This document shows positions 1-64,000 of a DNA stretch of 64,000 bases, one piece after another. A program made the position numbers and the translations under genes. How positions within the stretch are numbered: the first letter of the stretch is position 1; each line of letters opens with the position of its first letter. The notes under the pieces are model-generated. The model saw only the letters and a list, made by a program, of their open reading frames with translations. It did not search any database and had not been told where the DNA came from. Source of the DNA: Chloroflexaceae bacterium (GTDB lineage: Bacteria; Chloroflexota; Chloroflexia; Chloroflexales; Chloroflexaceae); contig JANQID010000034.1 of NCBI GenBank assembly GCA_028282325.1, forward strand, positions 1 to 64,000. Reading direction: 5' to 3'.

Positions 1-128
1 AGTACAGCCATTTGGAAGTCCGCAGGGAGTTGCGGCCTGGGAGCGCGGGCAGCTTGCCCGCATCCCGCCTGAGCGGGCGGGCCGCCCGCGTTCCCGGAAC
101 CCCCTACGGATCTTCGGAACCCTGTACT
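1..128. repeat. GC-rich foldback sequence upstream of the ABC gene
   Basis: Non-coding stretch made of nested inverted repeats. The arms 39-50 and 84-95 pair over 12 bases with one G-T wobble, and two smaller hairpins lie inside (45-50 with 56-61, and about 64-69 with 75-81). The outer ends AGTACAG (1-7) and CTGTACT (122-128) are also inverted repeats, with a partial second match just inside. It could be a REP/MITE-like repeat or the terminator of a gene left of the window. Copy number cannot be seen from this window. Confidence 0.45.
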
Positions 129-145
129 AGATCGTTACCCACCTG

Positions 146-1288
146 ATGGAACCTGCTCATCTGGCGCTGGACAATCTGACCATCCGCTATCAGCGCGCCG
201 ATCTGCCCGCGATAGAAGACCTGTCCCTGGAAGCGCATCCCGGCGAGTTGCTAGCGCTGCTGGGCCCTTCCGGTAGCGGTAAGAGCACCACATTGCGCTG
301 CATCGCGGGCTTTCTCGACCCGGAATGCGGCGATGTGCGGCTGGATGGTCGGAGCATCCTCGCATTGCCGCCCGAACGCCGGAACGCGGCGTTCGTTTTC
401 CAGCAGCCGACGCTGTTCCCGCACCTGAGCGTTGCCGAGAATGTGGCGTTCGGCTTGCGTATGCGCGGCGTCGGCAAAGCCGAGCGTATGCGCCGGGTCG
501 AAGCAGCGCTGGCGGCAGTGCAACTAGCCGATCTCGGCACACGGCGTCCGCACCAGATCAGCGGCGGACAGCGCCAGCGCGTTGCTCTTGCGCGCGCGTT
601 GATCACGCAACCGCGACTGCTCCTGCTCGACGAGCCGTTCTCCGCGCTCGACCCGGAACTGCGCGACGAGATGCGAGCGCTGGTGCGCGAGCTTCAGCGT
701 GGGCAGGCGGTGACTGCGGTGCTGGTGACCCACGACCAGCAAGAGGCGTCGATGCTGGCGGATCGGATCGCGTTGTTGATCGAGGGACGGTTGCAGCAAA
801 TCGGGCCGCCCGACGTGTTCTATCGTCGCCCGGCCAATCTAGCGGTCGCGCGCTTCTTCGGGGCGCAGAACTTCCTCGCCGGCACGCTCGACCGCGACGA
901 ACGCACGGCGTTTACGTCGCTGGGTTCGCTTATGCTGCATCATAACAGCGTGGCGCCGGGACCGGTCACGCTGGTCATCCGTCCGGAGCGGGTGCGCCTG
1001 TCGCCGCCGGATGCGACGCCGAACGGTATCGCAGGACGTGTGCAAACGCATCAATTTCTCGGCGCGCTGCATCGTTACGTTGTCGCTTGCGCCCGGAGCG
1101 GCGATATGTCTTCCGCCTCTGCTGCGCTCAACCGCACGAAAATAACCTCAAACCCTGAACCCGTCTATCTAACCGTGTTAACTACCGACGCGAACTATCG
1201 AGCCGGCGATGCGGTGCGCGTCATCCTGCCGCCGGAGCACATCTGGGCGCTGGCCGATCACGGCGACGATCATTTGGCGGATCAATAG
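146..1288 (+). CDS. ABC transporter ATP-binding protein (CUT1/Fe/thiamine importer type)
   Basis: ATPase subunit that should power a binding-protein-dependent importer at the inner face of the membrane. Walker A GPSGSGKST lies at residues 40-48, the Q-loop at about 85, the signature SGGQ at 139-142, Walker B LLLLDEP at 158-164 and the H-loop His at 196. The C-terminal 130 residues form a TOBE-like regulatory domain, and the 380-residue length fits the PotA/FbpC/ModC class. Permease and solute-binding genes are not in the window and would lie to the left, so the substrate cannot be assigned. Starts at ATG 146; no strong ribosome site is visible. Confidence 0.9.
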   Translation: MEPAHLALDNLTIRYQRADLPAIEDLSLEAHPGELLALLGPSGSGKSTTLRCIAGFLDPECGDVRLDGRSILALPPERRNAAFVFQQPTLFPHLSVAENVAFGLRMRGVGKAERMRRVEAALAAVQLADLGTRRPHQISGGQRQRVALARALITQPRLLLLDEPFSALDPELRDEMRALVRELQRGQAVTAVLVTHDQQEASMLADRIALLIEGRLQQIGPPDVFYRRPANLAVARFFGAQNFLAGTLDRDERTAFTSLGSLMLHHNSVAPGPVTLVIRPERVRLSPPDATPNGIAGRVQTHQFLGALHRYVVACARSGDMSSASAALNRTKITSNPEPVYLTVLTTDANYRAGDAVRVILPPEHIWALADHGDDHLADQ

Positions 1289-1380
1289 CCGCGCGCCGGC
1301 GCGTAAGAAAAAGAGATCGACTGGTCGAGAGGCGCCCCTCAGCAGGGCGTAGCTAACGAACGTCTGATCCAACTGCCGGG

Positions 1381-1408
1381 GAGCGCTGAACGAAATCCTT
1401 CAGCGCTC
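1381..1408. terminator. hairpin between convergent genes
   Basis: Perfect 10-bp stem (1381-1390 with 1399-1408) with an 8-base loop, placed between the ends of the ABC gene (+) and the 2H phosphoesterase gene (-). There is no T-tract, so it is called from position and symmetry only. Confidence 0.45.
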
Positions 1409-1443
1409 CTCCGCAGCTTTAACGGCGCCTGGGGTGCGGGCGG

Positions 1444-2172
1444 CTATCCTAGCCCGCCTCTGCTGCGCAGCGCCAGGCGCTCTTCGGCGGGGACGAACCG
1501 AAACATATCGTCGAAGAAGGTCAGCCGGGGCTGGCCAGCATCGAGCACGCCGAAGTTCGCCCGCAGGTCTGCATCCCACTGCCGACACATATGCGTCAAG
1601 GCCTCCTCTTCCCGGTCGTCCAGTTCGACCAGACGATAGGCAAGCGAGATATGGAAGCGGTACACTTCGTGATCGGGAAAGCGCACGCCGGTGATCTGCG
1701 CGATCACATCGCGATAAGCGCGTACCGCAGTTTCAGTCGCGGCGTCGGCGGGTTGCACCAGCAGCATAATGTTCGGTTGGTGATAGATCGACTCATAAAC
1801 TATCCGCACATTTGTCGGTGCCAGCGCGCGCGGGACGGCATCGAGGAAAAAGCGATCCGTATTCTCCAGCGGTGCCTGTAATTCCAGGCGCCGCGACCAT
1901 TTCTCCGGTACGCGAACCTGGTCGCAAAGCAATTCCATAACAGTCATATGCAGACTGTCGGCGGGCAGAATGGCGAATTTCGCGCCGAACGGTTGTTGGC
2001 GCAGTTGCTCTTGCATCTGGCAAGCGTGTTGAAATGCAGCGCTGAGACGATCCACGAAACAGATAATCGTATTCCCCGGAAACAACCGCGGCGCGCCATC
2101 CGCGTGAAATTTGCGCCCGACCTCTGTCGTGTACGTGACGTGCTGGTGCATAAGTTCCTCGTACGAAAACAT
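1444..2172 (-). CDS. 2H phosphoesterase-like protein (DUF1868 type)
   Basis: A 242-residue protein with the two short His motifs of the 2H phosphoesterase superfamily: HMTV at residues 75-78 and HISL at 174-177. Their spacing of about 100 residues fits LigT/cyclic-phosphodiesterase folds. The region around the first motif (a 'LPADSLHMTVMEL' pattern) is typical of DUF1868 proteins, whose substrate is unknown; family relatives open cyclic phosphates on RNA or nucleotides. Divergent from cvpA, with which it shares about 140 bp of promoter region. Starts at ATG 2172. Confidence 0.8.
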   Translation of the reverse strand: MFSYEELMHQHVTYTTEVGRKFHADGAPRLFPGNTIICFVDRLSAAFQHACQMQEQLRQQPFGAKFAILPADSLHMTVMELLCDQVRVPEKWSRRLELQAPLENTDRFFLDAVPRALAPTNVRIVYESIYHQPNIMLLVQPADAATETAVRAYRDVIAQITGVRFPDHEVYRFHISLAYRLVELDDREEEALTHMCRQWDADLRANFGVLDAGQPRLTFFDDMFRFVPAEERLALRSRGGLG

Positions 2173-2244
2173 CAGACTCTCAACTCACCGGATCCTGCGA
2201 TTCGGTACGATAACTGTGCCGGATATGTCGCCTCTGGTTGCCTG

Positions 2245-2253
2245 TGCTATAAT
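2245..2253 (+). promoter_or_regulatory. extended -10 promoter for cvpA-mutS2
   Basis: TGCTATAAT, that is a TG extension plus a consensus -10 box (2248-2253), 57 bp before the cvpA start. No good -35 is seen, as expected for an extended -10 promoter. Confidence 0.5.
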
Positions 2254-2309
2254 TGCCTGTGCCATTCCCATGTCAATTTTGCAGTGAATGCATGCGAGGA
2301 GGCCCGCCG

Positions 2310-2858
2310 TTGAACTTTATTGACCTTATCTTTTTGCTCTTCCTGGTAGCAATGCTAGCAGTCGGGTTCTTTCAGGGCATGATCCGTCTGGGCGTCCTGC
2401 TGGCAGCCTTCTATCTCAGTCTGGTTCTGGCAAGCCTGTACTATCCGGCTCTAGGCGGCTTCTTTTTCCGTAGCTTTGGTTCGGCTCGCTACGTCAGCGA
2501 ATACACTGCATTCGCTCTTGTTTTGATGCTAAGTTTTATCGTGCTGACCGTTGCCGGACTCTACACATTTCGTTATGCCAGGTTTCCTGGCCAGCTTGAA
2601 TATGTCGATCGTATCGGGGGCGTATTGCTCGGCCTGGTCTTTGGCTCGCTTATTATCGGTATGTTTGCCGTGTTGCTATGGAATATGATGATTCTGCGCG
2701 GCGGCGAGACACTCGATTTTCCGATAATGGGCGCACTTGGACGCAGCGTACGTGGATCATTCTTGCTTCGCTACTTCGCGAACTCGATTCTACCGCAGGT
2801 GTACGATATTGTCGATCCAATCTTGCCTGATGGGGCTAAATTCATTTTTGTCATCTAG
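2310..2858 (+). CDS. cvpA: CvpA family integral membrane protein
   Basis: 182-residue protein with four hydrophobic segments, at about residues 3-22, 25-45, 62-85 and 105-130, and the CvpA-like pattern of an FxxGxxRG/LG loop after the first helix. CvpA proteins sit in the cytoplasmic membrane; family members affect colicin V export and envelope stress, but the molecular role is unclear. The start is set to TTG 2310 because GAGGAGG (2296-2302) lies 7 bases upstream. A longer frame opening at 2253 would place that ribosome site inside the gene. mutS2 follows 26 bp downstream, a common cvpA-mutS2 pairing. Confidence 0.8.
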   Translation: MNFIDLIFLLFLVAMLAVGFFQGMIRLGVLLAAFYLSLVLASLYYPALGGFFFRSFGSARYVSEYTAFALVLMLSFIVLTVAGLYTFRYARFPGQLEYVDRIGGVLLGLVFGSLIIGMFAVLLWNMMILRGGETLDFPIMGALGRSVRGSFLLRYFANSILPQVYDIVDPILPDGAKFIFVI

Positions 2859-2884
2859 TAGTTCGGTCGTCCCATAACGATAGT

Positions 2885-5362
2885 ATGCTGATAAATACCC
2901 AGGCAGTGGAAACGCTGGAGTTTCCCAAGATTCGCGAACAACTGGCTCGCCATGCCTCTTTCTCAGCTTCGCGCGAACTGGCCCTCGATTTGCTTCCCAG
3001 CAATGATCCGGCGGACGTGTTGGATCGGCTGCGTCTAACGAGCGAGGCGCGGTCTTTGCTTGATGAGCGTCCCGATGTCAGTATTGGCGGTGCACGTGAT
3101 GTTCGCGCCGCCGTCGGTCATACTCTGCGCGGCGGCGTGCTCGATGGCAGCGTGTTACTGGAAGTCGCCGGTACGCTGCGGAGTATGCAGCGGCTGCGCG
3201 GCGTGCTCGATCAGCTTGACCCGGCGGCGTTTCCGTTGTTCACCGAGTATGCGCTTACGATGCCCCGGCTACCGGCTATCGAACAGGCGATTGAGCAGGC
3301 TATCAATGATGACGGCGGCGTGCTCGACGGCGCCAGCGCTGAGTTGGCGCGTCTGCGCCGTGAAATTCGGGTCGCTTTCGATCGCTTGCACGAACGGTTG
3401 CAGCATATGATCGGCTCGACGCAGTATGCGGGTGCGTTGCAAGAGCCGATCATCACGGTGCGCAACGGGCGGTATGTGATCCCGGTGAAAGCTGCTCATC
3501 GCAAGATTGTGCGTGGTCTGGTTCACGACCAATCGGGCAGCGGCGCGACGCTCTATATTGAGCCGCTGGCCGTCGTCGATCTGAATAACCGCTGGCGCGA
3601 ATTGCAACTCGCCGAAGAAGAGGAAGTCGCCCGTATTCTTGCCGCGCTTTCGGGGTTGATTGGTGACGCGGCGCCCCAGATCAATGCGGGCGTGGAAACG
3701 TTGGCACTCATCGACCTGGCCTTCGCAAAGGCCAAGTACGCTGTCGAGATGCGCTGTGTGGCGCCGACGATGATCGAAACGAATGCCGACGCTGATCCGA
3801 CAGCGCCGCCGTTGTTTCTGAACGAGGCCCGCCATCCGCTGCTCGATCCGCGCACGGTAGTTCCGACGACGATCTGGCTTGGCGACGATTTCCGTATTTT
3901 GCTGATCACCGGCCCCAACACTGGCGGCAAGACGGTGGCGCTCAAGACAACCGGCTTGCTGGCGTTAATGGCCCAGGCCGGTTTGCACATCCCGGCTGCG
4001 GCGCCCTCGCGGCTGCCGATCTTTGCGCAGGTATTCGCCGACATTGGCGACGAGCAGAGCATTGAGCAGAGTCTCAGCACGTTCTCGTCGCATATGAGCA
4101 ATATCATCCGCATTCTAGGCATGCTGGAGGCGGCGAGCAACGATCCCTATGCTCTGGAAACCGGCAATGACGACAACGGTCGTTTCGTTGCCAACGCTCC
4201 GACGTTGGTGTTGCTCGACGAACTTGGCGCCGGGACGGATCCGGTCGAAGGCGCGGCGCTGGCGCGGGCGGTTGTCGAGCGGCTGCTGGATCGCGGCTGC
4301 CTGGGCGTGGCGACGACTCACTACGCCGAGTTGAAAGCGTTCGCCCACAACACTCCCGGCGTGTGCAACGGCTCGGTCGAGTTTGATGTCGAAACGCTTG
4401 CTCCGACCTACCGGCTGTCCATCGGCTTGCCGGGGAGATCGAACGCGTTGGCGATCGCCGAGCGGCTGGGGTTAGACTCGACGCTGGTTGAACGCGCACG
4501 TAGCGCCGTCACGCGCGAGGATGCGCAGGTCGAGGATTTGCTGGCTGGTATTCATCGTGAACGTGAGGCCGCCGCCGTCGAGTTGCAGCGCGCCGAGGAA
4601 TTGCGCGCTGACGCTGAGAAATATCGTGATCGCATGGCGCACGAACTGGCGGAGTTTGAAACTACACGCCAGGCGCAACTCGACGCCGCGCGCGACGAGC
4701 TTGACGATGAATTGCGCGAGGTGTACGGGCAACTACGCCGTTTGCGCGATGAATTCCGCAGCGTGTCGATTTCGCGACAGTGGTTGGAAGAAGCTGAGCA
4801 GCGCTTCCAGAGCGCTCAAGACCAGCTCAAAGCAACGACGGTCAAGGCTCAGCAGACGCCGCCGGCAATCGCTTCGGCGCAAGCTCAGGCGCCGCGACCG
4901 CTCAAGGTTGGCGATACAGTTCTGGTTCGGTCGGTCGGCTTGCAAGGCGAGATTCTGCGCATCGACGAAGAGGAGCAAGGCGCCGACGTGCAGGTGGGCG
5001 GGTTTCGGATGCAGGTTGAATTGAGCGATCTACGGCACGAAAAGCGCGCCGCACCGGATGCGCACAAGGCGCGTCCGCGAACGCAATCGGCGGTCAATTT
5101 GCCGTCGACGCCGGATGTGTCGATGACGTTTGATATGCGCGGCTGGCGCGCCGGCGAAGTGTCGGAGCGCCTGGATCGTTATCTGAACGACGCCTACCTG
5201 GCGGGGCTCTCTCAGGTGCGTCTGGTTCACGGCAAGGGCTCCGGGACGCTGCGTCAGATTGTGCGCGATATGTTGCAGCGCCATCCGTTAGTGACATCGT
5301 TTGGCGGCGGCGGTGCTGATGGCGGCGAAGGCGTTACGGTTGCTAAACTGGTAGAACGTTAA
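2885..5362 (+). CDS. mutS2: endonuclease MutS2
   Basis: 825-residue MutS2 homologue. The core/lever region occupies about 1-300, and the ABC-type ATPase has Walker A GPNTGGKT at about 343-350 and Walker B LVLLDELGAGTDP at about 440. A long charged coiled coil spans about 520-620, and a C-terminal Smr nuclease domain lies at about 745-825 with DMRGWRAGEV and the HGKGSG motif. It lacks the MutS mismatch-recognition domain. MutS2 proteins act on branched DNA to limit recombination, and in Bacillus on collided ribosomes. Full length for the family; sits in a cvpA-mutS2-LysM run. Confidence 0.95.
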   Translation: MLINTQAVETLEFPKIREQLARHASFSASRELALDLLPSNDPADVLDRLRLTSEARSLLDERPDVSIGGARDVRAAVGHTLRGGVLDGSVLLEVAGTLRSMQRLRGVLDQLDPAAFPLFTEYALTMPRLPAIEQAIEQAINDDGGVLDGASAELARLRREIRVAFDRLHERLQHMIGSTQYAGALQEPIITVRNGRYVIPVKAAHRKIVRGLVHDQSGSGATLYIEPLAVVDLNNRWRELQLAEEEEVARILAALSGLIGDAAPQINAGVETLALIDLAFAKAKYAVEMRCVAPTMIETNADADPTAPPLFLNEARHPLLDPRTVVPTTIWLGDDFRILLITGPNTGGKTVALKTTGLLALMAQAGLHIPAAAPSRLPIFAQVFADIGDEQSIEQSLSTFSSHMSNIIRILGMLEAASNDPYALETGNDDNGRFVANAPTLVLLDELGAGTDPVEGAALARAVVERLLDRGCLGVATTHYAELKAFAHNTPGVCNGSVEFDVETLAPTYRLSIGLPGRSNALAIAERLGLDSTLVERARSAVTREDAQVEDLLAGIHREREAAAVELQRAEELRADAEKYRDRMAHELAEFETTRQAQLDAARDELDDELREVYGQLRRLRDEFRSVSISRQWLEEAEQRFQSAQDQLKATTVKAQQTPPAIASAQAQAPRPLKVGDTVLVRSVGLQGEILRIDEEEQGADVQVGGFRMQVELSDLRHEKRAAPDAHKARPRTQSAVNLPSTPDVSMTFDMRGWRAGEVSERLDRYLNDAYLAGLSQVRLVHGKGSGTLRQIVRDMLQRHPLVTSFGGGGADGGEGVTVAKLVER

Positions 5363-5363
5363 T

Positions 5364-6212
5364 ATGCCTGATCTTCTCGTCTATAGCTTGTTGATACTGG
5401 CTCTGTTTGTTCCGACGCTGGGCGCGATCGTCTTGCGCTTTCTCGCACGCCGACTCTCTGAGCCGTGGATCATTGGCGGCGCGACGGTGTTGCTTGCTAT
5501 CGCGATGATCAGTGTGTTGTCACTGTCGCGCAGTGATATACGCGATTTGCGGATCGGTCAACTGACCCTGTTGTTGCCCAGCCCGCGTTTTAGCGACGAC
5601 GTTGATCTTCCGCCTATCGCGATGAATCAACCGGATGACGCACCAGTTGCGTCGCCGCTGCAATCCACGCTGCCGCGTGCAACTCCGTCGCCACGGACGA
5701 CCATTGCGGCCAGCCCGTCGATCTCGCCGACCGCGACGCCAACCATAGCGGAGCCGACCTCCACTACGACCGTTGCGCCGCCGACGGCGACGTCGGAGCC
5801 GCCACCCCCGCCTGGATTGCGCACGTACGTCATTGAAGAGGGCGATACGTTGCGGTCGATTTCTGAACAATTTGACGTTGCGGTCGAGGCGATCTTGGAA
5901 GCGAACGGCCTGTCCCCGGAAGACGGCGATGCGCTGCAGGTCGGCCAGGAGATCATCATTCCGTCGGAAATCGAGCCGACCGCGGCGCCGGCGGAGTTGG
6001 ATCCGACCGCCGACAGCGAGCCGCCGACGGCAACGCCGGAGCCGCCACCCCCGCCGCCTGAACCACGTGTGTATGTTGTTGAATCGGGCGATACATTGAA
6101 GTCTATCTCCGAGCAATTCAACGTTTCAGTGGAAGCCATATTGGAAGCGAATAATCTGACACCGGAGGATGGCGACGCCCTACGTGTTGGTCAAGAGTTG
6201 ATCATACCGTAA
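5364..6212 (+). CDS. membrane-anchored protein with two LysM domains
   Basis: 282 residues starting 1 bp after the mutS2 stop, so probably cotranscribed. Two N-terminal hydrophobic segments (about 1-25 and 35-55) anchor it. A Pro/Thr/Ser-rich spacer follows, then two LysM repeats, at about 153-200 and 236-282. Each repeat has the pattern Y-V-x-E-x-GDTL-x-SISEQF ending in VGQE-(I/L)-IIP. The repeats are nearly identical, so they arose by recent internal duplication. LysM binds the glycan of peptidoglycan. No catalytic domain is present, so it is likely a cell-wall-binding structural or adaptor protein. Confidence 0.85.
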   Translation: MPDLLVYSLLILALFVPTLGAIVLRFLARRLSEPWIIGGATVLLAIAMISVLSLSRSDIRDLRIGQLTLLLPSPRFSDDVDLPPIAMNQPDDAPVASPLQSTLPRATPSPRTTIAASPSISPTATPTIAEPTSTTTVAPPTATSEPPPPPGLRTYVIEEGDTLRSISEQFDVAVEAILEANGLSPEDGDALQVGQEIIIPSEIEPTAAPAELDPTADSEPPTATPEPPPPPPEPRVYVVESGDTLKSISEQFNVSVEAILEANNLTPEDGDALRVGQELIIP

Positions 6213-6232
6213 GCGTGCAGCACAGATGAAGT

Positions 6233-6575
6233 ATGCGCAAGAAACCGGCGAGTTATGAAATGTTGATGAGCTGGATCGATCGTATTCAGCCTTCGGAAGC
6301 ATTGGTTATGAGCGCGGCAGCGCTTCTGGTTGGTCCGATCAGTGGCGGGCATTATGGAAGCCGTGGGGCTGGCCAGCAGACGACTCTGCTATTGGCATGT
6401 ACCGGCGAAATCGGTCGCTGCCGCTGTCTCTATCGGTTTCGGCGCTTCGGTTGGACCGGAAGATTCTTCGGCGCAGATTGGTTCCAACGTTGGCTCGATG
6501 TTTGGCCAATGGCTGCGCCTATCTGATGAGCGGGTGCGCGTGCTGGTCGCTTCCGGCGCCGCGGATCACATCTGA
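6233..6575 (+). pseudogene. remnant of a ClC-family chloride channel gene
   Basis: Two overlapping reading frames together resemble pieces of a ClC chloride channel/antiporter. The first (from 6233) gives an N-terminal start with IQPSEALVMSAAALLVG. The second (readable from about 6330) gives VAGIMEAVGLASRRL, then SIGFGASVGPED and QIGSNVGSMFGQWLRLSDERVR, the ClC selectivity-region consensus (G-x-S-x-G-x-E-x-P), ending in SGAADHI and TGA. The link is a frameshift, most of the first membrane domain is missing, and the gene stops where a channel would run on for about 250 residues. The motif Pro is also changed (GPEDSS). It lies between two cell-wall genes and is not expected to make a working channel. 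Confidence 0.8.
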
Positions 6576-6604
6576 CGCCCCGACGGGCTTGAGCAAGAGT
6601 AACG

Positions 6605-7690
6605 ATGTCATCGCTCCCGGTGCCCCGCAATACCAGCTTGATCCTGATCGCGCTCGCTTTCGTGACCGGTGCGGCGCTGGGGTGGCTGCTGCGCGATATC
6701 TTCCCGGCCTCGCTCGACAGCCAGCCAAACATCGCTGCTGCTACGGTCACACTTACGCCAACCGAAACCACTGCGACTCCTTCTCTCGTCCCGGTCGCCA
6801 GCGCGACACCGCCGCCGTTATCGCCGGCCGTGCAGCCGTCGCCATCGTCAACCATTGCGCCGACGGCAACGTCATCGCCGACTGCGACGCCGCTGCCGCC
6901 CATTGTCAGCTATAGCGTGTACACTGTCGGGGCCGGCGAGAGCCTGGAAAGCATTGCGGCTAATGGCGGCAGCGATGCGGCGTTGATTGAGCGCTACAAC
7001 TTGTTGACAGCGCCGCCGCAACCCGGTCGCGCGCTGGTCGTGCCACGCCTCAAAGGGCGTATGAGCGTTCTAACGCCGGAGGCGGCACTAATCGAACGCG
7101 GGCGCGCCGATCTCCCGCGGGTAGCGCTCACGCTTGACGCCGGAGCTGGTAGCGAGCCTGTGCCGAGCATTCTGGCAACCTTGCGCGAGCGCGACATTCG
7201 CGTCACGTTTTTTTTGACCGGCGCGTGGGTGCGCGACAATCCTGATCTGGCGCGCCAGATCGTCGCCGATGGTCACGAAATCGCCAACCACTCGCTGAAT
7301 CATCCCGACTTTCGCGATCTTGAGAATGAGCAGATTGTCGATGAACTTGATTCCACGGAACGGCTTATCAAGGAAATTGCCGGGGTGACAGCGCGACCGT
7401 TCTTTCGTCCGCCCTACGGGGCGTATGATCGGCGCGTACTGTTGACCGTCGCCGAACAGGGCTATCTGCCGATCTATTGGACTCTCGATAGCCTGGACTC
7501 GGTCGGCGAGCCAAAAACACCGGAGTTCCTGGTCGAGCGTGTGACGACAACGCTGACGGCGGAGGAGTTGCGGGGGGCGATCATCCTGGTTCACTGCGGA
7601 AGTGCCGCGACTGCGGAAGCATTGCCGACTATTCTTGATCGCTTTGATGAACTGGGTCTGGAAGTACGTCCATTGAGCGAGGTGTTGTAG
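6605..7690 (+). CDS. secreted polysaccharide deacetylase (NodB fold) with LysM-like segment
   Basis: 361 residues. One N-terminal membrane helix (about 10-30) is followed by a Thr/Pro/Ser spacer (about 45-100) and a LysM-like segment (YSVYTVGAGESLESIA, about 103-150). The NodB homology domain spans about 170-355. Its metal and catalytic motifs are TLDAGAG (about 175-181, where many homologues have TFDDG), H-S-L-N-H (229-233), FRPPYGAYD (about 265) and a terminal LVHCG. Likely deacetylates N-acetylglucosamine polymers or peptidoglycan outside the membrane. The Asp-to-Ala change at the second acid of motif 1 also occurs in natural homologues but may alter activity. Confidence 0.88.
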   Translation: MSSLPVPRNTSLILIALAFVTGAALGWLLRDIFPASLDSQPNIAAATVTLTPTETTATPSLVPVASATPPPLSPAVQPSPSSTIAPTATSSPTATPLPPIVSYSVYTVGAGESLESIAANGGSDAALIERYNLLTAPPQPGRALVVPRLKGRMSVLTPEAALIERGRADLPRVALTLDAGAGSEPVPSILATLRERDIRVTFFLTGAWVRDNPDLARQIVADGHEIANHSLNHPDFRDLENEQIVDELDSTERLIKEIAGVTARPFFRPPYGAYDRRVLLTVAEQGYLPIYWTLDSLDSVGEPKTPEFLVERVTTTLTAEELRGAIILVHCGSAATAEALPTILDRFDELGLEVRPLSEVL

Positions 7691-7702
7691 GGAGCGCAAG
7701 CG

Positions 7703-7726
7703 CCGGAAGCTTTTCTTTACTTCCGG
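7703..7726 (+). terminator. possible terminator after the deacetylase gene
   Basis: Stem CCGGAAG (7703-7709) with CTTCCGG (7720-7726), 10-base pyrimidine-rich loop, 12 bp after the stop codon. No T-run follows, so this is weak. Confidence 0.3.
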
Positions 7727-7882
7727 GCTGAGCGATTGCGGCGGTTGTGGTTGACGCGCTCGCAGCGCAGTGGCGACTAGATTGACCGCTGCCGGATAGC
7801 ACATAATCTGGTAAGATTTGTACAATACTTGATGTGATCTATGTCCGACGATAGTTGACCGACAAGCGAGAGGAGTGAGCTC

Positions 7883-8542
7883 TTGGCGACAAATATTCGC
7901 ACGATTGAAATGCCCCCGCGCGAGACTTCCGACGGCCTGCCGCCGCTCTTGCTGCTGTTGCACGGCTACGGTAGCAATGAGTACGATCTCATTGGACTTG
8001 CCGACTATCTTGACCCACGTTTTCATATCGTCAGCGCTCGCGCAATACTCGATATCGGGTTTGGCTATGCCTGGTATCATCTCTACGGTGTGCCCGGCAA
8101 CTTGATCTCGGACGATGCCAGCCGGGCCCAGAGTCTGGATATTCTGACGAAATTCATCGCTGATTTGCCCGGTCGGGTTGGCGCCGATCCGCAACGTGTG
8201 TATGTGCTGGGCTTCAGTCAGGGCGGTTTGATGACCCTGGGCCTGGCCTTGACTGTGCCACATCTGGTCGCCGGCGCTGTGCCGATAAGCTGCTATCTGG
8301 ACGAGAAGGTTGTACCGCAGGTTCAGCCCGACGCTCTAGCGCAGATGCCACTTCTGGTGCTGCATGGCGTTGAGGATGATCTGATTCCCGTTGCCGCCGG
8401 TCGCCAAGTGCGTGATTATCTTCAGCAACTTCCGGTCGATCTGACGTACCAGGAATACCCGATCGGCCACGGCATTCATCCCGACGCGCTGCCATTAATC
8501 CAGCGCTGGTTCGCCGAACGTTTGAATGTCCCGCGAGCTTAG
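7883..8542 (+). CDS. alpha/beta hydrolase (phospholipase/carboxylesterase family)
   Basis: 219-residue serine hydrolase of the YpfH/carboxylesterase type. The oxyanion-side motif LLHGYG is at about 28-33, the nucleophile elbow GFSQGG has Ser at about 112, the acid is in VEDDLIPV (about 165) and the catalytic His is in YPIGHGI (about 196). The size and motif order fit small cytosolic esterases/lysophospholipases. The start is TTG 7883 with an AGAGGAG-like ribosome site about 7 bases upstream. No signal peptide. The 190-bp region upstream contains only the weak hairpin noted separately. Confidence 0.88.
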   Translation: MATNIRTIEMPPRETSDGLPPLLLLLHGYGSNEYDLIGLADYLDPRFHIVSARAILDIGFGYAWYHLYGVPGNLISDDASRAQSLDILTKFIADLPGRVGADPQRVYVLGFSQGGLMTLGLALTVPHLVAGAVPISCYLDEKVVPQVQPDALAQMPLLVLHGVEDDLIPVAAGRQVRDYLQQLPVDLTYQEYPIGHGIHPDALPLIQRWFAERLNVPRA

Positions 8543-8587
8543 ATCGCCCGGTCTTACAATGTACGACGTTATCAATGGAGCATCTCT

Positions 8588-9709
8588 ATGAGCGCTCAGC
8601 CCATCAAGTTCGGTGATCTCAAACGCCAGCACGACGCTATTCGCACCGAGATCGACGCCGCGATTACACGGGTGTTGGCAAGCGGCTGGTACATCCTGGG
8701 CCAGGAGGTCGGCGCGTTCGAGCAGGAGTTTGCGGATTATTGCGGCGTTGCGTATGGCGTTGGCGTCGCCAGCGGCGCCGATGCGCTCTACCTTGCGTTA
8801 ACTGCGCTTGATGTCGGGCCCGGCGACGAGATTATCACGGCGGCGAATGCGTGTATGTACCAGACTGCCGCGATTGTCCAGACCGGCGTGCGTCCGGTGC
8901 TGGTCGATGTTGATCCCACAACGTACAACCTCGATCCCCCGGCGATCGAAGCCGCGCTTACGCCACGTACGCGTGCAATATTGCCGGTGCATCTCTATGG
9001 GCGACTGGCCGATATGCCCGCAATCAACGCAATCGCCGAGCGCCACGGGCTGGCGGTGATTGAGGACGCTGCGCAAGCGCACGGCGCCTGGATTGTCGAT
9101 GCCGCCAACCGGCCTCGCAGAGCCGGCGCCTGGGGAACTCTAGCGTGCTTTAGCTTCTATCCAAGCAAAAATCTGGGCGCATTGGGTGACGGCGGGATGG
9201 TAGTCACGAACAATGCAGCGCTGGTTGAACGGCTGCGACGGCTGCGCCAATATGGTTGGGGGAGCAAATACGTCACCGTCGAGGTCGGCGGACGCAACTC
9301 GCGGCTTGACGAATTGCAGGCGGCCATCCTGCGTGTGAAGTTGCGCCATCTGGAATGTTGGAACGCGGCGCGCCGCGAACGCGCCGCCTGGTACGCCGAG
9401 TTGCTAACCAGCGCGCCGCTGATGTTGCCCGCCGATGCGCCTGGACACGTGTACCATCTCTACGTGATTGCCAGCGATCGCCGCGACGATCTGCGGAGTC
9501 ACCTAACTGCGGAGGGAATCGGCTGTGACATCCATTATCCGATCCCCGCTCACCTGCAACCCGCCTATGCCGACCTGGGCTGCAGGCCGGGCGCACTGCC
9601 GCAGACAGAGCAACTCGCCGGGCGCATCCTCTCGTTGCCCCTCTACCCCGAACTCACGCGCGCCGAAGTAGAGCAGGTCGCCGCAGCAGTGCGCACCTTC
9701 ACGGGCTGA
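8588..9709 (+). CDS. DegT/DnrJ/EryC1/StrS family aminotransferase
   Basis: 373-residue PLP enzyme that would transfer an amino group to a keto-sugar nucleotide. The Schiff-base Lys is at about 194 in FYPSKNLGALGDGG. The EDAAQAHGA segment carries the PLP-stacking Asp, and the family motif NSRLDELQAAIL is at about 238-250. Full length for sugar aminotransferases such as DesV/StrS/FdtB; the exact sugar cannot be told. It ends 5 bp from the stop codon of the convergent selenoprotein gene. No sugar-nucleotide partner genes lie beside it. Confidence 0.9.
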   Translation: MSAQPIKFGDLKRQHDAIRTEIDAAITRVLASGWYILGQEVGAFEQEFADYCGVAYGVGVASGADALYLALTALDVGPGDEIITAANACMYQTAAIVQTGVRPVLVDVDPTTYNLDPPAIEAALTPRTRAILPVHLYGRLADMPAINAIAERHGLAVIEDAAQAHGAWIVDAANRPRRAGAWGTLACFSFYPSKNLGALGDGGMVVTNNAALVERLRRLRQYGWGSKYVTVEVGGRNSRLDELQAAILRVKLRHLECWNAARRERAAWYAELLTSAPLMLPADAPGHVYHLYVIASDRRDDLRSHLTAEGIGCDIHYPIPAHLQPAYADLGCRPGALPQTEQLAGRILSLPLYPELTRAEVEQVAAAVRTFTG

Positions 9710-9714
9710 TCAAT

Positions 9715-10548
9715 TCATGGCATCCGCCAATCGTGCGGTTCGACATAACGCTCGCGCCGCCAGCGCCAACCCGGCTCCAGAATGACCCCCGGTGCAAGCA
9801 CATCGTACAACGCTAACAACGCATAGTAAATGACGACCAGTTGCTGCGCACGATTGCCCGGCTCGCCAAGCGGATGTCCGAATGGCCACTTGAGATGGAC
9901 GGTGCGCGGTGGGCGCACCTTCTCGGCTATGTCTTTCAGCCCATTCAGTGCAACCGTTGGCGTTCCGGTCGCTTCTATGGTGCGTGCGATCAGTCCCACG
10001 GACTGATTACACAGTCCTCAAGCCGGGGTCAGCAACACCGCGTCAACGCGATCTTGCTTTAACATACCGGCCGCCTGCGGTGCGGTTGTGCACAGCAACG
10101 TCTCGACGTACGGTGGCTTGATGTGGCCCATAAAGCTGTAGCACGTTGCCAGCGAGCCGATAATCTGGAGCTGTTCCAGTTCGCGAAACAGCTCCAGCGG
10201 GAACAGAATGTTCAGATCTTTCTCGGCGTCGCGGTGATCGTAATAGTCGTGCGTGATCGTGAGCTGATCGCGAGCTATATCGGCAGGGATCGCACGGAAG
10301 GTCGGATCGCCGCGCGGATCGTTCATATCGTAGGGCTGTTGATCAACTGTATGAACGCCGCCGGTGGTGATCAGCGCGATCCGCGCCCGATCGAGCGGCG
10401 TGCGCATCGCAGCGAACGGCGTCTCGCCAAACCGCAATGCGTTGAATGTACTCCCCCACAAACGAGCTAGCGCCGGTGACCGTGAAAAAACCTGGCCTAC
10501 TCCTTGATAGAGCAGGTGTAACAGTGAGTCTTGATTGTTTGTCGTCAT
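9715..10548 (-). CDS. GrdB/PrdB-family selenoprotein with in-frame UGA (selenocysteine 177)
   Basis: Reading through one TGA at 10020-10018 gives 277 residues. Without it the gene splits into a 176-residue front and a 100-residue tail in the same frame. The front has the component-B reductase pattern ALITTGGVH, DPRGDPTFRAIP, THDYYDHRDAEKDLNILFPL and SFMGHI. The join reads LLTPA-U-GLCNQSVGLIAR, so UGA falls where relatives carry Cys or Sec in a U/C-x-x-C redox pair. The tail keeps the family end (RPPRTVHLKWPFGHPLGEPGN). Component B subunits activate glycine, betaine, sarcosine or proline in Stickland-type reductases; this orphan has no GrdA/GrdC beside it, so its substrate is unknown and it may be a redox protein. 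selB lies in the same window. A Cys-to-stop mutation is the less likely alternative. Confidence 0.88.
9983..10013 (-). promoter_or_regulatory. SECIS-like hairpin directly after the UGA codon
   Basis: In the mRNA, the segment from 10013 down to 9983 folds as five pairs (two G-U), one A-C mismatch, then eight perfect pairs (AUCAGUCC with GGACUGAU) closed by a GUG loop. The loop starts 18 bases after the UGA. Bacterial SECIS models require a stem-loop just 3' of UGA, a UGA-to-loop distance of about 16-37 bases and a G early in the loop; all are met. It lies inside the coding frame, as bacterial SECIS elements do. It would be the binding site for the SelB C-terminal domain. Confidence 0.82.
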
Positions 10549-10588
10549 ATATTCACTAGAGCACCAAATAGGGGTGCTCTAACCGCGT

Positions 10589-11374
10589 TTATTCTAACGC
10601 TATTTCTGTTTCCACCTCGTCGCGCTCCAATTGCTCGTGCAGCGCGCGTTGATGCTCGACGACCGCGTGCTGATGCGCCTGATCGCCTTCAGGGCCGGAG
10701 CGCCGCTTGTCGAGGGCCGCGAAGACCGGCGAACATCCGTAAAGCGTCACCGTATCGTATGGCAGGATCTTCGTCTGGCCTTTGGGCGCGCCGATGTACT
10801 TACCGCCGGCGCGTTGAATGCCCAGCACCAGCACGCCCTCGTCGGCGAGAGCCAGTTCGACTAGCGATTTGCCTGCCAACCAGTCCTGCGGCTCCACATA
10901 GAGCTCAATGATTCCGTGTTCGCCTGACAAATGCAATACCTGTGCGTAGTCGCGTACGTCGATATGCGTCCAGCGCTTCAACGCCCATCCAACCAACGTG
11001 GACAGATGGGCGTCGATCCACTTGCTCGTAGAGATTAGCCAGAGGATGGTGATGCCGGCGAGCAGCCAGGACACGCGCCAGATCATATTGACCGGGCCGG
11101 TTGTGTTTACGAACGAGAGCACGGTTGAGGCGACGAAGGTTACGATCCCGATATTGCCCATTAACATTAGCAGCATAATGATCCGCCGCCGCACAGGATG
11201 ATTGACTACTTGCTCGGCTTCGGCGGTAGCGAACCCGACGCCCGAGAATGCCGAGCGCGCTTGAAAACGGGCTAGCTCACGCGATATGCCCGTCAGTGTC
11301 AAGGCTACGGTTGCGACGCGGGTAATCGCCAGTGATAGAGTTAATATGACTAACAGAGAGATAATAGCTGTCAT
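10589..11374 (-). CDS. membrane protein with TrkA-C (RCK_C) domain
   Basis: 261 residues: hydrophobic helices at about 1-28, 63-88 and 100-117, then a TrkA-C-like domain at about 150-225 with the pattern ELYVEPQDWLAGKSLVELAL ... GVLVLGIQR, and a charged His/Glu-rich tail. TrkA-C domains bind ligands such as cyclic di-AMP and gate ion transport. With only three helices it is not a channel by itself, so it may be a sensor or an accessory to a cation transporter. The start is set at ATG 11374, where the membrane helix begins; the frame stays open further upstream, but that stretch overlaps the end of the next gene. Confidence 0.7.
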   Translation of the reverse strand: MTAIISLLVILTLSLAITRVATVALTLTGISRELARFQARSAFSGVGFATAEAEQVVNHPVRRRIIMLLMLMGNIGIVTFVASTVLSFVNTTGPVNMIWRVSWLLAGITILWLISTSKWIDAHLSTLVGWALKRWTHIDVRDYAQVLHLSGEHGIIELYVEPQDWLAGKSLVELALADEGVLVLGIQRAGGKYIGAPKGQTKILPYDTVTLYGCSPVFAALDKRRSGPEGDQAHQHAVVEHQRALHEQLERDEVETEIALE

Positions 11375-11465
11375 TTGCAGAATACGTTTTACACGATTTG
11401 TCCTGAACGGCAGGACGATGACTGTTGAGGCTGAATAGCAAGGGATGACAGAAACGGCACCTCTA

Positions 11466-12134
11466 CTATAACATATGACGCAAAGCCGTTGATGCAAGGA
11501 ACGTGCGAGTATGCAGCGCGACATCGGCAGGCGCGGCGCGCAGATCGACGGCCAGGCGTTGCAAATCGGCGGCTGTATCGATATCATAACACATTGGCAG
11601 TAGTTCAACGCACAAGCCAAGTTGCCGGGCGATCTGCAATGTGTCTTGCAGCACGGCGGGCGTGCTCATCGGCATGTCGTGCAACAGGGCCGGCTGTGGT
11701 TGACGCAGCCCGATCAAATAGTAGCCGCCATCTTCGGCGGGGCCGAACACAGCATCGGCGCCGGCGGCGAGACGGTCGAATGCCATCTCGATGAAGTTTG
11801 GCGGCAGATGCGGAATATCGGAGCCGATTAGCACCGCCGGTGGGGCGACGGTGAGCGACTCGCGCAGTGCACGATCCATCCGTTCGCCAAGATCATCACC
11901 GCATTGGGATAAGGTGACCATCTCCGTAGCCAGTTGGGCGAAATACGGCCCGGCGGTTTCCGGGGTGTACGCAATAACACATCGCACGTCGGAAACCCGA
12001 TGCGCGATGTGCAGAACATCTTGCAGAAAGCATGTGTAGAGCGCCGCCGCCAGCGCACCGTCGAGCGGCGGACACAATCGTGTCTTCGTCTGCCCGACGA
12101 TTGGCTCGCGAGCAAAAACAATCAGCGACGGCAT
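11466..12134 (-). CDS. DUF2064 / TIGR04282-type glycosyltransferase-like protein
   Basis: 222 residues with the nucleotidyl/glycosyl-transferase fold of the DUF2064 group: IVFAREPIVGQTKTRL near the N-terminus (the phosphate-binding loop), VLIGSDIPHLPP (about 100-112) and FGPAEDGGYYLIGL (about 128-142). The group is annotated as an arsenosugar-biosynthesis glycosyltransferase in some genomes, but this is not established for most members. Its ATG lies 2 bp after the stop of the desaturase gene, so the two are an operon and may share a carotenoid or lipid-sugar role. Confidence 0.8.
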   Translation of the reverse strand: MPSLIVFAREPIVGQTKTRLCPPLDGALAAALYTCFLQDVLHIAHRVSDVRCVIAYTPETAGPYFAQLATEMVTLSQCGDDLGERMDRALRESLTVAPPAVLIGSDIPHLPPNFIEMAFDRLAAGADAVFGPAEDGGYYLIGLRQPQPALLHDMPMSTPAVLQDTLQIARQLGLCVELLPMCYDIDTAADLQRLAVDLRAAPADVALHTRTFLASTALRHML

Positions 12135-12136
12135 GC

Positions 12137-13657
12137 CTACGCACCCTGGGGTGCCGCGACCATCGTGCGGCTTGGGGCCGGCTGCTCCTTCAACACACGC
12201 TCAATGACCAGCCGGGCTGACAGCAACACCAGCGGAACGCCTGTGCCGGGATGTGTGCTTGCGCCGACGAAATAGAGATTGCCGTAGCGCGGGTGGCGAT
12301 TGTGCGGTCGCAAATAGCCCACCTGGGTGAAGTTATGGCTCAAGCCGAACGCCGAACCTTTGGCAAGATTCAACACGTTCTCGTAGTCGGGCGGCATTAT
12401 TGTCGTCTCGGAAATGATGCGGCTCTCCAGGTCACGCACGCCTAGGCGCGCCAGGCGCTCGAACACGGCGTTGCGGGCTTTTTGCCGCAACGCTTCCCAC
12501 TGCTGGGGGCTTTTGTCGTTGATGTGACCGGTCGGCACCAGCGCCATCAGGTTGTCGTGATCGGGCGGCGCGAATGTCGGATCGGTGCGCGTCGGCGCGC
12601 AAATATAGAATGACGGCTCATCGGGTAGCGTCAATTCGTCAAAGATGCGCACGAACGAGCGATAATAGTCGTGGTCGGACAGGAACACGTTGTGATGCAG
12701 AAACTCTTTGATCTGCCCGCCCTTGACGCCCCAATAGAACATAAACGCCGACGAGGTGTACTTCTTCTTCGCCAGCCGCGGTGCCGTGCCGTTTTTGGGC
12801 AGCAACTTTGAGTAGGCGTACGGCAGATCGGCGTTGGCAATCACCACATCAGCCTGCATCTGCACGCCGTCGGTCAGTTTCACCCCGGTTGCACGCTGGC
12901 CATCGACCATAATCTCGCTGACCGGCGCGTTATACATAAACTGTACGCCGAGACCTTCGGCAATCGCCGTCAGTTTCTCGACCACCTGATATATACCGCC
13001 GCGCGGGAACCAGACGCCCTCGGCCATCTCGGTGAACTGGAGCAGCGAATAGGTTGCCAGTGCATCGTATGGGCTAAGGCCCAGATACATGTTCTGGAAC
13101 GTGAATGCGGCCCGCAAGCGCGGATCGCGGAAATAGCGACTGACGTTGGGATAGTGCTTCTGCAGCGCCTTGAGCTGGATCAGCAGCGGCAGATTCGCCG
13201 GGCTGAAGTATTCCAGCAACGATCTAAAGTTACGCCCGACAAAGCGATCGAGCGAGATGTAGTAGTGTCGATAGCCTTCGCTCAGGTACCGCAGCAACCC
13301 ATCGAAAGACCCCGGCTCGATTGCGTCCATCTGCTTGCGCATATCGATCAAGTCGGAGGTCAGATTGATCGAAGTGCTATCGTGGAAATGCACGCGGTAG
13401 GTTGGATCAATGCGGATCAGGTCGAGATGATCCTCCATCCGTTCTCCGAGTGCAGTAAATGTTTCGGCAAAGGTTTCCGGCATCAGGAAAAGCGTCGGGC
13501 CGGTATCGAAGCGGAAACCGTCTTTTTCAAGCATGGCCGTGCGACCGCCGGGTCGCGCGTTTTTCTCCAGCACGGTGACTTGATAGCCGGCGCGGGCCAG
13601 GCGAGCGGCAGCGCCAATACCGCCGACACCGGCGCCTATCACAAGAGCCGTACTCAT
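12137..13657 (-). CDS. phytoene desaturase family FAD oxidoreductase (CrtI/CrtD type)
   Basis: 506 residues. The N-terminal Rossmann dinucleotide motif VIGAGVGGIGAAARLARAGY (6-25) is followed by EKNARPGGR and GFRFDTGPTLF, the hallmark of carotenoid desaturases. The C-terminal FAD motif is FVGASTHPGTGVPLVLLSARLV. It would introduce double bases in a C40 carotene, or act as a related carotenoid oxidoreductase, at the membrane using FAD. AAGGAG sits just upstream of ATG 13657. First gene of an operon with the DUF2064 protein and perhaps the TrkA-C protein, and divergent from the MerR/TipAS regulator. Confidence 0.88.
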   Translation of the reverse strand: MSTALVIGAGVGGIGAAARLARAGYQVTVLEKNARPGGRTAMLEKDGFRFDTGPTLFLMPETFAETFTALGERMEDHLDLIRIDPTYRVHFHDSTSINLTSDLIDMRKQMDAIEPGSFDGLLRYLSEGYRHYYISLDRFVGRNFRSLLEYFSPANLPLLIQLKALQKHYPNVSRYFRDPRLRAAFTFQNMYLGLSPYDALATYSLLQFTEMAEGVWFPRGGIYQVVEKLTAIAEGLGVQFMYNAPVSEIMVDGQRATGVKLTDGVQMQADVVIANADLPYAYSKLLPKNGTAPRLAKKKYTSSAFMFYWGVKGGQIKEFLHHNVFLSDHDYYRSFVRIFDELTLPDEPSFYICAPTRTDPTFAPPDHDNLMALVPTGHINDKSPQQWEALRQKARNAVFERLARLGVRDLESRIISETTIMPPDYENVLNLAKGSAFGLSHNFTQVGYLRPHNRHPRYGNLYFVGASTHPGTGVPLVLLSARLVIERVLKEQPAPSRTMVAAPQGA

Positions 13658-13775
13658 ACGGAGTCTCCTTCTAGCGACAATTGATGCGAAAGATTATGTA
13701 GAATTATAGCATCGTATGATGGGATTGTCGAAGCTGGCGATTTGCCGCTTCCGGCGATTCGCGCCGAATAGGGGC

Positions 13776-13806
13776 TTGCATGTGACGTAACGTCATAGTC
13801 TATACT
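13776..13806 (+). promoter_or_regulatory. MerR-type promoter with 19-bp spacer and central palindrome
   Basis: TTGCAT (13776-13781), 19 bases, then TATACT (13801-13806). The spacer contains the perfect palindrome TGACGTAACGTCA (13783-13795). An overlong 19-bp spacer with a dyad inside is the classic operator-promoter of MerR-family activators, which twist DNA to realign the boxes. It lies 23 bp before the MerR/TipAS gene, pointing to autoregulation. The divergent carotenoid operon starts 118 bp away. Confidence 0.75.
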
Positions 13807-13828
13807 GTCTGGTGAAAGGGGGCTATGG

Positions 13829-14659
13829 TTGGAACGGCAGTATTATCACACTGGACAGTTTGCGCAGAAGGCGTCAATCTCGGTGCGAACGTTGCGCCAC
13901 TATGAACAGATCGGGTTGTTGACGCCGACCGAATACACGCCGTCCGGTCAGCGGCTGTATACCGACGCGGACCTGGTAACGCTTCAACAGATCCTGGCGC
14001 TCAAGTTTTTGGGATTTTCGCTTCAGGAAGTACGAGGTTATTTGCTGGCGGGGCCGCAACAACTGCGTGAAGTGTTGGCAACCCAGAAAACGATGCTGCG
14101 TGAAAAGCGGGCGCGGCTTGATGGCGTCATCCGGGCGATTGAAGCGCTGGAGCAGTGTGCGCGTGCGGGCCAGCCGACGTGGGAAGAAATTGTTAATGTA
14201 ATCGAGGTGATCCAGATGGAGAAGAACAACGATTGGGTGCGTAAATACTTTACGCCTGAGCAACTTCAGACGATGCAAGAGTTAAACCAGCAATCCTATT
14301 CCGATGCTGCGCAACGCAAAATGGAGGATTGGGGTTATGGTGTGCAGTGGACCGAAGAAGATCAGCGGCGGGTGGACGAGGAATATGCCTTTATTGCTGC
14401 CGGTTTGCAGCGACTGGTTGCCGAGCAGGGCGATCTGACCGGGCCGGAAGCACAAGACCTGGCGCGGCGCAAGCTTGATCTGGAACGCCAGTTCACCCAG
14501 GGGGATCAGGATATCGCCGAAGGGCTGCGCCAGTGGTGGGCAAATTATGCGGCGCTGCCTGCCGAGGATCGTCCGTTCCCGCGTCTGTGGGGCGAAGCTG
14601 AGGATGTATTCTTAAATCAGGCGGTAGAATGGTATCTCCGGCAACAAGATGCATCGTGA
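13829..14659 (+). CDS. MerR family regulator with TipAS effector domain
   Basis: 276 residues. The N-terminal MerR winged helix (about 7-75) has ISVRTLRHYEQIGLLTPTEY and then RLYTDADLVTLQQI. A dimer coiled coil follows (about 85-125). The C-terminal globular region (about 150-270) resembles TipAS, with EEIVNVIEVIQME leading into DWVRKYFTPEQL. TipAS domains bind thiopeptide or other hydrophobic ligands. The start is TTG 13829, with a GGGG-rich ribosome site just upstream and its own 19-bp-spacer promoter. Likely a ligand-sensing activator of itself and perhaps of the neighbouring desaturase. Confidence 0.87.
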   Translation: MERQYYHTGQFAQKASISVRTLRHYEQIGLLTPTEYTPSGQRLYTDADLVTLQQILALKFLGFSLQEVRGYLLAGPQQLREVLATQKTMLREKRARLDGVIRAIEALEQCARAGQPTWEEIVNVIEVIQMEKNNDWVRKYFTPEQLQTMQELNQQSYSDAAQRKMEDWGYGVQWTEEDQRRVDEEYAFIAAGLQRLVAEQGDLTGPEAQDLARRKLDLERQFTQGDQDIAEGLRQWWANYAALPAEDRPFPRLWGEAEDVFLNQAVEWYLRQQDAS

Positions 14660-14699
14660 TGGAGCGCAAGCATAGCGCAGACGATGCCGGGAACACAAC

Positions 14700-14734
14700 C
14701 CAAAGCGGATGAAGATGTCCTTCATCCGCTTTGG
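14700..14734. terminator. bidirectional terminator hairpin
   Basis: A perfect 15-bp stem (14700-14714 with 14720-14734) around a 5-base loop, between the convergent MerR gene and the aldolase gene. Long and perfect, but without a strong T-run. Confidence 0.65.
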
Positions 14735-14771
14735 ATTATTGCAGTTTCGCGTTTGGAAGCGCGATAGGTAT

Positions 14772-15722
14772 CTAGCTTACGCCAGCACGGGTCTCAGCCA
14801 GCTTGCCGACCGAACCGAGCCTCTCGGACTTGTCCACGATGAACTTCGCATACTCGGCGACAAATACCGTGCCCGGCTTGCGGAAGTCGAACTCGGCGGG
14901 CTTATCGTGGAAGTACTCACGGTGGACGCGCGTCCAGACCAGGCGGCCATCGGTATCGATGTTCACCTTGGTGACGCCGAGCTGTGCGGCACGCTGAAAC
15001 TCGTTCGCGTCCACGCCGCGTGCGGATGGGTCAAGGGCGCCGCCCGCTGCATTGATGCGCTCTACCTCTTCCTGAGGAACCGAGCTGGAGCCGTGCATAA
15101 CCAGCGGATAGTTGGGGAGCAGATTCTGAATAGCTTCGATGCGATCAAAGTGCAATGACTGATGGCCCGTGAATTTATAGGCGCCATGACTGGTGCCAAT
15201 CGCAACGGCGAGGCTGTCACAACCGGTTTGCTCAACGAACGTCTTGGCCTCATCCGGATCCGTCAACATCGCGTGCTTCTCATCAACGGCGATATTCTCC
15301 TCGACGCCGCCCAGCATACCCAGTTCAGCTTCGACCGAGATGCCTTTGGCGTGGGCACGCTCAACCACGCGGCGGGTGATGGCGACATTCTCGTCGAATG
15401 GCTCGTGCGAGGCGTCGATCATAACCGACGAATAGAAACCGGAGTCAATGCAGTCGTAGCAGGTCTGCTCATCGCCGTGATCCAGATGGACGGCATAGAT
15501 GACATCGGGGTACAGCTTCTCCGCTGCACGGATGATCGCCTCGATCATAGGAATGCCAGCATACTTGCGGGCTCCCTTCGAGATCTGAATAATGAAGGGC
15601 GCTTCCGCTTCCATGTGGCCTTGGAAGAGCCCTAGCGCCTGTTCCATATTGTTGATATTATAGGCGCCGACGGCAAACTTCCCATATGCAACTTTAAACA
15701 GAGCTGCAGTGGTGACAATCAT
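14772..15722 (-). CDS. fba: class II fructose-bisphosphate aldolase
   Basis: 316 residues. The zinc-dependent aldolase signature is complete: AVHLDHGD (zinc His and catalytic Asp), VSVEAELGMLGG (Glu ligand), ...AIGTSHGAYKF (His ligand) and LVMHGSSSVP, with NIDTDGRLVWT for phosphate binding. Interconverts fructose-1,6-bisphosphate with DHAP and glyceraldehyde-3-phosphate. GAGGAG lies 8 bases before ATG 15722, which rules out the longer frame from 15794. Confidence 0.95.
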   Translation of the reverse strand: MIVTTAALFKVAYGKFAVGAYNINNMEQALGLFQGHMEAEAPFIIQISKGARKYAGIPMIEAIIRAAEKLYPDVIYAVHLDHGDEQTCYDCIDSGFYSSVMIDASHEPFDENVAITRRVVERAHAKGISVEAELGMLGGVEENIAVDEKHAMLTDPDEAKTFVEQTGCDSLAVAIGTSHGAYKFTGHQSLHFDRIEAIQNLLPNYPLVMHGSSSVPQEEVERINAAGGALDPSARGVDANEFQRAAQLGVTKVNIDTDGRLVWTRVHREYFHDKPAEFDFRKPGTVFVAEYAKFIVDKSERLGSVGKLAETRAGVS

Positions 15723-15832
15723 ACTCGTTCTCCTCACTGTGGACGAATACTTGCGGAATGATTTTACCATATATCCGGCGTCTATAGACAGCATACTCGC
15801 CGCTTATGGGTATGTTTCAGGCATATATACGT

Positions 15833-15874
15833 ATACAGAGCGGCGGCGCGTTCATACACGCCGCCGCTCTGTAT
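15833..15874 (-). terminator. long hairpin after the betaine methyltransferase gene
   Basis: A perfect 16-bp GC-rich stem (15833-15848 with 15859-15874), 10-base loop, 20 bp after the methyltransferase stop and 110 bp before the aldolase start. No T-run on either side. Confidence 0.6.
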
Positions 15875-15893
15875 CACGGATGTCGTATTGGGG

Positions 15894-17540
15894 TCAGACC
15901 GCCAGGCGGAAATGCAGGATCCCCCAGCGTAGATGCCCATTCTGACCAGCTTCAATCCAGTGTTCCAATCCCTTGAGCATCGCGTCAACGTACTCACGTG
16001 ATACAACGCTCGCCATCTCATCATAGCGGCGGTTAAGTTCTTCGCGAACCCGGCTGTAGTGCGTAATCAAGTGCTCGGACAGATCGATGATCTGCACTTC
16101 CTCGAAGTCGAGATCGCGGGCGACCTTGCGATAGAAGGCGAATGACCCCAGACTGTCAAGGTGGATGCGATCCAATACCGGTTGCAAAACGCCTGCCGGA
16201 CAATCATCGCTCTGCATCGGGTCGGTGAAGATAAAATCACCGCCCTTTCGCATCACGCGGCGCACTTCCTCAAACACACGACGGCGATCACCGCTGTGCA
16301 GAATGGCATCTTGCGACCAGGCAATATCAAAGCTCGATTCGTCGAAGGTGATCTCCTCAAAGCTTCCGTCAGTCACATTGATGAGCTGCGATAGCCCCTG
16401 TTCTTCATTCAGGCGGCGATTGCGCTCATTCTGCACCTCGCTCAGGTTTAAGCACGCGACATTGCAACCGAACGTTTTCGCCAGGTAGCGCGCCGATCCG
16501 CCATAGCCCGATCCGAGGTCCAGCATACGGGTATCCGAGTGGATATTGCCGAGCGCTTGCGCCATACGCTGGACGGTTCGCTGGCTGGCAGCGAAGATCG
16601 TGTCGGCGGGGCGCTCATACAAGCCGATGTGAATATCCTCGCCGCCCCAGATGGTCGCGTAGAAACGATCCGCATCTGAGCTGTTGTAATAGGTCTGAGC
16701 CGTCTTCACAACCGGGGAGTAGTGATGGGCGTGACGTTTATCGGGATTATAGTGTTTGTCCGCAATATGGATGAAGAAGTCAGGATCGGCTTCGTGGTAA
16801 GTTTCCTGAAAGTCCCCGTAGGTACGCACACTCTGGAAACCTACTTCCTTCATCAGATCCTGCACATATTTTTTCCGCAGGGGAAACATATTGAGGTGGA
16901 AAACCGAGTTGTCAGGGAATTCATAGCGAAACCGAGCCAGACCATCATCGAGGTGCTCTGGCTGGGCTTTCACATTTTCGCCGCAGTAGTAGTAAGTATG
17001 GCTGGGCGTGCGATTGTGATCAAGCAACGCGTCGTAGTTGCGCTGATCAAGGATCAGGAGTCCATCGTGGCGCAATGCTGCGTAGAACTCGGCGAGGCAG
17101 CGGCGCCGATCTTGCTCGGAGAAGAGATGCGTGAAGGAATTGCCCAGACAGATGATTGCATCGTACTTGCCGTGGATGTCGCGATTCAACCAGCGCCAAT
17201 CCGAATGTATCGTGCGGAGAATGTAGCTGTGCTGTTGCGCGTTCTCAAACGCTTTGGCAAGCATTGTCGGGCTGCCATCGACGCTTGTCACTTCGAATCC
17301 TGCCTTGAGCAATTGGACCGAGTGAAAGCCTGTGCCTGTCGCGACATCGAGCACTCGTTGAGCGCCGTGCTCCTTCAAAACGCGAATGAAGAAATCGCCT
17401 TCACTGGATGCGCGGGCCTCCCAGTCGATCAGCGCATCCCATTTCTCAACGAACGTATGGACATATTCCAGCTTGTAGTGATCGGTCTTGCGAACTTTGA
17501 GCGGATCCGCCCCGTACACCTGTTTCTCCAGCATGGTCAT
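15894..17540 (-). CDS. bifunctional glycine/sarcosine and dimethylglycine N-methyltransferase
   Basis: 548 residues with two complete SAM-methyltransferase domains. Domain 1 (about 1-270) has motif I VLDVATGTG at 63-71 and resembles glycine/sarcosine N-methyltransferase. Domain 2 (about 285-548) has MLDLGSGYGGSARYL at about 337-351 and resembles sarcosine/dimethylglycine N-methyltransferase. Together they would carry glycine to glycine betaine in three SAM-dependent steps, giving an osmoprotectant. The two activities are separate genes in Halorhodospira and fused in some other bacteria. AGGAG lies 7 bases before ATG 17540. It shares an unusually long 758-bp intergenic region with selB. Confidence 0.88.
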   Translation of the reverse strand: MTMLEKQVYGADPLKVRKTDHYKLEYVHTFVEKWDALIDWEARASSEGDFFIRVLKEHGAQRVLDVATGTGFHSVQLLKAGFEVTSVDGSPTMLAKAFENAQQHSYILRTIHSDWRWLNRDIHGKYDAIICLGNSFTHLFSEQDRRRCLAEFYAALRHDGLLILDQRNYDALLDHNRTPSHTYYYCGENVKAQPEHLDDGLARFRYEFPDNSVFHLNMFPLRKKYVQDLMKEVGFQSVRTYGDFQETYHEADPDFFIHIADKHYNPDKRHAHHYSPVVKTAQTYYNSSDADRFYATIWGGEDIHIGLYERPADTIFAASQRTVQRMAQALGNIHSDTRMLDLGSGYGGSARYLAKTFGCNVACLNLSEVQNERNRRLNEEQGLSQLINVTDGSFEEITFDESSFDIAWSQDAILHSGDRRRVFEEVRRVMRKGGDFIFTDPMQSDDCPAGVLQPVLDRIHLDSLGSFAFYRKVARDLDFEEVQIIDLSEHLITHYSRVREELNRRYDEMASVVSREYVDAMLKGLEHWIEAGQNGHLRWGILHFRLAV

Positions 17541-18298
17541 GATTGTTCTCCTGTTCTACGGATACTCCGTGCAGCGTAGTAACATCAGCCATCTGGGCGC
17601 TCTGGCACAAAAATCTTCTGAGTTTGTGAGAATCGTTCAGGAGGCGAGTCGCCTTAGAACTCTTTCTACACGCTCAGAAGACTTCCAACGAGCATATCGT
17701 TTGTGTCAGGCTATTACTACCTTCCAGCAGTCAACCTCCTCTAGACTCGATGCCAAACACCCTGCGACTTTATCCAACCGTCGTTACTACACACTCTTCC
17801 CATACGGCTCGCGTACGATTGGACACCCGACGTTGAGCGCTTTCTCTAGCTTGAGATCGTATAGATTTAGATCGGAAAGCGACAACAGAACAACTATAGA
17901 CGTTATCGGTGGAATTTGCAAATAACCAACCGGAAACAGTTTGTGTGTGGAAGTATCGTCGAAATAATTGATGGCAATGGGCTAGGGTGGCATTTGCGAA
18001 CGATGAATCTATGAAGCAGAGGGTATGTCGGTATCGCTCCGAAAAGCCTATTGATATGGGAAATACTGTCAATTTGAGCGTCTCTGCTCTAACGGGCGCA
18101 AATCGTTGCAAGATTTGCAGTTTGTAGAGCAATGCCAGCCGGCGATCCGCACCATACGTGATTGAGCCGAATACGTTTGTGGACAGCATCATTGAATACG
18201 CCATTCTACACTTGATCACGCTCTGTGGCGATGTTACAATATTTGTTACGATATTCTCAAAGAATAGCTCTTTACCGTGTGCGCAATTCGATGCAGCG
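17541..18298. other. long intergenic region between betaine methyltransferase and selB
   Basis: 758 bp without a convincing gene; frames on both strands lack family motifs and ribosome sites. It must hold the divergent promoters. The clearest structure is 18085-18131: TGCTCTA pairs with TAGAGCA, and after a symmetric 6/6 internal loop GCAAATC pairs with GATTTGC around a 7-base loop. This hairpin lies about 170 bp before selB. I saw no tRNA-Sec: no GGTTCGA-type T arm with a long variable arm. Confidence 0.5.
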
Positions 18299-20146
18299 AT
18301 GTATGTTATTGGAACAGCCGGCCATGTTGATCATGGCAAATCGACCCTGGTAAAGGCGTTGACCGGCATTGATCCGGATCGTTGGGAAGAAGAACAGCGA
18401 CGTGAGATGACGATCGATCTGGGTTTCGCCTGGTTGACTTTGCCCAGTGGTCGTTCGGTTAGCGTTATTGATGTTCCGGGGCACGAACGTTTTATCAAAA
18501 ATATGCTCGCTGGCATCGGCGGGATTGACGCCGCGATATTGGTAATCGCCGCTGATGAGTCAATAATGCCGCAAACCAGTGAACATCTGGCTATTCTCGA
18601 CTTGCTCGGTATTGAGCGTGGCCTTGTGGCAGTCACTAAAGCCGATCTCGTCGATAGCGAGTGGATGGCGCTGGTCGAGGATGAGATTGCTGAACATCTG
18701 GCGCATACGACGTTTGCGACAGCGCCGCGCGTGGCAGTATCCGCACGAACGAGTCAGGGGATTGACGAGTTGCGCGCCGTGCTTGACGCTGTTCTTGATG
18801 CGACGCCGTCGCGTACCCTGAAAGATGGGGTTCCGCGTATGCCAATCGATCGCTCGTTTACCATTGCGGGCTTTGGCACTGTGGTTACGGGCACGCTTCT
18901 TGATGGGCCGCTGGCGGTAGGGCAAGAAGTCGAGATTATGCCGCGTCGCCTGCGCGGGCGAATACGTGGACTGCAAATCCACAAGCAACGAGGTGAACAG
19001 GCGACCCCGGGCAGACGCGTCGCCGTTAATCTATCTGGTATTCATCATACGGCTATTGTACGCGGCGACGTTCTCACTCTGCCTGATGCAATTGAGCCGA
19101 CAGATCGCATCGATGTTCAGCTTCGCTTGATTCACTATGCAACGCCGCTGAAACAGAATGCTACGCTGGATCTTTTTGTCGGTGCGAGCGAAGTGCGTTG
19201 TCGTATTACATTGCTTGATCAGGAGATACTGGCGCCGGGCGCGTTGGGATGGGTGCAGATGCGCCTGGAGCATCCCGTCGTTGTCCTACGCGGCGACCAT
19301 TATATCGTTCGCCAGCCTTCTCCCAGCATTACCGTTGGCGGTGGAGTAATCATCGATTCACACCCGCTGCGCCATCGCCGTTTCCGTGCTGATGTTGCGA
19401 AAACGCTGGAGGCGCTGGCTCGCGGAACGCCGGATGAGGTGTTACTTCAGGTGTTGGGTGATGGCTTGCCCCGGGAGAGAGGTGTGCTGATGCGGGCGGG
19501 CGCTATGAGCGATGCTGCTATGCACGAAGGACTAGCGCAATTGCTGGAGAAGGGCGACGTGGTGCAACTCTCGGAAACGTTGCTGATCTCGGCGCAAGGC
19601 TGGCAATATCTAGAACAGCAGTTGTGCAACACACTGCAAGCTTATCACCAGCGCTACCCGTTGCGTCGGGGTATGCCGCGCGAAGAATTGCGTCAGCGCT
19701 TGCAGCTAGACGCGCGCCAGTTGAATGCGGTGCTTAGCTTTGCATCCCAATGCGGGGTCTCTCATAGCAACGAGATCGGCGTCTGGTTGAGTGAGCACAA
19801 ACTTGCGCTTACGCGCGAGCAACAACATAAGTTGGATCGCCAACTCGATGCTATCCGCCGGATGCCCTATAGTCCACCGGCGCCTGATCTCGAACCGGAA
19901 TTGCTCGCCTGGGCGCTTGAGCAAGGTTTGCTGATCCATATCGGTGCGGATATTTACTTCCTACCGGAAACGTATGCTGCCATGCTGGAATGGATACGGG
20001 AGACGATTGTTGCTGAGGGCGGTGTGCATATTGGCCAGTTTCGTGATCGGTTTGGCAGCAGCCGTAAGTATGCGCTGGCCTTTATGGAACATCTTGACGA
20101 GCGTAAGATTACACGACGCAGCGATGATGTGCGGGTGCTCTATTAG
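18299..20146 (+). CDS. selB: selenocysteine-specific elongation factor SelB
   Basis: 615 residues from ATG 18299; the upstream 47-codon extension of the same frame carries no family sequence. The GTPase has G1 GTAGHVDHGKST (5-16), G3 DVPGHE (58-63) and G4 TKAD (113-116). EF-Tu-like domains 2 and 3 follow (FTIAGFGTVVTGTLL), then about 250 residues of C-terminal winged helices that bind the SECIS hairpin. GHVDHGKSTL with 'ALTGIDPDR' separates SelB from EF-Tu. It delivers Sec-tRNA to UGA codons. Its presence shows that the organism can insert selenocysteine; selA, selC and selD are not in the window. Confidence 0.95.
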   Translation: MYVIGTAGHVDHGKSTLVKALTGIDPDRWEEEQRREMTIDLGFAWLTLPSGRSVSVIDVPGHERFIKNMLAGIGGIDAAILVIAADESIMPQTSEHLAILDLLGIERGLVAVTKADLVDSEWMALVEDEIAEHLAHTTFATAPRVAVSARTSQGIDELRAVLDAVLDATPSRTLKDGVPRMPIDRSFTIAGFGTVVTGTLLDGPLAVGQEVEIMPRRLRGRIRGLQIHKQRGEQATPGRRVAVNLSGIHHTAIVRGDVLTLPDAIEPTDRIDVQLRLIHYATPLKQNATLDLFVGASEVRCRITLLDQEILAPGALGWVQMRLEHPVVVLRGDHYIVRQPSPSITVGGGVIIDSHPLRHRRFRADVAKTLEALARGTPDEVLLQVLGDGLPRERGVLMRAGAMSDAAMHEGLAQLLEKGDVVQLSETLLISAQGWQYLEQQLCNTLQAYHQRYPLRRGMPREELRQRLQLDARQLNAVLSFASQCGVSHSNEIGVWLSEHKLALTREQQHKLDRQLDAIRRMPYSPPAPDLEPELLAWALEQGLLIHIGADIYFLPETYAAMLEWIRETIVAEGGVHIGQFRDRFGSSRKYALAFMEHLDERKITRRSDDVRVLY

Positions 20147-20421
20147 CGTTTACCCGAAGCAAGGTCTTCCCCAAAGCCTATGCGGATCCGATTGCGCCTG
20201 TTCAGGATGCTTTATTTGGACGGGTTCGTAATGAAACTCGGACAGCATCAACGCTGTGCCTTATTCTATAATTTAGACGGCGAACCTAATAATCCAGCCA
20301 GACGGTACACAATACGCAAAAATAGTACCATTTCACGTTTGGCTATGTACGTCGTTCCAAGATATAACGAGAATGTAATGTGCATAGCAGTTGAGGTATT
20401 GTAAGAACGCGAGAAGCAGCG

Positions 20422-20685
20422 ATGGCACAGAATACGAAACAGCTAGATTATCCAGAAGCGATGCGGGTAATCGGTCAGTTTATAGAGCAGGAGCGACTCA
20501 GCGAAGTAAGTATCCTAGAATATGATCAGGGTTGGATTATCCATGGTCTGACCTTTAAATCCACTGCACAGGGATTCATCCGCATAGCAAGCGATCATAT
20601 CCTCTCTCACGAAGATGTTCGTCGGCTCCATGCTCAATTTGAGGCCAAGCGCCAGGAGCAATCAAAATGGAGGTGGAGTTTATGA
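20422..20685 (+). CDS. small hypothetical protein, paralogue of the next gene
   Basis: 87 residues, no known family recognised. The core YPEAMRVIGQFIEQERLSEV matches the next gene product in pattern (Y-x-x-(A/V)-(M/L)-R-(V/A)-(I/L)-G-x-F-I) and in the following strand. No signal peptide or membrane helix. It ends in an ATGA overlap with the downstream gene, so the two are translationally coupled. The 275-bp gap before it, after selB, contains a TATAAT (20267-20272) without a clear -35. Confidence 0.7.
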   Translation: MAQNTKQLDYPEAMRVIGQFIEQERLSEVSILEYDQGWIIHGLTFKSTAQGFIRIASDHILSHEDVRRLHAQFEAKRQEQSKWRWSL

Positions 20686-20945
20686 GGCTATTCAGCGGTT
20701 TAACGCGAAGCGATTATCAGGACGTCCTGCGAGCGCTAGGCTATTTCATTGATGACCACGGCTATGTTGATGTACGCATCGTTGAAAGCGATGATGGCCT
20801 GGTATTTCAGGGCCGTCCGCTGAAGCGCAAGAATATGGGCGAAAACCTTTACGATACGTTTTTGATTTCCGATGAAGAGCTGAAAGAGATGGTGCGCGAG
20901 TCATACAAACGTCGTCGCCGGAAACCTCCACAGTTTACCCAATAG
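20682..20945 (+). CDS. small hypothetical protein, paralogue of the previous gene
   Basis: 87 residues from ATG 20682. The start is chosen because GGAGGTGGAG lies just upstream, and because this ATG overlaps the previous stop as ATGA; the frame opens 15 bases earlier. The core YQDVLRALGYFIDDHGYVDV matches the upstream paralogue. It ends with a Lys/Arg-rich tail (KRRRRKPPQFTQ) that the paralogue lacks. Function unknown; a coupled pair suggests a heterodimer. Confidence 0.72.
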   Translation: MRLFSGLTRSDYQDVLRALGYFIDDHGYVDVRIVESDDGLVFQGRPLKRKNMGENLYDTFLISDEELKEMVRESYKRRRRKPPQFTQ

Positions 20946-21024
20946 TCTGGACAGCCTGAGCTGTGCGTGATACACTGCCACAAGTTTAACTAAATTCCGC
21001 GGTAGCTATGGAAAGGATATGTGT

Positions 21025-22215
21025 GTGGCACAGCCAGCGAATGATATGCGCCGATTAGGCGCTCTTTTAGTCTTGGGCCTTGTTGCGGGCGCGGGCGTCC
21101 GATATTATATTGAAAGCCGTGCGCGTGCTAATCAATCTCAAGGAGCCGCGACGCTCATCGATTGGCAACAGGCGCGTAAAGTTGCGTTGCGTGTATCGCA
21201 GTGGGAGCAGGCGCCGGTTCAAGATCGCGCAATGCGGCGTGAGCAGTATACTCGCCTGGTCAAGCAGAGTGAACCGATGATTACGGATTATCTCGGCGTA
21301 AGTCTTCCCCGACCAGTAAGCCGTGTCTATGTCTTTGATCGGCGCGAGTGGTTGGAAGCGAACTTCAACTCCTTTGAGCGATTATTCAAACCGATTGAAG
21401 AGTTATATGAGCATAACGGCGGCGCACGCGGCGCCCTTGCCATGCTGATAGGCGATCTCAACGGTCGTGTGCTCGGCGCTCAAATCGGCGTTCTGTTGGG
21501 GTTTCTCGCCCGGCGTGTTCTCGGTCAATATGACCTCAGCCTCCTCTCGCCCGACCCCGCCACTCAGGGATCGCTTTACTATGTTGAACCGAATATCGCC
21601 CGCGTGCAAGAGCAGCTTGGCTTGAACGACGAAGATTTCCGTTTCTGGATCGCGCTGCATGAGACGACGCATGCATTCGAGTTCGAAGCCTATCCCTGGG
21701 TTCGCGAGCATTTCAACGAGCTGCTTCAGCAATACTTTGGTCAACTTGGCGATCAGTTGGGCAATCTGAGCAGCGGCTTGCCTCAGGTGTTGAGCCGGAT
21801 CGTGCAAAATTGGGGCAACGGACGCCATTGGATTGAGATGATGCTGACGCCGGAACAGAAGTTGGTATTCGATCAACTCCAGGCGTTGATGTCACTGGTT
21901 GAGGGCTATGGCAATCACATTATGAATGCGATTGGCCAACGTCTACTTCCCTCGTTCAATCAGATCGAGCAGCGTATGGCTCAGCGCCAGCAGAACAAAA
22001 CGCTCGCTGAGCAGTTGTTCAATCGCCTGACTGGTATGGATTTGAAGCTTGCGCAATATCAGCAAGGTGAAGCGTTTGTGAATGCTGTGGTCAAGGCGCG
22101 CGGGATTGCTTTTGCGTCGCGTGTCTGGGAGCAGCGCGAGAATCTGCCTACGCTCGACGAAATTCGCGAGCCAATGCGTTGGGTCAAGCGTATGGAATCG
22201 TCTGCGTCAGTCTAA
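21025..22215 (+). CDS. Zincin_2-like putative zinc metalloprotease (F420-biosynthesis-associated family)
   Basis: 396 residues. One N-terminal hydrophobic segment (about 8-25) is followed by a globular domain with the zinc motif HETTHAFEFEAYPW at about 210-223, and a later EGYGNHIM segment. This fits PF10103/TIGR03624, found mostly in actinobacteria and chloroflexi and often near F420 genes, but its substrate is unknown. The start is GTG 21025 rather than ATG 21019, because GAAAGGA (21010-21016) is 8 bases before GTG but only 2 before ATG. Confidence 0.78.
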   Translation: MAQPANDMRRLGALLVLGLVAGAGVRYYIESRARANQSQGAATLIDWQQARKVALRVSQWEQAPVQDRAMRREQYTRLVKQSEPMITDYLGVSLPRPVSRVYVFDRREWLEANFNSFERLFKPIEELYEHNGGARGALAMLIGDLNGRVLGAQIGVLLGFLARRVLGQYDLSLLSPDPATQGSLYYVEPNIARVQEQLGLNDEDFRFWIALHETTHAFEFEAYPWVREHFNELLQQYFGQLGDQLGNLSSGLPQVLSRIVQNWGNGRHWIEMMLTPEQKLVFDQLQALMSLVEGYGNHIMNAIGQRLLPSFNQIEQRMAQRQQNKTLAEQLFNRLTGMDLKLAQYQQGEAFVNAVVKARGIAFASRVWEQRENLPTLDEIREPMRWVKRMESSASV

Positions 22216-22260
22216 TAATCTAATCTAGCGCTGCAATATTTCCACGAGTTACGCAGTGTA

Positions 22261-22291
22261 CGAGGCGACAAGTTATGCACTTGTCGCCTCG
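22261..22291. terminator. bidirectional terminator hairpin
   Basis: A perfect 12-bp stem CGAGGCGACAAG / CTTGTCGCCTCG with a 7-base loop, between the convergent Zincin_2 and ligA genes. Confidence 0.65.
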
Positions 22292-22329
22292 CGTCGTTTC
22301 GTCGCTCTTGCGCAGTTGCCCCGCGTTCG

Positions 22330-24537
<2,208 letters not shown>

Positions 24538-24630
24538 CTAAGGAGGAATAGGTACTGTTGGAGTATGGCAGAGCCTGTCATTTCGAGCTACAATATGACT
24601 ACTCCCGACTCTCTCCCCTCCTTCACACGA

Positions 24631-24656
24631 AACCCTCTGGCATACGTCAGGGGGTT
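24631..24656 (+). terminator. terminator-like hairpin in the ligA-tetR intergenic region
   Basis: AACCCTCTG pairs with CAGGGGGTT (one G-T), 8-base loop, and the T-tract of the second arm runs into TTGTG. It lies downstream of a tiny possible ORF (ATG 24565) and 120 bp before the tetR promoter. It may end a short transcript. Confidence 0.4.
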
Positions 24657-24775
24657 TTGTGCATGCCAAAACTGCCAGCGTGATTGAATATAGTCTACCA
24701 CGAACCTTGCCCAAAAGGCGTTGTCGTCAGGTATTTACCATTCGGCTGCAGCTGGCGGCGCCGACAAGCGTCTTT

Positions 24776-24841
24776 CCATACGGTAGCGTATTGACAACTT
24801 CGGCCTTTGCTGGTATCTTTTCACCATACGGTAGAGTATGG
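24776..24841 (+). promoter_or_regulatory. tetR-MFS promoter with two matching operators
   Basis: TTGACA (24791-24796), 17 bases, TATCTT (24814-24819): a strong sigma-70 promoter. Two copies of CCATACGGTAG[A/C]GTAT flank it: 24776-24793, overlapping the -35, and 24824-24841, at the start site. The second is a dyad CCATAC-N6-GTATGG. This is a textbook layout for autorepression by the TetR protein encoded 14 bp downstream. Confidence 0.7.
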
Positions 24842-24854
24842 AGAGAGACGACCA

Positions 24855-25475
24855 ATGGCATTGCAACGTGATGATTGGATCGAACTTGCCTGGCGAACCC
24901 TGGTGCATCACGGCGTTGAGAATGTGCGGGTCGAGGTTCTTGCCCGCGAGTTGCAAGTAAGCAAGGGCAGCTTCTATTGGCATTTTCAGAATCGCGCCGA
25001 GTTGCTTGGCGAGCTTCTGCAGCGTTGGGAAGACGAAAATCGGCAGATGATCGACGCGGCGCGCGCGGCGGTGACACCGGCTGAGCGGCTGATCCGGCTG
25101 TTCGATCTGGTGCGGGAAATGGTGCGTGGGCTAGGCGGGCGCTTGCCCGATCCGGCGATCTTTATCTGGAGCCAGCATGACCTGGAGGCTGCCGAACGGG
25201 TGCAGATAGTCGAACGACGCCGGCTGATGTATTTTACCGAGGTGTTGTGTGATTACGGCTTTGATGCGGAAGAGGCTGAGCGTCGCGCCGAGGTCTGTTA
25301 TCTCGCCTTTCTCGGTTATGTTGAACGCGCTCATCGTGTTCCGCAGATCAAGCTGCTATTCCAGGATTTTAGCCGTTTTCTGGCCCGCTTGTTACTAACG
25401 ATGCCCTCAACGCTGGAGCGTTTGTCGTTGCCCGATGGGTTGTCTGATGCGGAGAAAGGCGACTCAAATGACTAG
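24855..25475 (+). CDS. TetR family transcriptional repressor
   Basis: 206 residues. N-terminal TetR helix-turn-helix (about 8-50: ELAWRTLVHHGVENVRVEVLARELQ and SKGSFYWHFQNRAELL), then a helical ligand-binding domain without motifs I can assign. GGAGAGAG precedes ATG 24855; longer starts would run into the operator. It overlaps the MFS efflux gene by 8 bp and so probably controls it, derepressing when the drug binds. Confidence 0.9.
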   Translation: MALQRDDWIELAWRTLVHHGVENVRVEVLARELQVSKGSFYWHFQNRAELLGELLQRWEDENRQMIDAARAAVTPAERLIRLFDLVREMVRGLGGRLPDPAIFIWSQHDLEAAERVQIVERRRLMYFTEVLCDYGFDAEEAERRAEVCYLAFLGYVERAHRVPQIKLLFQDFSRFLARLLLTMPSTLERLSLPDGLSDAEKGDSND

Positions 25476-26679
25476 AATGGCGCTTCCCGCTCCCCGTCCG
25501 TTCACTGTGTCGCCGTTCGTATTGCATACGCTGCTACTTATGTTGATGATCTCCGGTCCGTTGACCAATGAGAGTCTGCTGCCGGCGCTCCCCGCGCTGA
25601 GTATGGATTTTGATGCGCCCATGACAAGGATTCAGCTTCTGGTTAGCATATTTATGCTAGGCTATGGATCGTCTCAGCTGGTCATCGGTCCACTGGCTGA
25701 TGCGGTCGGGCGGCGGCCGGTGTTGATTATCGGCCTGGGCATGTTTGTGCTGGCGAGCGGAGCCGCTGCCCTCTCCCCGGCGTTGCCGGCGTTGATCGCG
25801 GCGCGCTTCGTTCAAGGTGTGTCCATCAGTGTTGCACCGGTGTTGGCGCGGGTGATTGTGCGTGATATGTATGATCAGCAGCGAGCCACACGCTTGCTGG
25901 CGTATCTTGGCGCGATTATGGCTTTGGGACCAGGCGTTGCGCCGATCATTAGTAATTTTGTGCAACTCTGGTGGGGTTGGCGCGCCATCTTTGTCGCTCT
26001 CGTAGTTATCGGTGGCTTGCTGGGTGTGTCGGCGCTTGCCCTGTTGCCTGAAACGCGCCCCCGATCAGACATAGCGTCGGAAACGCGACGCCATGTCGGT
26101 CATACCTACGCACGGCTGCTTCGCCACGGCGTCTATGTGCGCAGCGTGCTGGCGATGATGCTGCTCTTCGCCGGGATGTATTCATTTTTTGTATCATTGC
26201 CTTTTATTGTTAACCGGCTGTATCAGCAACCTGACGCTCGTATCGGTCTGATATACGCGGTTGTCGTTGCGGGCTATATTGTCGGCGGGCTGGCGTTGGG
26301 TTGGCTGAGCACGCGTTTTAGCCAGCGACGCCTGCTTGTAGCCGGTTTTGGCGTGGCTGCGCTGGCGATGGCGTTGCTCGCCGGGCTGAGTGTATTGGGG
26401 CTGCCGCCGTTCTGGCTGCTGATACTGCTGATTAGCGGCTACACCGCCGGTTACGGAATGCTGGTCGCGCCGCTTACCGTGCGAGTGCTTGGATTGTTTC
26501 CTCATCAGACCGGCGCTGCCGCCGCCGTGCTCGGGTGCACCGAATGGCTAGGAACGGCGGCGATTAGCTGGCTGGCCGTGCAACTCCTGGCGCAGGGGTT
26601 TCTGCCATTCATCCTGCTGGTGCTGGCGGCTCTTGCTAGTGCGTGGATGTTGCTGTCCAGGGATGCTGAGAATGCGTGA
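25468..26679 (+). CDS. MFS drug efflux transporter (Bcr/CflA type)
   Basis: 403 residues with 12 hydrophobic segments. The major-facilitator loop 2-3 motif appears as GPLADAVGRRPVL, and the N-terminal 'SGPLTNESLLPALPAL' and motif C region (ALGPGVAPIISN) are of the Bcr/CflA multidrug type. Proton-driven export across the cytoplasmic membrane. The ATG at 25468 overlaps the tetR stop, giving a regulator-pump operon behind two operators. Confidence 0.88.
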   Translation: MTRMALPAPRPFTVSPFVLHTLLLMLMISGPLTNESLLPALPALSMDFDAPMTRIQLLVSIFMLGYGSSQLVIGPLADAVGRRPVLIIGLGMFVLASGAAALSPALPALIAARFVQGVSISVAPVLARVIVRDMYDQQRATRLLAYLGAIMALGPGVAPIISNFVQLWWGWRAIFVALVVIGGLLGVSALALLPETRPRSDIASETRRHVGHTYARLLRHGVYVRSVLAMMLLFAGMYSFFVSLPFIVNRLYQQPDARIGLIYAVVVAGYIVGGLALGWLSTRFSQRRLLVAGFGVAALAMALLAGLSVLGLPPFWLLILLISGYTAGYGMLVAPLTVRVLGLFPHQTGAAAAVLGCTEWLGTAAISWLAVQLLAQGFLPFILLVLAALASAWMLLSRDAENA

Positions 26680-26707
26680 AGACAGTGCGACGTACCATTC
26701 GGAGCGC

Positions 26708-27676
26708 TTAAGGCTGCTCTTGAGCGAGAGTGGCGGCCTTGCCGAGCGGAAACCAGAACGAGACGATGAAGCCGACCAGAATGTGCTGCAAATTGAGCAG
26801 CAGGAAGAGGGCGGAAACGCTCAGCGCCTGTTCCTGCGAGTAACCGTAGGGCAGCATCACCGCGATCAACGCTGCGTCGCGTACGCCAACGCCGGAGATT
26901 GAGATCGGCAGGACTTGCAGGACGGCGATGAGCGCGGAAATGCCCACAACCACGTAGAGCGGAATATAGACATCGAGTGCAACAAACAACAGCCAGAGTC
27001 GATAGAACGTGAATCCTGCCGATATGAGTGAAGCGATTGTAATGCTGAAAACGAGACGCGGGTTAAGGGTCAGGGTCGAGAGTTGATCGTTCCAGCGTTG
27101 CAGCGAAGTCTGCAAGCGTTTTGGCAGCACAATAGGCAATGCCTGGGTGAGCATCCATTCCCGCGGTCCGCGCACTGCGAGTACGGCGGTGAGTATGATC
27201 AGTCCGATGCCCATCGCGATGACGAGCGCAGTCTGGAGTTCACGACTCGGCAAAAGGCTTCCCAGGGCGAAAATGCCGAGCGTTCCTAGCACCGACATCA
27301 CGATCAGATCGAACAGTCGATCCAGGACGACGCTGAGCATGGCTGGAGCGAGCGGCTGCCCGCGATCGCGCAAATACCACGCTTTGACCAGATCGCCCGC
27401 TTGCCCCGGCGTTGTTGCGCCGAGAAAGATGCCGACAATGTACAGCCCGACTGCGGTTGTCAGCGGCAGATCAAGATCCATCTCGCGTAGCAGCCGTTGC
27501 CAGCGCCAGGCTTTGATCACCAGGAACGGCGGCAAGAGCAAGAGCGACAAAATAATCGGCCAGAGATGCGCGCCGAGTAGGATGGTATAAAGTTTGCTCA
27601 GATCGCTGTTGATCAGAAACACCGCCAGCAACGTCGGTCCGAGCAGTCGTAGCAGCCAGGGCAAATATTTTTTCAT
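26708..27676 (-). CDS. lysylphosphatidylglycerol synthase TM region / flippase-like protein (UPF0104)
   Basis: 322 residues, about 8 membrane helices. The family pattern is clear: KAWRWQRLLRE after the second helix, then IFLGATTPGQAGDLVKAWYLRDRG, SVVLDRLFDL and a late PISISGVGVRDAAL. These proteins resemble the membrane half of MprF without the aminoacyl-transfer domain, and are thought to move lipid-linked intermediates. Start is ATG 27676 at the first helix. Third gene of a glycosylation run on the minus strand. Confidence 0.85.
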   Translation of the reverse strand: MKKYLPWLLRLLGPTLLAVFLINSDLSKLYTILLGAHLWPIILSLLLLPPFLVIKAWRWQRLLREMDLDLPLTTAVGLYIVGIFLGATTPGQAGDLVKAWYLRDRGQPLAPAMLSVVLDRLFDLIVMSVLGTLGIFALGSLLPSRELQTALVIAMGIGLIILTAVLAVRGPREWMLTQALPIVLPKRLQTSLQRWNDQLSTLTLNPRLVFSITIASLISAGFTFYRLWLLFVALDVYIPLYVVVGISALIAVLQVLPISISGVGVRDAALIAVMLPYGYSQEQALSVSALFLLLNLQHILVGFIVSFWFPLGKAATLAQEQP

Positions 27677-27756
27677 ACGTACTTTCGATAATTCAACAAG
27701 CCTCGATGTGTCCGATCCGCAAACTGAGGCTCTGGGCAACGGCCTTGCCGCGATCT

Positions 27757-28686
27757 TCAAGATTCGAGTCGACTCGAGCGTAGCGCGGCGATTTGTTCAG
27801 CCAGCAGACCAAACATAAAGATAATGATGCCGCCGACGAAGAGTCCCAAGGCTGAATTCGGGATATAGAACCGAAACGGATCGGTGATCAAAAATGAAAC
27901 CAGAAACGACAACACCGCTAGGAGTTCCATCCCTAGCGCCACCGGAAAATAAACTCGCAGCGGCGCAAAGAGTGAAATCATACGCAAGATGATCAGGCCG
28001 AACTTGATGCCGTTGCGAAACAGCTTCTGCCGGCTTTGCCCGCCCTGGCGGCGCTGCCCCTTAATGTCAACGAAGCCGACGCTGTAACCAGCTTTGGCAA
28101 AAGCCAGCGTGCTGGTTGTAGGATACGAATAGCGATTGGGAAGCAGATGAATAAACTCCATCACGACAGCCCGCCGCATTGCTCGATACCCGCTGGTCAG
28201 ATCGCGCACCGGCGTTTCGACCAGATAGCTGCCCAGGTTGTCTAGCATACCGTTGCCGATTCGCCTGACCAGCGTATCTCCCTGAGTGTCGCGGGTGCGC
28301 GCCCCAACCACCAGATCGAAACCTTCGGCCATTGCACCGAGTATCTGTGGAATGAAGATCGGGTCCATCTGGCCATCGGCGTCCATCAGCAAGATAACTT
28401 CGCCGGACGCATTGCGAATGCCGGTTTTGACGGCTGCGCCGTTGCCTTTGTTGACCGCGTGTCGAGCGACATGCGCCCCCGCCGACCGAGCCCGTTCGGC
28501 GGTGTCGTCGCCGGAGGCGTCGTCAACGACCAGGATCTCGGCGTCCGGCAAGTATGATCGTATGGCTTGGACAACCCTGGCGATTCCGTGGGCTTCGTTG
28601 TATGCTGGAATCACTACTGTCACCGTGAAGGGGTAGACAGCTTCCTGCGGCGGCAATTGATAATCCAGCGCCAGTTCGTTGCTCAT
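27757..28686 (-). CDS. GT2 glycosyltransferase, dolichol/polyprenyl-phosphate mannosyltransferase-like
   Basis: 309 residues. A GT-A catalytic domain (about 15-235) has VVIPAYNEAHGI, LVVDDASGDDT and the metal-binding DADGQMDP. Two C-terminal membrane helices follow (about 240-300), as in DPM1/GtrB-type enzymes that load a sugar on a polyprenyl phosphate. AAGGA lies before ATG 28686. The upstream GT39-like gene ends 20 bp away and could use the lipid-linked sugar it makes. Confidence 0.9.
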   Translation of the reverse strand: MSNELALDYQLPPQEAVYPFTVTVVIPAYNEAHGIARVVQAIRSYLPDAEILVVDDASGDDTAERARSAGAHVARHAVNKGNGAAVKTGIRNASGEVILLMDADGQMDPIFIPQILGAMAEGFDLVVGARTRDTQGDTLVRRIGNGMLDNLGSYLVETPVRDLTSGYRAMRRAVVMEFIHLLPNRYSYPTTSTLAFAKAGYSVGFVDIKGQRRQGGQSRQKLFRNGIKFGLIILRMISLFAPLRVYFPVALGMELLAVLSFLVSFLITDPFRFYIPNSALGLFVGGIIIFMFGLLAEQIAALRSSRLES

Positions 28687-28705
28687 TGTAAGTCCTTGCG
28701 TTCGT

Positions 28706-30895
28706 TCATTTTACTTCAACTGTCCGTACCATTACGCTCAGTAGCCGCACGTCAGCGCTGGCGGGGTCTTGCCGCGCTGGAATGAATGTCGGCGCTTCGA
28801 GTCTCAGCACAAGCTTTTCCTGACCGGCGAGCTCGGCGGGAACATTCAGCCAGTAGATATGCCATTGCCCGCCGGCAACCTGAAACGACCGGGTGTTTCC
28901 ATTGCTGAACGTAACGCGGAGCGGCGCGCCTTCCGGCAAGCCGCTGGCCATCGTCAGGCCGATCATGTTGCCCGGTGCGAGCGGTTCCGGCAGCGGCAGA
29001 ACGATCTGTCCGCGGTCATACATCCAACGGTAAGTCTGCATCTCGCCGCTTGGCAGAGTTACCGTCTCGCCGAGCGAAAAGCCCTGGAGATAGCCAATAT
29101 CGAGGCCGTCTCCCAGCATGAGCCGTTCGATGGGCGCGGGGCGCAACCATTTGAGCGCCAGCGCTTGCACGTCTTCACCGGCATGCATTTCGGCGAACGT
29201 GAAATAGTAGCTGGCTAGATCATCTTTATCTTGGGAGCGGGTAATCTCACCGCGCACCATATCGGCGCGATAAACCCGGCGATCACCGAGCGCTTGCCAG
29301 GCTTCGTCGTAGCGTCCTTGCGCGATCAACACCAACGCCAGATCGATCCGTCCGTCGATAAATACGGGGTGCGCATCAACCATCTGTTGGAACTCGCGCA
29401 GAGCGGTTGGCAGATCATTCGCTGCGTAGGCTTGCGCCCCCCTGGCGTGATGACGCTCGCGCTGCAATCCCTGCGCAATAATATGCGGATAGTCGCGGTA
29501 GGTGCAGAAAATGGCCAGAAATCCGCCGATCAAGCCAACTGCGAGCAATCCGTTGAGCCAGTGTCGGCGGAGCGTGCGCCCTATCTCGGAGATTGAAGCG
29601 ATCGTCCATGATCCGTAGAGCGCCAGAAGCAGCCAGAGCGGCAGCAGGTAACGCGGCTCGACGTGCAAGAGCATTACGGTAAAGATGGTATAAGCTATCC
29701 ATCCCAACGCTAGCCAGCGGAACGCGCCCTCGCGCAGAGGCATTGCCAGAGCTGCCAGACTGCTCAGGGTAAAGCCGAACCAGAGTAGATCGCCTGACAC
29801 GCCCAACGGCCAGAGTTCGCGCAGCGGTCGTGTATAGAAGCTGATCTTTACCAGAAAGTCCTCGATGAATTGAGCCTTCCAGATATGCTGGAAGTGGGGC
29901 CAGAAATTGCCGGTAAACCGTCCCGGATCTTCGCGCGTGATCCGTGCCAGTTCGCTGTAGACGAAGGGTTGCCGCTCGGATTGTTCCATCTCTGCCAGAA
30001 TGCGTTTGCCGCTCTCGATGCCGTCCGGGTGCAACCCGATCCAGAGGTTTACCGGGCCGAGGGTGTCGATCGGAATGAATGCGCCGTAGACCAGATAGTT
30101 GCGCATAGTCCACGGTCCGATCACCAGCATCATAGCGACGCCGAAGATGATCGACAATCGGATGAATCGGCCAATCCAGGCGCGCCGAGGCTGCCCGGAT
30201 TCCCGATTTTTGTGCAACGTTGTCAGCAATATGAAGAGGAAAACAAACACCGAAGCGTAGAGCGCCGGTGAGCGCGTGAGCGCCGCCAGCCCCAATGCAA
30301 TGCCGGACGCGGCCAGCCAGGGCCATGTTTGTGCGTCGCGCCAGCGGATGAGTAACCACATATGGGTCAGCAAACAAAACAGAAACAGGGGCTCGCTGAG
30401 AATCAAGGCTGGCAGCTCGACGAAGGGGAACCAGATGGCCAGCAGCGCTGCAAAAATCAGCCCGGCGTGGGCATTGAACAGGCGGCGTGCCAGGTCATAG
30501 CCCATCGGGATCATCAACAGACTCAGCCCGATCTGCACCGCGCGAATGAGCGGAACGCCTAGCGAAGTATCGCCAATGGCGATGCTCGCCCGCAACAGCG
30601 CGGCGAACACGAACACGTGCAACGGTGGGCGGATCAGCCAGGAGTCATCGAGATACGCACCGGTAACGGCAAAGTGCAATGCACGGCGGTAATAATCACC
30701 GTCATCCGCCGCCGACAACCGTGGATCGATCGCGTTGACCGACGTAAACCAGAGGCGCAAAGCCAGGCCGATGATGACCAGGGCGGTGAGATATAGGGCG
30801 GTGCGTGAGATGTGCGGCAGGACGAACGCCTTTGGGCGTATCTGCTGAGACGCCGCAACCTCACGCGCCTTCATCGCATCCGAAGTCGAGTGCAT
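28706..30895 (-). CDS. GT39/ArnT-like membrane glycosyltransferase with extra C-terminal domain
   Basis: 729 residues with a GT-C fold: an N-terminal helix, an acidic loop carrying AADDGDYYRRA (the catalytic-type Asp pair), and about 11 membrane helices to about residue 470. A TPR-like stretch follows (about 490-570: FQQMVDAHPVFIDGRIDLALVLIAQGRYDEAWQAL), then a beta-rich C-terminal domain of about 130 residues. PMT_2/ArnT enzymes move a sugar from a polyprenyl-phosphate donor onto protein or lipid outside the membrane. Paired with a GT2 that could make the donor. Confidence 0.82.
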   Translation of the reverse strand: MHSTSDAMKAREVAASQQIRPKAFVLPHISRTALYLTALVIIGLALRLWFTSVNAIDPRLSAADDGDYYRRALHFAVTGAYLDDSWLIRPPLHVFVFAALLRASIAIGDTSLGVPLIRAVQIGLSLLMIPMGYDLARRLFNAHAGLIFAALLAIWFPFVELPALILSEPLFLFCLLTHMWLLIRWRDAQTWPWLAASGIALGLAALTRSPALYASVFVFLFILLTTLHKNRESGQPRRAWIGRFIRLSIIFGVAMMLVIGPWTMRNYLVYGAFIPIDTLGPVNLWIGLHPDGIESGKRILAEMEQSERQPFVYSELARITREDPGRFTGNFWPHFQHIWKAQFIEDFLVKISFYTRPLRELWPLGVSGDLLWFGFTLSSLAALAMPLREGAFRWLALGWIAYTIFTVMLLHVEPRYLLPLWLLLALYGSWTIASISEIGRTLRRHWLNGLLAVGLIGGFLAIFCTYRDYPHIIAQGLQRERHHARGAQAYAANDLPTALREFQQMVDAHPVFIDGRIDLALVLIAQGRYDEAWQALGDRRVYRADMVRGEITRSQDKDDLASYYFTFAEMHAGEDVQALALKWLRPAPIERLMLGDGLDIGYLQGFSLGETVTLPSGEMQTYRWMYDRGQIVLPLPEPLAPGNMIGLTMASGLPEGAPLRVTFSNGNTRSFQVAGGQWHIYWLNVPAELAGQEKLVLRLEAPTFIPARQDPASADVRLLSVMVRTVEVK

Positions 30896-30941
30896 ACAGT
30901 TATGCTACGCATCCCTACATAACATAGTGGCATTCCGCTTT

Positions 30942-32186
30942 CTACAGGCTCCCAGGAACCGGAAAGCGCGCACACATCTCGCGCACCTCGTCGGCGATGC
31001 GCTGGTGAAGCGTTTCGTCGCCAACATTGTGTACGACCTGCGTGATCCAATCAGCGATGCGTTGCATCTCGGCGACGCCCATTTCGCGGGTCGTCAACGC
31101 TGGCGTGCCAAGGCGAATGCCGCTTGTTTTCATCGGCGGTTGCGGGTCGTTGGGAATGGCGTTCTTGTTGACGGTAATGTGGGCTCGATCCAACGCCTTC
31201 TGCGCTTGCGCCCCGGTGATGCCCAGCGATGTCAGGTCCGCCAGCATTAGGTGGTTGTCTGTGCCGCCGCTAATTAACGTGATGCCGTTTTGGGTCAACG
31301 CTTCGGCCAGCACGCTGGCGTTCTCGCGAATACGCCGCGCGTACTCCTTGAAATCGGGACGCAGCGCTTCGCCGAAAGCCACGGCCTTGCCGGCGATCAC
31401 ATGCATCAGCGGGCCGCCCTGAGTGCCGGGGAATACGCTGCTATTCAGTTGCTTGCCGAATTCGGCGTCGGCCATAATCATCCCCCCACGGGGACCACGC
31501 AACGTCTTATGGGTCGTGGTTGTCACTACGTGGGCGTAGCCGACCGGCGTGGGATGTTCTCCGGCGGCGACCAGCCCGGCGGTGTGGGCGATGTCGGCCA
31601 GCAATAGCGCGTCAACCTCGTCGGCGATGGCTCGTAGGCGATCGAAATGAATGGTGCGAGGATAGGCGCTGGCTCCCGATGTGATCAGCTTGGGCCGCAC
31701 GTTGCGAGCGATGCGGGCCACCTCGTCATAATCGATCTGACCGGTTGCGGGATCTACGCCATAGAAGCGGACGTTGTACCACTTACCGCTGAAATTCACC
31801 GGGCTGCCGTGGGTCAGGTGTCCACCGTGATCCAGGCGCATGCCCAGAATCGTGTCACCGGGCTGGAGCAAGGCGGTGAACACCGCGATGTTAGCCTGGG
31901 CGCCGCTGTGGGGCTGAACGTTCGCCATTTGTGCCCCGAACAGTTTCAGCGCACGATCGATCGCGAGCTGCTCGATGACGTCAACATACTCGCAACCGCC
32001 GTAATATCGCTTGCCGGGCAATCCCTCGGCGTACTTGTTCGTCAACACCGATCCCTGGGCTTCCAACACGGCGGGGCTGGTGTAGTTCTCGCTCGCGATC
32101 AACTCCAGTCCGTCGCGTTGACGGCGAGCCTCGTTCTCAATCGCGGCGGCCGCCTCCGGATCGGTGCGTCGTAGCATATCAAGCAT
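30942..32186 (-). CDS. glyA: serine hydroxymethyltransferase
   Basis: 414 residues. PLP-dependent interconversion of serine and glycine with tetrahydrofolate. Visible motifs: [20 protein letters not shown], the YYGGCEYVD substrate loop, and [14 protein letters not shown] with the Schiff-base Lys. Start is ATG 32186; the GGAGG within ATGGAGGTCTATACT just upstream is its ribosome site. Supplies glycine for the betaine methyltransferase in principle; not linked in position. Confidence 0.96.
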
Positions 32187-32283
32187 AGTATAGACCTCCA
32201 TATGCAAAAGCGATGCAATCTGACAGGCATAGAACGCAAGTAAGCGCAATGTCGTATCGAAACAGCGCGCATACCTGAAGCGG

Positions 32284-33228
32284 TTAGTAGCCTGCCGCCT
32301 TATCAACCACATTTCGCAGCGGGCGCCGCTGCATATAACGATTCAAGTTATCGAGAAACAGATCAACCATACGCAGGCGCATATGTGACGAGAGCGCCGT
32401 TGTGTGGGGAGTGATCACGACATTGGGCAATGACCAGAACGGACTATCCGGGGGTAGTGGCTCGGTCGTAAAGGTATCGAGTGCAGCGCCGGCAATGCGT
32501 CCCTCTTGCAGCGCCGAGAGTAACGCCGCTTCGTCAAGCACGGCGCCGCGTGCGACATTGATCACATACGCCGTCGGACGTAGCGCACGGATCGCGGCTT
32601 CATCGAACATGCCGCGCGTCTCCGGCGTAAGCGGCGTCACAAGGACAACGTAGTCGGCGTTTGGTAACAATGCGCGCCACTCGTCGGCGCCAACGACGTG
32701 CTCAACGCCAGGCATAGGATGCGGCGTGCGGCGACTGCCCCAGATGTGCATGCCGAATGCTGCCGCCCGTTCGGCAATTGCCCGGCCAATTCCGCCGAGG
32801 CCAATAATCAACAGCGTAGCATCCATCAACTCCTGGCGAGGCATGTGCGGCGACCAGCGATGTTCATCCTGGGCCGCGCGGAATGCCGCGAAGTTAGTAG
32901 CGTGATAGAGCATAAATGTAAGCACAAACTCGGCGATGGAGATAGCGTGCGTGCCAGCGCCATTGGTGAAAAGCACGTCACGCTCGTAGAGTTCGGGCGT
33001 GAGCAGATGTTCAACGCCGGCGCTCGGCGTATGCACCCAGCGTAACCTTGGGGCGATGCGAAATACTTGGTCGAAGCCGGGTTGAGCCGACCACCAGCGG
33101 AAATATGCTTCGGCATCGCTGGCGTCACTATCAACCGCGCCTTCCGGATCAATATGCACGACCTGGATATCGGCCGGCAAACGCGGCTCGACATCATCAA
33201 CAAGCTCGGTGGCAAGAAGTAGTTTCAT
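32284..33228 (-). CDS. D-isomer-specific 2-hydroxyacid dehydrogenase
   Basis: 314 residues. NAD-binding [11 protein letters not shown] at about 139-149. The catalytic Arg is in [11 protein letters not shown], the Glu in [14 protein letters not shown] and the His in VVITPHTTA, so the R/E/H triad is intact. The substrate is not predictable; the N-terminal domain is unlike SerA and PdxB and looks like the GhrA-type. Ends 98 bp before the glyA start. Confidence 0.88.
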
Positions 33229-33245
33229 AGTTAGCACAGATGCAT

Positions 33246-33287
33246 ATCGCCAGGGGAGCAACCTCCGGTGCCCGCCCCCCTGGCGAT
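33246..33287 (-). terminator. hairpin after the UPF0173 hydrolase gene
   Basis: An 11-bp perfect stem (33246-33256 with 33277-33287), 20-base loop, between the UPF0173 stop and the dehydrogenase start. No clear T-run. Confidence 0.5.
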
Positions 33288-33324
33288 GATAATGTTTCGT
33301 TGGTTCGCAAAAACCTGCGTCGCG

Positions 33325-34056
33325 CTACATAACCGATTCGCCTGGCTGCAACGCGATGACTTCGGTATCAACGTTAAACTCTTCACACGATTCAACTAGT
33401 TGCTCGGGCGTTCCACGCAGGATTGGAAACGTTCCAAAATGCTCTGGGATGGCATATCTCGAGCGAATAAGCTTGAGCGCATACGCCGCCTGGCGCGGAT
33501 CCATCGTAAAGTAATCGCCGATTGGCAGGATCGTGAGATCGGGCTGATACAAATCGCCGATGATTAGCATATCATAGGTCGCAGACGTATCGCCGGTATG
33601 ATAGATTGTAAATCCGTTCGAGAAGCGCAGCACATACCCAGCGGGATCGCCCATTGGGATGATCTGACCATTTTCATACAAGGTGCTGCTATGTCGAGCG
33701 TCGGTCATCGTCGCCTGAACGCCGACAACCTCGATTGTACCGCCCTTGTTAAATCCGATGATTCGATCTTCGGCGATACCTTTGCTTTGCAACCAGGGTC
33801 CCAGGTCGAACTGACATACAATTTGCGCTTGTGTATCGGCAGCCAGTGTCGCCAGATCGTTGACGTGATCGAAGTGACCATGAGTTAAAAAGATAACGTC
33901 CAATGATTCACGGGCTTTTGCTTTCCATTCATCGGGACAGGCGGGATTCGTATCTACCCAGGCGTCAATTAATAGCCGTCGTCCTTCGGGTGTGACAATG
34001 TGAAAAGAGCCGTGTCCTAGCCAGCTAATCGTCGTATTTTTGCCGATCTTTGACAC
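33325..34056 (-). CDS. UPF0173 metal-dependent hydrolase (metallo-beta-lactamase fold)
   Basis: 243 residues. Metal site H-G-H-F-D-H at 59-64, N-terminal ISWLGHGSFHI, IYHTGDTS and a C-terminal IPEHFGTFP. Typical of the YtkL/UPF0173 group, whose substrate is not settled. The start is GTG 34056, because AGGAGG sits 7 bases upstream; the frame continues upstream without family sequence. Confidence 0.9.
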   Translation of the reverse strand: MSKIGKNTTISWLGHGSFHIVTPEGRRLLIDAWVDTNPACPDEWKAKARESLDVIFLTHGHFDHVNDLATLAADTQAQIVCQFDLGPWLQSKGIAEDRIIGFNKGGTIEVVGVQATMTDARHSSTLYENGQIIPMGDPAGYVLRFSNGFTIYHTGDTSATYDMLIIGDLYQPDLTILPIGDYFTMDPRQAAYALKLIRSRYAIPEHFGTFPILRGTPEQLVESCEEFNVDTEVIALQPGESVM

Positions 34057-34086
34057 TGTGAACCTCCTAGACTTTGGCGAGTATAG

Positions 34087-34527
34087 TCGTATGCCGGCAT
34101 TCTGGCGGGTCACTGCCGTCAGCCGCTACGTCTTCGCACTGATGTCGCGCTCATCGGTCTAGCGATCAACGTCGGAGCATTTATAACACTTGGATCGTTG
34201 GTAAGCGGCGGCGTTTCACTTATTCGCCGCAAGAGCACAACCCAACTGGCGCGTGAAAGCATTGCCAGCGACGAGGTTGGACGAGCATCTCTCAGCACTG
34301 GTTTGCGCAGCGCCGTCGGGTCGCTGTTGCCTTTCTCAATGTCCCTGGCGAGCATTCGTGCTGCCGAACGGATCATCGGTCAATCGGCGTTCGCAGATCA
34401 CGAGAGCATCAGTTGGACACGTGCAATCGCTACGACCGCAATCTTCACAGGGCTGACGGCAAGCGCCGTCAGTCGGATTGCTGGCTGGGTCTCTCGAGAT
34501 ACCAAAGAGTCGCTGCGCTCAGTATAG
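34087..34527 (+). other. possible hypothetical membrane protein or decayed gene
   Basis: Open frame from about 34087 to a stop at 34525-34527. It reads DVALIGLAINVGAFITLGSL (a membrane helix) and then a soluble stretch with RASLSTGLRSAVGSLLPF. There is no ATG/GTG start or ribosome site in this frame before the helix. An ATG at 34091 in another frame reads MPAFWRVTAVSRYVFAL and ends at 34161; joining the two needs one frameshift near 34135-34141. It could therefore be a broken gene. No family recognised. The rest of the region, to 34650, shows nothing. Confidence 0.35.
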
Positions 34528-34653
34528 CATAAGACAGATGCCTGTCGGTTGACGAGAGCGGATTGTTACCAAGACGTCAACGCATCAACGGATGAAGGGC
34601 TAGATTGTTAGCTCGGTGGCGCTGCAACCGCCGTATTTGACAGATGCGGTATA

Positions 34654-34756
34654 ATATACCCGTACAGGGTATATGCAAATTGAGCGATAACTATGCATAT
34701 ACTACTAATTTGACAATCTGATGGCTTTCTGTAGAATATACCCATACGGGGTATGT
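34654..34756 (+). promoter_or_regulatory. trxA promoter with two CsoR/CstR-type operators
   Basis: Operator 1 (34654-34674) is ATATACCC-N5-GGGTATAT, a perfect dyad. Operator 2 (34736-34756) is ATATACCC-N5-GGGTATGT with the same spacing. Operator 2 overlaps the -10 TAGAAT (34732-34737) of a promoter whose -35 is TTGACA (34710-34715). ACCC-N-GGGT dyads with A/T flanks are the known target type of CsoR/CstR repressors, and such a regulator is encoded 400 bp downstream. Confidence 0.75.
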
Positions 34757-34816
34757 AAACATACAAGCATATTGTCTTGGCTCCATACACACAAAGCGTT
34801 ATCCAAGGAGGTTATA

Positions 34817-35146
34817 ATGGTGAAGCCGGTTACCGTCAGCGATGCTGAGTTCGAGCAAAAGGTGCTTCAGTCCGATCATCCGGTTGTTGTTGATTTCTGG
34901 GCGCCCTGGTGTGGGCCTTGCCGGGTGATCGCTCCAATTATGGATAAGCTGGCCAATGAGTACGAAGGTCGGCTGACGATAGCCAAAGTGAACACCGACG
35001 ACGAGATTCAGTGGGCCAGCCGCCTGGGCATCCAGGGCATCCCGACGCTGATCGTCTTCAAAGGTGGCAAGGAAGTTGAGCGCCTGGTCGGTTCACGACC
35101 TGAAAGCGCCTACCGCACCATTTTTGATCGCGTCCTGGCGAGCTAA
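34817..35146 (+). CDS. trxA: thioredoxin
   Basis: 109 residues, standard thioredoxin length. The redox site is FWAPWCGPC with Cys 32 and Cys 35. The cis-Pro is in GIPTLIVFKGG. Reduces disulfides, and in this setting perhaps persulfides. AAGGAGG lies 5 bases before ATG 34817. Directly under the two CsoR/CstR-type operators, so its expression likely follows metal or sulfide stress. Confidence 0.95.
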   Translation: MVKPVTVSDAEFEQKVLQSDHPVVVDFWAPWCGPCRVIAPIMDKLANEYEGRLTIAKVNTDDEIQWASRLGIQGIPTLIVFKGGKEVERLVGSRPESAYRTIFDRVLAS

Positions 35147-35209
35147 CTCTCTTCCATTCATTGCGCGTACTGTGCCGGAAAAGCTGTACAGTACGCGCTT
35201 TCTACACCG

Positions 35210-35491
35210 ATGTCAGATACTGTTCGCTCTATTTCAGCGGCTTCTCGTGATGAAGTGCTTCTCCGGCTGCGGCGGATTGAGGGCCAGGTGCGTGGTATTC
35301 AGCGCATGGTTGAAGAAGGGCGCGACTGTCGCGATATCGTGATGCAGATCAACGCGACGAAGGCGGCCTTGTCAAGCGCCAACGCAATAGTGCTGGAGTG
35401 CTATGCGCGTAATTGTCTCGGTGACGTCGAACATTCGCCTGAAGAAGCTGTTACTGAATTGATCAATGTGATGTTGAAAGCGACGCGCTGA
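35210..35491 (+). CDS. CsoR/CstR family metal- or persulfide-sensing repressor
   Basis: 93 residues, all-helical DUF156 fold: LLRLRRIEGQVRGIQRMVEEGRDC. Cysteines at 40 and 69 have the 29-residue spacing of CsoR/CstR. The copper His that precedes the second Cys by four residues in CsoR is Tyr 65 here, and an extra Cys sits at 64. Lack of that His argues for a CstR-like persulfide sensor rather than a Cu(I) sensor. It follows trxA by 63 bp and overlaps the next gene as TGATG. Confidence 0.9.
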   Translation: MSDTVRSISAASRDEVLLRLRRIEGQVRGIQRMVEEGRDCRDIVMQINATKAALSSANAIVLECYARNCLGDVEHSPEEAVTELINVMLKATR

Positions 35492-35781
35492 TGCATGCCG
35501 ACTCTCTGCCGCCTTGCCGAACCAATGTAAGCGCTGAAGATCTGGCGCGTGAAGCTGATCGCTCAGTGTTGTACGGCGCAATACTCGCTGCGCAACGCCC
35601 GGGAGTACGGCTCAAGTCTGACGTTGCCGATGCGGCGCGCGCCCTTGCGCCGTACGTGCGAGCGTTTCTCGATGGCCGCGAAGACGCCGATGCAAGCTAT
35701 GCGCTTGAATATGCCTGCTCGTGCGGCGCTGAGGCATTTCTCCTGGCAAAGCGTGCATCGCGCGAGACAACACGGTCCTGA
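35491..35781 (+). CDS. small hypothetical protein coupled to the CsoR/CstR regulator
   Basis: 96 residues, start overlapping the regulator stop (TGATG), so probably made from the same mRNA. No family recognised. Cys residues at about 9 and in EYACSCGAEAF (about 78-88), no membrane helix. Its operon position and Cys pair suggest redox or sulfur handling; this is inference. Confidence 0.65.
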   Translation: MHADSLPPCRTNVSAEDLAREADRSVLYGAILAAQRPGVRLKSDVADAARALAPYVRAFLDGREDADASYALEYACSCGAEAFLLAKRASRETTRS

Positions 35782-35829
35782 GTCGCACAGCCGGTTTTTG
35801 CTTTTGCGTTCTGTCCGGCGCCCTCCGCT

Positions 35830-36891
35830 TTACTCCTCTACCTCCCAGCCATATTGATTGGCAATCTCACGCAAGCCAGACGCCAGGCTCTCGATCTGCT
35901 TGAGCAACAAGCGCAATTTAAATGATGCACTCTCGTCTTTCTGAATCCACTTGCTCAAGTCGCCTTCAGCATAAGCCCGCGAAAGACGATCGGTCTCGTC
36001 AATCATGTGATCAAGCGAGCGGATGCGAAAAATGCGTGCTTTGTTTTTGGGCTGGTTTTCGATCGTCGTTTCTTCAACGCTGAGAAAGTCGCCATCATCG
36101 GCGATGCCGTCATCCCACAATCCTGCGTCGCTCTCTTCGCGATCAACGGCGGAGACGCTGGTTTTGCCGAGCGGGCCGCCAGTGACGCTTACCTCCGGTG
36201 TCGCCCGTGTACGCAGGTCTTCGCCTTGCTCCAATGCTTGCAACGCCGTTTCCAGGGTCAAATTTGGGTTGGCGGCAAAATACGCCGCCAGCCGACTTAC
36301 TTCGGCGGCGGACATACCTTCCTCAACTGCAGCATTGGCCAGCTCGATTTGCGTGCGCGGGTTGGCGATACGACGCAAGTGTTGCGCCTGGGTGACATTC
36401 AGGTCGCCCTTGCGAATAAGGTGCTGAATTTCATCGGGAAGATCGAGCAGTCCCATATACCGTCGTACGGTTCGCCCGCTCAAGCCAACCGCCTGTCCCA
36501 CCGCTTCGTCAAGATCGTGTTCGGGCAATTTGCCTCGTTGTTCAACGATAAAAGCCCGTAATCGGGCGAATGCGCGCGCCTGTTCAATATCGTTGAGATC
36601 CTGGCGCTGCACGTTTTCGATCAACTGACGCAGCAGCAGATCGGGATCGTCGGCGTCGAGAACAATGCATGGCACCGATGGCATGCCTAGTTCAATGGCC
36701 GCCGCCCGTCGCCGGTTGCCATACACTACGCGATAGCGCTCGGATGCGGTCTTAACGACCCCTAGCGGTTGAAGCAGACCTTGCTCGGCGATGGTGGCTG
36801 CGAGACCGGCGACATCGCCGGGATCTTCACGCACACTGTCAGGATCAGTTTCAAGGATGCGCGGATCAAGATAGATCAGTTCCAATTGCAT
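35830..36891 (-). CDS. ParB-like DNA-binding protein
   Basis: 353 residues from ATG 36891. The N-terminal ParB/Srx CTPase fold (about 5-95) has AATIAEQGLLQPLGVVK and YGNRRRAAAIELG (a GxRR box). A helix-turn-helix follows (EQARAFARLRAF ... GLSGRTVRRYMGLLDLPDEI). The C-terminal third is acidic and lacks the usual ParB dimer motif. ParB loads condensin at origins, but no parA lies next to it, so it may be a stand-alone nucleoid factor or a plasmid-type relative. The longer frame to 37023 has no ribosome site. Confidence 0.82.
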   Translation of the reverse strand: MQLELIYLDPRILETDPDSVREDPGDVAGLAATIAEQGLLQPLGVVKTASERYRVVYGNRRRAAAIELGMPSVPCIVLDADDPDLLLRQLIENVQRQDLNDIEQARAFARLRAFIVEQRGKLPEHDLDEAVGQAVGLSGRTVRRYMGLLDLPDEIQHLIRKGDLNVTQAQHLRRIANPRTQIELANAAVEEGMSAAEVSRLAAYFAANPNLTLETALQALEQGEDLRTRATPEVSVTGGPLGKTSVSAVDREESDAGLWDDGIADDGDFLSVEETTIENQPKNKARIFRIRSLDHMIDETDRLSRAYAEGDLSKWIQKDESASFKLRLLLKQIESLASGLREIANQYGWEVEE

Positions 36892-37019
36892 GACTGTCTC
36901 CGCTGTATTGCTGCACGGCTTCATAAAGCGTTTTACGCTGATTTGCGACACATTTGTTTCAGAGGAGTATAGCAGAAGACCGGGTGGAGGGCAAGCGTAG
37001 AAGAGGGTTGCGTCTGCGC

Positions 37020-37955
37020 TCACCAGAGGATTTCGATTGTGTGAGGCAGTACTTCGACTTCGACCCGGCGGGCATCGGTGGCGATTACTTCACCGTCGGT
37101 GGCGACCGGTATCGGCGCGCCGGTTGTCACCGTCACGTGACGCGCGCGACCCATCGTCGCCTGGCGCAACTGCGTATGGGTTCCTTCCATCAGGTGCGGG
37201 ATGTGCCGAATGATCTGGTCAAGGCGCATGTTGTCGATCATACAAAGATCCAACATACCGTCGTCGATGCGCGCGTCAGGCGTTATCCAGAAGCCGCCGC
37301 CCTGGCAGACGCCGTTGGCCACGGAGGCGAAGAGCAACTTGCGGCGCACTTCGTAGTCGTCGAAGCGTACGGTCATCGTTTGGGCTTTGTAGCGCGCTAA
37401 CGCCCGGATAATTGCCACGAGGTACACCGAAAACCCTTTGAGCTTCGTCAGCTTCAAACTCTCGACTGCTACTTGTGCATCTAACCCCATGCCCAGACCA
37501 TTGATAAAATAGCGCGAGACTTCCTGCGAGCCGGCTTCAACGGTAATCCGCCCTACATCTACCGAGTGTCGCCGTTCTGCGGCAATGCGCCGCACGGCGC
37601 CGTCGATGTCGTTGGGGATGAAGTCGTTGAGCGCTTTGGCAAAGTCGCTGCCGGTGCCGAGTGGGATGAGCGCCAGTGCAGGCAATTGTTCGTCGCCGGC
37701 GCTGTTGCTTTCACGAAAGCCGATGATGCCGTTGACGATTTCATTGATCGTTCCATCGCCGCCGACTGCGATAATCTGGTCGTAGCCGCGCTCGATAAGC
37801 TGATAGGCGAGCTCAGTTGCGCCGCCGCGGGCATGGGTTGTGATCAAGTCGAACGGTAGATCGGCATTGCGCATCGCCAATTCGATATCGGCCCGGCGCT
37901 GTCCGGCGTTGCCGCGTCCGGCCCATGGGTTGAGGATAATACAGCGTTTGGCCAT
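37020..37955 (-). CDS. diacylglycerol/lipid kinase (YegS/BmrU type)
   Basis: 311 residues. CIILNPWAGRGNAGQR at the N-terminus, GGDGTINEIVNGI (GGDGT 65-69) for ATP binding, and ALIPLGTGSDFAKAL. Phosphorylates diacylglycerol or a related lipid at the inner membrane face; the exact substrate is not settled for YegS-like proteins. Lies 76 bp after trpB, with a small stem (37993-38012) between. Confidence 0.9.
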   Translation of the reverse strand: MAKRCIILNPWAGRGNAGQRRADIELAMRNADLPFDLITTHARGGATELAYQLIERGYDQIIAVGGDGTINEIVNGIIGFRESNSAGDEQLPALALIPLGTGSDFAKALNDFIPNDIDGAVRRIAAERRHSVDVGRITVEAGSQEVSRYFINGLGMGLDAQVAVESLKLTKLKGFSVYLVAIIRALARYKAQTMTVRFDDYEVRRKLLFASVANGVCQGGGFWITPDARIDDGMLDLCMIDNMRLDQIIRHIPHLMEGTHTQLRQATMGRARHVTVTTGAPIPVATDGEVIATDARRVEVEVLPHTIEILW

Positions 37956-38031
37956 AAGCTGTTCCAGTTTCTGGGTGACTGGGTTCCGGTTTGATCCTGC
38001 ATCGCCAGGATCTCAGTTTTCGCGATATATG

Positions 38032-39228
38032 TTATATGGTTATATTGAGCGCATCGGCGACGGTAAAGATGTCTTTATCACCCCGTCCCGACAGATTGAT
38101 CAGGATGCTCTGCTCCCGGCTCATCGTCGGCGTGAGCTTGAGCGCCTCAGCGATGGCGTGTGCGCTTTCAAGAGCAGGGATAATGCCCTCCAGACGGGCG
38201 AGTTTCTGAAAAGCATCGAGCGCTTCGGCATCACTGGCGGTGGTGTAGGTCGCCCGTCCCGTGTCATGCAGCCAGGCATGTTCCGGCCCGATGCTGGCGT
38301 AATCCAGCCCTGCCGAGATGCTGTGGGTCAACGCGATCTGGCCATGGTCATCTTGCAATACATATGAGTACGTTCCCTGGAGCACCCCCGGTTGAGCGTC
38401 GAGAAACCGCGCTGCATGGTCGCCCAGCTTATCGCCGCGCCCGCCGGCTTCAACGCCGCACAGCGCCACGTTTGCATCGTCGAGAAATGCGTGGAAAATG
38501 CCGATAGCGTTTGAACCGCCGCCGACACAGGCCAACACCACATCGGGCAGCGTATCGGTCGTGGCGAGCATCTGCTGACGAGCCTCGCGTCCAATAATGC
38601 TTTGAAAGTCTCGCACCATCGAGGGATACGGATGGGGGCCGAGCGCCGATCCGAGCAAGTAATAGCTGTCAGGGTTGGTCACCCAATCACGCAGCGCCTC
38701 GTTGATCGCATCTTTGAGCGTGCGACTGCCGCTTGCGACGCCACGCACCTCCGCGCCGAGCAGATGCATACGGAAGACATTCGGACGCTGGCGAGCCATA
38801 TCCTCAACGCCCATATAGACCACGCACTCCAGGCCGAGCAGGGCACACACGGTTGCCGTGGCGACGCCGTGCTGCCCTGCGCCGGTTTCGGCGATTACAC
38901 GCCGCTTGCCCATACGCTTCGCAAGCAATCCCTGCCCCAAAGCATTGTTGATCTTGTGCGCGCCGGTATGCGCTAGATCTTCGCGTTTGAGGAAGATCCG
39001 CGCGCCGCCGCAATGCGCCGTCAATCGTTCGGCGAAAGTAAGCGGCGTCGGGCGTCCCGTGTATGTGCGATGCAGATGATCCAATTCGGCCCAGAAACCG
39101 GCATCCTCATCTAGCGCCAGATACGCATCTTGCACTGCGGTGACGGCGGGTATCAACGTTTCGGGAACGTAACAGCCGCCGTAAGGTCCAAATCGACCAG
39201 TCTGGTGTTGTTCGATCGTTTGCGCCAT
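38032..39228 (-). CDS. trpB: tryptophan synthase beta chain
   Basis: 398 residues. [15 protein letters not shown] at the N-terminus. PLP Lys 92 in [16 protein letters not shown], glycine loop GGGSNAIG and C-terminal [10 protein letters not shown]. Makes tryptophan from indole and serine. Canonical TrpB1 length. trpA is not in the window, and trpF lies 2 kb upstream behind two unrelated genes. Confidence 0.95.
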
Positions 39229-39269
39229 CCGAGCGATGCTCGCTTTCTAGCTTTACCAAAGCTACAAAT

Positions 39270-39310
39270 CGCAAGCTGTCGGTTTATCCAACCGACACAA
39301 CTTGCGATCT
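39270..39310 (-). terminator. hairpin terminator between the Trm112-like gene and trpB
   Basis: Outer arms ATCGCAAG / CTTGCGAT (39270-39277, 39303-39310) and inner arms TGTCGGTT / AACCGACA (39279-39286, 39292-39299), separated by a small asymmetric bulge, 5-base loop. Suggests trpB has its own promoter. Confidence 0.6.
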
Positions 39311-39337
39311 GCAGCTTTCAACCTTCTGGGCAGGCGA

Positions 39338-39688
39338 TTACGAGGCGATCAGACTCTCGTCTTTGTTTTTCTCGCCTTCCTCGATTAACATAATCGGGAT
39401 GCCATCCTCAACCGGATAGCGATAGCCGTTGCGTCGATTGACCAGCCACTCTTTGCCAGTCGCGTCGGTCATCAATTCGACAGGACCCTTGTCGAGCGGA
39501 TCGGCCAGAATTTCCAGCAGTTCCGGGCTAATCCCGCGTTTCTGTCCGCCCTCCGAAGCGGGGGTCACGCCTGCTTCGGGGGATGGTTGGAACACGCTAT
39601 CCTGGCGGTACTGGCGCACGGCACGGACGATCAGGAAGCCGACGCCCGCAAGGACAGCCAACCCCAAAATCCGCCAAACGACCTTCAT
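39338..39688 (-). CDS. membrane-anchored Trm112/UPF0434-like protein
   Basis: 116 residues. N-terminal membrane helix (about 5-25), then a C-terminal part with LLEILADPLDKGPVELM and NGYRYPVEDGIPIMLIEE, the Trm112/YcaR pattern. The usual C-x-x-C zinc pair of YcaR (CP...C) is absent: ADPLDKG replaces CPxCKG. Function unknown; a metal-free relative of Trm112 tethered to the membrane is the best reading. Confidence 0.7.
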   Translation of the reverse strand: MKVVWRILGLAVLAGVGFLIVRAVRQYRQDSVFQPSPEAGVTPASEGGQKRGISPELLEILADPLDKGPVELMTDATGKEWLVNRRNGYRYPVEDGIPIMLIEEGEKNKDESLIAS

Positions 39689-39714
39689 AGAATGACCTCC
39701 TTGTTTCGGTTGAT

Positions 39715-41223
39715 TTAACCGCGCACCCCCACAGGTGCATCACTGCTTATCCTCTGTTGTTCGCGAACGAGCCCTGATTCTGATTGCCAGGGCTGCGGTT
39801 GTTTCTGATCACGTTGCCAGACCAGCAATCGCGCTTTTGGCCTGATGGGATCATGAGGATAGGTTATCTCCAGAAATGGATACCGTTGTTCTTGCACATG
39901 CATCGTGGCTATATCATACACTACTTCTGTCCAGGTGCCAGTGTTGATATACGATTGATCGGGCCCCAGCGAAACGACAGCCGCCTGGTGCGTATGCCCG
40001 CAGACAAATAGCGAGTTGGCGCCGTATTCAGAAGAACGGGCGAGCCGAAACATTTCATAGGTGACGGCGTCACCGAAGGCGTCCATTTCGCGTCGCAATT
40101 GGCGATGAGCCTCGATCTGCACCTGATCAACTACTTCATCATGCGGCGCTAGGTATTCTGCCATTTCGCTGACTGTCTGCGCAACTTCTCGATGTCGACT
40201 AACCCGCTGGCGTCGGAAGGCGGTAATCCATTTTCGGAGTGGCGTCGACAACGCGATGCCGCGCAAATGGACTGTTCCGTGCCCATCGATCGGCATGTGG
40301 TCGGGTGTAGACCAGGCAATGGTTTGCAATACGCGCATCACCCCGCGAAGCATAAATCGTCGTGATGCTCGATGACGCAGGCGCGGCAGTGTGATCAAGT
40401 ACCAGAACAATGCCGATGACGGTTTGACATTATCAACCAGCGGGGCAATCTCCAGTGGATCTTGTTCCAGATCGTTGATAATCTCCTTGACCAATTGCGT
40501 GCCCCGCACTACCTCAAAAGGCTCGCTGACTCCCTCAAAGCGGACGAAGCGATTCCAGGAGTCAAACTGATTGCCGTGGACGAGATAGATCCCGCCGCCG
40601 TGATAGCTAATGCCAAAACGCAGCCGTTCGTCGTCTTCGCGTAATCCCAGCGCCTCCCGTAGTCGCCGTTTGACGCCTTGATAGTGTAACTCAAAATCGT
40701 GATTGCCGATCAACACGGTTAACTGATTGGCCGGTTCGGCGATATACGCGCCCAGCGCTTGCGTTACCAGAGCATGAGCTTTGAGTATTGCATCGAGGCG
40801 TTGTATAGCGGATTCTTCTGACCAATCGTCGTCATCGATATTGGGAAGGCGCACCTGCAAAAATTCAAAAGCGTCGCCAGCCAGGATAAGCTCGGTCGGT
40901 CTCGAATCGCGCACATAGTGAGTGATAAAATCGACCAGTACTGCATCGGCGTCAAAATCGTCGAGGCGATCACCGTTGCCCAGGTGCAGATCGCTCACAA
41001 CAATCCGGCGCAATCCCGGCGTTACAGCGCTCGGCCCAATCGGCGTCGTCGTGTGTTTTGTGGGCTTCAAGCGAATGGGCTGGAGCTGAACAAGTGCCCA
41101 GCGTGCGACGAATGTCGCCCCTGCGATATAGGCTACGGTTCGAACGACGCGCCCGAAGTAATGCCAGAACCCGCGCCTATACCTTCCGATCATCGTTTCA
41201 TTGGATTGATCGTACTGCACCAA
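39715..41223 (-). CDS. metallophosphoesterase (calcineurin-like)
   Basis: 502 residues. An N-terminal hydrophobic segment (about 22-45) is followed by metal-site motifs SDLHLGNGD, ILAGDAFEF, LIGNHDFELH, LVHGNQFD and CGHTHQAAVV, the full five-motif set. Substrate unknown; size and anchor resemble UDP-diacylglucosamine or nucleotide phosphohydrolases. The start is uncertain: TTG 41223 (GAGG 6 bases upstream, overlapping trpF by 26 bp) or ATG 41193. Confidence 0.85.
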   Translation of the reverse strand: MVQYDQSNETMIGRYRRGFWHYFGRVVRTVAYIAGATFVARWALVQLQPIRLKPTKHTTTPIGPSAVTPGLRRIVVSDLHLGNGDRLDDFDADAVLVDFITHYVRDSRPTELILAGDAFEFLQVRLPNIDDDDWSEESAIQRLDAILKAHALVTQALGAYIAEPANQLTVLIGNHDFELHYQGVKRRLREALGLREDDERLRFGISYHGGGIYLVHGNQFDSWNRFVRFEGVSEPFEVVRGTQLVKEIINDLEQDPLEIAPLVDNVKPSSALFWYLITLPRLRHRASRRFMLRGVMRVLQTIAWSTPDHMPIDGHGTVHLRGIALSTPLRKWITAFRRQRVSRHREVAQTVSEMAEYLAPHDEVVDQVQIEAHRQLRREMDAFGDAVTYEMFRLARSSEYGANSLFVCGHTHQAAVVSLGPDQSYINTGTWTEVVYDIATMHVQEQRYPFLEITYPHDPIRPKARLLVWQRDQKQPQPWQSESGLVREQQRISSDAPVGVRG

Positions 41224-41869
41224 TGAAAGCCTCGATTTTGGCGGCGTCTTTTACGCCATCTGTCTCGATGCCGCTGCTCACATCCACTCCCCACGGCTGC
41301 ACCGCAGCGATCGCCTCGGCCACGTTGTCCGGTTTGAGACCGCCGGCAAGCATCAAAGCGTGCTGACGCGCCAAATTTGCCGCGCGCGTCCAATCTGCCC
41401 GAACCCCTGTTCCGCCGTATGAACCCGGAACGTGCGCATCTACCAACAATGGGCAGGGTGCGAACGTCACACCTCTATCCTGGTTCACGTCGTTGGCACA
41501 ACGTAATGCCAGATCGATCCAGTGCTGTTCGTTTGTCGAACCGTCCATCCGTATGGCTTTGATGATCGGTCGCGTGATCGCGGCAGCTTGTCCTAGCGTT
41601 TCGTCACCGCTGAGTTGAATGTAATCCACCCCGCACGCATCGGCGATCTCGTTCACGTGTGTAGGGTGTTCGTTCACAAATAAGCCGACCAGCCGCACCC
41701 GTTGGCTGTCTGGATGCTGATGTACGGTTGTGGCAATCTCCAAAGCTTGTGCAACGGTGACTTGTCGTCGGCTGGGCGCGAACACCAGCCCGATCCAATC
41801 CGCGCCCGCCGTGGCGGCGGCGAGCGCATGTTCCCTTGTACGAAGTCCGCAAACCTTAATCGTTGGCAT
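41198..41869 (-). CDS. trpF: phosphoribosylanthranilate isomerase
   Basis: 223 residues, (beta/alpha)8 barrel. IKVCGLRTREHA with the catalytic Cys 7, GADWIGLVFAPSRR, VRLVGLFVN, YIQLSGDE and LAGGLKPDNVAEAI. Third step of tryptophan synthesis. Overlaps the phosphoesterase gene, so they share an mRNA. It is separated from the NYN gene by 27 bp. Confidence 0.94.
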   Translation of the reverse strand: MPTIKVCGLRTREHALAAATAGADWIGLVFAPSRRQVTVAQALEIATTVHQHPDSQRVRLVGLFVNEHPTHVNEIADACGVDYIQLSGDETLGQAAAITRPIIKAIRMDGSTNEQHWIDLALRCANDVNQDRGVTFAPCPLLVDAHVPGSYGGTGVRADWTRAANLARQHALMLAGGLKPDNVAEAIAAVQPWGVDVSSGIETDGVKDAAKIEAFIGAVRSIQ

Positions 41870-41896
41870 ATACCACAGTTACGCAACCGTGATCAA

Positions 41897-44128
41897 TTAC
41901 ACGAGCTCGTCGGTTTGCGTTTTCTGAAGGCGATAATAAATGCGTCGGCCGCGTCCGCTGCGTTCCAATGTGCCATTGTTGATCGCCTGCTTTGCCATCG
42001 TGCGTAGTTGCTCGTTGGTGCGGGTGATAATCTGTTGTTTGCGCAATTCGCGCAACGTGACGAAGATCTGAGCAAATGAAACGGGTTTCGCAAAATCTTC
42101 CATCATCGAACGGAAGATCTGCCACTCCTCATCGCTAAATTCCACGGCCTCAAGTTCAGCGTCGGCTTCCTGTTCAGCGGCTTCATCCGTGACGGTTCCA
42201 TCGGAATTGGTTTCCTCGCCTACATCTTCCGCTTCTGTAACCGTCTCGGTCGAGAGTTGTTCAACAGCGACGAGTTCGTCCGCCGACTGAGGCTGTTCCG
42301 CCACGGTTTCAGCGGCTGATTCTCCGTTATCCGATTCTTCGACTGTTTCACCATCAGAAACCGGCATTTCGATAACGTTGGTCGTCTCTATGGGCTCGGC
42401 TTCGATCTCGTCAGTATCGTCCGAGGGGACGGCCTCTAAATCGGCGCTCACTTCATTGACGGCGGGCTCATCTGCCGGTGGTTCGATATCGACCGCTGAT
42501 GCAGGAGCCGTTTCAACTGTAGCAGCATCGTCAGCATAGGCTTCTGGTAGATCGCTATCGACAGCTTCGGTAGCTTTAGCTGGCGCTGTCCAGCTTGCCT
42601 CGGCAATGACCTCGGATTCTGTTTCCGACTCAGCTTCGGCCGAAGGTCCAACTGCCGGTTCGACGCTGCTTACATAGTCAGAATCGGGCGTTTCCGGCAC
42701 GCTCTCTTCCGGTTGGGGAATGGCCTCGATTGCCTCGAGTGCGTATTCCGATGCATCTTCAGCCTCGACCTGCTCCTCCTGCGCCTCGAGCAGTTCAATC
42801 AGATCGGGAATTGATGGTTCGCGATCGTCGAATGACATCGATGTGAGGGGAGAAAATTCCGACGGCCAATCGACAAAGGCGAAATCATCGGGCGCTTGCT
42901 CTTCGCGCAACGCTGCGATATTCGCCAGTATCTCGAGATCGTCAAGCGCTTTGATCTCGTCAAATATCTGATCCGGGGTCTGCGTCGAAGCGTCAGTTGT
43001 TGCTGGATAGCTCTTGTCCGGTGATACATCAGGCGTTTCTGGTTGCTGCGCGTGCCCGGTATGCGCTTCTTGCGCCGCCGATTGGCGGTTGCGCGAGCGA
43101 CGACGACGACGGCGCACCGTCGCCGATGCCTTGTGATCGGCTTCATCTGATGCGGGCGGAGCTGACGTGCCTTTGTTGCTTCGCCCGTTGCCCAACAGCG
43201 CCGGATCAATAACACTGTCGACTGTGTCGCTTTTCAGATCGGCGGCGAACTGCGACAGCTTGTACGGGTCTTCGCCAGGCAGGAATACTTCATTGACCGT
43301 GCCGTTGGTAAAGATCTGCACCTTGCCGCGGCGCTCGGCATCGAGGACGAAATCCTTGAATTTGGAAAACGCTCGACCGTTGAGGTCTTTATAGCGACTT
43401 TCTTTGAAGTCGCCGCCCATTAGCTCCTTCATAACAAGCTTAAGCGAACCGAGTGTAGAGACATACCCCCGTTTGCGCACGAGGTGTATCGCCTCCACGA
43501 GAACATCGTACACGTTTGATTCTGCGACTGGCGGCTCGCTCAACGAACTCGAATCGCTTCCTGACGTTAATCGTTCCTGCTCGGTGAGCCGGGCCTGTTG
43601 CGGTGGGGCTGAAGGATGAATAGCTTTGCCAACAAGTTGCTCGTAAAAGATGAACTCGTCGGCGCTCTGCGCCAGGTGAGTTGATGCGGCGCCACCAATG
43701 CCGATGATGATGACTTCATTGCCCTGTTGGCGAATGCTATTCACTAGCGGTATGAAATCGCGATCACCAGTAACGAGCACGTATCGGTTGATATTCGAAT
43801 GAACAAACAGCGTTTTCATTGCATCGATACAGAGATTCATATCCACGCTGTTTTTGATTGCTCGGCCGGTGCGGCCCATCTCTTTGTCGTAGTAGTACGT
43901 CGGAACGTAAATTGGCTCGATTGCGTTGGCGTAAAGTGCGCTCGTGACTCGAGGATAGCGATACCAGTCGGCATATGCTCGCGCGATAACTACGCGTCCC
44001 AAATCATTGCAGCGATCCATTATCGATTCAAAATTGGGGTTCGCATCGAGCTTGTCACGAACGCTGACGTAAACATTTTCGAAGTCGATGAAGACTGCGA
44101 CATCAGGTCGTTTGCTCTCGTGTGACAT
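41897..44128 (-). CDS. NYN-domain nuclease-like protein with OST-HTH domain and long acidic linker
   Basis: 743 residues. N-terminal NYN/PIN-like domain (about 8-165) with AVFIDFENVY (Asp 15, Glu 17, Asn 18), Asp 96 and VTGDRDF (Asp 122, 124); the acidic nuclease set is intact. An OST-HTH/LOTUS domain is at about 203-290 (GYVSTLGSLKLVMKEL). About 290 residues of Glu/Asp/Ala-rich low-complexity sequence follow, then a winged-helix-like C-terminus (about 665-735: SFAQIFVTLRELRKQQII). LabA-like proteins of this type are thought to act on RNA. The acidic linker is unusually long. Confidence 0.85.
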   Translation of the reverse strand: MSHESKRPDVAVFIDFENVYVSVRDKLDANPNFESIMDRCNDLGRVVIARAYADWYRYPRVTSALYANAIEPIYVPTYYYDKEMGRTGRAIKNSVDMNLCIDAMKTLFVHSNINRYVLVTGDRDFIPLVNSIRQQGNEVIIIGIGGAASTHLAQSADEFIFYEQLVGKAIHPSAPPQQARLTEQERLTSGSDSSSLSEPPVAESNVYDVLVEAIHLVRKRGYVSTLGSLKLVMKELMGGDFKESRYKDLNGRAFSKFKDFVLDAERRGKVQIFTNGTVNEVFLPGEDPYKLSQFAADLKSDTVDSVIDPALLGNGRSNKGTSAPPASDEADHKASATVRRRRRRSRNRQSAAQEAHTGHAQQPETPDVSPDKSYPATTDASTQTPDQIFDEIKALDDLEILANIAALREEQAPDDFAFVDWPSEFSPLTSMSFDDREPSIPDLIELLEAQEEQVEAEDASEYALEAIEAIPQPEESVPETPDSDYVSSVEPAVGPSAEAESETESEVIAEASWTAPAKATEAVDSDLPEAYADDAATVETAPASAVDIEPPADEPAVNEVSADLEAVPSDDTDEIEAEPIETTNVIEMPVSDGETVEESDNGESAAETVAEQPQSADELVAVEQLSTETVTEAEDVGEETNSDGTVTDEAAEQEADAELEAVEFSDEEWQIFRSMMEDFAKPVSFAQIFVTLRELRKQQIITRTNEQLRTMAKQAINNGTLERSGRGRRIYYRLQKTQTDELV

Positions 44129-44501
44129 TGCTTGTGTGCTCTGCTCCTGTCGGATGATGAGCGGTGCAGGTTGCAGTGAAATGCTTCGGGGCCAGCATAG
44201 ATGGGGAGAGGTCTCAGTGTTTTACACTCATAAACGCTCCGTGTACACGCTTTGGTCCGGCTTTGTTTGAAGTTATCCGGGCTTACGCAAGCACGGAACG
44301 CTCAGGACCAGATTCTATGCTGTGGGCGCCGGGAAATCTCACCTGAACCCAACTCTCAATAAACTCATGAATACTAACACAATAATACTGCATGCTCTGG
44401 AGCCGCCATCACCAGAGTGTATCGTTGCAGTTAACGCTACTATAGCACTGGCGTGACGTTCACGCAAACGGATTAAGCCGGGAATCTCGTAAATATATGG
44501 T
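44129..44501. other. intergenic region with only a small hairpin
   Basis: 373 bp between the NYN gene and the GT2 gene. The only structure I see is CTCTGG (44395-44400) with CCAGAG (44412-44417). Holds the NYN promoter. No RNA gene or ORF with a family motif. Confidence 0.4.
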
Positions 44502-45458
44502 TCAAAAAAGAGCCGCTTCGCCATAGGCCGTCAATTGCTGGCGCAGCGTCTCGCGATCGATGCGTTTTCGTGCGAAGGCATACCAACTTCCCAGGCTGGC
44601 GCGCACCATTCCGACGCGAGTGATTGCGCGGTGGGCGCGTAAAAAGTCAGGCTTGTAGTAGCGTTGAAAGAAGCGTATTCGGCTGCGATGTAGTTCGACG
44701 AACATACGATAGCGAAACTGTTGCGTAGAAGCTCCGCCAACGTGAGTGATCCGCGCGTTTGGAATGGTCCAGATGGCCCAGCCATCGTGACGAATGCGCC
44801 AGCACCAGTCGATCTCTTCACTGTACATAAAGTAATCCTCATCCAGCAACCCGACTGCGTCTATCGTCTCGCGGCGCGCCAGCATACATGCGCCGAGGAT
44901 ATGATCGACCGGGAACGGTTCATCGCCGGACTCCTGAGGGTAACGCCCATGCCACCAGGAATCATACAACCGGCCTGGCAATGCTTCGCCTGGAGGGAAG
45001 ACCTCAAGCAGGCTCATGATCAAAGTGGGGAAACGAAACGCGGCGCGTTGCAGGCTGCTGTCTGGATTGAGCAGGCGCGGTCCTACAAGTCCGACGCGCG
45101 GGTGATCCTGCATAAAGGCGATCATCTGCTCAAGGGCGTGAGCGTGTACAACGGTGTCGGGATTCAGCAATAGCGCAAATGGCGGAGAGTTCGTGGCCGA
45201 GTTCTGATCGAATCCGAGCGAACGCAAACCGATATTTGTTCCGCCCGCGAAGCCGGGGTTGTAATCCAGCGCGTGGAGATGAACTTCTGGGAATTGTGAT
45301 TGAACCAGCGTGACGCTGTCGTCGCGTGATGCATTGTCGACAACCACGATATGCAGCGGCAATGTGCAATCACGCAGCGAGCGCAAGCATGCCTCCAACA
45401 GGGCGCTGGTATTGTAGGAGACGATGACGACGCCGATAGTCGGTACATTCTGAACCAT
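44502..45458 (-). CDS. GT2 glycosyltransferase (rhamnosyltransferase-like)
   Basis: 318 residues from ATG 45458. GT-A fold with IGVVIVSYNTSALLEACLRSL, VVVDNASRDDS, a LLNPDTVV metal motif (NPD in place of DxD), the WWHGRY segment, and EEIDWCWRIRHDGW. Typical of cytosolic enzymes that add rhamnose or similar sugars to cell-surface glycans. The longer frame to 45497 overlaps a terminator. Confidence 0.88.
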   Translation of the reverse strand: MVQNVPTIGVVIVSYNTSALLEACLRSLRDCTLPLHIVVVDNASRDDSVTLVQSQFPEVHLHALDYNPGFAGGTNIGLRSLGFDQNSATNSPPFALLLNPDTVVHAHALEQMIAFMQDHPRVGLVGPRLLNPDSSLQRAAFRFPTLIMSLLEVFPPGEALPGRLYDSWWHGRYPQESGDEPFPVDHILGACMLARRETIDAVGLLDEDYFMYSEEIDWCWRIRHDGWAIWTIPNARITHVGGASTQQFRYRMFVELHRSRIRFFQRYYKPDFLRAHRAITRVGMVRASLGSWYAFARKRIDRETLRQQLTAYGEAALF

Positions 45459-45481
45459 AGCGGTGCGGATTGTAGCGTGAA

Positions 45482-45513
45482 AACGCCGCCAGTGCAAGCG
45501 CTTTGGCGGCGTT
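45482..45513 (-). terminator. intrinsic terminator after the duplicated lipoprotein gene
   Basis: 10-bp stem AACGCCGCCA / TGGCGGCGTT (45482-45491 with 45504-45513). On the minus strand the second arm runs into TTTTC, as in rho-independent terminators. Confidence 0.65.
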
Positions 45514-45560
45514 GATGGCGATTGGAATGTCAGTTCAGGGTGGCGATCCAGTGTCCTCGG

Positions 45561-46475
45561 TTATTGTTCGCGAGGCCGGTCGGTATTGGATGGCATGTCT
45601 GGATTAACCGACGGGCAACGCACCACGGTGCTGCGCGTGTCTGTATGCAGTTCATATTGTATGCCGTCGGATTCCAATACGAAACGATATCCCTCGATTA
45701 GGACTTGAATGTACTCAACCCCCGGTTGCGGACATCCCAGACTGCCATCGTTCCATATGACGGAATCGCTGAGTACCAGGCTGATCGTATTTTCAGCCAC
45801 GCCCAGATCGCTTGCCAGGTGTGCGATGGCCCGATCTAGCATCTGGCGCATATCAGCGGACAGCGGCGTATCGGGCGATTGGGTGGGCAGCAATGTTTGC
45901 TCCTCCTGTACAGGCGGCGTCGCGACGGGTGTTGTGTTGTCCGGTCCTGTCGGGCTTTCCAGGGTTATGCTGGTGGTTTCAGGCGCCTGTTCCCCATACG
46001 CGATCGGCGACAAAATCGTCGGTTTTCCCTCGCGGCAAAAGATCAGCGGATGCGCCGACTCAGAGGTGTGGATGGGATATGTCTTGTCGCCGTCGCTGAA
46101 TACGAGCAAATAGCCGGGCACGATCGCCTGTGTATAGCCCATCGACGGATCGGGGCAGCCAAGCGATCCGTCTGACCATTGCTGCGGTTGGACGCTCGCC
46201 AGCGATAGGGTGTCGGCGTCCACTTTCAGATAAGCGGCCAACGCTTCACGAGTGACGCGTTCAACATTCACGACGCTAGCTCCTTCTGGTGACGAGGCAG
46301 GCGTCGTTGTTGATAATATGACGGGACTAGGCACAATTGTCGGCGAGGATGACTCGTCAGCTATTGCGTCAACCGATTGCGTCGGTGTGATAGACGCCTG
46401 CTCAACGGCAGGAGCAGCCTGGCCGCAACCAGCGAGAAGTACTGCAAGGGTGGAGATCACGATGAGTTTACGCAT
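45561..46475 (-). CDS. secreted lipoprotein with two copies of a Cys-containing domain
   Basis: 304 residues. Lipobox LLAGC at 14-18, Thr/Pro/Ser spacer (about 20-65). Two copies of one domain follow, about 75-150 and 205-295. Both carry W-(S/N)-DGSLGCP-x-P near the middle, then (Y)-(T/I)-Q, GY, Y-(P/E)-(I/L)-HT and a closing Cys. No family recognised. The paired Cys in each copy could form a disulfide outside the cell. Convergent with nothing; divergent from the inositol-phosphatase gene. Confidence 0.75.
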   Translation of the reverse strand: MRKLIVISTLAVLLAGCGQAAPAVEQASITPTQSVDAIADESSSPTIVPSPVILSTTTPASSPEGASVVNVERVTREALAAYLKVDADTLSLASVQPQQWSDGSLGCPDPSMGYTQAIVPGYLLVFSDGDKTYPIHTSESAHPLIFCREGKPTILSPIAYGEQAPETTSITLESPTGPDNTTPVATPPVQEEQTLLPTQSPDTPLSADMRQMLDRAIAHLASDLGVAENTISLVLSDSVIWNDGSLGCPQPGVEYIQVLIEGYRFVLESDGIQYELHTDTRSTVVRCPSVNPDMPSNTDRPREQ

Positions 46476-46547
46476 CTCAGACTCCCTGGTAGAATAGAAT
46501 ACGGTTCACTATATTGGCAACGAATCCCAGAGGCGGGAAGTTCCCTT

Positions 46548-47309
46548 ATGCTTGATTTTGCCATCGATACGGCTTATCGCGCCGGCGTTATTCTGCGCGC
46601 CGGTTTGGAGCGTGAACGCCAGATTGATTCTAAAGGCCAATCCGATTTCGTAACTGATGTAGATCGGGCGAGCGAAGATATGATCGTCAGCGCGATCCGA
46701 TCGCGTTATCCGAGTCACCGCATTCTGGCCGAGGAGAGCGGGCAGGTTGCCGATGTTGGTGATTATACCTGGTTGATCGATCCGCTTGACGGTACGACAA
46801 ACTATATGCATCGCTTTCCCTGGTTTGCCGTTTCCATTGGCCTTCTGCATAAACACGAGTTGGTTCTAGGCGTCGTCTACGATCCGTCGCGCGATCAGTT
46901 GTTTGCCGCCGAACGCGGATCGGGAGCGCGATGCAATGGCCGTCGCATAAGTGTTTCGTCAACAACATCGCTCGGCGCGGCGTTGTTGACTACGGGCTTT
47001 TCATATGATCGCTTTACACGTCCCGACAACAATCTGGATCATTTCGCCCGTATTTTGCTGATGGCCCAGGATGTGCGCCGACCTGGCTCGGCGGCGCTCG
47101 ATTTGTGCGGGATTGCCGCCGGGCAGATCGATGGACATTGGGAGCTTCGCCTGAGTCCGTGGGATACAGCGGCGGGCGTTGCAATTCTCATAGAGGCCGG
47201 TGGACAGGCGAGTGATATGCAAGGGCAGCCTTGGACGCCCTGGAGTCCGCATATTGTCGCCACCAATGGCTGCTTTCATAACGAACTCATCACTGCTCTG
47301 AACCAATGA
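46548..47309 (+). CDS. inositol monophosphatase family protein
   Basis: 253 residues. Metal motifs are complete: LAEESG (Glu 62-63), WLIDPLDGTTN (Asp 78, 81) and a C-terminal SPWDTAAGVAILIEAGG. Dephosphorylates inositol phosphates, PAP or sugar bisphosphates; the exact substrate is not decidable. The start is ATG 46548, where homology begins; the frame opens earlier through the divergent promoter. Confidence 0.92.
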   Translation: MLDFAIDTAYRAGVILRAGLERERQIDSKGQSDFVTDVDRASEDMIVSAIRSRYPSHRILAEESGQVADVGDYTWLIDPLDGTTNYMHRFPWFAVSIGLLHKHELVLGVVYDPSRDQLFAAERGSGARCNGRRISVSSTTSLGAALLTTGFSYDRFTRPDNNLDHFARILLMAQDVRRPGSAALDLCGIAAGQIDGHWELRLSPWDTAAGVAILIEAGGQASDMQGQPWTPWSPHIVATNGCFHNELITALNQ

Positions 47310-47343
47310 GTCGGAATGGCGCCGCCTGTCGGATCGAGTATCG

Positions 47344-48399
47344 ATGACCTATTACATACGAGATACGCTGCCGGAAGGTTCGGTTCTTGGTCAGCGACGA
47401 CCAACAATTAACGAGTTTTTCCTTTCATCCTATACGCTGAGCATTTACGCTGGCTGTGAGTTTGGATGTCCATATTGCGATGGCTGGGCCTACGGTTCAC
47501 GCCCGCTAAATGAGGTTGTTCGCGTTCCATTTGATTTGCCGCAGCGTCTCGATCAGGAACTGGCGACGATAGATCGCCGAGATTTGATCGGCGTCACTGC
47601 TTTGAGCGATCCGTACCAACCCGCCGAGCAACAGTATCGCATCACGCGGCAAGTTCTCCAACTCTTCGCCGATGTCGGTCAGCCATGCCTGATCCTTACG
47701 AAGAGCGCCAATGTACTGGATGATCTGCCGTTGCTCAGGCGGATCAATGAGCGCGCTCTGGCGATTGTAATGACCACCCTGGTCACGATGGATCCGCGTC
47801 TCTCCGCGTTGCTGGAAAACAAATCGCCATTGCCTGGAGTACGATTGGAGATGCTGGCGGCGTTCAAACGGGCTGGCATTCCGGTTGGCGTGGCCATTTT
47901 GCCAATCTTACCGTATATCAATGATACCGATGTCGCATTGAATCACTTGCTGCGTGCCTGTGCTGAAGTCGGCGTTGATTTTGTTGTCTGGGATTACCTG
48001 CACATTCCCAACAGTCGCCATCGAATGCGCATCTCGGAACTGACGCCTCGCATCAATAGCTATCCGGCGAGCTATTATCGTGACATCTACGCTGAACGTC
48101 CATTCGTAAGCACGCTATACCGCACCGAGTGCGATGCCAGGATCATCACCCGCTGCGATGATCTGGGTTTAGAGATGCATGTGCCGCATAGCATTTTTGC
48201 CGGTCGATTGCGGCCCTCGAATGAAGCTGCGCTTGTGCTGAAGCATGCTGCGCGTCGCGACATCTTACAGGGGCGGATCAATGTTGCGCGTCAGCATAGC
48301 GAATTGGCCGATCTTATCTATCGCGGCCAGGCGACGCAGGAACAGCTCCGCGCCAGTTCGCTGTGGGACGACCTCTGGGCGATTTTAGAGACCAAATGA
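47344..48399 (+). CDS. radical SAM protein, spore-photoproduct-lyase/Rv2578c-like
   Basis: 351 residues. Fe-S motif C-x-x-x-C-x-x-C at Cys 38, 42 and 45 (GCEFGCPYC). The following ALSDPYQPAEQQYRITRQVL and LILTKSANVLDDLPLL are typical of the SPL/Rv2578c group. Likely a redox or DNA-damage-related enzyme with unknown substrate. It lies 34 bp after the inositol-phosphatase gene, in the same direction. Confidence 0.88.
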   Translation: MTYYIRDTLPEGSVLGQRRPTINEFFLSSYTLSIYAGCEFGCPYCDGWAYGSRPLNEVVRVPFDLPQRLDQELATIDRRDLIGVTALSDPYQPAEQQYRITRQVLQLFADVGQPCLILTKSANVLDDLPLLRRINERALAIVMTTLVTMDPRLSALLENKSPLPGVRLEMLAAFKRAGIPVGVAILPILPYINDTDVALNHLLRACAEVGVDFVVWDYLHIPNSRHRMRISELTPRINSYPASYYRDIYAERPFVSTLYRTECDARIITRCDDLGLEMHVPHSIFAGRLRPSNEAALVLKHAARRDILQGRINVARQHSELADLIYRGQATQEQLRASSLWDDLWAILETK

Positions 48400-48420
48400 G
48401 GTGTCCGGCGGGTCGCTACC

Positions 48421-49122
48421 CTATCGTGATGATGGCTTGGCGAGTGGGTGAGTAGGCGGTTTGTTGGTCTCAGCTTGTGCTCGCAAGCGGGCGAAGAGTT
48501 GCTTGAGCAATTCGGCGATACGGGTCTGGTATTCGGGGGTAAGAAGGGTCTCTGTTGACATAATCAAGGCGTCTTCGCCATTATCCGTATAGTAGCGGCG
48601 ACGCTTGCCGACAACCTGAAAGCCATATTTGGAGTAGAGATTCTGAGCCACGATATTCGAGACGCGCACCTCCAGCGTCAAAATGCGCGCCTGGAGATCG
48701 AAGCTGTGGTCGATGAGGTTGTTGAGCAGCAACTCGCCGAGACTCCGCTCACGATATTCGGGTGCGACGGCAATTGTGGTGATATGCGCTTCATCAACCA
48801 TAAGCCACAACCCGCCATAGCCGACGATCGGATGCTTCGCCGATTCTGCGGATCCATTTCCATCTGGTTGTGATGGTGGTCGCGAAAAGCTGGACAACAG
48901 CGTGCTGAAGATCCCGGCTCGATTCAGCGCTCCACATGCGTCAACGTGACGCGGCGGCGGCGGAGTAGGGCTGACGCGAGCGACAATATAGCGACAGACT
49001 GAAGGATTGCGTAACTCGCGGCGATAGGTATGGGTTGACCAGGGTGTGGAGAAGCTTCTGTGCTCGATGGCCTGAACGTGCGGTATGTCGTCCTCAGTCA
49101 TCGGCTCAATGAAATAATACAC
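48421..49122 (-). CDS. rimI: ribosomal protein S18-alanine N-acetyltransferase-like (RimI)
   Basis: 233 residues. GNAT fold with IEPMTEDDIPHVQAIEHRSFSTPWS at the N-terminus and VAPEYRERSLGELLLNNL for acetyl-CoA. The end LEVRVSNIVAQNLYSKYGF and GEDALIM fits RimI. A 48-residue low-complexity insert (about 50-97, Pro/Ser-rich) breaks the second strand and is not normal for RimI. The C-terminal 35 residues are also extra. Confidence 0.85.
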   Translation of the reverse strand: MYYFIEPMTEDDIPHVQAIEHRSFSTPWSTHTYRRELRNPSVCRYIVARVSPTPPPPRHVDACGALNRAGIFSTLLSSFSRPPSQPDGNGSAESAKHPIVGYGGLWLMVDEAHITTIAVAPEYRERSLGELLLNNLIDHSFDLQARILTLEVRVSNIVAQNLYSKYGFQVVGKRRRYYTDNGEDALIMSTETLLTPEYQTRIAELLKQLFARLRAQAETNKPPTHPLAKPSSR

Positions 49123-49164
49123 GTGAGATCCCTCCCTGCTCGGAAGAGAATGTATAACACAGAA

Positions 49165-49200
49165 CCGAGAACCAGATATCGAAATGCGTCTGGATCTCGG
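49165..49200 (-). terminator. hairpin after the lipoprotein gene
   Basis: Arms CCGAGA + CCAGA (49165-49176) pair with TCTGG + TCTCGG (49189-49200) with one mismatch, 12-base loop. Lies 54 bp after the stop codon at 49254. Confidence 0.5.
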
Positions 49201-49253
49201 CTCTGTGGTTGAATACCGTTGAGTTGTGAAATAGCCGCCTCGCTGACCGGGTG

Positions 49254-50084
49254 TTACTGTTCAGGTAAAGCAGTTGCCGACTCGACCAGCAATATGCTTC
49301 GGTAAGCGCCGTCTTTTCCGAATCCGCCGCCAGTCTGAAATGCGCCGGTTACCTCGACAAGGCCCCATACATAGCTATTATTTGGCCCCAAATTGAGTTG
49401 GCCTGACTGGTCGGGAGGAAAACCCTCTATCCAGATGGTATCGCCGATAGGTTGCGGGCTGGAGGCATCCTCTTCGGTCTGTACGCCTTCGGCGAGAACA
49501 TAGATGACGGAATTCCAGAAGTAATAACCCTGGGTGGTAATAGTTTGACCGTTGTACTGATCAGGGTTGGCTTGAAGATCGAAGAACGATGTTTTGCCAT
49601 CGCCGAGATCGCTTTGCTCAATCCGATGCTCAACGTAGCGTACCTGCTCAATGGGTTCCGCGTTCGATATCTGCAAACGATGGTGATATGCGCCATTGGG
49701 GCCATACTCGCCGCCAGTCTCAAACTGACCGGTCACGCGTACAAAGCCGTATACTGCATCGCCAGGGCGATGTAACCCTTCAGTCACCTCAGCCGGGAAG
49801 CCGTCAACCCAGATAGCCTCGCCGAGAGGCTGGGCGTCAAGCCCGCTATCAAGCGTACTGACCCCAAGTGCGAGAACCGATATGGACGGATCGCCAGGAC
49901 GCCAGACATACGCCCCATCGACTGTTATCTCTTTACCCGCATACTCTTGGGCTTGCTGAACAACATCCTGAACATAGAGCGCATCACCGTCCACGCCATT
50001 TTGTAAGCTACACGTACTCAGCACTATCAGGCTGAATAACAACAGAAGAGCGAGCAACATGGCTCGCTTCGGGGTACGGATCAT
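49254..50084 (-). CDS. lipoprotein with two tandem OB-like repeats
   Basis: 276 residues from ATG 50084. A 27-residue signal with STC in a lipobox-like position (about 23-25). Two repeats of about 115 residues: the first reads YVQDVVQQAQEYAGKEITVDGAY, then WVDGFPAE, YGFVRVTGQFETGGEYG; the second reads FDLQANPDQYNGQTITTQGYY, WIEGFPPD, WGLVEVTGAFQTGGGFG. The pattern resembles extracytoplasmic OB-fold/DUF-type domains. Function unknown. Confidence 0.7.
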   Translation of the reverse strand: MIRTPKRAMLLALLLLFSLIVLSTCSLQNGVDGDALYVQDVVQQAQEYAGKEITVDGAYVWRPGDPSISVLALGVSTLDSGLDAQPLGEAIWVDGFPAEVTEGLHRPGDAVYGFVRVTGQFETGGEYGPNGAYHHRLQISNAEPIEQVRYVEHRIEQSDLGDGKTSFFDLQANPDQYNGQTITTQGYYFWNSVIYVLAEGVQTEEDASSPQPIGDTIWIEGFPPDQSGQLNLGPNNSYVWGLVEVTGAFQTGGGFGKDGAYRSILLVESATALPEQ

Positions 50085-50337
50085 ATGTGATCTGAACCTC
50101 CAGGTCGGTGAATCTATGAAATCTTGGCGATTATACCAGAACGGGTAGAAGGTTGCAACCAATATCCTTGACATTGCCTCTTTTGACCAGTATTATTAGC
50201 ATACCATGAGGTTATAAAATTTTTATAGTACTTGCCCTGTATTGCAAGGCGGCATCTATACACATGTGACCGCATGTATCACGTTCTGGTGCGCGCTCTT
50301 GCTCAAGGCACCTTAACAATTGCATAGGAGGATCCAC

Positions 50338-51870
50338 GTGTTAGATGTTCTCTGGATCGTGCTAGGCGCGGTAATTGGCCTGGCCGCCGGGACAGTGTTG
50401 GGCATACAATGGGCCAGGAATGGCGCCAAATCGTTTACCCAGCAAATGGAAACCCAGTCGCGCCTATTATTAGAAGAGGCACGATCACAACAGAAAGAGA
50501 TTCTGCTTCAGGCAAAGGACGATGCGTTGCGGCTGCGCCAAGAGGCTGAAGCAGAGATTAAAGAATCTCGCCAGAACCTTCAGAAGCAGGAAGAACGCCT
50601 GCAACGGAAGGAAGAAAATCTGGATCGAAAGCTCGATGGGTTTGAACGACGCGAGCGGCAAATTCAGCATCGCGAGCGTAACATCGAGCAGCTTCACCAG
50701 GAGGCTGAACATTTGAAGCAAGAGCAAGGATCCGAGCTCGAACGTATCTCGGCCTTAAACCGTGAGGAAGCCCGTGCAATCATCCTGGAACAGGTTGAGA
50801 ATGAGGCTCGTGATGATGCGGCGCGGCGCATTCGCGAAATTGAACAGTCAACGCGCGAGGACTCAGAAAAACTTGCGCGTAAGATTATTGGCCTGGCTAT
50901 TCAGCGGTGTGCGCCTGAATATGTTGCTGAAGTGACCGTCACTACGGTAAACTTGCCTGGTGAAGAATTAAAAGGCCGCATTATTGGCCGTGAAGGTCGC
51001 AATATTCGCGCCTTTGAGCAAATTACTGGCGTAGATATCATTGTTGATGACACGCCGGAGGCAGTTACCCTCTCGAGTCATGACCCCGTTCGTCGTGAAA
51101 TCGCCCGTGTCGCTCTTACCAAGTTGCTTAAGGATGGTCGCATACATCCCTCGCGCATTGAAGAGGTTGTCCAGAAAACGCGCGTCGAAGTCGAGCAAAT
51201 TATGCGCGAAGAGGGAGAGCGAGTCGCGTACGAGGCGAATGTTCAAGGTCTTCATCCCGACCTGATTAAATTGTTGGGTCGCTTGAAATATCGAACCAGC
51301 TATGGGCAAAATGTTCTCTATCATTCGCTAGAGTGCTCATTGCTGGCCGCCCATATGGCAGCAGAATTAGGCGCTAACGTGAATGTCGCCAAGACCGCGG
51401 CGCTCTTGCATGATATCGGCAAAGCAGTTGATCACGAAGTGCAAGGACCTCATGCGCTTATCGGCGCTGATATCGCTCGTAGATTGGGACGTTCCGCTGT
51501 GATCGTCCATGCGATAGCAGCCCATCATAATGATGAAGAGCCGCAAACGATTGAGGCCTTTCTTGTGCAGGCCGCCGATGCAATCTCCGGAGCTCGACCG
51601 GGCGCGCGTCGCGAGACGCTTGATCTTTATATCAAACGGCTAGAAGCGCTGGAAATGGTTGCAGCGTCGTTTGGCGGCGTACAACGAGCCTTCGCGGTCC
51701 AGGCTGGTCGTGAAGTGCGTGTGATGGTTCAACCAGATACGCTGGATGATCTTGCCAGCATTCATCTCGCTCGCAACGTTGCGAAGAAAATCGAGGAGAC
51801 ATTGCAATATCCAGGTCAGATACGGGTTACTGTGATCCGCGAGACTAGAGCAGTAGATTTTGCACGCTAG
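50338..51870 (+). CDS. rny: ribonuclease Y
   Basis: 510 residues from GTG 50338, which follows GGAGG (50326-50330). N-terminal membrane helix (2-25), coiled coil (about 30-190), KH domain (about 200-265: [21 protein letters not shown]) and HD domain (about 330-420: [14 protein letters not shown]). Membrane-bound endonuclease that starts mRNA decay. Followed by spoVS. Confidence 0.95.
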
Positions 51871-52016
51871 TGCTCTGTGCCTGTTTGCATTCGTTCCAAT
51901 GCAGGTAGGACCCTCTGTCATAATACGGAGAGGAGGGTTAGGTGATAATGACTGATGCGCCATCTGATCACAACGCTGCATCAACTACACATCCCATCAA
52001 CTCGGAGGAAGAACGC

Positions 52017-52364
52017 ATGAATAACGTCCAGTTGCTCCAGGTGGCTCGCGCCGTGGGCGCCAGCACAGAACAGGCTACGAGAATTCAAAGCACGGCTGAG
52101 GTGCTGAAAGTATCGACTCGCTCGCGACCGAGCGCTGTTGCCGGCGCTATTGCCGGCGTTATTCGTGAAAGCGGCGTCGCGGAGGTGCAGTCCATCGGCG
52201 CTGGCGCCACGAACCAGGCCATTAAAGCTGTTGCGATCGCTCGTAGTTATCTCAATGAAGAGAATATTGATATCGTGTGCGTTCCTTCGTTTATCGATGT
52301 CTCGATCGAAGAGGAAGAGCGCACTGCTATTCGTCTAGTTATCGAACGACGCCCGGAGCGATGA
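52017..52364 (+). CDS. spoVS: stage V sporulation protein S family protein
   Basis: 115 residues from ATG 52017, chosen for GGAGG (52004-52008) upstream; an earlier start at 51942/51948 with GAGGAGG is also possible. The C-terminal 86 residues (from AEVLKVSTRSRPSAVAGAIAGV to EEERTAIRLVIERR) are the SpoVS/Alba-like domain. The first 29 residues are extra. The organism need not sporulate; SpoVS is widespread. Likely nucleic-acid binding, co-expressed with rny. Confidence 0.9.
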   Translation: MNNVQLLQVARAVGASTEQATRIQSTAEVLKVSTRSRPSAVAGAIAGVIRESGVAEVQSIGAGATNQAIKAVAIARSYLNEENIDIVCVPSFIDVSIEEEERTAIRLVIERRPER

Positions 52365-52454
52365 TGAGGAGAGCAGCGGGAGTGATACTAATGCTATCGC
52401 TATCGCATCCGGGCTGCTCGCCTCTATCTGCGATTCACGTTTTCGTGTTCAGGC

Positions 52455-52486
52455 GCTCTCACTCCGTTTCGGAGTGGGAGCTTTTT
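52455..52486 (+). terminator. intrinsic terminator after spoVS
   Basis: 12-bp stem 52455-52466 with 52470-52481 (one G-T), TTT loop, followed by TTTTTC. Ends the rny-spoVS transcript just before the DUF294 gene. Confidence 0.88.
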
Positions 52487-52517
52487 CTTGCATTGCTCTA
52501 GATGTCAATTTAATCAT

Positions 52518-54374
52518 ATGATTATGGAAAAGATCGCTCGTTTTCTCCACTCTCATCCACCATTCGATCAATTGCCATGGGAAATAGTGCAGCGCGTCGC
52601 TCAGACGATTCGAAGCAAGACGTTTGCAGCGGGCCAGGATATCCTGACAGTTAATGGTGATCCTGCTCAATTTCTCTATATTGTTGCAACAGGGCGTGTC
52701 GATCTTTTGCGCGAGACGGAAACCGATGCGCTAATTTATGACACTCTTGGCGAAGGCGAGGCGTTTGGATATCCATCATTGATTCGCCAGTCTTCGCCAA
52801 TGGTGACAGTACGCGCCCAGCAAGAGACGTTAACCTATCTGTTGCCTGCGGAAGAGTTTCATCGATTGCGTCATAATTGGCCGTCGTTCGCGCAGTTTTT
52901 CTCGGTCTCAGCGATTGAACGCCTGAATTACGCCCTCGGCAGCGTTCAATCTGAAGCTGCGCCGACGCTGTTTCAGACCCATCTGCGCGATCTTGCGCAT
53001 CGTTCGCTCGTTACGATAGATCCTGACGCTACTGTACGTGAAGCGGCGCAGATGATGAATGTCCATAATGTCTCATGCCTGATCGTGCAGTCCGATCCCG
53101 TCGGCATTATCACCGACCGTGATCTACGCAATCGGGTGCTGGCTGTCGGACTGAGCGATATGACACCCGTGCGTGAGGTTATGACCCCTTCCGCTCTGAT
53201 GTTGCCGGCTGATAGCCTCGTCTTTGAAGGGTTGATCTTTCTCTTCGAGCATAGCTTTCATCATTTGCCAATTACTGAGGAAGATGAGGTCGTTGGGCTG
53301 GTAACGCATACCGACATTTTGCGTCAACAGAGTCGCAGCCCGTTATTTTTACCCTACCAGCTTCAGCGCGCGCGAACAATCGATGATCTGCACGCTTATA
53401 CCGAGCAGGTTATGCTTACTGTGGGCGCCCTGCTCGACTCAGGGGCGCGCGTCCATGATATCGGGCGTGTGGTTGCCGTGGCGCACGATGCGTTGTTGAT
53501 TCGCCTGCTTAAAAACGCTGAGGCCGATCTGGGACCGCTGCCTTGTCCTTATGCCTGGCTGGTTATGGGCAGCGAAGGGCGGTATGAGCAAACGTTGCGT
53601 ACGGATCAGGATAATGCGCTTGTGTATGCCGATAACGCTCCCTCAGAAGCTGAAACGTATTTTGCCCGGTTTGCCGATCAGGTTGTTGAGCAACTGGTTA
53701 TTTGTGGGTTTCCACGTTGCCCCGGCGATATTATGGCTACGAATCCGCAATGGCGGCAGCCGATCAGCGTTTGGAAGGACTACTTCAGTACGTGGATTAA
53801 TCGGCCTGATGAAGAGGCTTTGCTGCGTGTCGGCATCTTCTTCGACTTCCGGCGCGTCTATGGTGAATTAGACGCCGAAAAGTGGTTGCGTCCGGTCATT
53901 AAGCAAGCCCGCCATCAGCGCATTTTCCTGGCGCGCATGGCGCGAGCGGCGTTGCGCCAGCGGGCGCCGTTTGGCTTCTTTCATCAGATTCAGCTTGAAC
54001 GCCAGGGCGAACGGCGCGATCTCATCGATCTGAAACAGCGTGGAACGGCGCTGATAGTTGACCTGGCACGCTTGTTTGCGCTTGAAGCCGGTTGTGCGTC
54101 GACAAATACACAGGCTCGATTGCGGCTTGCGGCGCCTCACAGCAGTTTGAGTCAGGCTGGAAGCGAGGAGTTGATCGCGGCGTATGAGTTAATCAACTTG
54201 CTGCGATTGCGCCACCAGTATCGCCAGATTCGTCATCATGATCAACCGACGAACTATGTCGCCTTGTCGGAGCTCAGCGGTCTTGAACGTCGTGATCTGA
54301 AGGAGTCGCTCTTAGCGATTGAGCGGGCTCAACGTGGCGCGGAGAATACTTTTCATACAAGCCATATCGGGTGA
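52518..54374 (+). CDS. DUF294 nucleotidyltransferase-like regulator with cNMP and CBS domains
   Basis: 618 residues. Domains in order: cyclic-nucleotide-binding-like (about 1-120), a CBS pair (about 155-280), a DUF294 nucleotidyltransferase-like domain with GSEGRYEQTLRTDQDNAL at about 350-367, and a C-terminal helical substrate-binding domain (to about 600). Same architecture as GlnD-related regulators found next to acetate permeases. The cNMP and CBS parts suggest control by a nucleotide ligand. Start is taken as ATG 52518; ATG 52524 is equally possible as no ribosome site is clear. Confidence 0.85.
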   Translation: MIMEKIARFLHSHPPFDQLPWEIVQRVAQTIRSKTFAAGQDILTVNGDPAQFLYIVATGRVDLLRETETDALIYDTLGEGEAFGYPSLIRQSSPMVTVRAQQETLTYLLPAEEFHRLRHNWPSFAQFFSVSAIERLNYALGSVQSEAAPTLFQTHLRDLAHRSLVTIDPDATVREAAQMMNVHNVSCLIVQSDPVGIITDRDLRNRVLAVGLSDMTPVREVMTPSALMLPADSLVFEGLIFLFEHSFHHLPITEEDEVVGLVTHTDILRQQSRSPLFLPYQLQRARTIDDLHAYTEQVMLTVGALLDSGARVHDIGRVVAVAHDALLIRLLKNAEADLGPLPCPYAWLVMGSEGRYEQTLRTDQDNALVYADNAPSEAETYFARFADQVVEQLVICGFPRCPGDIMATNPQWRQPISVWKDYFSTWINRPDEEALLRVGIFFDFRRVYGELDAEKWLRPVIKQARHQRIFLARMARAALRQRAPFGFFHQIQLERQGERRDLIDLKQRGTALIVDLARLFALEAGCASTNTQARLRLAAPHSSLSQAGSEELIAAYELINLLRLRHQYRQIRHHDQPTNYVALSELSGLERRDLKESLLAIERAQRGAENTFHTSHIG

Positions 54375-54463
54375 GGCGCAAGCGGCGTAGCCAGCAGGCG
54401 CTTTCCGCGGTTTTGCCGGGCGTATATGCTGCGCGAAGTTGAGAATTGTGGTACAATCGAACA

Positions 54464-54643
54464 AGAATTATTCCAGTCGTATATGAAAAGCATTGCGATT
54501 GTCTGGGGCAGGCGGCAGAGCCTATATATATCGGGTACAACCAGACTTCGTTGATCCTCTGGCGCGCCACCTATCGACCTAACTGACTCTCTGGAAATGC
54601 TATAGCGGCCGACCCATACGCTGACAATGCGAGTCGGCTTTTT
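54464..54643 (+). ncRNA. structured leader RNA ending in an intrinsic terminator
   Basis: An extended -10 (TGGTACAAT, 54449-54457) would start a transcript near 54464. Its RNA can fold with a closing helix AGCATT/AATGCT (54489-54494 with 54596-54601) enclosing two arms: GTCTGG/CCAGAC (54501-54506 with 54541-54546) and GTTGAT/ATCGAC (54550-54555 with 54573-54578). A terminator follows: GCCGAC (54608-54613) with GTCGGC (54633-54638), inner CGC/GCG, then TTTTT. This is aptamer-plus-terminator geometry, 26 bases before the next gene. I recognise no known riboswitch class. Confidence 0.5.
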
Positions 54644-54669
54644 CGCACATATCCAGGTAAGGAATGCCG

Positions 54670-54867
54670 ATGCGTACATCAAATACCAAGAAGCAACGTT
54701 TGATTGCGCTGTTTTTCCTTGGCTGTCTGTTCTTCAACTATCCATTGCTGTCGTTGTTCAATGCGCCGCATGCTATTCTAGGCATTCCACTGCTCTATGT
54801 ATATGTCTTTTTTGTATGGATTTGCTTGATAGGATTGACGATAATTATCGTCGAGAGATCTGGTTAG
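54670..54867 (+). CDS. small membrane protein, possible symporter partner
   Basis: 65 residues from ATG 54670, 7 bases after AAGGA; ATG 54664 lies too close to it. Two hydrophobic helices (about 11-30 and 36-58), basic N-terminus. In size and place, just before a sodium/solute symporter-type protein, it matches small DUF485/DUF4212/DUF3311-like partners of such transporters. Family not assigned with certainty. Confidence 0.7.
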   Translation: MRTSNTKKQRLIALFFLGCLFFNYPLLSLFNAPHAILGIPLLYVYVFFVWICLIGLTIIIVERSG

Positions 54868-54896
54868 TCACCGTGGCCGAAGCGTGAGGGCGCGGA

Positions 54897-57686
54897 ATGT
54901 TACAGGGATGGCTCATTCTGCTCGCGTCGTTTGCGTATCTGGGTGTGTTGTTTGCCATAGCCTACTATGGTGACAAACGCGCCGACGCCGGGCGCAGTAT
55001 TATCAGCAACCCCTATGTGTACGCGCTTTCGCTGGCCGTCTATTGTACGTCATGGACGTTCTATGGCAGCGTCGGGCGCGCGGCCGGCAGCGGCATAGGC
55101 TTTCTGACAATCTACATTGGCCCGACATTGATGGCGTTGCTATGGTGGGTTGTTCTCCGGAAGATCATCCGCATTAGCAAAGCGAATCGCATTACTTCGA
55201 TCGCTGACTTCGTTGCATCACGTTATGGGAAAAGCACGTTGCTTGGCGGTCTGGCAACGATCATTGCGGTTGTCGGGGTGGTGCCGTATATCGCGCTACA
55301 GCTTAAAGCGGTATCGAGCAGTTTTACGATAGTGATGCAGTATCCTGATGTGGTGACGCCAGCCGAACGAGCGGCGCCGCTGTTTCAGGAAGAAGCGCTG
55401 TATGTAGCGTTGGCGCTGGCCGTTTTCACGATTGTATTCGGCACCCGCCACCTTGACGCCACTGAACGCCATGAGGGTATGGTAGCGGCCATCGCATTCG
55501 AGTCGGTGGTCAAGTTGGCGGCGTTTGTCGCTGTCGGCGTCTTCGTAACATTTGTGCTGTACAACGGCGTCGGCGATTTGTTTGGCTATGCGGGGAATCA
55601 TCCCGAACTTCAGCAGTTGCTGGTCTTTGGGACGGATACGACGACCTATAGCGATTGGGCCTGGCTGACGTTCCTTTCGATGTTAGCGATTATGTTCCTG
55701 CCGCGCCAATTTCAGGTTGCGGTCGTAGAGAACGTCGATGAGTCACACCTGAACAAAGCGATCTGGCTTTTTCCTCTCTACTTGATCGCGATCAATCTGT
55801 TTGTGTTGCCGATAGCATTTGCTGGACAGTTGCATTTTTCCAATGGCGACGTTAATGCGGATACGTTTGTATTGACTCTGCCGATGGCTGGACAGCGGCC
55901 CGCCCTTACCCTCTTTGCATTCATCGGCGGCCTTTCGGCGGCGACCGGCATGGTGATTGTTGAGACGATCGCACTAAGCACGATGGTATGCAACGATCTG
56001 GTGATGCCGGTGTTATTGCGTATCAGGTCACTGCGGTTGAATGAACGCCGCGATCTGACCGGTTTGCTGCTCAATATTCGTCGCGGCACGATCGGCCTGC
56101 TGTTGCTGCTGGGCTATCTCTATTTTCATTTTGCCGGCGAGAGCAAAGCACTCGTTGAGATCGGTCTGATATCGTTCGCTGCGGTCGCTCAGTTTGGGCC
56201 GGTCATACTTGGCGGAATCTATTGGAAAGGCGGGACACGGGTGGGTGCGTTGACCGGACTAAGCGCGGGTTTCCTTGTCTGGGCGTATACGCTGTTGCTC
56301 CCGGCGTTCGCCCAGTCGGGCTGGTTTCCGGCGACATTTCTCGAAGACGGCCCATTCGGCATCGGCTTGCTCAGGCCGTTGAGCCTGTTTGGTCTGACCG
56401 GGATGGATCAGATTGCGCATGCAATGTTTTGGAGCATGTTCTTTAACATTGGCGGCTATGTTGGTGTGTCGCTGATGAGGCGTCAGAATATTGTTGAACA
56501 TAGCCAGGCGACCCTGTTTGTTGACATCTACGATAAGGTCGGCGATGGGAGCGCACCTCGTTTTTGGCGCGGTACGGCATCTGTCGATGACTTATGCGCG
56601 CTCGTTGGTCGTTTCCTTGGCCACGATCGCGCCAACAGCGCATTCGTCGACTATGCGCAGCGGCGCGGCATACCTTCGGTGCGCGAACTACCCGCTGATG
56701 CCGATCTCGTGCATTTTGCCGAAACCTTGCTGGCCGGCGCAATCGGCGCGGCATCTGCACGTGTCATGGTCTCTTCGGTTGTCAAAGAAGAACCGCTAGG
56801 GATGGACGAGGTGATGAGCATCCTCAATGAAACATCCCAGGTCATCGCCTATAGCAATCGGCTTGAGCAGAAATCGCGCGAACTGGAAGCCGCGACGGCT
56901 GAATTGCGCGCCGCTAATAAACAATTACAAGAACTCGATCGCTTGAAGGATGATTTCATCTCGACTGTCACGCACGAGTTGCGCACTCCGCTGACGTCGA
57001 TCCGCGCGTTCTCCGAAATCCTCTACGATCATCAAGATCTTGACATTGCCCAGCGCAACAAGTTTCTGGGCATCATTGTGAAGGAGAGTGAGCGTCTGAC
57101 GCGCTTGATCAACCAGGTGCTCGATTTGTCCAAGATCGAGTCGGGCAACGCAGAATGGAATATGACCGATGTTGATGTGCGCGAGGCGATCGACGAGGCG
57201 GTGATGGCGACGAGCCAGCTTGCCAGGGAAAAGCGGGTGCAGATTACGGTTGATCTTCCTGACAACGTGCCGCCTGTCACAGTTGACCGCGATCGTTTGA
57301 TGCAGGTGTTATTGAATCTTCTCTCGAATGCGGTCAAATTTTGCTATCCAGCCGATGGACATATTGCCGTTCGACTGTATGACGACAGCGGCGCTCTACG
57401 CGTCGATGTGAGCGATAATGGTCCGGGCATCAAGCCTGAAGATCAGCGCATCATTTTCGATAAGTTTCGACAAGTTGGCAACACAATGACCGAGAAGCCG
57501 CATGGAACCGGTCTGGGTCTACCTATTAGTCGGCAAATTATTACCCATTTTGGCGGCAAGCTATGGGTCAATAGCACGCCTGGCGCGGGTGCAACGTTCT
57601 CGTTTACACTTCCATATCACCATGAGCCTGCCGTCGAGCAACCGATTGAACGACCACTGTTGATGGGGGGACAACACTATGGCTAA
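54897..57686 (+). CDS. sodium/solute symporter-histidine kinase fusion (CbrA/CrbS-like)
   Basis: 929 residues. The first 500 or so are 13 or more membrane helices of the sodium:solute symporter family ([25 protein letters not shown] near the start). A linker of about 150 residues ends in a coiled coil (about 640-680). The HisKA domain has phospho-acceptor His 693 in [10 protein letters not shown], and HATPase_c has NLLSNAVKF (about 806), DNGPGI and GTGLGLPIS. CbrA and CrbS share this plan and sense histidine or acetate status. Overlaps its receiver gene by 8 bp. Confidence 0.92.
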
Positions 57687-58053
57687 GAAGATCCTGATCG
57701 TTGATGATGAACCGAACATCGTTACATCATTAGAATTCTTGATGGAACAAGTCGGGTATGAGGTTCGCGTCGCTCGAAATGGCGACGCTGCGTTGGAAAG
57801 CGTACGATCTTTCGAGCCGGATCTGATTTTGCTTGATGTGATGCTGCCGAAGAAGAGTGGTTTTGAGGTCTGCCAGAAGATTCGCGAAAACCCGCTGTGG
57901 CAGAACATTCAGATCGTGATGCTAACGGCGAAGGGCCGCGAGAGCGAGGTGGCAAAGGGCCTGGCGATCGGCGCCGATACGTATATTACCAAACCGTTCT
58001 CGACCAAAGAATTGGTGGCGAGAGTGAGACAAATGGTAGGGGAACCGATATGA
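57679..58053 (+). CDS. single-domain response regulator (CheY-like)
   Basis: 124 residues, REC domain only. Phospho-Asp 53 in LILLDVMLP, acidic pocket DDE at 9-11, Thr 83 in LTAKG and Lys 105 in TKPFS. No output domain, so it must act by protein contact. Overlaps the kinase gene and the exonuclease gene (ATGA), so the three are coupled. Confidence 0.93.
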
Positions 58054-60275
58054 GTCTCAAACTCAGATTCTCACTGACGCTGGCCAGTCTTTTCGGCTTT
58101 GTGGTTTACATCATTATCACGTGCTTGCTGGTGATCTGGTTTAGCCTGTTGCCGCAAGAGCGCCTGGTTTTATCAACGATCGCCGCCGAACGCGCCAGCA
58201 TTATTGTGTTGTTCATGTTTGTATTGTTGATCGGCCTTGGCTCGATGCTGCGACGGTTGTTTCGCATCTATACCCAGATATCGCGGTTGCTTGAAGAGAC
58301 CAAGTTGATCACCACAGCGAATCCGGAGCATCGCATCGCTCCCGCGGACATTCCAGAAGTCGGCCAGCTTGCCAATGTTATCAATACGTTCGCCGACAAC
58401 TACCAGGCGCTTAAGTCTGATGTTGATCTGCGCATTCGCGATGCATGCTCGAACCTGGAAGAAGAGAAGGATGTTCTCGCTGCGCTGATGTCTGAGTTGA
58501 CACAGGGCGTTGTGGTGTGCAATATCGAAGGTCGCGTCTTGCTCTACAACCAGCGTGTTCGGCAATTGTTCAGCCCTTCGATCGAAGCGCTTGTCAATAG
58601 CAATGGGCATGCGAATGGTCATAACAACGGCCACGGCCACGCCAATGGCAACGGCGCGCGCTTAACGGCCACGGGGGGGTTGATCGGCCTGGGACGCTCT
58701 ATCTTCAGCATCGTTGATCGCAGCTTGATTGCCCATGCCCTTGATCAGATCCACCACCAGCTTGCTCAGGGCAATCCTTCGCCGTTTGCCCACTTTGTCA
58801 CGACGATGGGAACCGATCGATTGTTGAGCGCTTACGTTGCTCCGGTGCAAGATTCCAGGCGTGGCGTGACCGGTTTTGTTCTGACTCTGGAGGACATCAC
58901 CCGACGCTTCGAGATTAGTTACCGGCGTGATGAACTGATGCGTACGTTGATCGAACAGACGCGCGCATCGCTGGCCAGCATTCGCGCCGCAATCGAAACG
59001 GTTATCGAATATCCGCATATGGATCCGGCGCGACTTGTTCGGTTCACGAACATCATTCATGAAGAGTCGCTAACGCTGAGCTATCATCTGGATCAGATGA
59101 TGGAGGACTCGTCTGATTACCTGACCGTTCAGTGGCCGTTAGAGGAGATCTATGGTCGTGACCTGGTTGCAGTTATTCGACGACGCTTTGAAGATAGAGT
59201 AGGACTCAGCGTACAAACTGATATCAGCGACGAAGCAATCTGGATGAAGCTGGATAGTTACTCGGTGGCCCAGTCGCTTACGCATTTGATGGGTCGCTTG
59301 TACTATGAAGCCGGGGTCAATGCGGTGATGCTGCGCCTGCAATTGTCTGGGCATTTTGCCAGCCTCGATGTCATCTGGCAAAACGCCACGATCGGCATCG
59401 GAACCGAAATGTTCCAGGAATGGGCCGAGCATCCGTCGATCTCCCATAGCTCCAGTAGTAGTCCGCTCTCCCTCCGCGATGTGGCTGAACGTCACGGAGG
59501 AGAGGTCTGGTACAAGTTCGAGTCGGATAACCGGAGTGCTTATGTACGACTGCTGCTCCCGATCACCGAGCCGATCGAGTCTGAGAGCTGGAATACGTTG
59601 GGCAGCAAGATCAGTCGGCCCGAATTCTATGACTTTGATCTTTTCCAGCAATTTGACCACGAGTCGGAGCTTGATAATCGATCCCTGACCGATCTGACCT
59701 ACACGGTGTTTGATACCGAAACCACAGGTTTGAACCCATCCGAAGGCGATGAAATTATTGCGATCGGCGCGGTGCGGATTGTAAATGGGCGCTTATTGCG
59801 TCAAGAAGTGTTTGACCAGTTGATCGATCCGCGGCGCCCGATGCCGCGCGAGGCGATTGAGGTACACGGTATCGAGCCGCATATGCTTCAAGGCCAGCCC
59901 GACATTGCGCAGGTGTTGCCGGTTTTTCATGCCTTCACCGAGGATACGGTGCTCGTAGCGCATAATGCAGCCTTTGATATGCGATTCCTGCAACTCAAAG
60001 AGGGGCAGACGGGCGTCAAGTTCACCAATCCGGTGATGGATACATTGCTGCTGTCGGCTATTATCAACCCGACCCAGCAAGATCATAGTCTCGAAGCCAT
60101 TGCCCGGATGCTTGGCATCAATATCATCGGACGTCATACGGCCCTCGGCGATGCGATTGTCACCGGCGAGGTGTTCCTCAAGCTGGTGCGTTTGTTGAAT
60201 GAGCAGGGTATCACGACTCTAAAGGAGGCGCGCGAAGCGGCTCAGAAGACATTCTATGCTCGGTTGCAATACTGA
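58050..60275 (+). CDS. membrane PAS/pseudokinase fused to DnaQ-type 3'-5' exonuclease
   Basis: 741 residues. Two N-terminal membrane helices (about 8-32 and 45-65), a HAMP-like linker, and a PAS-like domain (about 145-290) with a Gly/His/Asn-rich loop. A HisKA/HATPase remnant spans about 300-510, where the phospho-His region reads [18 protein letters not shown], with no acceptor His. A DEDDh exonuclease domain follows (about 550-715): FDTETTGL (Asp 553), [13 protein letters not shown] and HTALGDA. Likely a sensor that controls an exonuclease acting on DNA or RNA. Similar PAS-exonuclease proteins are encoded beside acetate-permease loci in proteobacteria. Confidence 0.88.
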
Positions 60276-60393
60276 TTGATGTACGATGCGGTATTGTTCG
60301 ACGCTTATCCTTGCTATCCACATAAAACACGATGGTGGTACGTACATCGCCTGACTTTTGTTGCACGCGGAATCGGCTGATGACTCATCGATA

Positions 60394-60422
60394 TTGACGG
60401 AACTGGCGGGCTTTGCTATAAT
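60394..60422 (+). promoter_or_regulatory. tRNA promoter
   Basis: TTGACG (60394-60399), 17 bases, TATAAT (60417-60422) with a TG extension, 10 bp before the tRNA-Leu gene. Near-consensus sigma-70 promoter. Confidence 0.8.
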
Positions 60423-60432
60423 TTCCTGGTGT

Positions 60433-60519
<87 letters not shown>

Positions 60520-60540
60520 TTATGTGCATACAATCTATAT

Positions 60541-60617
60541 CGGGGTGTGGCTCAGCCTGGTAGAGCGCCGCGTTCGGGTCGCGGAGGTCGGTGGTTCAAA
60601 TCCACTCACCCCGACCA
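60541..60617 (+). tRNA. tRNA-Pro (anticodon CGG)
   Basis: Acceptor CGGGGTG / CACCCCG, anticodon stem CCGCG/CGCGG with loop TTCGGGT (anticodon CGG), T arm GTGGTTCAAATCCAC, encoded ACCA end. 21 bp after tRNA-Leu; probably one transcript. Confidence 0.95.
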
Positions 60618-60754
60618 TGTTGAACGTCAGCCAGTGTTTGCGCGAGTGAGGAAGAGTAGTTCTGCTCGGTGCAAATGCTGGCTTTGTTGTATTATCGAGC
60701 ACCTGGGGGCGCAAGAGATAATCTCTCCAACGCTCAATTTGGGGATCGCTCTCT

Positions 60755-61258
60755 ATGACTGCGACTAGCCTGGCGATACCATCCGAGCGGATCCACTGGA
60801 TTGGTTTGTTCCTGCTGTTGATCGCCTTCAGCGGTTGCGCTCGCTCTTCCAGCGCTTTGCCAATCCAGCCTTCTCCGGTTTCCACGCTTGCTCGTCTGCC
60901 CAGCGTTACCGCAATTCCTCCAACCTCCGTGCGGTCGCCGTCGCCTAGCCCAACCAGGACTCTGACGTCGACGCCGATGTGGATGGCGGTCGTAGTGATC
61001 GAGTCCAACGTGCGTCTGGGGCCAGGCGTTGATTTTCGTAGTATCGGCGTTCGTGTCGTTGGAGATACAGTCATAGTGGTGAGTCAGGATAACAACTGGT
61101 ATCAGGTGATTGCCACCGATGGCATGACTGGCTGGATGTCTTCGCTGGTATTGAGCATTGACCAGGATATGGTCTCCGTTATTCCTACCGGAACACCGTC
61201 CGCGCTTCCGTCCCCGCCGACGGTTCTTGCCACGGTAACTGCTACTATCGTCGAGTAA
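60755..61258 (+). CDS. lipoprotein with bacterial SH3 domain
   Basis: 167 residues. Signal peptide with lipobox IAFSGC (about 23-28), Thr/Pro/Ser spacer to about 75, then an SH3b domain (about 77-135: VVIESNVRLGPGVDFRSIGVR ... WYQVIATDGMTGWMSS), then a low-complexity tail. SH3b domains bind cell-wall peptides. Function otherwise unknown. Confidence 0.82.
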   Translation: MTATSLAIPSERIHWIGLFLLLIAFSGCARSSSALPIQPSPVSTLARLPSVTAIPPTSVRSPSPSPTRTLTSTPMWMAVVVIESNVRLGPGVDFRSIGVRVVGDTVIVVSQDNNWYQVIATDGMTGWMSSLVLSIDQDMVSVIPTGTPSALPSPPTVLATVTATIVE

Positions 61259-61314
61259 CGCGCTGTTTCATTGAATGGGTGGGAAGCTGAGTTTGGGATG
61301 ACAACGAAAGAGTG

Positions 61315-61323
61315 TGCTATAAT
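61315..61323 (+). promoter_or_regulatory. extended -10 promoter for the SpoIIE-type phosphatase gene
   Basis: TGCTATAAT (61315-61323), identical to the extended -10 before cvpA. 166 bp before the start codon, leaving a long untranslated leader. Confidence 0.45.
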
Positions 61324-61489
61324 ACGCGCGACGATATAGCCTGCCTTGTAATGAATTATAGTTTTCCGGCGCAATCTCGCTGTTGTCGGACCAAAGCAGG
61401 TAACAGCCGCTGTTTGCTTTACCCCTGGGAGACTGGTAGTACAAACTGATCCACTGGCATAGGTATTCCCCGCACGCCCAGGAGTTGTT

Positions 61490-63499
61490 ATGAACTGGCC
61501 TAGCGCTCGCTCACCTTCCTCATCCTCGTCGGAATCGAACACTGATGATACATTGATAGGCCAGTGCTCCAGTATTAGCGGGCGGTTGCGCATATCTTTC
61601 CTTGTCTCTTCGACATTGCCTCTCTTGCTTGTCGGCATTCTCCTGATCACGCTGAATTATCAGAACCAGCAGCGCTATGTGTATGCCAGCCAGGAAGATC
61701 TTGCCGAGCAGACGGCGCAAAGTATCTCAGCATTTATGCTTGGCGTTGAGACGCAACTTCTCGGCTTCGGCCAGAACTTTCGTCCCCAAACGCCGATACT
61801 GCAACTAGAAGCTGCCGCCGATAACTTTATCGTCAGCAATCCCAATATTCAAGCGTTGACCGTGTTTGATAACGGCGGCGCTCAGATTGTGCAAGTTGTG
61901 GCGGGCAATCGCAACCTCGATCGGTTGTCCAACCAGCAGGATATTTCAATCTCGCTTGCTGCAGCGTTGCAAAACGGCATCGGGCAGCGCGGCAATGTGC
62001 GGCAGCTCACGGACGGTCAGTTGTTGTTGACGATCATACTGCCGGTGCGTCTAGAAAATGGGACGATCATTGGAGCGATCAGCGCCGACATCAACGCCGC
62101 TCAAATCGCTCAGGAATTGCGCGCCGCCAGCGATTATCCTAACGTCGCGGCTTACCTGGTCGATGTCGGTCAAGAAGTGTTGATCGATGCGGAAATCCGC
62201 GGTTGGCGTCCGCCTGAGCGTCTGGATGCAGTGTTTCAAACGGAAGACATTACGACATATCAGAATGGCGATGGCAATGAGGTTATCGGTGTGCGCGCCC
62301 GGGTTCAGGCCAACGGCTGGTGGGTCGTTGTTGAACAACTCAACAGTGCAGCGTTCGGGAATGTTTACCGGAGCGTGATCCTTCTCGGCGGGCTGGTGGC
62401 ATTGGTCGGGTTGCTGGCGTTGGCCTGGGGCTTATATCAGGCGCAACAATTGCTGCGCCCGTTGCGACAACTGCGTGTCGGTGCGCTGGAGCTGGGTCGT
62501 GGCAGCCTGGAGCATCGGATTGAGATACGCGGCGATGATGAGATGGCCCAGGTGGCGCATACGTTTAATCAAATGGCTGCACGCTTGCAATCCAGCCTCT
62601 CAGCAATCGAGGATCAGAACGAGCGCCTGCGCGAAGGCTTATTGCTTGCCCGTGACATTCAGATGGGCTTGCTGCCTGATCAAACGCCATGGTCGCATCG
62701 TTCGCTTACGGTGTACGCGCGGTCGATCCCAGCTTTTGAGGTCGGCGGCGACTTCTATACCTATGCGACGCTGCCCTCCGGCCAATCGGCGATTGCCGTC
62801 GGCGATATTTCCGGCAAGGGTGTCGGGGCAGCGCTGATTATGGCGCTGACCAGCAGTATGGTCGAATCGCAGGCCCGCCATAACGAACGTCCCGCCGAAA
62901 TGCTGGCATCGCTTAACCGTCTGCTCTGGCCGCGCTTGCGGGCGAATCGTATGAATGCGGCTCTCCTGATCGTCGTATTTGATCACGCTACTGATACGAT
63001 GACGGTGTCGAATGCAGGAATGATTGCACCGCTGCTGATCTGCGCCCGACGACAAGATAGGAAATCGTCGTCTCCTGCCCTCGATGGCGAGGCGTCTGCG
63101 GCTCGCACCGATCAGGAGCGTTGTAGTTTTCTCGAAGTGGGCGGATTGCCGGTTGGTTCATTGCCCGGTGCAGTCTATAACGATGTCAACGTTGTGTTTG
63201 AACCTGGCGACATACTCTTGCTGCTTAGTGATGGGGTGGTGGAAGCCCACAATGCAGACGGCGAACTATTCGGCTTCGAGCGCCTAGAACAGCTCATTGC
63301 CAACCACCCGGAAGTTGATGTACACTTGCTAGTGGATGTAATTCTGAAGCATGTTCAAGATTTTATCGGGCCGGCGGAGCAGCACGACGATATCACGATA
63401 GTGGCTGTGCGTCCTGATTTTGCTGGCCGCGATCCTGAGCATGATATGCATTACGCTTCCGCCAGCCCGCAACAAGAATCGACGAACTTTGCCCGGTAG
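61490..63499 (+). CDS. membrane sensor with SpoIIE-type PP2C phosphatase domain
   Basis: 669 residues. One membrane helix (about 35-58), an extracytoplasmic dCache-like sensor domain (about 65-285), a second helix (about 290-315), HAMP (about 317-370), a short coiled coil, and a SpoIIE/PPM phosphatase domain (about 400-650). Phosphatase motifs: VGGDFYTYA, GDISGKGVGAALIMAL, SNAGMIAPLL, LLSDGVVEAHN and EQHDDITIVAV. Likely dephosphorylates an anti-sigma-antagonist or other Ser/Thr phosphoprotein in answer to an external signal. Followed by the ligase gene 24 bp on. Confidence 0.9.
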   Translation: MNWPSARSPSSSSSESNTDDTLIGQCSSISGRLRISFLVSSTLPLLLVGILLITLNYQNQQRYVYASQEDLAEQTAQSISAFMLGVETQLLGFGQNFRPQTPILQLEAAADNFIVSNPNIQALTVFDNGGAQIVQVVAGNRNLDRLSNQQDISISLAAALQNGIGQRGNVRQLTDGQLLLTIILPVRLENGTIIGAISADINAAQIAQELRAASDYPNVAAYLVDVGQEVLIDAEIRGWRPPERLDAVFQTEDITTYQNGDGNEVIGVRARVQANGWWVVVEQLNSAAFGNVYRSVILLGGLVALVGLLALAWGLYQAQQLLRPLRQLRVGALELGRGSLEHRIEIRGDDEMAQVAHTFNQMAARLQSSLSAIEDQNERLREGLLLARDIQMGLLPDQTPWSHRSLTVYARSIPAFEVGGDFYTYATLPSGQSAIAVGDISGKGVGAALIMALTSSMVESQARHNERPAEMLASLNRLLWPRLRANRMNAALLIVVFDHATDTMTVSNAGMIAPLLICARRQDRKSSSPALDGEASAARTDQERCSFLEVGGLPVGSLPGAVYNDVNVVFEPGDILLLLSDGVVEAHNADGELFGFERLEQLIANHPEVDVHLLVDVILKHVQDFIGPAEQHDDITIVAVRPDFAGRDPEHDMHYASASPQQESTNFAR

Positions 63500-63523
63500 C
63501 ATGCTCCACAATCGAGGATATAC

Positions 63524-64000
63524 ATGCAATTATATAACTCGCTCACTGCCGCAAAGCAGGAGTTTGTAATCCCAACCAATCGTCCGGTCAAGCTCTATGT
63601 CTGCGGCGTGACGCCATATGAGACGACTCATATCGGCCATGCGCGCACATTCATCGTTTTCGATGTATTGATACGTTACCTGCGCTGGCGTGGCGCAGAA
63701 GTGCAGTATTGCCAGAATGTCACCGATGTGGACGATCCGCTGTTCGAGCGGGCGCGACGTGATGGCGTCTCCTGGCAGGATCTGACCGAGGATCAGGTTG
63801 CATGGCTATTGCACGATTACGCCACGCTCAATATCGAGCCGCCGACCTATTTTCCCCGCGCCAGCGAGGAGATTAGTGCGATGATTCCAATGATCGAGCG
63901 TCTGATCGATTTAGGCCATGCCTATGTGCGCGATGGCAATGTCTACTTCAGCGTGCGCACCGACCCCGAGTTCGGTACGCTGGCGCGGATGGGATATGAT
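63524..64000 (+). CDS. cysteinyl-tRNA synthetase / MshC-like ligase (5' part)
   Basis: 159 residues visible, truncated by the window edge. Class I synthetase core: zinc Cys 27 in YVCGVTPYETTHIGHA, with HIGH-type motif HIGHA at 36-40. NVTDVDDPLFERARRDGVSW resembles the mycothiol ligase MshC more than standard CysS. Either charges tRNA-Cys or joins Cys to a sugar-inositol. GAGGA lies before ATG 63524. Confidence 0.85.
   Translation, partial: MQLYNSLTAAKQEFVIPTNRPVKLYVCGVTPYETTHIGHARTFIVFDVLIRYLRWRGAEVQYCQNVTDVDDPLFERARRDGVSWQDLTEDQVAWLLHDYATLNIEPPTYFPRASEEISAMIPMIERLIDLGHAYVRDGNVYFSVRTDPEFGTLARMGYD

Follow-up and report, generated by a model that had tools for sequence, protein, structure and literature searches.

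The closest described systems to the gene analysed here are the selenocysteine (Sec) proteins PrdB, of D-proline reductase, and GrdB with GrdF/GrdH, of glycine, sarcosine and betaine reductase. In the described chemistry of PrdB and GrdB, a pyruvoyl subunit first activates the substrate as a Schiff base, which the selenolate then attacks (PMC10838667, PMC13188914). Fluoroacetate reductase offers a further case, since its FarB is a GrdB-like selenoprotein for which direct attack on the C-F bond without a Schiff base has been proposed; FarB, which lacks CxxC, works with the GrdE-like FarE and is thought to feed GrdA/GrdC (PMC10838667). For the protein described below, fluoroacetate reductase serves as a chemical precedent and not as a relative by membership, and no partner of the FarE type (PF09338) was found in the genome.

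Selenoproteome catalogues have listed UxxC selenoproteins from outside the Stickland bacteria as 'proline reductase PrdB' since 2005, so the kind itself is already known and not new. The catalogued sequences comprise 42 genes from the Sargasso Sea (PMC1088965), 235 from GOS, which is reported to rank them with the most abundant selenoproteins of marine samples (PMC2398784), and proteins of Anaeromyxobacter and Geobacter uraniireducens (PMC1794560), all described as UxxC proteins of organisms not known for Stickland fermentation. Among bacterial selenoproteins, PrdB is also ranked as one of the five that are most widespread (PMC9312934). In the sections of these catalogues that deal with them, the sequences are filed as proline reductase, and neither clade membership nor the absence of PrdA is tested (PMC1088965, PMC2398784, PMC1794560), and the part of a 2026 inventory that lists D-proline reductase and GrdB has no separate orphan family (PMC13188914). 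Judged by their description, the Sargasso Sea, GOS, Anaeromyxobacter and G. uraniireducens proteins are plausibly members of the clade defined below; the broad spread and marine abundance of 'PrdB' would be puzzling if its role were amino-acid fermentation only. The new elements are the evidence that sets this clade apart from true PrdB, the absence of known partners and the residues specific to the clade.

The predicted selenoprotein gene and its protein families

The gene lies in what we call the window, the whole 64,000-nucleotide stretch of Chloroflexaceae DNA that was analysed. The features needed in what follows are:

9715..10548, minus strand: predicted selenoprotein gene of the PrdB superfamily, 277 codons, of which codon 177 is a UGA read as Sec
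10018..10020, minus strand: in-frame TGA, predicted Sec-177, first residue of UxxC (U177-G-L-C180)
9989..10007, minus strand: SECIS-like hairpin, beginning 10 nt past the UGA, with an 8-bp stem (AUCAGUCC/GGACUGAU) and apical GUG
10589-11620: TrkA-C domain gene, upstream of the selenoprotein gene
18158..20146, plus strand: selB, Sec-specific elongation factor (TIGR00475, 351 bits against a cut-off of 242; domain match 18305-20128)

Inspection of the minus-strand frame places the ATG at 10548 and the terminal TGA at 9717-9715, and the single interruption of the 10548-9715 frame is the TGA at codon 177, in the context LTPA-U-GLC-NQSVGLIAR. The NCBIfam PrdB profile TIGR04483 matches the read-through product over residues 45-251 with 133.8 bits. 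Taken separately, the halves before and after the TGA score 82.6 and 24.8 bits in the same frame, so the sequence on the two sides makes up one protein. The Pfam GRDB profile PF07355 also matches, with 28.5 bits and thus above its gathering score of 22. These matches bear out the original prediction of a GrdB/PrdB-like gene split by a single in-frame UGA with family-type sequence flanking it in one frame, and the predicted coordinates proved exact.

The window protein has the superfamily, length class and UGxC motif of PrdB, but its TIGR04483 score is below the PrdB cut-off of 300 bits, whereas a comparison PrdB encoded in a prd operon reaches 420 bits. GrdB and GrdF/GrdH likewise have Sec in UxxC and are matched through their C-terminal half: of the approximately 430 residues of full-length GrdB only this half is covered, from about model position 215, and the scores on TIGR01917/01918 are below the NCBIfam cut-offs (41.6 against 602 bits for GrdB and 49.8 against 65.45 bits for the general selenoprotein B subfamily).

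Decoding of the UGA codon

Relatives gathered from Chloroflexales genomes and by a one-genome-per-species search amount to 96 distinct close sequences, whose lineages include Chloroflexota, Desulfobacterota-type bacteria, Nitrospirota, Acidobacteriota, Rokuibacteriota, Wallbacteria and others; no relative was found in the viral contigs searched. In all 96 the U of UxxC is encoded by TGA (the alignment shows it for 95; L131, offset by one residue, has U there too), so chance does not explain it; the motif is UGxC or a close variant, and all have Cys three residues past the UGA. The 27 distant Chloroflexota relatives examined, with the motif U/C-P-x-C, are divided between Sec (11) and Cys (16). 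Every homologue examined thus has Sec or Cys at column 177, as had been predicted. A pseudogene or sequencing error was rejected on the conservation of the UGA codon across relatives.

In RNA order the downstream hairpin reads AUCAGUCC-GUG-GGACUGAU, a stem-loop directly 3' of the UGA with a G in its small apical loop, and a small apical loop with G is the bacterial SECIS feature given as accepted in PMC1088965. Counted by sequences, not independent events, the stem pairs in 95.7% of cells among 46 sequences (sliding the partner strand gives 51% at most), cells altered on both stem sides number 20 compared with 5.9 ± 1.9 in shuffles of the same 46, and among 92 sequences position 18 (a Gln wobble base) covaries perfectly with position 28 (the first base of a Leu codon), with 79 G-C and 13 A-U pairs, and an Asn wobble base also covaries with an Ile/Val codon at its first position. 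The position 18/28 changes are synonymous on both sides (CAG/CAA with CTG/TTG). The stability of the window hairpin itself is modest and not decisive, as 149 of 2000 synonymous recodings are as low. The hairpin is conserved through compensatory, partly synonymous changes, which is what one expects of a bacterial SECIS.

The original prediction had named a genome lacking selA, selC and selD as evidence against it; all three are found (selC being tRNA-Sec), together with selB. The selB gene is in the same window at a distance of 8 kb, outside the operon of the selenoprotein gene, and selA, tRNA-Sec and selD are on other contigs. The true tRNA-Sec scores 70.6 bits (contig C21); a tRNA-Leu(CAA) in the window at 60433-60519 on the plus strand reaches 48.1 against the Rfam tRNA-Sec gathering score of 47 and is a false positive. 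The selD gene (L026, G000:C133:15617-16543) itself has an in-frame TGA, in the catalytic motif GCAG-U, and is likely a second selenoprotein gene of the same genome. Among 31 Chloroflexales genomes the PrdB-like family is present in 15 of the 23 with selA and in one of the eight without (Fisher p 0.015), the lone carrier among these eight being an assembly (G028) that is 86% complete; this co-occurrence is modest and in the expected direction.

Given the conservation of the UGA, the Sec/Cys exchange, the conserved hairpin, the Sec machinery and the co-occurrence with selA, the gene almost certainly encodes a selenoprotein, with selenocysteine specified by the UGA at codon 177.

Clade, partner genes and gene neighbourhood

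A maximum-likelihood tree places the proteins that we call orphans in one group (100/97) and PrdB in another (100/100), and the clade of PrdB encoded beside PrdA (100/100) excludes the window protein. PrdB groups with the Chloroflexota U/C-P-x-C-H proteins (L171-L190) and not with the orphan clade; these proteins are homologous, have Sec or Cys at the same column, and differ from the orphans in having Tyr or Phe at the position of H142. Sec and Cys rows are interleaved within L171-L190, which suggests repeated Sec/Cys conversion there. The tree has several long-branched rows of uncertain placement and two exceptions, L118b, which is labelled orphan and lies outside the main group, and far_L167, a distant Sec row that lies inside it.

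Residues common to orphans and PrdB are H66, R85, H100, D111, R189, E192 and R215 along with Sec177 and Cys180, which suggests that the two share a catalytic core. Three other histidines separate them: H142 is His in 94 of 94 orphans and Gly in 6 of 6 PrdB (in the FMGGGG loop of PrdB), H105 is His in 94 of 94 and Asn in PrdB, and H225 is His in 93 of 94 and Ala or Ser in PrdB. The window protein also differs from PrdB in its N-terminus and in a C-terminal W263xR265.

Profile searches detected no PrdA in this genome (G000), in 40 relatives or in 17 other carrier genomes, with two prd-bearing records as positive controls at 972-975 bits. GrdA is absent from this genome and the same number of other carriers (17; two controls at 260 bits), and PF09338, the family of pyruvoyl-forming partners of the GrdE type that includes the FarE type, is absent from 34 genomes, with three positive controls detected. 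The predicted lack of a GrdA or PrdA partner therefore holds genome-wide and extends to other carriers. The description of the protein as an orphan stands in the sense of partnerless; it does not stand in the sense of rare, because the clade is large and spans several phyla.

Across 94 loci the neighbours include no prd gene and no gene shared across clades that might be a subunit. In one delta-proteobacterial-type group, 15 loci have a rhodanese gene that adjoins the relative in the same orientation, in most cases immediately upstream of it (L078, L080, L082, L084, L085, L093, L094, L096, L101, L103, L113, L115, L126, L129 and L131), which hints at sulfur chemistry in that group. These rhodaneses are of the two-domain type and may be exported, because their hydrophobic N-termini resemble signal peptides. 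In a single Chloroflexales genus, six loci have a thioredoxin gene some 150 bp upstream. Since both contexts are lineage-limited, functional linkage through neighbours was dropped.

In the window, the upstream TrkA-C domain gene forms no shared cluster with the neighbours of the other copies among the 94 loci. Between its stop and the selenoprotein start is a perfect 8-bp inverted repeat (AGAGCACC-N7-GGTGCTCT, 10558-10580), a possible terminator or leader element. Farther upstream are a gene of family TIGR04282 ('arsenosugar biosynthesis glycosyltransferase') at 11466-12134 on the minus strand and, adjoining it, a crtI-type carotenoid desaturase gene at 12137-13657.

Predicted structure, alternative readings and proposed chemistry

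AlphaFold2 confidently predicts an alpha/beta fold (mean pLDDT 93.9, pTM 0.91) in which H66, H100, H142 and Sec177 are at or directly after strands, with H225 a few residues farther on. Active sites of alpha/beta folds lie at or just after strands. From the secondary structure of the model we infer that the conserved His residues may form one His-rich pocket that takes the place of a pyruvoyl subunit. Among solved structures, sequence comparison gave only a chance match and Foldseek no clear match (best E 0.048); the best VIA Z of 7.6, to LacI-type alpha/beta folds, may reflect a common arrangement only.

Several other readings of the gene can be weighed against these observations. Standard translation would terminate at the TGA, and a real stop or an error there would leave a pseudogene or a truncated 176-residue protein; with UGA at the same codon in several phyla, conserved sequence beyond it, the hairpin and the Sec machinery, we regard the chance of this as negligible. 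The protein might instead be an ordinary PrdB subunit of D-proline reductase, the label that selenoproteome catalogues give such sequences, and it agrees with that label in being homologous to PrdB from end to end, in its UGxC motif and in the shared residues H66 to R215 listed above. A score less than half the cut-off, the absence of PrdA from this and other carrier genomes, the separate clade and the differences at H142, H105 and H225 make it very improbable, and a true D-proline or glycine reductase was rejected on the cut-offs, the clade and the absent partners.

All characterised members of the family work in complexes, and the GrdB-like FarB pairs with a FarE that lost the pyruvoyl cysteines (PMC10838667), which by analogy could argue that the window protein too has a partner, from some unrecognised family, to provide a carbonyl group or to bind the substrate. 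Such a partner is unlikely, given that no gene accompanies the selenoprotein across clades, that the only frequent neighbour is the rhodanese of one delta-proteobacterial group, and that PF09338, to which partners of this kind belong, is absent. We are similarly doubtful that the protein serves redox housekeeping, as a general reductase of the thiol/disulfide, sulfane-sulfur or peroxide type, rather than being a metabolic reductase. The UxxC motif, the 15 same-strand rhodanese neighbours and the six upstream thioredoxin genes would fit that role, but the rhodaneses have signal-like starts and may be exported, the thioredoxin context is confined to one genus, and the many invariant residues beyond UxxC suggest a specific substrate pocket.

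We favour, as the probable reading, a single-subunit reductase of the PrdB superfamily that acquires Sec through the genome's own SelA/SelB/tRNA-Sec/SelD, acts on an electrophilic substrate and uses Cys180 for resolution. The first step of this scheme, decoding of the UGA by the SelA/SelB/tRNA-Sec/SelD system under the direction of the hairpin just downstream, is strongly supported by the sequence comparisons. The product would be a cytoplasmic reductase of one subunit, belonging to the PrdB/GrdB beta-subunit superfamily; its Sec177 selenolate would follow a core beta strand and share a putative pocket with the conserved H66, R85, H100, D111 and R215 as well as with H105, H142 and H225, the histidines specific to the clade. 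The selenolate would attack a small electrophilic substrate, Cys180 would turn the adduct into a selenenyl-sulfide, and a thioredoxin-type thiol donor would reduce the selenenyl-sulfide and restore thiol and selenol. Since no pyruvoyl partner is encoded, there would be no Schiff-base activation of an amino acid, unlike in glycine or D-proline reductase, and the substrate would have to be already electrophilic, through an activated C-S, C-N or C-halogen bond or through an S-S, Se or peroxide bond, or else be activated in another way.

That a multi-phylum clade without partners has kept Sec in all its close members suggests some other reaction that requires selenium. More tentatively, these proteins may constitute a separate selenoenzyme class, single-subunit Sec/Cys reductases that carry out GrdB/PrdB-like reductive cleavage without a pyruvoyl partner, with H105, H142 and H225 binding or activating the substrate, and this class could include many of the catalogued 'PrdB' proteins of non-fermenting and marine bacteria. 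Single-subunit members in culturable Chloroflexus or Geobacter-type strains make the idea testable.

We also note a paralogous PrdB-like group in Chloroflexales that has members with two in-frame TGAs (L207, G025:C42, and another at G028:C53); in L207 the motif is A-U-P-I-U-H, that is, UxxU instead of UxxC.
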